From Candidatus Methylomirabilota bacterium (GTDB taxonomy: Bacteria > Methylomirabilota > Methylomirabilia > Rokubacteriales > DASRDR01): DNA of 36,644 nt. Below are positions 1 through 36,644 of the stretch, piece after piece (position 1 is the stretch's first letter; each line of letters begins with the position of its first letter). The translations under genes were made by a program, and so were the position numbers. The notes below the pieces were generated by a model. That model worked only from the letters and a program-made list of their open reading frames with translations. It ran no database searches and had not been told where the DNA came from. The DNA is taken from contig DASYQW010000107.1 of assembly GCA_036005065.1 (NCBI GenBank), positions 1 to 36,644 on the forward strand, in the 5' to 3' direction.

Positions 1-247
1 GCTTGGCCACCGCCACCGACTGCGTGCCGACGGCGCCGGCCGCTCCGCTCTTGTTCACCACCACGACGGGCTGCTTGAGGACCTTCTCCATGGCCGAGGC
101 CAGCGGGCGGCCGGTCAGGTCGGCGAGGCCCCCGGGCGGGAACGGGTTCACCATGGTGACCGGGCGCGTCGGGAAGGGCTCGTCCGCGAAGGCCGAGCCG
201 GCGAGGACAGCCACGGCCAGGACGATCGCGCCGAACATCAGGCTCAT
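1..247 (-). CDS. TctC/Bug-family tricarboxylate transporter substrate-binding protein, N-terminal part
   Basis: The gene runs off the left edge, leaving about 82 residues. It starts with a signal peptide (MSLMFGAIVLAVAVLAGSAFA) followed by FPTRPVTMVNPFPPGG, the typical opening of Bug/TctC periplasmic receptors, and then VVVVNKSGAAGAVG, matching the ENRPGAGG-type region of the family. These proteins bind carboxylates in the periplasm and pass them to TctA/TctB. The ATG is preceded by GGAGGTG at a good distance and by a candidate promoter at 292-320, so it is probably transcribed separately from the ArgH-like gene upstream. The ligand cannot be read from this fragment. Confidence 0.85.
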   Translation of the reverse strand, partial: MSLMFGAIVLAVAVLAGSAFADEPFPTRPVTMVNPFPPGGLADLTGRPLASAMEKVLKQPVVVVNKSGAAGAVGTQSVAVAK

Positions 248-291
248 AGACACCTCCACGCGGACTGGACGGCCTCCCGGAGCGCGGGAGC

Positions 292-320
292 ACTACAGCA
301 TCTGCGGCGGGACGCGTCAA
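292..320 (-). promoter_or_regulatory. Sigma70-like promoter for the TctC-type gene
   Basis: On the minus strand TTGACG (315-320) and TGTAGT (292-297) are separated by exactly 17 nt. They lie about 45 nt upstream of the ATG at 247, in the only gap between the ArgH-like gene and the binding-protein gene. A short hairpin, GCCCG-T-CGGGC (321-331), sits just upstream of the -35. This is a sequence match only. Confidence 0.55.
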
Positions 321-382
321 GCCCGTCGGGCGGAGCGTGGGCCGGCGGTTCAGTCGCTCAGGCGAGCTCGTTCCAGGCGACC

Positions 383-1888
383 TCAATCCGGGAGGAGCGC
401 CCGCGCGCGCTCCCGGAGCCGCGGGTCGACGCCGTCGATGCGCGCCCGGTACCCATCGAGCCAGGTCCGCGCCTCGTCGAGCTCGCGGCGATAGCGGGCG
501 AGGCTGGCGGCCAGCGGGCCCGGCGCCGGCCCGCCGGGCAGCGTGCGCACGGCGACGAAGTGCTCGGGCGTGGTGTAGCGGCGGAAGTCCGCCTCGCCGA
601 GCCGGGGCGAGCGGCCCGCCACCGCGGCGAACGCCTCGGCGAAGGCCGCCTGGGGCACGGTGGCGAAGCGCTCGCCGCGGGCCAGCATGCCCTTGACCAG
701 GCGCGCCACGACCTCGTGCGCCTGCCGGAACGATACCCCTTCGGCGCGCACGAGCGAGTCGGCCAGCTCGGTCGCGGTGAGGCAGCTCTCCTCGATGTGC
801 CGGCGGACGCGGGCCTCGTCGACGCGCGCGGCGCCGATGAACCCGGCCAGGAGGCGGAGCGCGCGGCGGCCCGCCTCGAACGCGGCGTAGCCCGCCACCT
901 GGACCTCGCCCTCGGCGTCGTTGACGTCGGTGAACGGCGTGTTGTGGAGGGCGTCGACCGTCGCGCTGGCCCGCCCGGCGGCCAGCGAGCAGAGGAGCCG
1001 CAGGTGCTCGACCGCCACCGGGTTGCGCTTCTGCGGCATGATCGAGCTCACCTGGACGTACCCGTCGGGCACCTGGAGGTGCCCGATCTCGAAGCCGGTC
1101 CAGGTGTTGAGGTCCTGGGCGAAGCGGCCGAGGTGGACGAACAGGAGCCGCAGCGCGCCGTGGACGCTGGTCAGGTAGTCGTTGGCGGCGATGCAGCCGT
1201 AGGCGTTCTCCTGGACCTCGGCGAACCCGAGCAGCTCGGCCATCGCCCGGCGGTCGAGGGGGAAGCCCGAGGTGGTGATCGCGGCCGCTCCCATGCTGCA
1301 CAAATCGGGGTAGCGGCTGGCCTGGCGGAGGCGCTCGACGTCGCGCAGGAGGAGCTCGATCACCGCGCCGAGGTAGTGGCCGTAGGTGGTGGGCTGGGCG
1401 GGCTGGCCGTGGGTATAGGCGACCACCAGCGTCCCCCGGTTGGCCTCCGCCACCTCGAGCAGGACCCCGAGGGCCGCCAGCAGGTCGTCCAGCAGCGCCG
1501 CCAGGCGTTCCTTGAGCGCCATCTTGAACACCGTGTGATCGATGTCGTTTCGGCTGCGTCCGGTGTGGAGCTTGCCGGCCGTCTCCACGCCGAGGCGGCG
1601 CCCGAGCTCGGCCTCGACCAGGAAGAAGAAGTCCTCGTGCTCGCCGGTGTAGGGGAGCGCGGGGACGTCGATCGCCGCCTCGATGTCGTCGAGCGCCCGC
1701 AGGATGGCCGCCGCCTCGCTCCGGGACAGGAGGCCCTGGGCGGCGAGCATGATCGCGCTGGCGCGATTGATGCGCATCTGCTGGCGCCAGTGGTGCTGCT
1801 TGACGCCCTCGAACAGCGGCGCGAGCACCGTCTCCCGGTAGACCGGCGCCGGGAACCGGTCGTCAGGCGGACGGCGGCCCTGGTCCAC
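383..1888 (-). CDS. ArgH-superfamily lyase (argininosuccinate lyase-like)
   Basis: A 501-residue member of the fumarase/aspartase/argininosuccinate lyase superfamily, which removes amines or similar groups by beta-elimination to leave a fumarate-like product. Visible family motifs are HTGRSRND, THGQPAQPTTYGH and the signature loop VSSIMPQKRNP with its catalytic Ser. The region that is usually EDxHxxxE in true argininosuccinate lyases reads EDFFFLVE, and the usual Gln after RSRND is Ile. A substrate other than argininosuccinate is therefore likely. The start is GTG with AAAGGAT upstream, four nucleotides after the stop of the permease gene. Being last in a transporter operon argues for a catabolic role, such as cleaving an imported aminocarboxylate, rather than arginine synthesis. 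That role is inference. Confidence 0.8.
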   Translation of the reverse strand: MDQGRRPPDDRFPAPVYRETVLAPLFEGVKQHHWRQQMRINRASAIMLAAQGLLSRSEAAAILRALDDIEAAIDVPALPYTGEHEDFFFLVEAELGRRLGVETAGKLHTGRSRNDIDHTVFKMALKERLAALLDDLLAALGVLLEVAEANRGTLVVAYTHGQPAQPTTYGHYLGAVIELLLRDVERLRQASRYPDLCSMGAAAITTSGFPLDRRAMAELLGFAEVQENAYGCIAANDYLTSVHGALRLLFVHLGRFAQDLNTWTGFEIGHLQVPDGYVQVSSIMPQKRNPVAVEHLRLLCSLAAGRASATVDALHNTPFTDVNDAEGEVQVAGYAAFEAGRRALRLLAGFIGAARVDEARVRRHIEESCLTATELADSLVRAEGVSFRQAHEVVARLVKGMLARGERFATVPQAAFAEAFAAVAGRSPRLGEADFRRYTTPEHFVAVRTLPGGPAPGPLAASLARYRRELDEARTWLDGYRARIDGVDPRLRERARALLPD

Positions 1889-1892
1889 CCCG

Positions 1893-2714
1893 CTATCCTT
1901 TGAGGCCGGCCAGCATGACGCCGCGGACGATGTACCGCTGCAGGAGGACGAAGACGAGGAGGGTGGGCAGCGTCGCGAAGCTGGCGCCGGTCATCACCAT
2001 CTCCCACTCGGTCTGGAACTCGCCGGAGAACGAGGCCAGCCCGACCGGCAGGGTGTAGAGGCTCTTGTCGGTGGTCGCGATGAGCGGCCACAGGAATGCG
2101 GTCCAGTTCCCGAGGAACGTGAAGATGGCGAGCGCCGACAGGGCCGGGATCACGAGCGGCAGGGCCACCCGCCGCCAGATCTGGAACTCGCCGAGCCCAT
2201 CGACCCGGCCCGCATCGATCAGCTCGTCGGGCACGCCTTCGAAGAACTGCTTCATCAGGAAAGTGCCGAAGCCCGTCATCAGCCCCGGGAACATGATGCC
2301 CCAGTAGGTGTCGAGCCAGCCGAGATTCCGGCTCAGCACGTACCAGGGGAGGACCAGCATCTCGGTCGGGATCATGAGCGTGCTGAGGATCGCCATGAAC
2401 ACCAGCCGGCGGCCGCGGAAGCGGAACTTCGCCAGCGTGTAGCCGACCAGGCTGTCGAAGAACAGCACCGACAGGGTGGTGAGACCCGCGATCACGAACG
2501 AGTTGAGAAACCAGCGCGGGAACCCGGAGGCCCCGATCAGGCGCCGGTAGTTGTGGAGCGTCGGCGCCCGCGGCAGGAGCGACAGCTCGTAGACCTCGAC
2601 GTTGTGCTTGAGCGAGGTCGAGAGCATGTAGACGAACGGGATCACCATCAGCACGCCGCCGAGGAGCAGCAACAGCCAGACGACGCCCCGGCCGGGCCGC
2701 GCCCGGGGCTTCAT
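1893..2714 (-). CDS. ABC sugar-type transporter permease, MalG/UgpE class
   Basis: A 273-residue inner-membrane permease. The first membrane helix follows a short basic N-terminus (MKPRARPGRG). The cytoplasmic EAA loop, which docks on the ATPase, reads ELIDAGRVDGLGEFQIWRRV and is followed by LPLVIPAL. It ends near VMLAGLKG, a common end for MalG-type subunits. The ATG overlaps the stop of the preceding permease as ATGA, so the two are translationally coupled and should form the transmembrane heterodimer. An in-frame open frame continues far upstream, but the ATGA start and family length fix the start here. The ligand is unknown. Confidence 0.93.
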   Translation of the reverse strand: MKPRARPGRGVVWLLLLLGGVLMVIPFVYMLSTSLKHNVEVYELSLLPRAPTLHNYRRLIGASGFPRWFLNSFVIAGLTTLSVLFFDSLVGYTLAKFRFRGRRLVFMAILSTLMIPTEMLVLPWYVLSRNLGWLDTYWGIMFPGLMTGFGTFLMKQFFEGVPDELIDAGRVDGLGEFQIWRRVALPLVIPALSALAIFTFLGNWTAFLWPLIATTDKSLYTLPVGLASFSGEFQTEWEMVMTGASFATLPTLLVFVLLQRYIVRGVMLAGLKG

Positions 2715-3595
2715 CGCGCCTGGAGGACCCGGAGCTGGACGAGCGAAACCACGAGGAGGATCACGAAGAGCACCACGGTGTGGGCGGCCGCGTACCCCAT
2801 CTGGAAGTGTCCGAACGCGGTCACGTAGATCTTGAGCACCAGGGGCTTGGTGGCGTCGAGGGGGCCGCCCTGGCCGCTGGTCATGCTGTAGACGTAATCG
2901 AAGATCCGGAGGTAGGCGATCGAGCTGACCACCACCAGGAACACGGTGGTCGGCCGCAGCAGGGGGAGGGTGATCTCGACGAGCAGGCGCCAGCCTCCGG
3001 CGCCGTCGATGGCGGCCGCCTCGTAGTACTCCTGGGGGATCGCCTTGAGGCCGGCCAGGAAGACCACCACCTGGAAGCCGAGCCCGGCCCAGACCGCCGG
3101 CGCCAGCACGGCATAGAGCGCCTGCTCGGTCGAGCGCAGGAAAGGCTGCTGGGGCAGGCCCAGCGCGACCAGGAGCCCGTTGAACACGCCGACCGGCACC
3201 GGCTGGTAGAGCCACCGCCAGACCCAGCCCATGGCCACGGCGGTGGTCACGTGCGGCACGAAGTAGAGCGCGCGCAGGAGCGCGTGCCCGACACGGACGC
3301 GATCGAGGTGGTAGGCCACCAGGAAGGCCAGGCCGAGGCTGACGGCGACGCCGACGACCAGGTACTGGACGGTATTCCCCATGACCTTCCAGAAGACCGG
3401 GTCGGCCGCCAGGCGGCGGTAGTTGGCGAGGCCCACGAACCGGCGCTCCCCCACGATGCTCCAGTCGGTGAGCGACATGAGGAACGCGTCGGCCGTCGGA
3501 TAGAAGCGGATCCCCACGTAGAAGACCAGCGGCACGGCCAGGAAGCCCCACGCGGTGAGCGTCCGGCGGGCGCCCAGGGACAGCCGGTCCAGCAT
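2711..3595 (-). CDS. ABC sugar-type transporter permease, MalF/UgpA class
   Basis: A 294-residue integral membrane protein with about six hydrophobic helices. The first (around residues 15-35) is followed by a periplasmic segment containing FVGLANYRRL, typical of UgpA-like permeases. The EAA loop YYEAAAIDGAGGWRLLVEIT precedes LPLLRP. It lies 23 nt downstream of the binding-protein gene and overlaps the next permease by 4 nt. Together with that permease and the binding protein it forms a CUT1-type importer. No gene for the ATPase is in the window, so a shared ATPase elsewhere in the genome is probably used. Confidence 0.93.
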   Translation of the reverse strand: MLDRLSLGARRTLTAWGFLAVPLVFYVGIRFYPTADAFLMSLTDWSIVGERRFVGLANYRRLAADPVFWKVMGNTVQYLVVGVAVSLGLAFLVAYHLDRVRVGHALLRALYFVPHVTTAVAMGWVWRWLYQPVPVGVFNGLLVALGLPQQPFLRSTEQALYAVLAPAVWAGLGFQVVVFLAGLKAIPQEYYEAAAIDGAGGWRLLVEITLPLLRPTTVFLVVVSSIAYLRIFDYVYSMTSGQGGPLDATKPLVLKIYVTAFGHFQMGYAAAHTVVLFVILLVVSLVQLRVLQAR

Positions 3596-3618
3596 GCGGG
3601 CCCCGGCGGCCGCCGGGC

Positions 3619-4875
3619 TTACTTGGCGAAGAACGCGTCCAGCAGCTTCTGCTCCTCGGCCGCCGCCTGCGCGACCGACTCGGCGACCGGCTGGCCCTTG
3701 AGCGCGACGCGGTCGACCATGTCCATGAACAGCTTGCGCTGGGCGGTCTCGTTGACGAAGGACGTCGCTTCCGAATAGGCCAGGCCGCGGATGAAGGGGC
3801 CGTACTTCGGATGGGTGCGGATCGCGTCACGCTCGGCCACCGCCTTGCGGGCCGGGAGCTCGCCCACCTTCTCGAGCCACAGCTCCATCGCCGCTGGCGT
3901 GGTGATGAATCGCAGGAACTTCGCGGCCGCTTCCTTCTTGGGCCCGGTCGCCTTGGGCGTGATGCCGTTGACCCAGTAGGAGGCGAAGTTGAAGCGCCGG
4001 CCCTCGTGACCGGGCAGCTCCCCGACGCCGTACTCGAGGCCGGCCTGGCCATCCAGGGCGGCGAGCCGGAAGGAGCCGTCGATCATGAAGCCGGCCTTGC
4101 CCGAGCGGAAGGCGGTGATGCCGTCGGTCAGGAAGCCGAACTCGCTCACCTTGTGGCGCGACACCAGGTCCGTGTACCACGTGACCGCCCGGACGCCGGC
4201 CGGCCCGTTGTAGGCCACGCTCCGGCCGTCGGCGGAGTAGGGCTGGCCACCCATCTGGCGGATCAGCACCTCGCGCAGCCAGTGATGGTCCTGCAAGCCC
4301 ATGTCGAGCGCGATGCCCGCCTGCAGGAGGTTGCCGGCGGCGTCGCGCTTGGTCAGCTTCTTGGCCGCCTCGACCAGCTCGTCGAGCGTCTGGGGCGGCT
4401 TGGCCGGGTCGAGGCCGGCCTCCCGCACGAGCTTCCGGTTCCAGAACAGGGCCAGCGCGCGCACGGCGGTCGGCACGCCGTAGTACTGGCCGCCGACCTT
4501 CATCTGCTTCACCAGCGGAAAGAACTCGCGCTCGATCTCTGCCGCCTCGAACAGCTCTTGGGGCAGGGGCTGCAGCAGCTTGGCCTTCAGGTAGTCCTGT
4601 AGCCACCCGTAGAAGAGCTGCACCACGTCGGGCCCCTGGCCGGCCGGGATGGCGGCGGCGATCTTGAGGCGGAAATCGTCGTACGGCACGTGGGTGTGCT
4701 TGACCTTGACGCCGGGAGTGGCCGCCTCGAAGCGCTTGATCAGCTCGTCGATCGCCTGCACGCGCTGGGCGAAGGTGTACTGCCAGTACTCGATCTCGAC
4801 CGTCTGGGCCCGGGCCGTGCCCGCGATCGCCAGCGTCAGGCCGAGCGCGGTGGCCAGCCGCTTCGCCGTGGTCAT
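3619..4875 (-). CDS. ABC transporter extracellular solute-binding protein, family 1 (UgpB/MalE-like)
   Basis: A 418-residue periplasmic binding protein. It has a signal peptide ending ARA/Q (MTTAKRLATALGLTLAIAG...), then VEIEYWQYTF and a domain with GPDVVQLFYGW and YGVPTAVRALALFWNRKL, the region typical of family-1 receptors for sugars and related compounds. An in-frame ATG lies 18 nt upstream at 4893. The start at 4875 is preferred because GGAGGG sits 6 nt before it and it gives a clean signal peptide. It follows the dienelactone hydrolase by 14 nt and precedes the two permeases, so it is the receptor of this importer. The ligand is not evident; the flanking lyase and hydrolase suggest an organic acid or amino-carboxylate rather than a simple sugar. 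Confidence 0.92.
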   Translation of the reverse strand: MTTAKRLATALGLTLAIAGTARAQTVEIEYWQYTFAQRVQAIDELIKRFEAATPGVKVKHTHVPYDDFRLKIAAAIPAGQGPDVVQLFYGWLQDYLKAKLLQPLPQELFEAAEIEREFFPLVKQMKVGGQYYGVPTAVRALALFWNRKLVREAGLDPAKPPQTLDELVEAAKKLTKRDAAGNLLQAGIALDMGLQDHHWLREVLIRQMGGQPYSADGRSVAYNGPAGVRAVTWYTDLVSRHKVSEFGFLTDGITAFRSGKAGFMIDGSFRLAALDGQAGLEYGVGELPGHEGRRFNFASYWVNGITPKATGPKKEAAAKFLRFITTPAAMELWLEKVGELPARKAVAERDAIRTHPKYGPFIRGLAYSEATSFVNETAQRKLFMDMVDRVALKGQPVAESVAQAAAEEQKLLDAFFAK

Positions 4876-4889
4876 CGGTGCCCTCCGGC

Positions 4890-5561
4890 TCATCCGACGT
4901 GCTGGCGGAAGAAGGCGAGCGTCCGTTCCCGCGCGAGCCGGGCGCTCTCGGCGTGGTAGCTGCCGCGCTCGTCACAGTTGAACCCATGCCCGGCGGGGTA
5001 GACGTGCACCGGGACGCCCGGGTGCTGGGCGCGCACCTTCTCCCAGTGCTCTCGGGGAATCGAGGCATCGGTCTCCCCGAAGTGGAGCATCACCGGACAG
5101 CGCGGCTGCTCCGAGGCGGCGTCGGCAATGCCCCCGCCGTAGTAGCCGACGGCCGCCGCGACTCCGTCGATCCGCGTGGCCGCGAGCCACGCGATCGTGC
5201 CGCCGAAGCAGTAGCCGACGACCCCGACCCCGGAGCCCGATCGGGCCAGCTCGCGGACGGCCGCCCGCACGTCCATGACGGCCTGATCCAAGGACAGCTT
5301 GCCCCGGACCGCTCGCCCGCGGTCGACGTCGGCTTGCGTGTAGCCCGTCGCGTAGTCGCGCTCCACACGGTCGAAGAGCGCCGGGGCGAGCGCCACATAG
5401 CCATCCGCGGCGAAGCCGTCGCACGTCCGCTTGATGTGCGAGTTCACGCCGAAGATCTCCTGCACCACCACCAGGCCGCCGCGGGATGCGCCCGGCGGGG
5501 CCGCCCGATAGGCGGCGAGCCGGTGTCCATCCTCGGCCGTCAAGGTGATCATCTCCCCCAT
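4890..5561 (-). CDS. Dienelactone hydrolase family protein
   Basis: A 223-residue alpha/beta hydrolase. The triad is visible: nucleophile Cys118 in GYCFGG, Asp165 in GETDASIP and His192 in GHGFNCD. Glu35 in QEIFGVN matches the glutamate that activates the cysteine in known dienelactone hydrolases. Those enzymes open dienelactones to maleylacetate in chloroaromatic breakdown, but many homologues have other ester or lactone substrates. The ATG is preceded by AAGGAGGAGG. It is the first gene of the operon continuing to the ABC importer and the ArgH-like lyase, with a promoter at 5621-5649. Its substrate is probably linked to the imported compound. Confidence 0.92.
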   Translation of the reverse strand: MGEMITLTAEDGHRLAAYRAAPPGASRGGLVVVQEIFGVNSHIKRTCDGFAADGYVALAPALFDRVERDYATGYTQADVDRGRAVRGKLSLDQAVMDVRAAVRELARSGSGVGVVGYCFGGTIAWLAATRIDGVAAAVGYYGGGIADAASEQPRCPVMLHFGETDASIPREHWEKVRAQHPGVPVHVYPAGHGFNCDERGSYHAESARLARERTLAFFRQHVG

Positions 5562-5620
5562 GTCCTCCTCCTTCCACCGCCCGACGCGGACGTTCAGGCC
5601 ACGACTCCCTATTGGAGGGC

Positions 5621-5649
5621 ACTCTAGGTCGGCGGGCGACCCACGTCAA
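5621..5649 (-). promoter_or_regulatory. Sigma70-like promoter of the hydrolase-ABC importer-lyase operon
   Basis: Reading leftwards, TTGACG (5644-5649) and TAGAGT (5621-5626) are 17 nt apart. The expected transcription start is near 5614, about 50 nt before the ATG at 5561. The same -10 hexamer and spacer occur in the promoter at 17368-17396. This is the only promoter I can find for the five-gene minus-strand unit ending at 383. Confidence 0.6.
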
Positions 5650-5785
5650 GGGCTCCGGCGCGTCGGACCGGCGTAGGGCCGCTACCCGAATGGCTCGTGG
5701 GGGCTGGCTCTGGTATATCCTGGGACACGCCCCAACCACCACCAGGGCCGGTCGGAGTCACCCGGCGCCTGCCACCGAGCGCACG

Positions 5786-5878
5786 ATGCATCGAGGAGTG
5801 CTCCGAGCGGCGGCTTCGCCGCCGCCACGACGGGGGGGCATCGGGGGGGTCTTCCGAGACCCCCCCGAAATGACCTAG
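5786..5878. repeat. Dispersed double-hairpin repeat, copy 1
   Basis: The unit begins ATGCATCGAG, then GAGCGGCGGC-TTC-GCCGCCGC (8-bp perfect stem, 5807-5814 with 5818-5825). It then has a run of seven G, and a second perfect 12-bp stem (5841-5852 with 5857-5868) closing on TCCG. It ends CCGAAATGACCTAG. A second copy with the same order of parts lies at 33560-33646. The second stem is too G/C-rich and lacks a T-run, so it is not a standard terminator. The layout resembles REP/BIME-type intergenic palindromes. Confidence 0.7.
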
Positions 5879-5893
5879 GGACATGGAGGCGCC

Positions 5894-7102
5894 ATGATCG
5901 ACGCTCGACCGACGCCCATCGGGCTCCTCTGGTGCTCCTCGCGGGCCGGCGTGATGATCGCGGTCGCCCTCTTCGGGCTGACCGCCTGCAGCGTGTACCG
6001 ACAGGTGATGGGCGAGGACACCGTGAGCCTCCAGGACGCCGAGGTTCTGCGCATGGAGGCGGACATCCGCCGTCCGGTGCGGAAGATCTGTCCGCGCGAG
6101 CCCGTGCAGATGCGAGTGACGGTGGATGCCAGGCTCCCGGGCCAGTCGAGCGCGACCCCGCTCGAGACGTGGGAGGGCGACCCGAGCGCCCGGCGAAACG
6201 GCATGCTCGACTTCGGCAACTTCGTCTTCACGAGCGGCCAGGGGAGTGTCGACGAGTTCGGCTGGTTCCGGCCCGACGGCGACATGCTGGCGACCGCGGA
6301 GCGCGGCTTCGAAATCCGAACGGCGCTCCGCCACCGGCCGGACCGGTTCACCGAGAGCCGGTGGTACGAGCCCGACTACTCGTGCGTCCGGACGGCGGGC
6401 GGGATCGGAGGGAGTGGTCGCAGCGGCCAGTCCGGCGGGACCGGGGCCTTCGGCTCCGAGGGCCGCGAGGGTTCTTCGGGCGGATCGGGCGGGCCGGGCG
6501 GGTCCGGCGAACCGGGCGGCTCCGGCGCGCCCGGCCCGCGCCTCCAGGCCTTCGCCACCTACGTCCGCACCCGCTTCTACGAGCGGCTGATCGCCGTCCG
6601 GATCGAAGGCGCGGTGAGCGATCTCGTGCTGGCGCCGCCGGACCAGGAGCTCGTGCTCGTCGCTCGCGGTGGGCCCGGCGGCAACGGCGGGTCGGGCGGG
6701 CGAGGAGGCGCCGGGGGCGACGGTGGTCGCGGCCGGGCGGGGAGGAGCGGCGGGCCCGGCGGTCCCGGCGGTCCGGGGGGAAACGGCGGACCCGGCGGAG
6801 AGGGTGGGCCCGGGGGCTTCATCGAGTTGATCTACGACGGCCGCTTCCCGGACCTCGGCCGGCTGATCCGGCTCGACGTCGCCGGCGGGCCTGCCGGGGA
6901 GGGCGGCGCGGGCGGCGACGGCGGCAACGGTGGCGATGGCGGCAAGGGACGCGACGGGGGGCGCGACGGCCGGGGCGGCCCTGGCGGCCCAGCCGGGGGC
7001 GAGGGCTACCCGGGGCGGCCTGGCCCCTCCGGAACGGCTCGCCTCCGTCCGGGGCCGGTCACCGACCACTTTCTCAACCTGCCGAGCATCCGGCCGTTCT
7101 GA
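5894..7102 (+). CDS. Collagen-like glycine-rich lipoprotein
   Basis: A 402-residue protein. The hydrophobic segment MIAVALFGLTAC ends in a lipobox (LTAC, Cys32), predicting a lipid-anchored envelope protein. Residues 33-168 and 215-258 look globular and contain several Cys. Three arrays rich in Gly-X-Y or Gly-Gly-X triplets follow (about 169-214, 259-308 and 331-381), separated by non-repetitive strands that contain LQAFATYVRTRFYERL and FIELIYDGRFPDLGRLIRLDV. The ATG at 5894 has GGAGGCG just upstream. An internal ATG at 5954 would give a shorter signal but lacks a clear ribosome site. I do not recognise the family. Collagen-like triplets in bacteria often form trimeric stalks, but Gly-Gly-X-rich arrays can also make polyglycine-II bundles. 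Function unknown. Confidence 0.8.
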   Translation: MIDARPTPIGLLWCSSRAGVMIAVALFGLTACSVYRQVMGEDTVSLQDAEVLRMEADIRRPVRKICPREPVQMRVTVDARLPGQSSATPLETWEGDPSARRNGMLDFGNFVFTSGQGSVDEFGWFRPDGDMLATAERGFEIRTALRHRPDRFTESRWYEPDYSCVRTAGGIGGSGRSGQSGGTGAFGSEGREGSSGGSGGPGGSGEPGGSGAPGPRLQAFATYVRTRFYERLIAVRIEGAVSDLVLAPPDQELVLVARGGPGGNGGSGGRGGAGGDGGRGRAGRSGGPGGPGGPGGNGGPGGEGGPGGFIELIYDGRFPDLGRLIRLDVAGGPAGEGGAGGDGGNGGDGGKGRDGGRDGRGGPGGPAGGEGYPGRPGPSGTARLRPGPVTDHFLNLPSIRPF

Positions 7103-7115
7103 GTGCGACTCGGGG

Positions 7116-8330
7116 CTACAGCCGGAGCTCCAGGATGTAGAGGCCGCCGGTGAAGCGGTCGACCGTGTAGACGACCTGCCGCTCGTCCACGAAGACATCG
7201 TTGAGCTGGATGGCGCCCCGGGACGAGCCGCGCGGAGCCGGCGGCACGTAGAAGGCCGCCTCGGCGGGACGGAACGGGTCGGACAGATCGAAGGCGCGGA
7301 CGCCGCCGTTGAAGAAGGTGCCCACGATGATCGTCTCTGACACCCACGAGCCGGGCGCCGGCCGGTTCTCGTGGAGGTTGTGGGCGCCGAAGCGGCCGCC
7401 GCGCCCGGCGAAGGCTTCGACCGGTGGCAGCGGGCAGGTGCTGATCGGCACCAGGTTCGTCTCCTCCCGCGCGTCCAGGATCCACACGAGCTTCGGCCAG
7501 TCGGCGCCTCCGTCCGCGGTGGACTCGTCGGAGACGACGAGCAAGCCGCGATCCAGGAGCGGCACCAGGGTGTGGGTGAAGCCCGGGAAGGGCGGGTGGT
7601 AGTCCCAGCGGCTCACCAGGCGCGGGTGGCCCATGTCGGAGATGTCGAGGATGATCGCGCCCCCGTCGAGGTAGCCGATCCAGGCCCGGTCCGGGCGCTG
7701 AGGATACACGTTCGTGTTGTGGGCGCGGAAGCCGGAGTCGAATGTCGGGTGTCGTGCCGGCGGCGGCTCGGCATCGCCGTCCCGGGTGCCCGGCAGCCAC
7801 CAGCGGCCCACTTCGCGGGGCCGTGCCGGGTCGCCGACGTCCACGATCCGGTAGCACTGGTCGTCTTTGCGGTTGCGCGGCGTGAAGTCGGCGGCGCCGC
7901 TGCTCAGGTGGACGTAGCGGCCGTCCACGAACCAGAGGTGATGGACGCCGCGCGAGGCCGGCCCCGACGCGTCGAAGAAGCCGACCCGACGCGGCCGGGC
8001 CGGATCGGCGACGTCGAGGACCTCGAAGCCCGCCGGCTGCATCCCCGGGCGGCTCGTCTGGTAGGCGACGACCAGGAGATCGCCGGCGAGGTCGAGGGAG
8101 TTCGAGCGCATCTCGGCGTGGGGCAGGTCGGACTGAAAGACGACGGCGGGCCTCCGGGGCTCGGTGACATCCACGGCGGTGACGTTCTTCGGCGCCGATT
8201 CGTGGGCGAGCCACAGCACCCGTCGCCCGTCACGGGTGAGCTGGATGGCCATGCCCTCGCCGCAGTTCCCGTACCCCCCCAGCTCGTGGTGGGCGAGGAG
8301 GTCCATGTTGCGCGCGGTTTCGGTCGTCAT
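7116..8330 (-). CDS. LVIVD-repeat beta-propeller protein
   Basis: About 404 residues with no obvious signal peptide (MTTETARNMDLLAHHELGGYG). Repeats of the LVIVD type are seen as FEVLDVADPARPRRVGFF, YRIVDVGDPARPREVGRWW, AIILDISDMGHPRLVSRW and VRAFDLSDPFRPAEAAFYVP: a strand ending in a D-[IVL]-[SAGT]-[DN]-P segment that then gives a value. Such repeats fold as propeller blades. Catalytic function is rarely known. His-rich positions (GVHHLWF, RAHNTNVYP, GAHNLHENRP) recall metal sites of selenium-binding-protein-like propellers. The start at 8330 is chosen because AGGAG lies 7 nt upstream; an earlier in-frame start at 8402 would run through the palindromic divergent region. Confidence 0.85.
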   Translation of the reverse strand: MTTETARNMDLLAHHELGGYGNCGEGMAIQLTRDGRRVLWLAHESAPKNVTAVDVTEPRRPAVVFQSDLPHAEMRSNSLDLAGDLLVVAYQTSRPGMQPAGFEVLDVADPARPRRVGFFDASGPASRGVHHLWFVDGRYVHLSSGAADFTPRNRKDDQCYRIVDVGDPARPREVGRWWLPGTRDGDAEPPPARHPTFDSGFRAHNTNVYPQRPDRAWIGYLDGGAIILDISDMGHPRLVSRWDYHPPFPGFTHTLVPLLDRGLLVVSDESTADGGADWPKLVWILDAREETNLVPISTCPLPPVEAFAGRGGRFGAHNLHENRPAPGSWVSETIIVGTFFNGGVRAFDLSDPFRPAEAAFYVPPAPRGSSRGAIQLNDVFVDERQVVYTVDRFTGGLYILELRL

Positions 8331-8373
8331 GGCTCCTGATTCTAGCCCGTCCTCCTCCGGAGCTGCGGCCGCT

Positions 8374-8438
8374 CTTGACTCAACAGCTGAAAGCTGATTC
8401 ACTCCTTGTCGGAGTCAAGAAATGAAGGCGGGTTCATT
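8374..8438. promoter_or_regulatory. Candidate TetR operator cluster in divergent promoter region
   Basis: Three nested inverted repeats lie between the LVIVD gene and the TetR gene. TCTTGACTC (8373-8381) is mirrored by GAGTCAAGA (8412-8420). TTCACTCC-TTGTC-GGAGTCAA (8398-8418) is palindromic at 7 of 8 pairs. AATGAA-N6-TTCATT (8421-8438) is perfect and ends 2 nt before the TetR start codon. A CAGCT-GAA-AGCTG repeat is also present. The TTGACT words could be -35 elements on both strands. An adjacent TetR gene makes self-repression the simplest reading. Confidence 0.5.
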
Positions 8439-8440
8439 CT

Positions 8441-9091
8441 GTGCCCTACCGCCGCACTGAGCGCGTCGAGGCCCGGCTCGCGGGCAACCGGCAGAGGATT
8501 CTCCGCACCGCTCGCCAGCTGATGGCCGAGGGAGGCTTCCGCGAGGCGCGGGTGACGGCGATCGCCGCTGCCGCCGGCGTCGCCACGGGCACGATCTACC
8601 GGTATTTCCCCTCGAAGGCCGAGCTTTTCGCGGAAGTGCTGCGGGTGATCTGCCAGCGGGAGCTCGACGTCGTGTCGGCGATCGCCGACTCGGGCGGGCC
8701 GGCCCGGGACCGGCTCGCGGCGGCGGTCAGAGCCTTCACGAGCCGTGCCCTTCGCGGTCGCCGCCTGGCCTACACCATCATCATCGAGCCCGTCGATCCC
8801 GAGGTCGACCAGGTCCGGCTCGAGTACCGTCGCGCGCAGGGGCGGGTGTTCGAGTCGATCATCGCCGACGGGATCGGAGCGGGAGAGTTCCCGCCGCAGA
8901 ACGTCAAGGCGAGCGCCGCCTGTCTCGTGGGCGCCTTCCTCGAGGGGCTCGTCGGCCCGCTGGGGCAGGACGCCGGCGTCGACGACGAGGCGGGGCGATC
9001 GCTCATCGAGGCCATCGTGGGCTTCGCCCTCCGCGCCGTGTCGGGAGGGGAAATCGCTCGTGAGCAAGCCCGACGAGCGGCATTCCCGTGA
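8441..9091 (+). CDS. TetR/AcrR family transcriptional regulator
   Basis: A 216-residue dimeric repressor type. The N-terminal helix-turn-helix spans about residues 15-63, with the family core TAIAAAAGVATGTIYRYFPSK. The remaining residues form the ligand-binding helical domain, which I cannot assign to a ligand class. The start is GTG at 8441; the first residues PYRRTERVEARLAG resemble other TetR proteins of this subgroup, and there is no in-frame ATG nearby. The ribosome site is weak, and the perfect AATGAA/TTCATT palindrome abuts the start, which suggests autoregulation at the promoter. The 3' end overlaps the SDR gene by 32 nt, so the two are co-transcribed and the SDR is its likely target. 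Confidence 0.93.
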   Translation: MPYRRTERVEARLAGNRQRILRTARQLMAEGGFREARVTAIAAAAGVATGTIYRYFPSKAELFAEVLRVICQRELDVVSAIADSGGPARDRLAAAVRAFTSRALRGRRLAYTIIIEPVDPEVDQVRLEYRRAQGRVFESIIADGIGAGEFPPQNVKASAACLVGAFLEGLVGPLGQDAGVDDEAGRSLIEAIVGFALRAVSGGEIAREQARRAAFP

Positions 9092-9863
9092 CACGCCAGT
9101 GACTCGAGGCGTCCGTCTCCTGGCGGGCAAGGTCGCCATCGTCACCGGCGGAGGCTCGGGCATCGGCCGCGCCGTGGCCCTGGCTCTCGCCGGTCACGAC
9201 GCGCGCGTCGTCGTTGCTGGCCGGCGCGCGTCGCCCGGTGAGGAGACCGTCGCGGCGATTCGCCGGGCCGGCGGACAAGCGGCCTTCCGGCGGACCGACG
9301 TCACCGTGTCGGCCGAGGTCGCGGCCCTGGTCCGCTTTGCGGTCGACGCGTTCGGGAGTCTCGACATCGCGTTCAACAACGCCGGCTTCCAGGAGCCGCG
9401 CGTGCTCCTCGCCGAGCAGCCCGAGGAGGCGTTCGACACCGTCTTCGCCACCAACGTCAAGGGGCTCTACCTCTGCCTGAAGTACGAGATCGCCCAGATG
9501 CTGGAGACGGGGGGCGGCGTCATCGTCAACAACGCCTCGGTCAGCGGGATCCGCAACCCGAACCCCGGTCTGGCGCTCTACTCCGCCTCGAAGAGCGCCG
9601 TCATCTCGCTCACGAAGTCCGCGGCCATGGAATACGCAGCCAGGAACATCCGGATCAACGCAGTCGCGCCCGGGAGGGTCGTCACCGAGATGATGCTTCG
9701 GTCGGGCATCGACGACATGGCGCGGGTCGCGGAGGGCCTCCCGTTGAAGCGGATGGGGCGCCCTGAAGAAATAGCGCAGGCGGTGGTGTGGCTCGCCTCC
9801 GACGCGGCGTCGTTCGTCGTCGGGCACACCGTCTGTGTCGACGGCGGCTTCCTCTCCCAGTAG
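9060..9863 (+). CDS. SDR family oxidoreductase (classical short-chain dehydrogenase)
   Basis: A 267-residue Rossmann-fold NAD(P)-dependent alcohol/ketone oxidoreductase. Seen: cofactor motif TGGGSGIG (residues 29-36), NNAG near 106-109, catalytic Ser160 in NNASVSG, and Tyr174 and Lys178 in YSASK. The C-terminus VVGHTVCVDGGF is typical of FabG-like members. AGRR after the second strand suggests NADP preference. The start is GTG at 9060 within the end of the TetR gene, with GGGAGGGG 10 nt upstream. An alternative is the GTG about 40 nt further on. The substrate is unknown; it is presumably regulated by the TetR protein encoded just before it. Confidence 0.92.
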   Translation: MSKPDERHSRDTPVTRGVRLLAGKVAIVTGGGSGIGRAVALALAGHDARVVVAGRRASPGEETVAAIRRAGGQAAFRRTDVTVSAEVAALVRFAVDAFGSLDIAFNNAGFQEPRVLLAEQPEEAFDTVFATNVKGLYLCLKYEIAQMLETGGGVIVNNASVSGIRNPNPGLALYSASKSAVISLTKSAAMEYAARNIRINAVAPGRVVTEMMLRSGIDDMARVAEGLPLKRMGRPEEIAQAVVWLASDAASFVVGHTVCVDGGFLSQ

Positions 9864-9906
9864 ACCCGGAGCGCGGGCACCACTCTCTGGCGCGACTCGC
9901 CCGGGC

Positions 9907-9941
9907 GGGGATGGCCTGGGCGCCGGTTCCTGGCTTACAAT
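9907..9941 (+). promoter_or_regulatory. Putative promoter for the phosphoesterase gene
   Basis: GGGGATGG (9907-9914), 17 nt, then GGCTTACAAT (9932-9941). TACAAT (9936-9941) is a good -10, 33 nt before the ATG at 9975. The -35 at 18-nt spacing is TGGCCT, a weak match. The same two blocks with identical spacing occur at 12408-12442. Confidence 0.45.
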
Positions 9942-9974
9942 TCTTCCGCTCAGCCTCGCCGGAAGGAGGGACGC

Positions 9975-11486
9975 ATGATCGGGCGCAGCGACCGTCTCGC
10001 TCGCGCGGTGGCCGCCCTGGCCATTGCCGCCGTGCTCGCGGCCGGCGCCACGGGGTGGCCGGCGACCGAGCAGCCCGGCGTCGATCGGATCGAGACCATC
10101 GTCGTGATCTACCTCGAGAACCGGAGCTTCGACCATCTCTACGGGCTCTTTCCCGGCGCCGACGGGATCGCCCGGGCGACACCGGAGCAGACCACGCAGG
10201 TCGATCACGACGGCCGGCCCCTGCCCCATCTGCCGCCGGTGTGGGGCTCGGACGGCAAACCCGATCCCCGCTTTCCGCAGCGCCTCCCGAACGGGCCGTT
10301 CCGGATCGATGCCGCGCCCATCAACAGGGGGCTGGAGAAGACCGGGCCGAACCCGGTTCACGCCTTCTACCAGAACCGCGAGCAGATCGACGGCGGGAAG
10401 AACACCCGGTTCGCGGCGGTCTCGAACTTCGGCGGCTGGGCGATGGGCCACTACGACGGGTCGGCGCTCGAGCTGTGGCGGTGGGCCCGCGAGTACACGC
10501 TCGCCGATCACTTCTTCGCGGCGGCTTACGGCGGCTCGCTGCTCAACCACCTGTGGCTGATCTGCGCCTGTACGCCGGAATTCAAAGAGGCGCCCGCCGC
10601 GATGCGCGCCCAGCTCGACGACCAGGGCCGGCTCAAGCGGCGGCCGGCGTCACCCGGCTCGGCCCTCGACGGGCCCCTGCAGGTCTTCGACGGGCCGGTC
10701 TCGCCCGACGGCTACGCGGTGAACAACATGCAGCCGCCGTTTCAGCCGAGCCGCATCCCACCCGCGCCCGGCGGCAGCCCGGATCATGCCGATCCCGCCC
10801 AGCATCCGCTCCCGCCGCAGCGGGCGAAGTCGATCGGCGACACCCTCTCGGCGAAGGGCGTGAGCTGGGCCTGGTATGCCGGCGCGTGGAACGAAGCGCT
10901 CGCCGACGGGCGCCAGGCCTCCCAGGCGAAGCGCAAGGTCATCTACAATAGCGAGGCGGAGGGCCCGATCTTCGTCGCGCACCACCAGCCATTCAACTAT
11001 CTCGCGCGCTTCGCGCCGGGCACCCCGGACCGCGCGCGGCACCTCAAGGATGGCGCGGACTTCCTGGAGGCGATCGCGAAGGGGACGCTACCGGCGGTCG
11101 CCTTCTACAAGCCGAGTGGGCGCCTCACTCAGCACGCTCGCTACGCCGATCTCGTGTCCGGCGACCGCCATGCCGCGGACCTGCTCGAACGGCTTCGGAA
11201 GAGCCCGCAGTGGAGCCGGATGGTGGTCATCGTCACCTACGACGAGAACGGCGGGTTCTGGGACCACGTGCCGCCGCCCTCCGGGCCGGGCTGGAGCGAC
11301 CGCTGGGGACCGGGCACCCGCGTTCCGACGATCATCGTCTCGCCGTTCGCCAGGCGTGGCTTCGTCGATTCGACGCCCTACGACACGACGTCGATCATTA
11401 AGCTCATCACCCGGCGCTTCGGCCTCGAGCCGCTGCCCGGCGTGCGTGCGAAGGCCGGCGACCTCACGAACGCGCTCGCCTTCTGA
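9975..11486 (+). CDS. AcpA/phospholipase C-type phosphoesterase (probable acid phosphatase)
   Basis: A 503-residue secreted phosphoesterase with a signal sequence in the first 26 residues. Motif ENRSFDHLYG (48-57) carries the metal-binding Glu-Asn pair of the phosphoesterase family that includes Francisella AcpA and bacterial phospholipases C. YDENGGFWDH (422-431) and the TRVPTIIVSP block provide further metal ligands and the family C-terminus. It should hydrolyse phosphomonoesters or phospholipid head groups outside the inner membrane. GGAAGGAGGG precedes the ATG. The DUF6196/HIT fusion follows 14 nt after its stop, so they probably share an mRNA. Exact substrate class (acid phosphatase or phospholipase) is not decided by the sequence. 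Confidence 0.88.
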   Translation: MIGRSDRLARAVAALAIAAVLAAGATGWPATEQPGVDRIETIVVIYLENRSFDHLYGLFPGADGIARATPEQTTQVDHDGRPLPHLPPVWGSDGKPDPRFPQRLPNGPFRIDAAPINRGLEKTGPNPVHAFYQNREQIDGGKNTRFAAVSNFGGWAMGHYDGSALELWRWAREYTLADHFFAAAYGGSLLNHLWLICACTPEFKEAPAAMRAQLDDQGRLKRRPASPGSALDGPLQVFDGPVSPDGYAVNNMQPPFQPSRIPPAPGGSPDHADPAQHPLPPQRAKSIGDTLSAKGVSWAWYAGAWNEALADGRQASQAKRKVIYNSEAEGPIFVAHHQPFNYLARFAPGTPDRARHLKDGADFLEAIAKGTLPAVAFYKPSGRLTQHARYADLVSGDRHAADLLERLRKSPQWSRMVVIVTYDENGGFWDHVPPPSGPGWSDRWGPGTRVPTIIVSPFARRGFVDSTPYDTTSIIKLITRRFGLEPLPGVRAKAGDLTNALAF

Positions 11487-11500
11487 TCCGGGGGAGACCC

Positions 11501-12379
11501 ATGCACGACGAGACCGCCGCCCAGACCACGGCCCGCCTCCTCGGCGTGATCGCCCGCGCCGAGCTCGAGATCCTGCCCGGCCTGTACACGTTCGAGGCGC
11601 TCGGTGACGGGCCCGGCGCCATCCGAAAGGACGCGCTGGCCTGCGTCCGAGACGGCGGCGTCTGGAGCCAGCTCATCCCGGTGGAGGATCCCCGGACGCC
11701 GATGGCGTTCCGGGTGTTCAGCTTCCACTTCGCCCCGGCGCTCGACGCCACCGGCTTCGTCGGCTGGCTCCATTCGCACCTCGCCCGCGTGACGGACACG
11801 GGCCACATCGTCGTCTGCGGGCGCTCGGGGCCTGGGGCCGCCGACCACGTCCGGGGGGGGATCTTCGACTACTGGGGCTGCCCGGCCGGCGCCGCCGATC
11901 GCGTCCTGGCCGAAGTGCGCGCGCTGATCGAGCGCGGCCGGCGGCCACGCCGGGCTCACGTCGGGGCCGCGGGCGGCTGCCTCCTGTGCGAGGCGGTGGC
12001 CGGCGACCCCGACTTGCCGGTCGTGGCCGAAAGCTCCGGGGCGGTGGGGGTGCTGACCCGCCTCGAGCCCAAGTCGCGGGGGCACTCGATCTTCTTCCCC
12101 CGCCGTCACACGCCGAATCTCCACGACCTGGACGAGGCCGAGCTAGGCGAGGTCCTGTCGCTGCTCAAGCGCGTGGCGGTCGCGCTGGAGCTCGATCAGT
12201 ACAACGTGCTCCAGAACAACGGTCCGCGGGCGGGACAGACAGCCTTCCACGTCCACTTCCATCTGGTGCCGAAGCCCACAGCGGCGGCCGGGCTGATCGT
12301 GCCGGGGGCGTTCGTCCTGGCCGACCAGACCGGCGTGGCCGAAGAGATCCGACGCCGCCTCGGCGGCCCTCGGCGCTGA
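11501..12379 (+). CDS. DUF6196-like domain fused to HIT-family hydrolase domain
   Basis: 292 residues in two parts. Residues 1-145 resemble the uncharacterised DUF6196 family, including FRVFSFHFAP, GFVGWLHSHL, VVCGR and GGIFDYWGCP. Residues 155-292 are a HIT domain with a CxxC pair (Cys160, Cys163) and the histidine triad HVHFHLVP (His250, His252, His254), which in the family hydrolyses or transfers nucleoside monophosphates at phosphoester or phosphoramidate bonds. The linker RGRRPRRAH is basic. GGGGGAG precedes the ATG, 14 nt after the phosphoesterase gene. No signal peptide is seen, so it is cytoplasmic. DUF6196 assignment is from memory of the family pattern and is less certain than the HIT assignment. 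Confidence 0.8.
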   Translation: MHDETAAQTTARLLGVIARAELEILPGLYTFEALGDGPGAIRKDALACVRDGGVWSQLIPVEDPRTPMAFRVFSFHFAPALDATGFVGWLHSHLARVTDTGHIVVCGRSGPGAADHVRGGIFDYWGCPAGAADRVLAEVRALIERGRRPRRAHVGAAGGCLLCEAVAGDPDLPVVAESSGAVGVLTRLEPKSRGHSIFFPRRHTPNLHDLDEAELGEVLSLLKRVAVALELDQYNVLQNNGPRAGQTAFHVHFHLVPKPTAAAGLIVPGAFVLADQTGVAEEIRRRLGGPRR

Positions 12380-12407
12380 GCCGCGGCCGAGCGGCCACCG
12401 TCCCTCC

Positions 12408-12442
12408 GGGGATGGTCAACGCGAGGGGCGCGGGCTTACAAT
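12408..12442 (+). promoter_or_regulatory. Putative promoter for the binding-protein/monooxygenase gene set
   Basis: GGGGATGG (12408-12415), 17 nt, then GGCTTACAAT (12433-12442), the same layout as at 9907-9941. Read as a sigma70 promoter, it is TGGTCA (12413-12418), 18 nt, TACAAT (12437-12442), lying 47 nt before the ATG at 12490. Confidence 0.45.
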
Positions 12443-12489
12443 CCGGCCGCGAGCCGAACGAGCCGCCGGCCGGCGGCAGGAGGACGGGC

Positions 12490-13479
12490 ATGACACCCTT
12501 GGCACCGACACGGCGTGAGCTGCTCCGTCTCGCGGGGCTGGGCGTGGTGACCGCGGCCGCGCTGGGGCCGCGAACAGCCCGGGCCCAGGCGCCCGTCATC
12601 CGTCAGGGGTACCAGACCAACATGTGGGGAATGCCGACCTATTACCTCCTGCGCTCCGGCCACCTGGAGCGGCGGGGGCTCCGCTTCGAGGAGTTCTCGG
12701 TGCCCTCCGGGAACCTGACCATGCAGCAGATGGTCGCCCGCCAGGTGGACTTCGGGACCTACGCCGCCCAGTCGTTCATCCTGGGTCACGACAAGGGCAA
12801 GCTGGTCGCCATCGCCCAGATCGAGCAGGTGGGGAAGACGGCCCGGGTGATGGCGCGGAAGGAGCTGGGCGTCACCCGGGTCGCCGACCTCAAGGGCCTG
12901 CGGATCGGCAACCAGGCCGGCTCCTCGACCGGCAACACGTTCGTGGACATCATCGCGGCGCGGGCGGGTCTCCGGAAGGGGGAGTACCAGGAGATCAAGA
13001 TGAACGTGAACGAGATGGTGGCCGCGGCCGCCGCCCGGTCCATCGACGCCTTCGTCACCGTGGAGCCCTACGCCTCTATCGCCGAGGCCGATGGCATCGC
13101 GACCACGGTCGTGAACTTCTACGACTACGACCGGATGCCGGTCCTCATGGCCGCCATCCCGGAGTTCGTGGAGAAGCACCCGGAGGTCGTGGTGGAGTAT
13201 CTCCGGGCCTGGCTCGACGTCGGCCGAGACTTCAAGCAGAGCCCGGCCAAAGCCGCCGACGTCATCTACGGCTTCTACACCGGCAAGGGGTACAAGATGA
13301 GCCGGGAGACGTTCGCCAAGGCGCTCGCCGGCGTCGAGGTGGACCCCGGCTTCCCGGCCGATCTGCGCCCCTACATGCAAGAGACGGCCGAAGGGCTCCT
13401 CAAGGAAAAGAAGATCGCCGCCATCCCCGACTGGAGCCAGGCGCTCCGCCCCCAGCTCATGGAGCGGGCCCGCGCCTGA
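12490..13479 (+). CDS. NitT/TauT-type ABC transporter substrate-binding protein
   Basis: A 329-residue periplasmic binding protein with a probable Tat signal: TRRELLRLAGLG followed by a hydrophobic stretch and ARAQA. The body shows the NMT1/SsuA-like pattern: GYQTNMWGMPTYYLLRSGHLERRGLRFEE, a segment on sampling a site (MVARQVDFGTYAAQSFI), DLKGLRIGNQAGS, and VEPYASIAEADG. Ligands of this class include nitrate, sulfonates, pyrimidine precursors and other small organics. AGGAGG precedes the ATG; the open frame extends further upstream but overlaps the HIT gene. No matching permease or ATPase is nearby, so the receptor is orphan here. A second orphan receptor follows after 31 nt. Confidence 0.88.
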   Translation: MTPLAPTRRELLRLAGLGVVTAAALGPRTARAQAPVIRQGYQTNMWGMPTYYLLRSGHLERRGLRFEEFSVPSGNLTMQQMVARQVDFGTYAAQSFILGHDKGKLVAIAQIEQVGKTARVMARKELGVTRVADLKGLRIGNQAGSSTGNTFVDIIAARAGLRKGEYQEIKMNVNEMVAAAAARSIDAFVTVEPYASIAEADGIATTVVNFYDYDRMPVLMAAIPEFVEKHPEVVVEYLRAWLDVGRDFKQSPAKAADVIYGFYTGKGYKMSRETFAKALAGVEVDPGFPADLRPYMQETAEGLLKEKKIAAIPDWSQALRPQLMERARA

Positions 13480-13510
13480 GCCGACCGTTCGCGCCTTCAA
13501 GGAGGCCGCC

Positions 13511-14755
13511 ATGCGGAAAGCCTCGGTGATCGTCTCCGTCGCCCTCGTCGTCACCGCCCTCCTGGTGGTCGGGAGCCACGGGGTGTGGGCCCAGAAGGGG
13601 CCGATCAAGGTGGGGTTCCTCGTCCCGACGACGGGGCCGCTGTCGGCCAACGGGAAGGACATGATCAACGGCCTTCAGCTCTTCCTCGAGGAGCAGGGCA
13701 ACCGGCTCGCCGGCCGGGAGGTCAAGCTCCTCATCGAGGACGACGAGGGGAAGCCGGCCACCGGCCTCACCAAGGCCCGCGGGCTCGTGGAGGAGCAGGC
13801 GGTCCATCTCGTCACCGGGCCGCTCTCCGCCGCGGTCGGCTACGCCGTCGCCCCGTATATCGACAGCAAGAAGGTCCCGGCCATCTTCCCGATCGTGTCC
13901 GCCGAGGACATCACGCAGCGGAAGCGCAGCCCCTACATCGTGCGCACGGGATGGTCGAGCGCCCAGCCGTCCCATCCCTTCGGCAAGTGGGTCTACGACA
14001 ACCTCGGCTACAAGAAGATCGCCATGATCGGCTACGACTTCGCCTTCGGCTGGGAGGTCGCCGGCGGCTTCCAGCGCACCTTCGAGGAGGCCGGCGGCCA
14101 GGTGGTGCAGAAGCTCTGGCCGCCGCTGGGAACCGCCGACTTCGGCCCCTACCTGGCCCAGCTCCGTCGCGACGTGGACGCGATCTACGCGGTCTTCTCG
14201 GGCGCCGATGCGCTCCGCTTCGCCAAGCAGTTCAACGACGTCGGGCTCAAGGGACGGTTCCCCCTCGTCGGCGGGGGCACCTTCACCGACGAGCACGTCC
14301 TCCGCACCATGGGTGACGAGGCCCTCGGGATCGTCACCGCGCTCCACTATTCGGCCGCCCTCGCGACCCCCGCCAATCGGAAGTTCGCCCAGGCCTACGA
14401 GGCGAAGTTCAAGCAGATCCCCTCCTACTATTCGGAGGGGACGTACGTGGCCGGGATCGCCCTCAAGGCGGCGCTCGAGGCGACCGGGGGCGACATCGAG
14501 AACGTGGACAAATTTCTCTCGGCGCTGCGGAAGGTCGACCTCTCCGACGCGCCGCGGGGCCCGATGCGCTTCGATGACTTCGGCAATCCCATCCAGAACG
14601 TCTACGTGCGGAAGGTGGAGCGCGTCGGGGGCCGGCTCCAGAACACCGTGATTCACACGTTCCCCAGCGTCTCGCAGTTCTGGACCTACAAGGCCGAGGA
14701 CTACCTGAAGAACCCGGTCTACACCCGCGACTACCCGCCCTGCACGCGCTGTTGA
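13511..14755 (+). CDS. Branched-chain amino-acid-type ABC transporter substrate-binding protein (LivK-like)
   Basis: 414 residues with a signal peptide (MRKASVIVSVALVVTALLVVG...WAQ) and a type-I periplasmic binding fold: IKVGFLVPTTGPLSANGKDMINGLQLFLEE, GLVEEQAVHLVTGPLSAAV, VYDNLGYKKIAMIGYDFAFG and YVAGIALKAALEA. In hydrophobic amino-acid uptake (HAAT) systems such receptors carry branched-chain amino acids, amides, urea or aromatic acids. AAGGAGG precedes the ATG. It follows the NitT/TauT-type receptor and precedes a dehydrogenase and a flavin monooxygenase on the same strand, so an aromatic or hydroxy-acid ligand is plausible. LivH/M/G/F partners are absent from the window. Confidence 0.9.
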   Translation: MRKASVIVSVALVVTALLVVGSHGVWAQKGPIKVGFLVPTTGPLSANGKDMINGLQLFLEEQGNRLAGREVKLLIEDDEGKPATGLTKARGLVEEQAVHLVTGPLSAAVGYAVAPYIDSKKVPAIFPIVSAEDITQRKRSPYIVRTGWSSAQPSHPFGKWVYDNLGYKKIAMIGYDFAFGWEVAGGFQRTFEEAGGQVVQKLWPPLGTADFGPYLAQLRRDVDAIYAVFSGADALRFAKQFNDVGLKGRFPLVGGGTFTDEHVLRTMGDEALGIVTALHYSAALATPANRKFAQAYEAKFKQIPSYYSEGTYVAGIALKAALEATGGDIENVDKFLSALRKVDLSDAPRGPMRFDDFGNPIQNVYVRKVERVGGRLQNTVIHTFPSVSQFWTYKAEDYLKNPVYTRDYPPCTRC

Positions 14756-14803
14756 GGCGGACGTGAGCCCGGAACTCCGTCCCGAGGGAGCGGTCGCCGC
14801 CGC

Positions 14804-15676
14804 GTGACGACGACCGTCGGCGTCATCGGGCTCGGCCTCCTCGGCCACGCCGTCGCCACGCGCCTTCGGGCCGCGGGACACGACGTGGTCGGCTACGACG
14901 TGCTCCCGGAGAGGATGCAGGCGCTCGCGGCGCTGGGGGGCCAGCCGGCGGCCTCCGCCGAGGCCGCCGCGCGAGCGTCCGAGATCGTCTGCACCCTGCT
15001 CCCCTCGCTGGCGTCCGCCGAGGCGGCGATCCTCGGCCCCCAGGGCGTCGTGACGGGGGCGCGACCCCACCAGGCCATCGTCCAGATGAGCACGATCTCG
15101 CCGGCGCTCACGGAGCGCCTGGCCCGGGAGGCGAGCGCGCGCGACCTCGCGTTCCTCGACTGCCCCGTGAGCGGGACCAGCGCGATGGTGGCCCGGGGCG
15201 AGGGGATCCTCCTGGTCGGGGGCGAGCCGGCGGTCTTCGAGCGCTGGCGGGCGCTGCTGGAGACGATCCTGCCGCGCGCCGTCTATCTCGGCCGGGCCGG
15301 CCAGGCGACGGTCGTGAAGCTGGCGGCGAACCTGCTGGTAGGGCTCCACACCGCGGCGGCGGCCGAGGCGCTCACGCTCGTGCGGAAGGCCGGCCTCGAT
15401 CCCGGCCGGGTCCTCGAGGTCCTCACCGCCAGCGCGGGCACTTCCCGCATGCTGGAGCTGCGCGGCCCCATGATCGTCAGCCAGGAGTTCCCGCCCCAGA
15501 TGAAGCTCGAGCTGTTCCTGAAAGACCTGGGCCTGATCCTGGATGCCGGGGCGGAGGTCGGCGCCGCCTTGCCGCTCACCGCGCTGTCGCGGCGGCTCTA
15601 CGCCGCGGCGGCCACCGAGGGACACGGCGGCGAGGATCTGGCGGTGGTGATCAAAGCCCTCGAGGCGTGGAAATGA
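14804..15676 (+). CDS. NAD(P)-dependent beta-hydroxyacid dehydrogenase (3-hydroxyisobutyrate dehydrogenase-like)
   Basis: 290 residues. The N-terminal Rossmann domain opens VGVIGLGLLGHAVA (GxGxxG). DCPVSGTSAMVARGEG matches the substrate-binding signature DxPVSGG, and GRAGQATVVKLAANLL holds the catalytic Lys. It should oxidise a beta-hydroxy acid or reduce a semialdehyde. The start is GTG at 14804 with only a loose GGGAG upstream, but it gives the normal N-terminus. The stop overlaps the start of the monooxygenase gene as ATGA, so the two are translationally coupled and may act on one catabolic route. Confidence 0.9.
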   Translation: MTTTVGVIGLGLLGHAVATRLRAAGHDVVGYDVLPERMQALAALGGQPAASAEAAARASEIVCTLLPSLASAEAAILGPQGVVTGARPHQAIVQMSTISPALTERLAREASARDLAFLDCPVSGTSAMVARGEGILLVGGEPAVFERWRALLETILPRAVYLGRAGQATVVKLAANLLVGLHTAAAAEALTLVRKAGLDPGRVLEVLTASAGTSRMLELRGPMIVSQEFPPQMKLELFLKDLGLILDAGAEVGAALPLTALSRRLYAAAATEGHGGEDLAVVIKALEAWK

Positions 15677-17274
15677 GCCCGGATACGCCTTCCGCGCCCG
15701 TCGTGATCGCCGGGGCCGGCCCGGTCGGGCTGGCCCTGGCCGTGGGCCTGGCCCATCACGGAATCGAGTCGGTGGTCCTCGAGGACGACGAGAGTCCGAG
15801 CGCCCATTCCAAAGCGCCGGGCCTCCTGTGTCGTACCCTCGAGATCTTTCGCGCGTGGGGCGTCCTCGACCGGTTCATGGAGGAGGGTTTCTTCGTCACG
15901 CGCCCCCACATCTGGATGGCCGGCGAAGAGACGCCGCGCGCGACGATCGACTTCAGCGTCCTGGCCGATCTGACGGCGGTGCCCGGCGTGCTCATCCTGC
16001 CGCAGAACCGCACCGAGGGCCTCTTGCGGGAACGCCTCACGCGCAGCGGATTGAGCGACGTCCGCTTCGGGCATCGTGTGGTCCGCTTCGATCAGGACGG
16101 CTCGGGCGTCTCGGTTCGGGTGGAGCGAAAGGCTGGCTCGGCGTACGAGCTGCGCGGGCACTATCTGGTCGGGTGCGACGGCGCCCATTCCACCGTCCGC
16201 GAGACGCTTGGCTGGCCGCTGGAAGGCACGACGTACCCGACCCGTCTCGTGCTGGCCGATGTCCAGTTGCCCGACCAGCGGAACGATCTGCCGTGGCCGC
16301 GTCTCGCGGGAGACGACCAGCAGGTCCTGGCCGCGATCAGGATCGAGCCGAGGCTCTGGCGGGTGATCGCGACCGTAGACCGCCGGATGTCAGACGAAGC
16401 GGCCACCGGCGCACCGGAGATCGCGCGGAAGGTGGATCGGCTGTTTGGTCCCGGCTCGTTCGAGTGCGTCTGGGCGAACGTCTTCCGCATTCACTGCCGC
16501 ACGAGCCCCCACTTCCGACTCGGCCGCGTGCTGCTCGCCGGGGATGCCGCCCACATCAACAGCCCGGCCGGCGGGCAGGGCATGAACAGCGGCATCCAGG
16601 ACGCGCACAACCTGGCCTGGAAGCTCGATCGCGCGCTTCGCGGGGGAGTGAGCGAACCCTTGCTCGCCTCGTATGAGGCCGAGCGCCGCCCGGCGATTCT
16701 GACGAGCGTGGATCGTTACACGGACTTACTGACGCGCGCCTTCCTCCTGCCCCCTCGGGCGGTCAGATCCTCCCTCGCGCGCCTCGCCCGGGCCGTCGTC
16801 TCTCAGCCGTTCGTCATGCGCCGACTCGTGCCGCGGGCCGTGATGCTGGACACGCGATACCGCTCGTCGCCGCTCATCAGTGGCCGCGGCCGGTGGCTCG
16901 GCGCGCGGGCGCCGGACGGACCACTGAGAGCGCGTGACGGCCGGGATGTGCGGCTCCTGGATCTCACCCGCCGCGATGCGGCGCTCCTCCTCTTCGACGA
17001 TGGGCGTCTGCCCGGGTGGGACGTGTCACAGGTTCAGCAACTGGCGAGCGATGTCCCCGGGCTCGGCGTCTGTCGGATCGTTCCGCCGTCGCCGGCGGAC
17101 GGGGACTCCGGGGATCTCGTGGACGCCACCGGGTCCCTCGCCCGGATGTGGCAGCCCGGCGCGGCGCTGGCGGCGCTCGTCCGACCTGACGGCTACGTCG
17201 GCTGGATGGCCGAGCGCCCGTCGCGCGAGGAGCTGCGGACCGGCGTGAGGCGCGCGCTCGGGGTGGCGGCGTGA
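15673..17274 (+). CDS. FAD-dependent aromatic-ring monooxygenase (PheA/TfdB type)
   Basis: 533 residues of the group-A flavoprotein hydroxylase family. Seen: FAD dinucleotide motif IAGAGPVGLALAVGL (residues 9-23), the DG motif VGCDGAHSTVR, and the GD motif LLAGDAAHINSPAGGQGMNSGIQDAHNLAWKL split over the flavin ribose site. The C-terminal 150 residues form the thioredoxin-like tail of phenol-hydroxylase-type members and end with DGYVGWMAE. It uses NAD(P)H and oxygen to hydroxylate a phenolic or polyketide-like substrate. The ATG at 15673 overlaps the preceding stop; an in-frame GTG lies 6 nt upstream. The substrate is not predictable. Confidence 0.9.
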   Translation: MSPDTPSAPVVIAGAGPVGLALAVGLAHHGIESVVLEDDESPSAHSKAPGLLCRTLEIFRAWGVLDRFMEEGFFVTRPHIWMAGEETPRATIDFSVLADLTAVPGVLILPQNRTEGLLRERLTRSGLSDVRFGHRVVRFDQDGSGVSVRVERKAGSAYELRGHYLVGCDGAHSTVRETLGWPLEGTTYPTRLVLADVQLPDQRNDLPWPRLAGDDQQVLAAIRIEPRLWRVIATVDRRMSDEAATGAPEIARKVDRLFGPGSFECVWANVFRIHCRTSPHFRLGRVLLAGDAAHINSPAGGQGMNSGIQDAHNLAWKLDRALRGGVSEPLLASYEAERRPAILTSVDRYTDLLTRAFLLPPRAVRSSLARLARAVVSQPFVMRRLVPRAVMLDTRYRSSPLISGRGRWLGARAPDGPLRARDGRDVRLLDLTRRDAALLLFDDGRLPGWDVSQVQQLASDVPGLGVCRIVPPSPADGDSGDLVDATGSLARMWQPGAALAALVRPDGYVGWMAERPSREELRTGVRRALGVAA

Positions 17275-17367
17275 GTGGCCGGCCCTCCGGCATCGGCCTG
17301 CTGTGGGCCGGGAGGTGCCGCGCCGGCGGCGCCACCGGAGACGACCGACCGGGCCCCAGCCTGGCGT

Positions 17368-17396
17368 TGACACCTTCCGCCGTCCGACGTAGAGTC
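17368..17396 (+). promoter_or_regulatory. Strong sigma70-like promoter for the GlcG/HbpS-like gene
   Basis: A perfect TTGACA (17368-17373), a 17-nt spacer and TAGAGT (17391-17396). The expected start is near 17403, about 75 nt upstream of the ATG. It lies in the 203-bp gap after the monooxygenase gene, so the downstream genes are probably a separate transcription unit. Confidence 0.65.
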
Positions 17397-17477
17397 CCCG
17401 GCAAGCCGGCGATCCATCCACCCTTCGCGCGCCGAGTGGCCTCCTGTGGCCCGGCTTCCTCGAGAAAGGAGCACGTC

Positions 17478-17978
17478 ATGCCCCACGTCGCTCGTCTGAT
17501 CACCGTCATCCTGGCCCTGGCCGTGCTCGGCCTGGGGGCGACGTCGAGCGAGGCGCAGGCCCCGCCGCTGACGCCGTACGGGACCCCCATCACGCTGGAA
17601 CAGGCCAAGGCGGCGATGGCCGCCGCGGAGGCGGAAGCCAAGAAGAACAACTGGCCGGTCGCCATCGCCATCGTCGACAGCGGGGGCCACCTCGTCATGC
17701 TGCACAGACTCGACAACACCCAGTTCGCCAGCATCGAGATCGCCAAGGGCAAGGCGGTCACCGCGGTGAACTTCCGCCGGCCGTCGAAGGCGCTCGAAGA
17801 CGCGATCGCGGGCGGCGGAGCCGGCTTGCGGCTCCTGCGGGTGGACGGGTTGACGCCGCTCGAAGGTGGCGTGCTGATCGTCGTGGACGGCAAGATCGTC
17901 GGCGGAATCGGCGTGTCAGGCGTGACGTCCGGCCAGGACGCCCAGGTCGCCCGCGCCGGCGCCGATGCGGTGAAATAA
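17478..17978 (+). CDS. GlcG/HbpS family heme-binding-like protein, exported
   Basis: 166 residues: a signal peptide ending near SSEAQA (about residue 28), then one GlcG/HbpS domain (about 40-165) with ITLEQAKAAMAAAEAEAKKNNWPVAIAIVDSGGHLVMLHRLDNTQFASIEIAKGKA as its helix-strand opening and GGVLIVVDGKIVGGIGVSG near the end. HbpS of Streptomyces binds heme and stress signals; GlcG lies in glycolate operons. Most exported homologues have no assigned role. The ATG at 17478 is chosen over upstream frames because AAAGGAG lies 7 nt before it and a proper signal peptide follows. Confidence 0.88.
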   Translation: MPHVARLITVILALAVLGLGATSSEAQAPPLTPYGTPITLEQAKAAMAAAEAEAKKNNWPVAIAIVDSGGHLVMLHRLDNTQFASIEIAKGKAVTAVNFRRPSKALEDAIAGGGAGLRLLRVDGLTPLEGGVLIVVDGKIVGGIGVSGVTSGQDAQVARAGADAVK

Positions 17979-17990
17979 CCGGTGGGGTCG

Positions 17991-18036
17991 GCCCTCTTCG
18001 AGGGCATCCTCCCGGCGCCTCGGCCGTAGACGGCCG
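17991..18036 (+). other. Two short hairpins between GlcG-like and hydrolase genes
   Basis: GCCCTC-TTC-GAGGGC (17991-18005) and CGGCCG-TAGA-CGGCCG (18021-18036) sit in the 71-bp gap after the GlcG-like gene. Neither is followed by a T-run, so they may stabilise an mRNA end or do nothing. Confidence 0.3.
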
Positions 18037-18049
18037 CAGGGCTGAGCCC

Positions 18050-18805
18050 ATGTACGAAGTCTACGCGCTCAAGTACGCGGAGCGGGACACGACGGCCTGC
18101 CAGTTCTTCTTCCGCGAGGCGTCCCACGCCTCACTCACGCTCCACTACTACGTCTGGCTGATCCTCGGCGGCCCCCACCCGATCCTGGTGGACACGGGGT
18201 TCCTCGACGACGACGCGCGCGAGCGCGGGATGCGGAATTACGTGAGCCCGGCGGCCATGGTGGAGCGCGCGGGCGTGAAGCCCGGCGATGTGCCCACCGC
18301 CCTCATCACCCACCTCCACTACGACCACTGGGCCGGGCACAGCCTGTTCCCTCACGCGGAGTACTGGATCCAGGGGGACGAGGTGGCGTTCTGGACGGGG
18401 CCCTTCGGCCGCTCCCCGGCCTTTCGGCAGTCGGCCAACGCGGGAGCGCTGGCCCGCCTGGTGACGCTCAACTACGAGGGCCGCGTCCGGATCATCGACG
18501 GCGACCGCCAGGTGGCTCCCGGGATCTCCGTGCACCGCGTCGGCGGCCACACCGCGGGGCTCCAGATCGTCACCGTGGAGACCGAGCGCGGCCCGGTCGT
18601 CCTCACCTCCGACGCATCGCACTTCTACCGCAACGTGGAGACGCGCCAGCCCGTCCAGATCATCACCAGCTTGCCCGAGATGCTCCAGGCCTTCGAGACG
18701 ATCCACGCCCTGGCCGGGGCGCCAGGGCTGATCGTCGCCGGCCACGACCCGGAGGTCGCCGACCGCTTCAAGCCGGTCGAGCCGGGCATCATCAAGATCG
18801 CCTGA
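18050..18805 (+). CDS. Metallo-beta-lactamase-fold hydrolase, N-acyl-homoserine-lactonase-like
   Basis: 251 residues. The zinc motif HLHYDHWAGH supplies His88, His90, Asp92 and His93. Further ligands are His167 (GGHTAG), Asp188 (TSDASHFY) and His232 (AGHDPEV), a full two-metal set. The arrangement and length match AiiA-like lactonases and related hydrolases; those open acyl-homoserine lactones, but many homologues act on other lactones or esters. No signal peptide is present. The ribosome site is weak. It follows the GlcG-like gene by 71 nt on the same strand and converges on the TAXI binding-protein gene. The quorum-quenching role is inference only. Confidence 0.88.
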   Translation: MYEVYALKYAERDTTACQFFFREASHASLTLHYYVWLILGGPHPILVDTGFLDDDARERGMRNYVSPAAMVERAGVKPGDVPTALITHLHYDHWAGHSLFPHAEYWIQGDEVAFWTGPFGRSPAFRQSANAGALARLVTLNYEGRVRIIDGDRQVAPGISVHRVGGHTAGLQIVTVETERGPVVLTSDASHFYRNVETRQPVQIITSLPEMLQAFETIHALAGAPGLIVAGHDPEVADRFKPVEPGIIKIA

Positions 18806-18820
18806 GCGAGCGCGACTGAC

Positions 18821-19810
18821 TCACCGGATGAGCCCGATCTCGCGGAGGTAGCGCAGCGCGCCCGGATGGATGGCGTCCGCCCCCGGGGCGGCGGCGACGG
18901 TGTTGGCGGCCGTGGTCTCCCGCGCCTGGGGAAGGCGCCGGCCCAGCGCGGCCTCCCCCCGATGGAGCGCGCGGGCGAGACGATAGGCGACGTCGTCGGG
19001 CAGCGTGGGCCGGGCGAGGATCAGACTCCACGACCCGACCGACACGATCGGCGCGTCCTGTCCCGGATACGAGCCGGCCGGGACCGTCAGCGTCTTGAGG
19101 AAGGGGTACTTCGCCTGGATCCGTCGGATGCCCTCGGCGTCCGGCGCGATGAACCGGCCGCCCGCGGGTCCGCCGGCGACCGCGGTGAAGCCCGGCCATC
19201 CGATGCCGCCGCCCCACAGGGCGGCCACCGTGCCCTCCAGCACCATCGCCGGGCCGTCGCCCGCCCGCTCGAGGAAGACGGCCTGGAAGTCCCGGCTCAG
19301 GTCGAGGCCGAGCCCATCCAGGATGTTCCGGGCGAGGACGACGAGCCCCGAGCCCCGGGCGCCGAAGGCCACCGGCCGGGATCTGAGATCCTCGATCGTT
19401 CGGTACGGCGTGTCTCGGCGGACCACGAACATGCCCGCGGTGGCGTACATGGCGGACAGGACGCGGAGGTTCGCGGGCGGCCGGCCGATTCCGCTCAGCG
19501 CCTCGTGGGCCACCTCGCCGGCGACCAGCCCCAGGTCGAGCTGCCCGGCCTCGAGCATCGGGACGTTCTCGGTGCTGCCCTTCGTGTTTCGCGTTTCGAC
19601 GGACAGCGACGGGTCGACCTCGTTGATCGTCTCGGCCACGGCCTGTCCGTAGACCGGAAAGCCGCCGCCGGGGGTCGCGGTGCCGAGGATGACGGCGGTC
19701 TTCTCGGCCCCGGAAGCGCTGCTCCCCATGGAGAGCGCTCCCATCAAGGTCGCGACACTCAGGGCCAGGCACCCCATGGGTCCCGGCGGCCAGGATACGC
19801 GCTCGATCAT
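18821..19810 (-). CDS. TAXI family TRAP transporter solute-binding protein
   Basis: 329 residues. It opens MIERVSWPPGP, has a hydrophobic signal segment (about residues 12-33), then AVILGTATPGGGFPVYGQAVAETINE, typical of TAXI receptors. QLDLGLVAGEVAHEAL and a central DLRSRPVAFGARGSG block also fit. It binds an organic acid for a TRAP membrane protein (DctQM fusion) that is not in the window. AGGAGG precedes the ATG at 19810; an in-frame extension to 19924 crosses the palindromic divergent region and is rejected. The first 11 codons recur downstream of the MmgE/PrpD gene as a relic (23131-23163). Confidence 0.88.
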   Translation of the reverse strand: MIERVSWPPGPMGCLALSVATLMGALSMGSSASGAEKTAVILGTATPGGGFPVYGQAVAETINEVDPSLSVETRNTKGSTENVPMLEAGQLDLGLVAGEVAHEALSGIGRPPANLRVLSAMYATAGMFVVRRDTPYRTIEDLRSRPVAFGARGSGLVVLARNILDGLGLDLSRDFQAVFLERAGDGPAMVLEGTVAALWGGGIGWPGFTAVAGGPAGGRFIAPDAEGIRRIQAKYPFLKTLTVPAGSYPGQDAPIVSVGSWSLILARPTLPDDVAYRLARALHRGEAALGRRLPQARETTAANTVAAAPGADAIHPGALRYLREIGLIR

Positions 19811-19847
19811 GGTCGGCCTCCTCTGTGCCGCGAAAGATTGACTCCGG

Positions 19848-19873
19848 ACCCGAAAACGTGTTTTCGTTCGGGT
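19848..19873. promoter_or_regulatory. Nested palindrome in divergent intergenic region
   Basis: Outer arms ACCCGAA (19848-19854) and TTCGGGT (19867-19873) are perfect inverted repeats, and CGAAAAC (19851-19857) with GTTTTCG (19860-19866) forms an alternative inner palindrome. It is the only A/T-rich island in the 148 bp between the TAXI receptor and the LEA-like lipoprotein. On the plus strand TTGACT (19838-19843) lies just upstream at -35-like spacing. It looks like an operator for one or both genes; no regulator gene is adjacent. Confidence 0.45.
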
Positions 19874-19958
19874 GACGCGCGCCGGCGCGGGGCCCGACGT
19901 TCTCCGCGAAGGAGCCGCCAGCACTCCAGACGGATCCCTTCAACCGCGGGAGGTGGGT

Positions 19959-20813
19959 ATGCACCGCACCGCTTCGGTGCGAGGACTAGGCGCCGTCCTC
20001 TTGATCGCCGGGCTCGCCGGTTGCGAAGACCATCCCTCCGCGTCGGTGGTCGGCGCCCACATCACCGAGTTGACCACGGAGAAGGTCGGCGTCTCGCTCG
20101 ACGTCAAGATCGAGAACCCGTGGGTCTTTCCGCTCCCACTCGCGGAGGCGAAAGGGAGCCTCTTCAGCGCCCAGATCAACGCGACCGCCCCGTTCCTCCA
20201 GGTCGCCGGGGGCAGTACCGCTCCGGTCCCGCGGGCAGGGTCCCTCACGGTCCCCCTCAGAGGCACGCTCACCTACTGGCCACTCCCCTCGAACCTGGCC
20301 AACCTGCATCCTGGAGACGAGGTCCCTTACCAGGCGAAGCTCAAGCTCGCGCTGCAGACACCCCCGAACCAGCGGCTGGACCTGCCCGAACTCACCTACC
20401 ACGGCAAGATCCCCATCCTGGCTCCTCCGCAAGTGAGCATCAAGAGCGTGAGCTGGCCGACGTTCTCCTGGGAGAGGGTGAGTGGGACCGTGACGCTCGG
20501 GATCACGAACATGAACAGGTTCTCCATCGGTCCGGGAAGCGCTTCGGGAGAGCTGATCCTCAGGAAGCAGGCGTTCATGAGCGACGACAAGGAGCTCGCC
20601 AGCCTGTCGGCGGGCATGCCCGGCATGATTGCCGGCCACCACACGGGTGACCTCGGAATCACCGTATCCTTCAAGCCCGAAGACCTCTTCGACCTCGGGA
20701 CTTGGGCCGGGCTCGTGGTCGCCCTCGTGGACAACCACCAGTTCCGCGCACGGGGAAAAATCTCGGCCCAAACCTCCTATATCCCGGTCGAGCTGAAGTT
20801 CGATTCGCAATGA
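19959..20813 (+). CDS. LEA type 2/WHy-domain lipoprotein
   Basis: 284 residues. The signal peptide ends in a lipobox LAGC (Cys about residue 22), predicting a lipid anchor. The rest shows two WHy/LEA_2-like beta-sandwich repeats: VGVSLDVKIENPWVFPLPLAEAKGSLF near the start and VSGTVTLGITNMNRFSIGPGSASGELIL later, each with the N-P or N-x-N-x-F turn typical of this fold. Such domains in plants and bacteria are tied to desiccation stress or unknown envelope roles. GGGAGGTG precedes the ATG at 19959. It converges on the MurU-like gene with a gap of 10 bp. Confidence 0.85.
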   Translation: MHRTASVRGLGAVLLIAGLAGCEDHPSASVVGAHITELTTEKVGVSLDVKIENPWVFPLPLAEAKGSLFSAQINATAPFLQVAGGSTAPVPRAGSLTVPLRGTLTYWPLPSNLANLHPGDEVPYQAKLKLALQTPPNQRLDLPELTYHGKIPILAPPQVSIKSVSWPTFSWERVSGTVTLGITNMNRFSIGPGSASGELILRKQAFMSDDKELASLSAGMPGMIAGHHTGDLGITVSFKPEDLFDLGTWAGLVVALVDNHQFRARGKISAQTSYIPVELKFDSQ

Positions 20814-20819
20814 GGCGCG

Positions 20820-20831
20820 CGCTCTAGAGCG
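20820..20831. other. Short palindrome between converging genes
   Basis: CGCTCTAGAGCG is a perfect 12-bp palindrome between the LEA-like and MurU-like genes; its central CTA is the TAG stop of the MurU-like gene. No T-run follows, so terminator function is doubtful. Confidence 0.25.
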
Positions 20832-21561
20832 GCAGCCCCAGCTCCCTGACCTGCCGCCGGACGTCTTCCAGCTTGGCCGGGCTCCCGATGTCGGCCCAGT
20901 ACCACTCATCGGCCCGAAACGACTGGATTCTCTCACCGTGTCCAGCCAGGCGGAGATACGCGCGGATGATGGGGAAGGCTTTTCCCTCGCTCATCCGCGG
21001 AAAGATCTCCGGCGAGATGACATGGACGCCGGTGAACGCGAGGCGCTCGGCGCGCTCGACCGGAGCTCCTGCCCACAGTCGCGTGTTCTCGCCCACCGAT
21101 TCCCAGCCACAGAGCTGTCCCCGCCCATCGAACAAGAGATAGCGACGGCTCGTCTTCGCCTGGACCGCCAGCGTGGCCAGCGCCGGCCGGGCGAGGTGGA
21201 ACCGATACATCCGGCCCAGATCGATGTCGGTCACCACGTCGACGTTGTGCAGAAAGAACGGGGTGCCGTCGTCGAAGAAATGGGCGACCTTCTTCAGGCT
21301 GCCGCCGGTGTCCAGGAGCTCGGCCTCGCGCGACACCTCGATGCGGATCCCGAACTGCCGCTTGGACTCCAGGAAGTCCACGATCATCTCGGCCAGATGA
21401 AACACATTGACGACGATCTCGTCGACTCCGGCTTCGAGGAGCCGCCGGATCACGATCTCCAGCATCGGCACCCCGTTGAGCTCGATCAGCGCCTTGGGAC
21501 AGTGGTCGGTGAGGGGCCGGAGCCGGCTCCCGACGCCGGCGGCGAGGATCATCGCCTTCAT
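20824..21561 (-). CDS. murU: MurU-like sugar-1-phosphate nucleotidyltransferase
   Basis: 245 residues of the NTP_transferase family. It opens MKAMILAAGVGSRLRPLTDHCPKAL, the nucleotide-binding loop with GxGxRLRPLT and the Lys that contacts phosphate. NVDVVTDIDL contains the metal-binding Asp region. In the anabolic recycling route, MurU makes UDP-MurNAc from MurNAc-1-phosphate produced by AmgK. Here it lies 13 nt downstream of an AmgK-like kinase gene on the same strand, which favours MurU over glucose- or mannose-1-phosphate transferases that look similar. The symbol rests on this context as well as sequence. Confidence 0.82.
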   Translation of the reverse strand: MKAMILAAGVGSRLRPLTDHCPKALIELNGVPMLEIVIRRLLEAGVDEIVVNVFHLAEMIVDFLESKRQFGIRIEVSREAELLDTGGSLKKVAHFFDDGTPFFLHNVDVVTDIDLGRMYRFHLARPALATLAVQAKTSRRYLLFDGRGQLCGWESVGENTRLWAGAPVERAERLAFTGVHVISPEIFPRMSEGKAFPIIRAYLRLAGHGERIQSFRADEWYWADIGSPAKLEDVRRQVRELGLPL

Positions 21562-21574
21562 GGCGACGGCGCCG

Positions 21575-22996
21575 TCACGTGGCGGTCTCGATTCCCAGAT
21601 GCCGGATCTCGACGTTCACCTCGTATTTCTGGCGGAGGTGGCGGGCCAGCAGCTCCGCACAATAGATGGACCGATGCCGCCCGCCGGTACACCCGAAGGC
21701 CACCATCAGGTCCGTGAAGTTCCGGCTCCGATAGTTCTCGACCGACTGATCGATCAGCCCGTAGACGTGGTTCATGAAGCGCCGGACCTCGGACTGGGTC
21801 TCGAGAAAGGCGATCACCTCCGAGTCGGTGCCGGTGAGCCTGGCGAACTGGGCGTATCTCCCGGGGTTCGGCAAGGCGCGACAGTCGAACACGTACCCGC
21901 CCCCATGTCCCTTGTCGTCGCGCGGCAGGCCGCTGCGATACGAAAAGCTCTGTATCCGCACGGTCAGCTTCAGCTCCGCGTCCCCGAACTGGCGCAGGTA
22001 GGTGGAGCCCACCAGGCGCCGGAAGACCTCCATCAGCTCGGGCAGCGCCACCGGGAGCTCGACCGTGCGCAGAAGAAACTCGAGATTGCCGACGGCGTAG
22101 GGAATGCTCTGGAGAAAGTGCGTCTTGCGTTCGTAGAAGCCCCGCAGGCCGTAGGCGCCCATCGCCTGCATGATGCGGATGTAGACGTACCCGTAGTAGT
22201 AGCGGAGGAACTCTTCGCGGGCCAACGGGATCAAGGCCGCGGCCGCCGCCAGGTACCGGTCGAGGAGCGTGTCCCGCAGGTCGGGCGGCAGATCGGCTTT
22301 GGCGTCGAACAGGAGCGAGGCGATGTCGTACTGGAGCGCACCCCGGCGGCCTCCCTGGTAGTCGATGAAGCAAGGCGCCCCGTCCTTGAGCATGATGTTT
22401 CGCGATTGAAAGTCGCGATAGAGGAAGAAATCCCGGTCGGCCGCCAGGAGAAAATCCATGAGTCGCTCGAAGTCGTCTTCGAGCGCCTGCTCGTTGAAGG
22501 GGATCTGGGCCAGCCGCAGGAAGTAGTACTTGAAGTAGTTCAGATCCCACGCCATCGATTGCCGGTCGAAACTGGGCCGGGGATAGCAGACCTGGTAGTT
22601 CAGCGTCCTTCCGGCCACGATCTGGAACTGCGGCAGCAGCTCGACCACCCGCTCGTAGATGTCGACGACGCGCCCGGATGGGCCGACCCTGGTTCGGTTC
22701 TCCGAAAGGTACTGGAACAGCGTCGTATCCCCCAGGTCTTCTTCCAGATAGATGCCGCGGGCCGGGTCGTCCGCGTAGATCTCGGGCACGGGAAGGCCCG
22801 ATCGGCGAAAATGCCTCGAGAACGCGAGGAAGGCCGTATTCTCCTGCCGATCGGGGCCGGCGACGCCGATGACGCTGCGGGTCCCGGTGGTCAGGCGATA
22901 GAGGCTCCGCCCCGAGCCGTCGCCCTTCAAAGCGGAGATGGTCTGGACGGGCTCTCCGAAGTGACTCTCGAAGAATTGCCTGAGTGAGTCGTCCAT
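21575..22996 (-). CDS. AmgK-like sugar kinase fused to RapZ C-terminal domain
   Basis: 473 residues. Residues 1-330 form an aminoglycoside-phosphotransferase-like kinase of the AmgK type, with catalytic Asp195 in FLYRDFQSRNIML and metal-binding Asp212 in FIDYQGG. AmgK phosphorylates the anomeric carbon of MurNAc or GlcNAc. Residues 343-469 match the RapZ C-terminal domain: FDCRALPNPG (370-379) and the glycine loop FGCTGGRHRS (434-443). In E. coli RapZ this domain binds glucosamine-6-phosphate and the sRNAs GlmY/GlmZ. The N-terminal P-loop domain of RapZ is absent. The ATG at 22996 gives the normal kinase start; the ribosome site is weak. MurU-like follows 13 nt later. Confidence 0.88.
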   Translation of the reverse strand: MDDSLRQFFESHFGEPVQTISALKGDGSGRSLYRLTTGTRSVIGVAGPDRQENTAFLAFSRHFRRSGLPVPEIYADDPARGIYLEEDLGDTTLFQYLSENRTRVGPSGRVVDIYERVVELLPQFQIVAGRTLNYQVCYPRPSFDRQSMAWDLNYFKYYFLRLAQIPFNEQALEDDFERLMDFLLAADRDFFLYRDFQSRNIMLKDGAPCFIDYQGGRRGALQYDIASLLFDAKADLPPDLRDTLLDRYLAAAAALIPLAREEFLRYYYGYVYIRIMQAMGAYGLRGFYERKTHFLQSIPYAVGNLEFLLRTVELPVALPELMEVFRRLVGSTYLRQFGDAELKLTVRIQSFSYRSGLPRDDKGHGGGYVFDCRALPNPGRYAQFARLTGTDSEVIAFLETQSEVRRFMNHVYGLIDQSVENYRSRNFTDLMVAFGCTGGRHRSIYCAELLARHLRQKYEVNVEIRHLGIETAT

Positions 22997-23062
22997 CCAC
23001 GCCTGGCGTTCCCGCGCCTGGCCCCGGCTCGGCCGGGATCCTGGGGGGGAGTGGCCGCCCGT

Positions 23063-23068
23063 ATTCTA
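23063..23068 (-). promoter_or_regulatory. Possible -10 element for the kinase-MurU pair
   Basis: TAGAAT on the minus strand, preceded by GGGG, about 65 nt upstream of the kinase start. No good -35 is seen at the usual distance, so this may be weak, activator-dependent or chance. The pair could also be read through from the MmgE/PrpD gene. Confidence 0.3.
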
Positions 23069-23130
23069 CCCCGGCCGGGGGGCGGCGACCGAGGAGCGTC
23101 GGCCCCGGGTGATCGGCCCCGGCCGGCCCG

Positions 23131-23163
23131 GGGTCCCGGGGGCCAGGACACCCGCTCGATCAT
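23131..23163 (-). pseudogene. Relic of a TAXI binding-protein gene start
   Basis: The codons read MIERVSWPPGP, identical to the first 11 residues of the TAXI receptor at 19810. Of 33 bases 30 match, and the three differences are all silent third-position changes. After this point the frame bears no similarity and runs out of frame into the kinase gene. The ATG overlaps the MmgE/PrpD stop as ATGA. The simplest reading is that a second TAXI gene once followed MmgE/PrpD and was deleted. Confidence 0.6.
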
Positions 23164-24557
23164 GATCGGTGCCCGGGGGTCGTGAGAGAGGCGAGCAGGT
23201 CGGTGAGGGGCTCGCCGGTGGCGAGGCCGTTCACGCTCCGGATGACGCGCTCAACCTGCTCGGAGGGCAGGGCGAGGACCGCGTTGCCGCGAAACTTGGC
23301 CTCCACTTCCCCGCGCGTCAGGGGGAGGTCGGGACCGCCCCGCGGGCGATCCTGACGATCGTGGACGCGCCGCCCGTCGGCGAGGGTCATCTCCACGTCA
23401 CCGACGAACTGACGCGGATAATCGATCGTCGGATCCAGCTCGTAGGTGACCCGCTGGGCCAGGCCGAGCACGGCCGGGTCGCGGACCGCCTCGTCGGTGA
23501 ACTCCGCGAGCCCCGCCCGGCCCTTGACCAGGATCACGGCCAGCAGGTACGGGAGGCTGAACTTCGCCGCGTACCCGTTCGGCGGCGCGTGCTTGGCCGC
23601 CAGCGGCTCCCAGAGTCGAGGCACGGGCCCGGCCGCGGTGCGGCAGCGGATGCCGGCGACCTCGTCGGGACGGACGCGGTGGCGCTCGCGCAACCGGAGG
23701 GCGACGTCCATGTACGGCTGGGCGATCGATCCGCAGGGATAGGGCTTGAGGGTGAGCTGCTCGAGCTCCCAGGCGCGGCCGAGGCTCTCGACCAGCTCGC
23801 GCAGCCGGCCGGCGTCGTGACCGCCGGCGAACGCCTGGTACAGGCCGTGCGGGCCTTCGAAGACGGTCGCGGGCCCGCTGAAGCCCGACCGGGCCAGCAG
23901 CGTGGCGACGACGCCGCCGTGGGCGGCCCAGCCGGGGTGGAGCCGCTTCGTCCACGAGCCATCGGTCAGGTACTCGATGATCCCGCTGGCCTGGCTTCCG
24001 CAGATCCCGAAGGCGTGGACGAGCTGGTCTTCGGACAGCCCGAAGAGCTTCCCGGCGGCGGCGGCCGCGGCGAAGGTCCCGGCGATGGCGGTGGGGTGGA
24101 AGTGGCGGGCGTGGAGCGCGCCGGGGACCGTCAGGCCGACACGACACATCACCTCGACGCCGGCGATCAGCGCCTCGAGGACCGTCCGTCCGCTGGCCCC
24201 CACGGCCTCGCCCACCGCCAGCGCCGTGGTGACGGCGACACAGCCCGTGTGGACGATGGCGTCCTCCCGCGTGTCGTCGAAGTCGAGACCGTGGGCGAGG
24301 GTGGCGTTGGCGAGGACCGCATTGGCCGCCGCCACCTTCGCCGCGCTGCCGAGCAGCGTGCTCTCGGGCGGTCCTCCCAAGCGCTCCGCGACCCCGCGAA
24401 CCGCGCGTCCGAAGTCTTCCCCGGAAGCGGCCAGGGAGTTGCCGAGCGTGTCGAGGGCGAGCAGCATCGCCTGGGTCGCGACCGGGTCCGGGACCTCGTC
24501 CAGCGCGAGGCCGACGACGAAGCGGGCGAAGTGCCTGGCCGCAGTCGGCTGCGTCAC
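23160..24557 (-). CDS. MmgE/PrpD family protein
   Basis: 465 residues, the usual family length. PrpD dehydrates 2-methylcitrate and MmgE is related; cis-aconitate decarboxylase also belongs here. Visible blocks: ANATLAHGLDFDDT near residue 85 (the family His-Asp region), GLTVPGALHARHFHPTAIAGTFAAAAAAGKL with the HPTA segment, and LKPYPCGSIAQPYMDVAL. The start is GTG at 24557 with a poor ribosome site. In environmental genomes such proteins often sit beside Tct or TAXI receptors, and here the Tct operon starts divergently 135 bp away. The C-terminus overlaps a TAXI-gene relic. The substrate is probably an organic acid of unknown identity. Confidence 0.9.
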   Translation of the reverse strand: MTQPTAARHFARFVVGLALDEVPDPVATQAMLLALDTLGNSLAASGEDFGRAVRGVAERLGGPPESTLLGSAAKVAAANAVLANATLAHGLDFDDTREDAIVHTGCVAVTTALAVGEAVGASGRTVLEALIAGVEVMCRVGLTVPGALHARHFHPTAIAGTFAAAAAAGKLFGLSEDQLVHAFGICGSQASGIIEYLTDGSWTKRLHPGWAAHGGVVATLLARSGFSGPATVFEGPHGLYQAFAGGHDAGRLRELVESLGRAWELEQLTLKPYPCGSIAQPYMDVALRLRERHRVRPDEVAGIRCRTAAGPVPRLWEPLAAKHAPPNGYAAKFSLPYLLAVILVKGRAGLAEFTDEAVRDPAVLGLAQRVTYELDPTIDYPRQFVGDVEMTLADGRRVHDRQDRPRGGPDLPLTRGEVEAKFRGNAVLALPSEQVERVIRSVNGLATGEPLTDLLASLTTPGHRS

Positions 24558-24635
24558 GGTGAGCCTGTTCTACCGGCGGCGGATGCCCATGTCAACCGAG
24601 GGCTCCCGGCCGCGACGTGCCGCGCGAGGCGCGTC

Positions 24636-24664
24636 TTGGCCTCGCCCCCGCGGTGTGCGAGAAT
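24636..24664 (+). promoter_or_regulatory. Putative promoter of the Tct operon
   Basis: TTGGCC (24636-24641), 17 nt, GAGAAT (24659-24664), placing a start near 24671 and leaving GAGGG ahead of the GTG at 24693. Match to consensus is moderate. It lies in the 135-bp divergent gap opposite the MmgE/PrpD gene. Confidence 0.4.
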
Positions 24665-24692
24665 CAGCGCCCGACCACCAGAGGGACGCATC

Positions 24693-25232
24693 GTGAGCGC
24701 GGAGACGGGAGACGCGGGGGGAAGACCGGGCGACGCGCGCCGGGGCGAGCTGGCGATCGCCGCCGTCCTGGTGGTGCTCGCTGTCGTGATCGTCGCCCTG
24801 GCCCGGCGGATCGAGCCCGGGGTCCTGACCGACCCGCTCGGCTCCCGGGCCTTCCCCCTGGCGCTCGGGGCGGCGATCGGCCTCTGTGGACTCCTGCTGG
24901 CCGCGACGACACTCGCGCCTGGCAGATTCGCCGGCGGGGCGCCGGTGTTCGTCGAGGACGGACCCGTCGACGAGCCGGCGGCCCCCTTGCTCGGCCGTCT
25001 GGTCGCGGCGGTCGTCCTCACCGCCGCCTACGTGGCGGCCTTCGAGCCCCTCGGCTACCTGCTCGCCACGCCCGCCTACGTGGCAGCCATTCTCCTCGTC
25101 CAGGGCGGAAGCTCGCTCCGGGCCTTCGCGGCGGCACCGCTGCTGGTCACGGGCGCGTTCTACGCCGCGTTCCGTTTCGGGCTGTTGATCCCGGTGCCTG
25201 ACGGCGTGCTGGAGCGGTGGCTCCCGTGGTGA
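24693..25232 (+). CDS. tctB: Tripartite tricarboxylate transporter small membrane subunit TctB
   Basis: 179 residues. A basic, Gly-rich N-terminus is followed by four hydrophobic helices (about residues 20-37, 54-72, 101-120 and 124-145, with a final one near 150). IEPGVLTDPLGSRAFPLALGAAIGL carries the P-x-x-F-P pattern of the TctB family. With TctA and TctC it imports tri- or dicarboxylates using an ion gradient. The start is GTG at 24693, with GAGGG upstream. TctA starts 37 nt after its stop. Confidence 0.9.
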   Translation: MSAETGDAGGRPGDARRGELAIAAVLVVLAVVIVALARRIEPGVLTDPLGSRAFPLALGAAIGLCGLLLAATTLAPGRFAGGAPVFVEDGPVDEPAAPLLGRLVAAVVLTAAYVAAFEPLGYLLATPAYVAAILLVQGGSSLRAFAAAPLLVTGAFYAAFRFGLLIPVPDGVLERWLPW

Positions 25233-25269
25233 TCGGCCCGGGCCGGGGCCCGGCGCATCTCGGCGCCCT

Positions 25270-26790
25270 ATGACCGTGCTGGAAGGTCTGGGCGCCGGGT
25301 TCATGAGCGCCTTCGAGGGCGCGCGCTTCCTCGCCATGGTGGCCGGGGTGGCCTGGGGAGTCATCGGCGGCGCCATCCCGGGCATCAGCGGAGCCGTCGC
25401 GATGGCCCTCGCGCTGCCGTTCACGTTCGCCCTCGACGCCACGACTGCTCTCTGCATGCTCGCGGGCGTGTGGGCCGGAGCCAACTACGGCGGCTCGATC
25501 CCGGCTATCCTCATGCGGATCCCCGGCACCCCGGCCTCGGCGGCCTGCCTCATGGATGGCTACGAGCTGACCCGCCAGGGCCGGGCGGCCAAGGCGCTCG
25601 GCGTCTCGCTGGTCTGCGGCACGATCGGCGGCGTCGCGAGCATCGTGGTGCTGATCGCCATGGTCCTGCCCCTGGGCGAGGTGGTCCTCCATTTCGGGTC
25701 GCCGGAGACCTTCGCCCTGGCGGTCTTCGCCCTCACCCTGCTGGCCGGCCTGGCGGAGGCGAGCTTCCTCAAGGGGCTGGCGTCGGGCCTCTTCGGGCTG
25801 CTGCTCACGACGGTCGGGCTCGACAGCCTCACCGGCTCGCTCCGCTTCACGTTCGGGCGGACCGAGCTGATGACCGGCGTCGACGTGGTGGCCGCGATGG
25901 TGGGTCTCTTCGCGGTGTCGGAGATGTTCCACCGCATCGCTCACCCGGAGGACGTCCCGGACGTCATGGTCGGCCGGGCCTACACCGCCTTCCCGACCCT
26001 CGCCGAGCTGCGTGAGCTGTGGCCGGCGACCTTGATCGGCACGATCGTGGGCCTGATCGTGGGCGTCATGCCGGGGGCGGGGGCGACGGCATCCTCGTTC
26101 GTGGCCTACAACGAGGCCCGGCGCTGGTCGAAGCACCCGGAGCTGTTCGGGAAGGGCTCGATGGAAGGCGTGGCCGCGCCGGAGACGGCCAACAACGCGG
26201 TGCAGGGCGGGGATCTGGTGCCGACGCTGGCCCTCGGCATCCCGGGCTCGAACTCGGCCGCGATCATGCTGGCCGCTCTGATCCTCCACGGCATCCAGCC
26301 CGGGCCGTTTCTGCTCTCCAAGCACGGCCAGCTCGTCTACACGCTCTTCGCCGGACTCCTGATCGTCAACGTCCTCATGATCCCGGTCGGCCTGGTGATC
26401 CTGCGGCTGTGCCTCCTCGCCCTGCGCCTGGCCCCGCCGGTGCTGGTGGCGGCGGTGCTCGCCCTGTGCGTGATCGGCACCTACGCCTCCGAGCTCACCA
26501 TCGTCAATCCCTGGACCATGCTCGTCTTCGGCATACTGGGGTATGGCATGCGCCTCTCCGGATTCTCGGCGGCGGCGATGGTGCTCGGCATGGTGCTCGG
26601 CGTGATGGCCGAGAGCGAGCTGCGCCGGTCCCTCATCATCTCCCACGGGAGCTGGACGATCTTCCTGACGCGCCCGATCACGGCCGCGCTTCTCTTCCTG
26701 ACGGTGGGCGTCCTGGTCTATCCTGTCGTCTTCGGCGTCCTGCGGCGCCGGCGCGCCCGGCGCGCGGTGACCGCCCCACCCATCGCCTGA
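25270..26790 (+). CDS. tctA: Tripartite tricarboxylate transporter large permease TctA
   Basis: 506 residues with about 12 membrane helices. Both inverted-repeat signatures of the family are present: GGAIPGISGAVAMALALPFT near residue 35 and VGVMPGAGATASSFVAYNEARR near residue 265. ANYGGSIPAILMRIPGTP and PTLALGIPGSNSAAIML are the matching second-half motifs of each repeat. This is the transport channel. The ATG has only a weak ribosome site. It is flanked by TctB and TctC in the usual B-A-C order. Confidence 0.95.
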   Translation: MTVLEGLGAGFMSAFEGARFLAMVAGVAWGVIGGAIPGISGAVAMALALPFTFALDATTALCMLAGVWAGANYGGSIPAILMRIPGTPASAACLMDGYELTRQGRAAKALGVSLVCGTIGGVASIVVLIAMVLPLGEVVLHFGSPETFALAVFALTLLAGLAEASFLKGLASGLFGLLLTTVGLDSLTGSLRFTFGRTELMTGVDVVAAMVGLFAVSEMFHRIAHPEDVPDVMVGRAYTAFPTLAELRELWPATLIGTIVGLIVGVMPGAGATASSFVAYNEARRWSKHPELFGKGSMEGVAAPETANNAVQGGDLVPTLALGIPGSNSAAIMLAALILHGIQPGPFLLSKHGQLVYTLFAGLLIVNVLMIPVGLVILRLCLLALRLAPPVLVAAVLALCVIGTYASELTIVNPWTMLVFGILGYGMRLSGFSAAAMVLGMVLGVMAESELRRSLIISHGSWTIFLTRPITAALLFLTVGVLVYPVVFGVLRRRRARRAVTAPPIA

Positions 26791-26819
26791 GCTGCACGAC
26801 GAACAAGGAGGCTCGAGAC

Positions 26820-27812
26820 ATGGGCAAGCGCTCGATGGCTCTCGGAACCCTGGGGGGACTCGTGCTGGCCGCCCTCGCCGTCCTCGGCGGCCCGGAGGCG
26901 GCCTGGGCGCAGGCGCGCGACTTCCCGACCCGCCCCATCGTCTTCGTCGTCGGCTTCGCCCCGGGCGGCGGGGCGGACGTCTTCGCGCGCGCGCTGGCCG
27001 ATGCGGCCAAGACCGTGCTGCCGCAGCCGATCGCGGTGGAGAATCGGCCCGGGGCCGGCGGGACCGCCGCCGCGGCGTACGCCGCCGGGCGGCCGGCCGA
27101 CGGCCACACGATCCTCTTCGCGCATGCCGGCTCCTCGATCATCACGCCGCTCATCACCAACCAGCCGTCCCTCAAATGGGACGCCTTCGAGCCGGTGGCC
27201 CGGATCCACGCCGAGGAGGAGTGGCTCCTCGTTCAGCCCGACGCGGCCTGGCAGTCGATCGACCAGCTCGTCACCCACGCCAAGGCCAACCCGAAGAAGG
27301 TGCGGGTGGCCGGCTCGGCGATCGGCGGGATCGACAGCTTCGTGGTGCTGTCGTGGAAGCAGGCGGCCGGCATCGACGTCGAGTACATCCCCCACGAAGG
27401 CGGCGGCCCGGCCACCCTGGCCTTCCTCGGGAAGAACGCCGAGGTGCTCGTCGGAAACGTCTCCGAGGTGGCCCAGCACATCGAGGCCAAGAAGATGGTG
27501 CCGGTGGCGGTGGCCAGCGAGAAGCGCAGCCCGATCTTCCCCGAGGTGCCGACGCTCCGGGAAAAGGGCTGGGAGGTGGTGCTGGTCCAGTGGCGCAGCG
27601 TGCTGGCACCGAAGGGGACGCCGGCGCCGCGGGTCGCGGCGCTGGCCGAGGCCTTCCAGAAGGCCATGGGCGCCGGCTCCTGGAAGACATTCAACCGGAA
27701 CGCGAAGGCGGTCGACGCGTTCCTGGGGCCCGCCGACTTCCGGAAGTTCCTGGCGGCCGAGGAGGAGCGCTTCATGAGGATCATCGACCAGCTCGGGTTG
27801 CGGAAGAAGTAG
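26820..27812 (+). CDS. tctC: Tripartite tricarboxylate transporter substrate-binding protein TctC
   Basis: 330 residues: a signal peptide ending AWAQA (about residue 30), then DFPTRPIVFVVGFAPGGGADVFARALADAAK and AVENRPGAGGTAAAAYAA, the classic Bug-family opening. IEYIPHEGGGPA-like sequence follows, in the region where other members bind the distal carboxylate. It is the periplasmic receptor of this Tct system. AAGGAGG lies 8 nt before the ATG at 26820, 29 nt after TctA. Its stop abuts the TTG start of the isomerase gene. It is the second TctC-type gene in the window and differs clearly from the fragment at the left edge. Confidence 0.95.
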   Translation: MGKRSMALGTLGGLVLAALAVLGGPEAAWAQARDFPTRPIVFVVGFAPGGGADVFARALADAAKTVLPQPIAVENRPGAGGTAAAAYAAGRPADGHTILFAHAGSSIITPLITNQPSLKWDAFEPVARIHAEEEWLLVQPDAAWQSIDQLVTHAKANPKKVRVAGSAIGGIDSFVVLSWKQAAGIDVEYIPHEGGGPATLAFLGKNAEVLVGNVSEVAQHIEAKKMVPVAVASEKRSPIFPEVPTLREKGWEVVLVQWRSVLAPKGTPAPRVAALAEAFQKAMGAGSWKTFNRNAKAVDAFLGPADFRKFLAAEEERFMRIIDQLGLRKK

Positions 27813-28643
27813 TTGGCCGGCCTCTCGCCGACCCAGATCGGCTTCGCCGCGTCCTCGGGCCGGGTCGAGCGGTACTTTCCGCTGGCTCGCCGGCACCGGG
27901 TCGGCTGGCTCGAGTTCTCCTGTCAGAACCCCGTCAACTTTCCCCAGACCTTCGACCGGGCCCGCGCCCGACGGGTGCGGGGCCTGGTCGAACGCTCAGG
28001 GATCCGCTGCGGCCTGCACTCGGCGTCCTTCGTGAACACCGCCGAGATCATGCCGACCGTGCGGAAGGCGGCCGAGGCCCACCTCCGGGAGTACGTCGAT
28101 CTCACCGCGGCCCTCGGCTGCGAGTACCTGGTCGTCCACTGCGGCTTCCACTTCAGCGCGTATCTCGACCGGGTGCGGGCCGCGCTCTACGAGACGATGG
28201 CCCGCTGCGTCGAGTACGGTGAGCGTCGGCGAGTCCCGCTGGTGATCGAGAACATGAACCGGCTGCCCGGGGACTCCGAGTTCCAGTATCTCGGGGTGAC
28301 GGTCGAAGAGCTCCAGGCACTGTTCCGCCGGATCCGCTCGCCCTACCTGGGCCTCGCCCTCGACGTCGCCCACTGCGAGCTGCTGCCCGGCGGCACCGTC
28401 CCGTTCGTCCGCGCCCTCCGGGATCGCATCCAGTCCGTCCAGCTCTCCGACAACCGGGGGCGGATCGACGAGCATCTGGCCCTCGGTGAGGGGACGATCC
28501 GGTTCCCCCGGGTGCTGGGCGCCCTCGCCCGAATCGGCTTCGCGGGGCCGCTGATCATCGAGCTGTCCGATGTGGCGAAGAAGCTGCGCAGCCGGACCCG
28601 GCTACTCAAGCTGCTGGACCGGTCGGCGCCCCGGGGACGGTAG
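27813..28643 (+). CDS. Sugar phosphate isomerase/epimerase-like TIM-barrel protein (AP endonuclease family 2 fold)
   Basis: 276 residues of the xylose-isomerase-like TIM-barrel family. Putative metal ligands are visible at YLVVHCGFHF (His), PLVIENMNRL (Glu), LGLALDVAHCE (Asp and His), SVQLSDNRGRIDEH and PLIIELSD (Glu). Members isomerise or epimerise sugars, or act on hydroxypyruvate-like acids; a few are endonucleases. The start is TTG directly after the TctC stop, and no better start is in frame, so translation probably continues from TctC. Linkage to the Tct operon suggests it handles the imported acid. Exact reaction unknown. Confidence 0.85.
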   Translation: MAGLSPTQIGFAASSGRVERYFPLARRHRVGWLEFSCQNPVNFPQTFDRARARRVRGLVERSGIRCGLHSASFVNTAEIMPTVRKAAEAHLREYVDLTAALGCEYLVVHCGFHFSAYLDRVRAALYETMARCVEYGERRRVPLVIENMNRLPGDSEFQYLGVTVEELQALFRRIRSPYLGLALDVAHCELLPGGTVPFVRALRDRIQSVQLSDNRGRIDEHLALGEGTIRFPRVLGALARIGFAGPLIIELSDVAKKLRSRTRLLKLLDRSAPRGR

Positions 28644-28668
28644 CGGCAACCGGCCGGAGCCCCGGGCG

Positions 28669-29484
28669 CTATTCCCTGTAATCCAGGCCGGCGGCCTCGA
28701 ACTTCGGCCTGAGGACCGGGCGAGCCAGATAGGCGATGAACGTCCGCGCCACGTCCGACATCGCGCTCTTGGCGGCGAGCCCGGCCGAGTAGGTCGTGAC
28801 CTTCTGGAGCTCCTTCGGCAGCGGGCCGACCAGGGTGACTCCCTTGACCGGCAGGATCTCGCTGATCTGGTGCACGACCAGCTCGGCCTGACCCTTGACC
28901 ACCGCCTCGGCAGCGAGCCCGCCGGGCCAGAGCAGCGCCTTGTCCTTCACGGCGTCGGCAATGCCCAGGCGCTGGAGCACGCCCGCGAAGTGGATGCCGC
29001 TGGTGCCTCCGCTGGCCGGATCGATGTACACGAAGGACTTCACCGCCAGGAGGGTCTGCTTGAGGGCCTCGGGTGTGGAGATGTCCGGGCGCGGCGCGCC
29101 CTCCTTGACGCCGACGCCGATGGCCGTGCGCGCGAGGTCGGTGCGCGTGCCCGGGACGACGAGCCCCTGGCGGGCCAGGTCGTCGATGGCCACGTCGCTC
29201 AGGATGAAGACGTCGGCCGGCTCCCCGGCGGCCGCCTTCTGCCGCAGCGCGCCGACGGTGCCGGCCGTGATCAGCACGGTGTGCCCGGTCTCCTGCCGGA
29301 ACGCCTCGGCGAGCTCGGTGATCATGGTCTTCATGGCGCCGGCGCTGAAGACGCGGATCTCGGCCGCCTCTGTCCCGCTGGCCAGCCCGGCCAGGACGGC
29401 CAGGCTGGTCGCCAGGCAGCCGGTCCGGAGGATGCCCCCCGGTCGCCGCGCGCCGCTCACGGCAGCGACACGACCCGTGACCAT
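28669..29484 (-). CDS. ModA-like ABC transporter substrate-binding protein
   Basis: 271 residues with an N-terminal signal segment (GCLATSLAVLAGLASGTEAA). The mature start EIRVFSAGAMKTMITELAEAFRQETG and the block LRQKAAAGEPADVFILSD fit the ModA/type-II binding fold. ASGGTSGIHFAGVLQRLGIAD is also as expected. Classical molybdate receptors have an SL pair after the first strand, which reads AM here, so the ligand may not be molybdate. No ModB or ModC gene is adjacent. The ATG is preceded by a G-rich tract including AAGGGGG. A promoter at 29554-29582 suggests it is transcribed apart from the two upstream minus-strand genes. Confidence 0.82.
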   Translation of the reverse strand: MVTGRVAAVSGARRPGGILRTGCLATSLAVLAGLASGTEAAEIRVFSAGAMKTMITELAEAFRQETGHTVLITAGTVGALRQKAAAGEPADVFILSDVAIDDLARQGLVVPGTRTDLARTAIGVGVKEGAPRPDISTPEALKQTLLAVKSFVYIDPASGGTSGIHFAGVLQRLGIADAVKDKALLWPGGLAAEAVVKGQAELVVHQISEILPVKGVTLVGPLPKELQKVTTYSAGLAAKSAMSDVARTFIAYLARPVLRPKFEAAGLDYRE

Positions 29485-29553
29485 GGCTTGCCCCCCCTTC
29501 CGGACGCGAACAGGTCCGCGTTCGACGCGGTGACGGCGCGGGGAAGTGGCGTG

Positions 29554-29582
29554 ACCATAGGGGACGAAGACGGCGCCCTCAA
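29554..29582 (-). promoter_or_regulatory. Putative promoter for the ModA-like gene
   Basis: Leftwards, TTGAGG (29577-29582), 17 nt, TATGGT (29554-29559), about 70 nt upstream of the ATG at 29484, in the 139-bp gap after the small EF-Tu-like gene. Confidence 0.5.
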
Positions 29583-29623
29583 GCTGGCCCGGGCGGTATG
29601 TTGCGGGTCGACGCCGATCAATC

Positions 29624-29881
29624 TCATGCGTCCGTCACGCGGAAGACCTGGTCGTGCCGGCGAACGCGCTCTTGGACCTTGAGGGCCACCTCGGCCCCGC
29701 GCTGCGCCTGCTCCACGGCCTGGTGCTCGACCTGAAGCGACTCCACGGGCTGAGCAAAGTCGGTCGTGTGGCCGCGGATCCGGATCTGGTCGCCGACCCG
29801 GAGGTCACCGTCGGTCAGATGCACCACCGCGACACCGAGGTGGGCGTAGTAGCCGGTGATCGTGCCGACCTTTTCTTCCAT
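29624..29881 (-). CDS. Small translation-elongation-factor-like (EF-Tu domain 2-like) protein
   Basis: 85 residues. [54 protein letters not shown] looks like a stand-alone EF-Tu domain-2/beta-barrel unit: the GDxIRIxGHTTDFxQxVxSxQ pattern is that of short proteins annotated as elongation-factor-like and of the C-terminal part of some U32 peptidases. It ends [17 protein letters not shown]. No GTPase domain is present. It lies 40 nt downstream of the CoxL-like gene on the same strand and is probably co-transcribed. The function of these small proteins is unknown. Confidence 0.82.
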
Positions 29882-29921
29882 GGCTCGGTCACCCCCTCGA
29901 TCGCCGAATCAGGCCGGATGC

Positions 29922-32234
29922 TCAGGCATGGGAGAGCCCTTTGCGGAGGGCGCGCCAGACTTTCTCGGGCGTCAGCGGCATGTCGAGGTGCGTGATCCCG
30001 AGGGGCCCCAGCGCGTCCACCACCGCGTTGACGATCGCCGGTGGCACCCCGATGCAGCCGGCCTCGCCGATGCCCTTGGCGCCGAGCGGATTTCGCGGCG
30101 AAGGGGTGACCGTCTTGGCGAGGAGCGGCTCCGGCACGTCGTCGGCGTGGGGCAGCGCGTAGTCCATCAGTGTGCCCGTCAGGAGCTGGCCGGTCTCCTC
30201 GTAGACGATTTGCTCGAGGAAGACCTGGCCGTACCCCTGAGCGAAGGCGCCGTGGAGCTGGCCCTCGGCCAGCAGCGGGTTCACGATGGTGCCGCCGTCG
30301 TCCACCCAGACGAGCTTCTCCAGCGCGATGCGCCCCGTCTCCTGGACGACCGCCACCACTGCCACCACGGTCCCGAAGCTCCACATCTCGCCCTCGGCCT
30401 GGAAGAAGACCGTCGCGTCGAGGCCGGGGAGAAGGCCGGCCGCCGCCGGCCGGGGCCGGTGGGCGGCCTCCGCCACCTGCTTCCAGCTCACGTGCCGCGC
30501 GGGTACCCCCGCGACCTGGAAGCCGCCGGGCACGGGGCGCACGTCGTCGGACGCGGCCTCGAGCAGCGCGGCCGCCAGACGCCGCCCCTTTTCCCGTACC
30601 TCGAGGGCCGCCGTGGCCAGGGCTCCGCCGCCGAGCGCGGTGCTGCGGCTTCCGAAGGTCCCGAAGCCCTGCGGTGCCGAGCGGGTGTCGCCGTGCAGGA
30701 CGACGATCTCGTCCGGCCGGACCCCGAGGAAGTCGGCGACGACCTGGGCGAACGTCGTCTCGTGCCCCTGGCCGTGCGGGCTCGAGCCCGTCACCGCCGT
30801 GACCGCGCCCGTCCGCTCCACCCGCACGCTCCCGCTCTCCCAGCCGAGCGCCGAGGGCTCGATGTAGCTGGACAACCCGATCCCGCGGATCTCGCCGCGG
30901 GCGCGTGCCGCCGCCTGCTCGGCCCGGAGCCGCGGATAGTCCGCCAGCTCCAGCGCCCGGTCCAGGGCCCGCGCGTACTCGCCGGAGTCGTACACCTGGC
31001 CGGTCGCAGTCCTGAAGGGGAAGCGGTCGGGCGGAATGAAGTTCCGTCGCCGGAGGTCCGCCGGATCCATCCCGAGCGCGCGGGCGGCCTCGTCCATCAG
31101 CCGCTCGATCAGGAACGCCGCCTCCGGCCGTCCCGCCCCGCGGTAGGCGCCGATGGGCGCGGTGGTGGTGAAGGCCGCCGTCGCCTCGATCTCGCACGCC
31201 GGAACCACGTAAGCCCCGGGGAGCAGGCGGGCATGGTTCCAGGGCGAGATCGCCGCGCTGTTGACGAGCGAGCTGCCCAGCGGATAGACGACTCGCCCCC
31301 GTAACCCCGCGATGCGGCCCTCGGCCGTCACCGCCAGCTCGCCCTCCGCGACGCCGCCCCGGCCGTGGTTGGTCGTGAGGAGGTCCTCGCTGCGCGTCGA
31401 CACCCACTTCACCGGTCGGCCCAATCGCATCGAAAGGTATGCCACCAGGACGTCCTCGCGATACGGCGCCGTCTTGACGCCGAAGCCGCCACCTACCTCG
31501 GGGGCGATGGCGCGGACGCGGGACTCCGGGATGCCGAGGATCCGGGCGATCTCGGCCCGGACGGCGAACGGGGCCTGGGTCGAGCTCCAGAGGGTCAGCT
31601 CCTCCGTCGTCGGGTCGAACGAGGCCAGGATCCCCCGAGGCTCCAGGGCCACCGCGGCCAGCCGCTGCTGCATGACGCGGAGCCTCACCACGCAGTGAGC
31701 GGAGGCGAAGGCGGCCGCCACATCGCCGTGCCGCCAGGTGTGGGTGAAGGCCCGGTTGTCCCGGAGCTCCGGGAAGAGCACCGGTGCGTCTGGGGCCAGG
31801 GCCGCTTCCGCGTCCGGGAGCGGGGGGAGCGGGTCGTACTCCACCTCGATCAGCTCGGCCGCGTCCCGCGCCCGGTACGGCGTGTCGGCGGCGACCGCCG
31901 CCACCGGCACGCCGGCCGCCCGCACGAAGTCGTGGGCCAGGATCGGGTGGGGGGGGACCTTCATGTCCGGAAAGACCCGGTTGACCGGCATCGGGCCCAG
32001 ATGGCGCACTTCGGCGCCGGTGATGACGGCAACGACGCCGGGAGCCGCGGCGGCCGCGCTCGGGTCGAGCCGCCGGATTCGCGCATGAGCGTGGACGCAC
32101 CGGAGGAACGCCACGTGGACGAGCCCGGGAGGCTGGAAGTCATCCACGTAGCGCCCGGCCCCGATGAGCAGCCGGCGGTCCTCCACGCGCTTCAGTGGAC
32201 GCCCGATCCAGCGACTGTCGCTCGTCTCGGCCAT
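29922..32234 (-). CDS. CoxL-like molybdopterin-binding large subunit, xanthine dehydrogenase family (form II type)
   Basis: 770 residues, full length for the family. The N-terminus [23 protein letters not shown] is typical of CO-dehydrogenase-like large subunits. The active-site loop reads AYRGAGR (363-369), the form-II pattern, not the AYXCSFR of true form-I CO dehydrogenase, so CO oxidation is not implied. GAKGIGEAG (718-726) carries the catalytic Glu724. Other cofactor contacts include EVGGGFGVK (246-254) and [12 protein letters not shown] (484-495). The FAD (CoxM) and iron-sulfur (CoxS) subunits are missing from the window. The start at 32234 lacks a ribosome site and lies only a few bases after the predicted transcription start. 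Confidence 0.92.
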
Positions 32235-32244
32235 CGCGGCGCCT

Positions 32245-32273
32245 AAACTAGCTGGGCGACGAAGGAGTGTCAA
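32245..32273 (-). promoter_or_regulatory. Sigma70-like promoter of the CoxL-like gene, giving a near-leaderless mRNA
   Basis: Leftwards, a perfect TTGACA (32268-32273), 17 nt, TAGTTT (32245-32250). Only 10 nt separate the -10 from the ATG at 32234, so transcription should start 2 to 5 nt before the start codon. This agrees with the lack of a Shine-Dalgarno motif. Confidence 0.6.
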
Positions 32274-32443
32274 GGCGCCGTTGCCGCGGGGGCCTGTGCT
32301 GTCAGGCTTTTGGCGCCGCGGCCAGATGCCCGTCCGCTTCCCGAGCCCTCGGACGTGTAAGGTCCCGGGCGCCCGCGCCAGACCTCCTGGCACCTCTTTT
32401 GCACCGCCTCTCCACGTCCGGCCACGCGTGGGGGAGAAGGCGA

Positions 32444-33418
32444 ATGACGATGCGAACGAGACGGCGAAGATCAGGCCCCGTCGCAACCGGGACCCGGCTG
32501 GTCCAGATCATCGTCACCCCGGGGTCCGGCAACGGTCGCGCTCTCACGACCGCGCTCCAGCTCCGCGAGGGGCTCCGGACGCGTGGGCATCAGACCAGGC
32601 TCGAGGCCCTGTCCGACCTCGACAGCCTCGGCCGCTGGACGGCGACCGCCGATCCGAACCTCTCGCTCCTGATCTGCGTCGGCGGCGACGGGACCCTGAG
32701 CGCGGCCGCCGCCGCCGCCGTGCGGCACTCCATCCCGTTCTTGCCGGTGCCGACGGGCTTCGGCAACCTCTTCGCGCGCGCGCTCGGGCTCACGAATCGC
32801 GTGGATCGCGCGCTCGACTTGCTCGAGCACGGGACGCTCGTCCAGGTGGACGTCGGCGTTCGGAATGGCGAGCTGTTTCTCTGTCAAGAAAGCTACGGAT
32901 TGTTGTCGGAGATCCAGCATCGAGTGGAAGAGAGCGTCGCCCAGCCGCGGGCCCGCTGGCGGCGCTGTCTCGCATACTATCGGATGGCGCTGCGCTACCT
33001 CGGGGACGCGCCGCTGACGCCGCTGGAGGTGGTGGTGGACGGTCGCGTCGTGGCGAGAGATGCGGTCGTCGTCGCCGTGGCCAACGTCGAGACGTATGGC
33101 GCCTGGCTCAGGCTGACGCCCGACGCCTCCCCGGTCGACGGGCTCTTCGACGTGTTCACCATGAGCGGAGCGACCAAGCGGGCGGTCCTGGCGAGACTCC
33201 TCAAGCGGCAGCTCCGTCTTCCCGGAACGGAAGAGGGAACGCAGGTCTGCCGCGGTCGGCGCGTTTCGGTCACCGCCCCCCACCAGGCCCGGAACGAGCA
33301 CGGGTTGATTCCGCGCGTGCTCCCCGTCCTGGTCCCCTCGGAAAAGGCCGAAGCTCTCACGCGAGACCTGGTCCGCGTCTACGCCCCCTCCCAGCCCGGT
33401 GCTCGCCGGGTAGCCTGA
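32444..33418 (+). CDS. Diacylglycerol/sphingosine-type lipid kinase family protein
   Basis: 324 residues. The catalytic domain begins VQIIVTPGSGNGRA; the nucleotide motif VGGDGTLSAAA (GGDGT) and PTGFGNLFARALGL match the DAGK_cat fold. The second beta domain includes QVDVGVRNGELFLCQESYGLLSEIQ. Bacterial members phosphorylate diacylglycerol, undecaprenol-like or other lipids at the membrane. Oddly, the C-terminal DGE motif that carries the usual catalytic Asp is not visible: the matching place reads ARNEHGL. Activity may be altered or lost. ATG at 32444 is chosen because GGGGAGAAGG precedes it; the frame is open upstream to 32267. Confidence 0.85.
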   Translation: MTMRTRRRRSGPVATGTRLVQIIVTPGSGNGRALTTALQLREGLRTRGHQTRLEALSDLDSLGRWTATADPNLSLLICVGGDGTLSAAAAAAVRHSIPFLPVPTGFGNLFARALGLTNRVDRALDLLEHGTLVQVDVGVRNGELFLCQESYGLLSEIQHRVEESVAQPRARWRRCLAYYRMALRYLGDAPLTPLEVVVDGRVVARDAVVVAVANVETYGAWLRLTPDASPVDGLFDVFTMSGATKRAVLARLLKRQLRLPGTEEGTQVCRGRRVSVTAPHQARNEHGLIPRVLPVLVPSEKAEALTRDLVRVYAPSQPGARRVA

Positions 33419-33643
33419 GCTCGGCCCGGCGGGGGTGTCGGACCCTCGGCAAGCTCTCCGACGGTGTGGAACTCCTGGAGTGCGAGGCCAGCAGTGAGCG
33501 CGGAGCGGCGGCTACGCGGCGGGTCGGAGTAATCAGCGGCCCATGACCCCAATCAGGGAATGCGTCGAGTCGCGTCCGAGCGGCGGCTTTTGCCGCCGCA
33601 ACCCCTCCCTGGGGGGAGGTTTCGGAGGGCCCCCTCCGATGAA
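33419..33643. other. Intergenic region with repeat copy 2
   Basis: 225 bp between the end of the lipid-kinase gene and the end of the flippase-like gene. The first 140 bp show nothing beyond GC-rich sequence; the rest is the second repeat copy. Confidence 0.5.
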
Positions 33644-33646
33644 CTA
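33560..33646. repeat. Dispersed double-hairpin repeat, copy 2
   Basis: Begins ATGCGTCGAG, then CCGAGCGGCGGC-TTTT-GCCGCCGC (perfect 8-bp stem, 33580-33587 with 33592-33599). A CCTCCCTGGGGGGAGG inverted block follows, then the stem TCGGAGGG-CC-CCCTCCGA (33622-33639), ending TGAACTA. It matches copy 1 (5786-5878) in order and ends, while the second stem has changed in both arms together. The final CTA is the TAG stop of the minus-strand flippase-like gene, so the element reaches into that gene. Confidence 0.7.
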
Positions 33647-34693
33647 CGCGGCGGCGCTCGGGCCTAGCGGTCCCGCGCCGATCTCTTCACGGACCCGAGA
33701 CGCTCCGGTCTGCGGCGAGCGAGCCGCGGCCGGCGCGCGCGTGCCCAGTGAGCGGGTCGAACGCATGGCCATCAGGACCACGACCCCCACGGCGATCCAC
33801 ACGACCTGACGGGCCCGGCGGACGAGCGTGAAGGCCAGTCCGGCGGTGGCGGTGAAGCCGAGGACCCCGAAGGCCGCCGCATTGGCTCCTTCGAGCGGGC
33901 CCAGGCTGGCCGGCACGAAGAACGTGGCGAAGCGCACGCTGGACCACAGGGCTTCGACGACCGTGGCGATGACCAGCGACCCCGACAGCCCCAGACTGGC
34001 CAGTATGAGGAGCGCTTCCACCGTCCCGAGCATCCAGCCCACGAAGTGTGATCCGACCGACAGGAGAAAGCGCCGCCACTCGTAGCGATAGAAGCCGCGC
34101 AAGGCTTCGTCCAGCCGCTGCGCGTGATGGAGGCCGTTGCCGCCGATCGGCCCGAGCATACGGCCGGCCCTGGCGACCACCCCCGCCAGCTGCACGCCCA
34201 GGAAGCCCCCGACGGCGATCACCTCGACGACGAGCAGGTAGCCCATCGCGGTGAGGAGCGGCGACCCGATGGTCCCCACGGTCACGGCCGCCACGATCGC
34301 GACGGCGAGCAGCAGAACCTGGGCGATCACCTCCGCGGTCTTCGCGAGGATCAGCGACGGAATGCTTTCCTCGTAGGGAATCTCGAACCGCAGCAGCCAG
34401 GCCTTCATGGCCTCGCCCCCGACAGAGGCCAGGGCGGTGAGGACATTGACCGCCTCGCCCGCACATCGGGCGGCCAGCAGCTTGTGAAACGGCGCCCGGT
34501 CGCGCGGGAGGGTGTATTGCCACCCCAGCGTGTCGACCGCCAGGTTGACACCGAAGAGGAGGCATACGAGGCCGAACTGCCACCAGGTGATGCGGGCCAG
34601 GGCGGAGGCGACGGATTCGGCGCCCACGTAGTAGACGAGGACGAGGAGCCCCAGGGCGCCCCCGGCGACGAGGAGGGTTCGGAAGGCCCGCAT
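33644..34693 (-). CDS. Flippase-like/UPF0104 integral membrane protein (LPG synthase TM-region family)
   Basis: 349 residues with about eight hydrophobic helices; the first is LLVAGGALGLLVLVYYVG (residues 7-24). LASVGGEAMKAWLLRFEIPYEES is the conserved GG-x-x-x-K/R block of the family (as in the MprF membrane domain and HpnL). The family moves or modifies lipids across the membrane; specific substrates are rarely known. The ATG at 34693 lacks a strong ribosome site, but a more upstream in-frame ATG (34765) falls within the opposite promoter. The last residues (about 30) after the final helix are Ala/Arg-rich and end with the repeat element's stop codon. It is divergent to the PAP2 gene. Confidence 0.85.
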   Translation of the reverse strand: MRAFRTLLVAGGALGLLVLVYYVGAESVASALARITWWQFGLVCLLFGVNLAVDTLGWQYTLPRDRAPFHKLLAARCAGEAVNVLTALASVGGEAMKAWLLRFEIPYEESIPSLILAKTAEVIAQVLLLAVAIVAAVTVGTIGSPLLTAMGYLLVVEVIAVGGFLGVQLAGVVARAGRMLGPIGGNGLHHAQRLDEALRGFYRYEWRRFLLSVGSHFVGWMLGTVEALLILASLGLSGSLVIATVVEALWSSVRFATFFVPASLGPLEGANAAAFGVLGFTATAGLAFTLVRRARQVVWIAVGVVVLMAMRSTRSLGTRAPAAARSPQTGASRVREEIGAGPLGPSAAA

Positions 34694-34736
34694 TGGACAT
34701 GCCAGGAGCAAGGAGCATGCCGGCGGTCGAAACTCC

Positions 34737-34765
34737 TGGACAAGGGGTCGCCCCGGTGCTATCAT
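34737..34765 (+). promoter_or_regulatory. Sigma70-like promoter for the PAP2 gene
   Basis: TGGACA (34737-34742), 17 nt, TATCAT (34760-34765). The -10 overlaps the ATG at 34764, showing that codon is not the start; transcription should begin near 34772, ahead of the ATG at 34803. Confidence 0.6.
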
Positions 34766-34802
34766 GCCTTTCCACATGTCAAACGGGTCGGCCGGGAGGG
34801 TC

Positions 34803-35516
34803 ATGGGAAAGGCGCTGGTCCTGGGCGCCCTTCTGTCCCTGATCGGCTTTCTGATGCTGACAATCCTCGTCATCCTCCATGATTTCGACGGCGCGGACCG
34901 GCTGGCCCGCGCGGTCGTGCAGGAGCCGCGCCACCCGCTGTTCCGGTCTTCCATGGAGATGGCGTCGTTCCTGGGTGGCGAGCCCGGGCAGTTCGTGGTG
35001 GTCTGCTTCGGGTCCGTTCTGCTCTGGCGCCGGCGGGGGCGGTGGGGTCTCTGGTTGCCGATGGTCATGGCCGGAGCCGGGGTGCTCCAGCTCATGGCGA
35101 AGTGGGCCATCGATCGCCCCCGTCCCAACCTGGACGCCTGGGGTTTTCCGAGCGCCCACGTTCTGAGCCTGGTCGTTCTCTTTGGCTACATCGCGTATGT
35201 CGCCGGCACGTCGAGGGCGCGGCACCCGTGGCGGGGTCTCGGTGTGGCCGCCTGTGCGGCCGTCGTCGGGACCGTCGCGTACAGCCGGATGTATCTCGAC
35301 GCGCACTGGCTTTCCGACGTCCTCGGCGGGTTCAGTATCGGTCTGGCGTACCTTCTCGGCGCCCTCTGGCTGATCCGATCGACCCCCGCCCTTCCGGAGG
35401 CGGCCGTCCGGGCCATGATGCCGGCGGGAAGCGAGGTCGACGACTTGCTGGATGGCGTCGCGACGGGGAAGTTGAGCGCCGAGTCTCTCGTTGCCGCCGC
35501 GACGGCCGGATCCTGA
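34803..35516 (+). CDS. PAP2-family membrane phosphatase
   Basis: 237 residues. The three phosphatase motifs are complete: KWAIDRPRP (Lys100 to Arg107), FPSAHV (Pro116-His119 region) and SRMYLDAHWLSDV (Ser-Arg 161-162, His168). Five or six membrane helices surround them. Such enzymes dephosphorylate undecaprenyl diphosphate, phosphatidic acid or related lipids on the periplasmic side. GGGAGGG lies 4 nt before the ATG at 34803, and the upstream in-frame ATGs at 34764 and 34776 fall in or at the promoter, so the shorter form is chosen. The C-terminal 40 residues are a soluble tail. It is divergent from the flippase-like gene. Confidence 0.9.
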   Translation: MGKALVLGALLSLIGFLMLTILVILHDFDGADRLARAVVQEPRHPLFRSSMEMASFLGGEPGQFVVVCFGSVLLWRRRGRWGLWLPMVMAGAGVLQLMAKWAIDRPRPNLDAWGFPSAHVLSLVVLFGYIAYVAGTSRARHPWRGLGVAACAAVVGTVAYSRMYLDAHWLSDVLGGFSIGLAYLLGALWLIRSTPALPEAAVRAMMPAGSEVDDLLDGVATGKLSAESLVAAATAGS

Positions 35517-35629
35517 CGAGCGCGGCGCCCCCTGATCTCTGATCGGCCCCCTCCGGGCTCTGCGCCTCGAGGACCGCGTATCCCCACCACCCGGGTCCGG
35601 ACGGCCAGCGAGCGAGCCAGCGCTCTCCG

Positions 35630-36625
35630 TCAGAAGCGGACGCTCACCTGGACGGCCGCGAAGGGGCCGGAGCCGACGTCGATCCGGTTGTGGTCGCGGT
35701 CCGAGTAGCTTTCGCCCTCGAAGTAGAAGCGGTCGAAGGCATACCCGCCCGAGAGTCGGATTCCCACGTGCCGCAAGTCGAACCGCGCGCCCGCCGTGAG
35801 CCGCTTCTCGTAGTAGTAGAGCTTGTCGTCTTTGTTCTGGCGATCCGCGCGGAAGTAGCGGTCGTTGTCCCAGTCGAAGCCGACGTAGAAGCGTAACGGC
35901 CGGAAAGGGCGGTAGGTGATGCGCGCGCGGACTCTCCGGAGCGGGAAATATTGGGCCTCCAGCGTGAGCGGTTCGAGGGGCCGGTACTCGACCGACGTGA
36001 AGGGGAACCCGATGACGGCCTTGAAGCGCTCCGAGGGGGCGTACAGGTAGGCGAGTCCCGGAATCGGAAAGCCCCCCAGGATCTCCTGGTCGGTTGCGTA
36101 GATCAGGCTGAACAGCCACGCATTGGACTCCCGGTGGGGAACCCGCAGCATCCCGATGGCCCGCACGTACAGCTCGTCCTCGCTGGCGAACGGCTCGTCG
36201 CTGGCCGAGCCCACGGTCAGGAGCGCCCCGGCGATCCAGCCGTTGTCGAGCTGGTGGCGATAGCTGCCGCTGGCCCGCACGTCCCAGAGCTCCCCGGGAA
36301 AGCGCCCGCCCGTGTCGGGCAGGATCGCGCGGGTGTCGAGGTCCTGGAGGCTGACGTTGGCCGAGAGGGCCCATTCGTTGCGGGAGTCCTGGGACAGCGG
36401 GACCGAGAGGGAGAAGCTGTGCTCGGTGCGCTGCAGGTCCGTGGGCTGCCGTTCCACTCGCTCGCCCGAGTAGTAGGTGAGCCCGTACTCGGCGCGGGGG
36501 ATCAGCTGCCCGAGCGTCGGGTCAACCCAGGACTGGATCTCCGACTGGGCCCTGGCCGACGTGGGGAGGGCGCCCAGCAGCAGCATGCCAAGGGCGAGCG
36601 CGCGGACCGGCTTGGCCGGAGACAT
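35630..36625 (-). CDS. Outer-membrane beta-barrel protein (possibly DUF6268)
   Basis: 331 residues. A signal peptide (about residues 1-26, ending ARA/Q) is followed by alternating polar and hydrophobic strands rich in Tyr, Arg and Asp, for example FSLSVPLSQDSRNEWALSANVSLQ and LRFYVGFDWDNDRYF, and a terminal strand VQVSVRF with the C-terminal Phe expected of barrel proteins inserted by BamA. The block GFPFTSVEYRPLEPLTLEAQYFPLRRVRARITYRPF recalls DUF6268 proteins; I am not certain. AAGGAGA precedes the ATG at 36625, 19 nt from the right edge. It converges on the PAP2 gene across 113 bp of featureless sequence. Transport substrate unknown. Confidence 0.82.
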   Translation of the reverse strand: MSPAKPVRALALGMLLLGALPTSARAQSEIQSWVDPTLGQLIPRAEYGLTYYSGERVERQPTDLQRTEHSFSLSVPLSQDSRNEWALSANVSLQDLDTRAILPDTGGRFPGELWDVRASGSYRHQLDNGWIAGALLTVGSASDEPFASEDELYVRAIGMLRVPHRESNAWLFSLIYATDQEILGGFPIPGLAYLYAPSERFKAVIGFPFTSVEYRPLEPLTLEAQYFPLRRVRARITYRPFRPLRFYVGFDWDNDRYFRADRQNKDDKLYYYEKRLTAGARFDLRHVGIRLSGGYAFDRFYFEGESYSDRDHNRIDVGSGPFAAVQVSVRF

Positions 36626-36644
36626 GCGGGTTCTCCTTTCGCTG

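Follow-up and report, generated by a model that had tools for sequence, protein, structure and literature searches.

A RapZ C-terminal domain fused to an AmgK-like kinase ahead of a MurU-like gene: a candidate sugar-phosphate phosphatase in cell-wall recycling

Work on RapZ has treated it as a regulator of GlmS that binds RNA, although the RNA-binding region, like GlmY/GlmZ, is confined to Enterobacteriaceae (PMC7073468). What does its C-terminal domain (RapZ_C) do when it is joined to a kinase of the AmgK type in a genome of Candidatus Methylomirabilota? We asked this of a gene pair within a contig of 36,644 nucleotides (hereafter the window). Salvage through AmgK and MurU sidesteps the de novo synthesis of UDP-MurNAc and confers intrinsic fosfomycin resistance in Pseudomonas; AmgK needs free MurNAc, whereas AnmK makes MurNAc-6-phosphate (MurNAc-6-P), from which MupP removes the phosphate in Pseudomonas (PMC5371407). 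Below, we argue from sequence comparisons that RapZ_C may be a cysteine phosphatase acting on sugar phosphates.

Architecture of the gene pair

The fusion gene (21575..22996, minus strand) starts with ATG, encodes 473 aa and has full-length homologues. Its residues 1-335 (21992..22996, minus strand) form an AmgK-like APH kinase domain: Pfam model PF01636 matched residues 21-252 (E 7e-15), and a phmmer search of PDB sequences matched residues 2-321 to the APH structure 3csv (E 1e-20). AmgK (NF045759, E 1e-18) was the top NCBIfam model for this half, at 67 bits, below the equivalog cut-off of 550. The catalytic loop reads YRDFQSRN (residues 193-200; 22397..22420, minus strand), and the motif [YF]RDFQ[SA]RN is present in 101/102 fused kinases, compared with HRDFH in AmgK (as in 3csv). 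Judged by profiles and motif, the kinase half is predicted to have the APH fold and catalytic loop expected of an AmgK. RapZ_C follows at residues 344-467 (21596..21967, minus strand), where PF22740 matched with E 1.5e-34 and 119 bits against a gathering score of 27; residues 328-470 also matched E. coli RapZ in the PDB sequence search. The protein does not have the RapZ architecture, because RapZ of E. coli and YvcJ of B. subtilis carry an N-terminal P-loop domain where the fusion has an APH kinase; against the RapZ model NF003828 it scored 109 bits, below 244.

Thirteen nucleotides separate the stop codon of the fusion gene from the start of the MurU-like nucleotidyltransferase gene (20824..21561, minus strand; ATG, 245 aa). 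MurU (NF045761) was its top NCBIfam model, with E 1.5e-40 and 140 bits, below the equivalog cut-off of 250, and the protein matched the structures 4y7t (E 4e-27) and 8hhd. The deposition label of 4y7t is nucleotidyl transferase; we take it to be MurU and group 8hhd with it as a presumed MurU-type structure. The initial annotation had described an AmgK-like kinase fused to RapZ_C and paired with MurU, which these ORF, Pfam and NCBIfam results bear out. The pair thus resembles the AmgK-MurU pathway of Pseudomonas, Caulobacter and Tannerella, a route avoiding MurQ in which an APH kinase likewise adjoins a MurU-type nucleotidyltransferase, but differs from it in the RapZ_C on the kinase and in a sequence far below the AmgK cut-off. 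Elsewhere, the window genome encodes a complete separate RapZ, as well as AnmK beside MurQ on contig C84, so both recycling routes seem present.

On either side of the locus, minus-strand genes at 18821-19924 and 23160-24557 encode an NMT1-like (TAXI-type) solute-binding protein and an MmgE/PrpD protein, with no obvious tie to cell-wall recycling. A LEA_2-domain protein with a likely lipoprotein signal at its start is encoded at 19872-20813 on the plus strand, convergent with the MurU gene.

An old and widespread combination

The AmgK-RapZ_C fusion is neither a chance event nor an assembly artefact, since six Methylomirabilota genomes and at least 80 loci across phyla carry it. Among 95 Methylomirabilota genomes, six have the fusion, and the five other proteins are 69-71% identical to that of the window over their full length. 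In a contig scan, the query had at least 493 relatives, of which the best 80, belonging to Methylomirabilota, Elusimicrobia, Acidobacteria, KSB1, Neomarinimicrobiota, Caldithrix and Ignavibacteria, share 57-70% identity with it along almost the entire length. The fusion is also present in Bacteroidota. Hence, the combination is old and widespread rather than an oddity. A murU gene adjoins the fusion in 76 of the 79 loci with room for one; beyond murU, no neighbor is shared between phyla, and the remaining neighbors are lineage-specific only. No paper in the literature collection that we searched mentions RapZ and AmgK together.

A sample of 248 Bacteroidota genomes gave a finer view of how domain and kinase travel together. 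The kinase is present in 60 of them, about 22 with RapZ_C fused, 4 with it as a separate gene and about 33 without it. RapZ_C occurred only where the kinase occurs (26/26), versus 0/53 other genomes, and the sampled Bacteroidota have no free RapZ. At two loci (L153 and L154), three genes stand in the order kinase, RapZ_C, murU, and in one genome (G307) the separate RapZ_C gene lies away from the kinase. Free RapZ was likewise not seen in fusion genomes of the KSB1, Neomarinimicrobiota, Caldithrix and Ignavibacteria type, whereas Acidobacteria, Elusimicrobia and Methylomirabilota have the fusion plus free RapZ. Ten Rokubacteria-like loci (L003-L012), from the order to which the window genome belongs, carry a different fusion of ~600 aa, MurU first and then AmgK, without RapZ_C. 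At one further locus (L138, genome G158), a TAA between kinase and RapZ_C splits the fusion and leaves RapZ_C as a separate 134-aa frame.

A distinct RapZ_C clade with an invariant CX5R loop

An AF2 model of RapZ_C built from 71 sequences reached pLDDT 90 and pTM 0.85; one built without an alignment (pLDDT 52) was set aside. Foldseek aligned the model to RapZ structure 5o5s with a target-normalized TM of 0.94, an rmsd of 1.7 Å and 38% identity. After RapZ, only PFK-like and other matches with E 0.35 or worse were returned. The confident model and its closeness to RapZ-CTD indicate that the ligand pocket, whose absence from a model would have counted against the initial annotation, is not lost. 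In a tree of 107 sequences, kinase-linked and free RapZ_C are split with 100/100 support across a long branch, and the RapZ_C genes that stand apart from the kinase nest among the fused ones.

The two signatures that the initial annotation had pointed out, FDCRALPNP and GCTGGRHRS, are both where it had placed them. FDCRALPNP (residues 370-378; 21863..21889, minus strand) is followed in the alignment by Gly379-Arg380, which replace His190-Trp191 of RapZ. CTGGRHRS (residues 436-443; 21668..21691, minus strand) corresponds to C247-S254 of RapZ and forms a CX5R(S) loop that, from motif and model, is a putative anion-binding site. In E. coli numbering, C247, T248, G249, G250, H252, R253, S254 and H276 do not vary among 102 fused, 4 split and 50 free sequences; the free set was chosen by a loop pattern that admits either Cys or Arg where the Cys stands. 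The C..G..R[ST] loop is present in 157/157 RapZ_C sequences. Position 190, in contrast to the loop, is Gly in 102/102 fused and 4/4 split sequences, and position 191 is Arg or Lys in the same sets; three more fused sequences outside the pattern keep the Cys, one of them with Gln at the W191 position. Of the E. coli anion pocket (H190, T248, G249, H252 and R253), four of five residues are therefore kept; H190 varies in free RapZ too. Kinase-linked RapZ_C further differs from the domain in RapZ and YvcJ, with which it shares the Cys-Thr-Gly-Gly-x-His-Arg-Ser loop, by an extra Gly-rich loop that free RapZ lacks in the alignments (DKGHGGG, residues 361-367; 21896..21916, minus strand), by Phe at R238 (all 102 fused sequences) and mostly Arg at N236, and by the absence of the basic RNA-binding C-terminal tail, the protein ending NVEIRHLGIETAT. 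F181 and D182 of the RapZ-CTD dimer interface are conserved.

Several properties of the loop suggest a phosphate site. The AF2 model, assigned with DSSP, predicts a strand-loop-helix in which the Cys ends the strand and the Arg starts the helix. Crystals of RapZ-CTD hold sulfate or malonate at the same place (PMC5737377). Either C247A or C247S inactivates E. coli RapZ; a catalytic -SH was suggested by the authors, and a 'chemically transformed product' was reported in the pocket of the CTD with GlcN6P (PMC9841335). PTP, LMW-PTP and Cdc25 have the same arrangement, C-X2-G-X2-R-S with a strand before it and a helix after it, and in RapZ_C it lies at the RapZ sulfate site; the overall fold, however, is not PTP-like, and the residue before the Cys is Gly rather than the His of classical PTPs. 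CX5R loops occur in several folds. Common descent with known cysteine phosphatases finds no support from Foldseek, as no cysteine phosphatase fold is among the 50 matches listed for the model. According to PMC7525490, YvcJ is both an NTPase and a phosphatase, and the title of Cui 2018, cited there, names HpaP of Xanthomonas as an ATPase and phosphatase. Nowhere in the literature that we read is the phosphatase activity of either protein mapped to the C-terminal domain, and it could reside in the N-terminal NTPase domain instead. The initial annotation had overlooked the CX5R motif, as well as the breadth of the distribution.

A phosphatase, a sensor or a scaffold

Architecture, conservation, operon, clade, motif and distribution are what we observed directly. 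The gene pair very probably has an AmgK-like salvage role, as an anabolic peptidoglycan-sugar module with MurNAc as the presumed kinase substrate. Tentatively, we suggest that RapZ_C, fused to AmgK ahead of MurU, acts as a MurNAc-6-P phosphatase. In the proposed scheme, AnmK or another 6-kinase would supply MurNAc-6-P; RapZ_C, with the CX5R loop as its anion (phosphate) site, would act as a cysteine-dependent sugar-6-phosphate phosphatase and release MurNAc for the attached kinase; the kinase would phosphorylate the anomeric carbon of MurNAc, and possibly GlcNAc too, as AmgK does; and MurU would then make UDP-MurNAc. RapZ_C would in this way perform the step of MupP of Pseudomonas, an HAD enzyme of an unrelated family. 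We favor the proposal because RapZ_C accompanies the kinase and murU, either fused or as a gene between them; because kinase and nucleotidyltransferase best match the AmgK and MurU models; because the CX5R loop lies at a sulfate/malonate site; because C247A and C247S kill RapZ and phosphatase activity is reported for YvcJ and, in a title, for HpaP; and because AnmK is mostly present with RapZ_C and absent from kinase-only genomes.

The last argument needs care. With kinase-linked RapZ_C, AnmK is found in 5/6 Methylomirabilota, 28/33 genomes of other phyla, and 14/22 fused and 4/4 split Bacteroidota, whereas none of the 10 Rokubacteria-like genomes with the MurU-AmgK fusion has it. Within Bacteroidota, the contrast is 18/26 with kinase-linked RapZ_C against 0/33 kinase-only (Fisher 2e-9, ignoring shared ancestry); the kinase-only genomes are probably from few lineages, so the comparison is not phylogenetically independent. 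AnmK is also frequent in Bacteroidota that lack the kinase (16/20), so it does not mark the fusion specifically, and we rejected it in that role; the informative part is its absence where the kinase lacks RapZ_C. Thirteen RapZ_C genomes have AnmK and no full-length MurQ match, so their MurNAc-6-P needs another outlet. Many fusion genomes do have MurQ, that of the window included, which gives MurNAc-6-P another outlet and counts against a phosphatase. In nine fusion genomes, both AnmK and a full-length MurQ are missing. Of the AnmK-lacking Bacteroidota fusion genomes that we examined, five (L183, L185, L186, L188 and L189) encode a BadF kinase immediately next to an AmpG-family or AmpG-like transporter. 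The BadF kinases of AnmK-lacking genomes are closest to NagK, so a source of sugar-6-phosphate may still exist, although appealing to them is a post hoc argument. Fusion genomes may also contain a HAD-type MupP, HAD phosphatases being ubiquitous.

The main rival, only slightly less probable in our view, is that RapZ_C is a non-catalytic sensor of an amino-sugar phosphate or UDP-sugar that switches the kinase so that salvage follows precursor supply, much as the initial annotation had envisaged. E. coli RapZ-CTD responds to GlcN6P, which it binds with a KD of about 10 nM (PMC7073468), YvcJ binds UDP-GlcNAc (PMC7525490), T248, G249, H252 and R253 are invariant in kinase-linked RapZ_C, and fusion or operon ties the domain to the kinase. 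These facts keep amino-sugar-phosphate sensing plausible, but with Gly for His190 the pocket may not accommodate the ligand of the E. coli protein, and specificity for GlcN6P cannot be assumed. Sensing, moreover, requires no invariant Cys, while C247S kills E. coli RapZ, and stand-alone RapZ_C genes in the operon are a less natural arrangement for an attached gate. Invariance of the loop bears equally on the suggestion, which we consider unlikely, that RapZ_C is a dimerization or scaffolding domain holding the kinase, perhaps with MurU, together around a vestigial pocket: such a pocket would not retain CTGGxHRS in all sequences, and conservation peaks there and not at the interface, even though RapZ-CTD forms dimers (PMC5737377), F181 and D182 are kept, and other lineages have AmgK-like kinases that do without RapZ_C.

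The distance of kinase and MurU from the curated equivalog cut-offs leaves some room for a pair that acts on another sugar, e.g., another hexosamine, outside peptidoglycan salvage. We regard this as very improbable, given that AmgK and MurU are the top curated models and that the same genomes carry AnmK, NagK-like kinase or AmpG genes. Least credible of all is the other idea in the initial annotation, binding of an sRNA or mRNA by RapZ_C through which recycling would be coupled to the expression of GlmS. RapZ-CTD does bind GlmY/GlmZ in E. coli (PMC5737377, PMC9841335), where H190 is required for GlmZ handling (PMC9841335). Gly for His190, Arg/Lys for Trp191 and the missing tail make RNA binding unlikely here; Phe for R238 and the mostly Arg position 236 weaken it further, as do the enterobacterial restriction of the RNA-binding region and the absence of any Rfam match within the window. 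A sugar-phosphate phosphatase or a sensor is thus more likely than an RNA binder.

If RapZ_C is a phosphatase, its reach could be wider, although we find the full extension rather unlikely: a new family of CX5R sugar-phosphate phosphatases, in which the AmgK fusion would be bifunctional, converting MurNAc-6-P to MurNAc-1-P and thereby providing, in several phyla, the step of MupP, and in which RapZ would be ancestrally a phosphatase that acquired RNA binding late, in enterobacteria. The fusion does suggest a supplier of the MurNAc-6-P phosphatase step outside Proteobacteria. More generally, in phyla without free RapZ, the clade physically ties RapZ_C to a defined amino-sugar pathway, and it offers a shortlist of substrates, an assay (sugar-6-phosphate hydrolysis and kinase gating) and a candidate catalytic residue.

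One lineage-specific neighbor bears on the pathway. At 15 Elusimicrobiota loci (among them L065, L077, L085, L087, L094, L099, L103 and L121), a gene of the YhcH/YjgK/YiaL family, a NanQ-type anomerase, lies shortly downstream of murU, which fits a free reducing sugar as a pathway intermediate. At 11 of these loci, it adjoins a gene for a small, helical-looking protein of ~135 aa that belongs to no known family.
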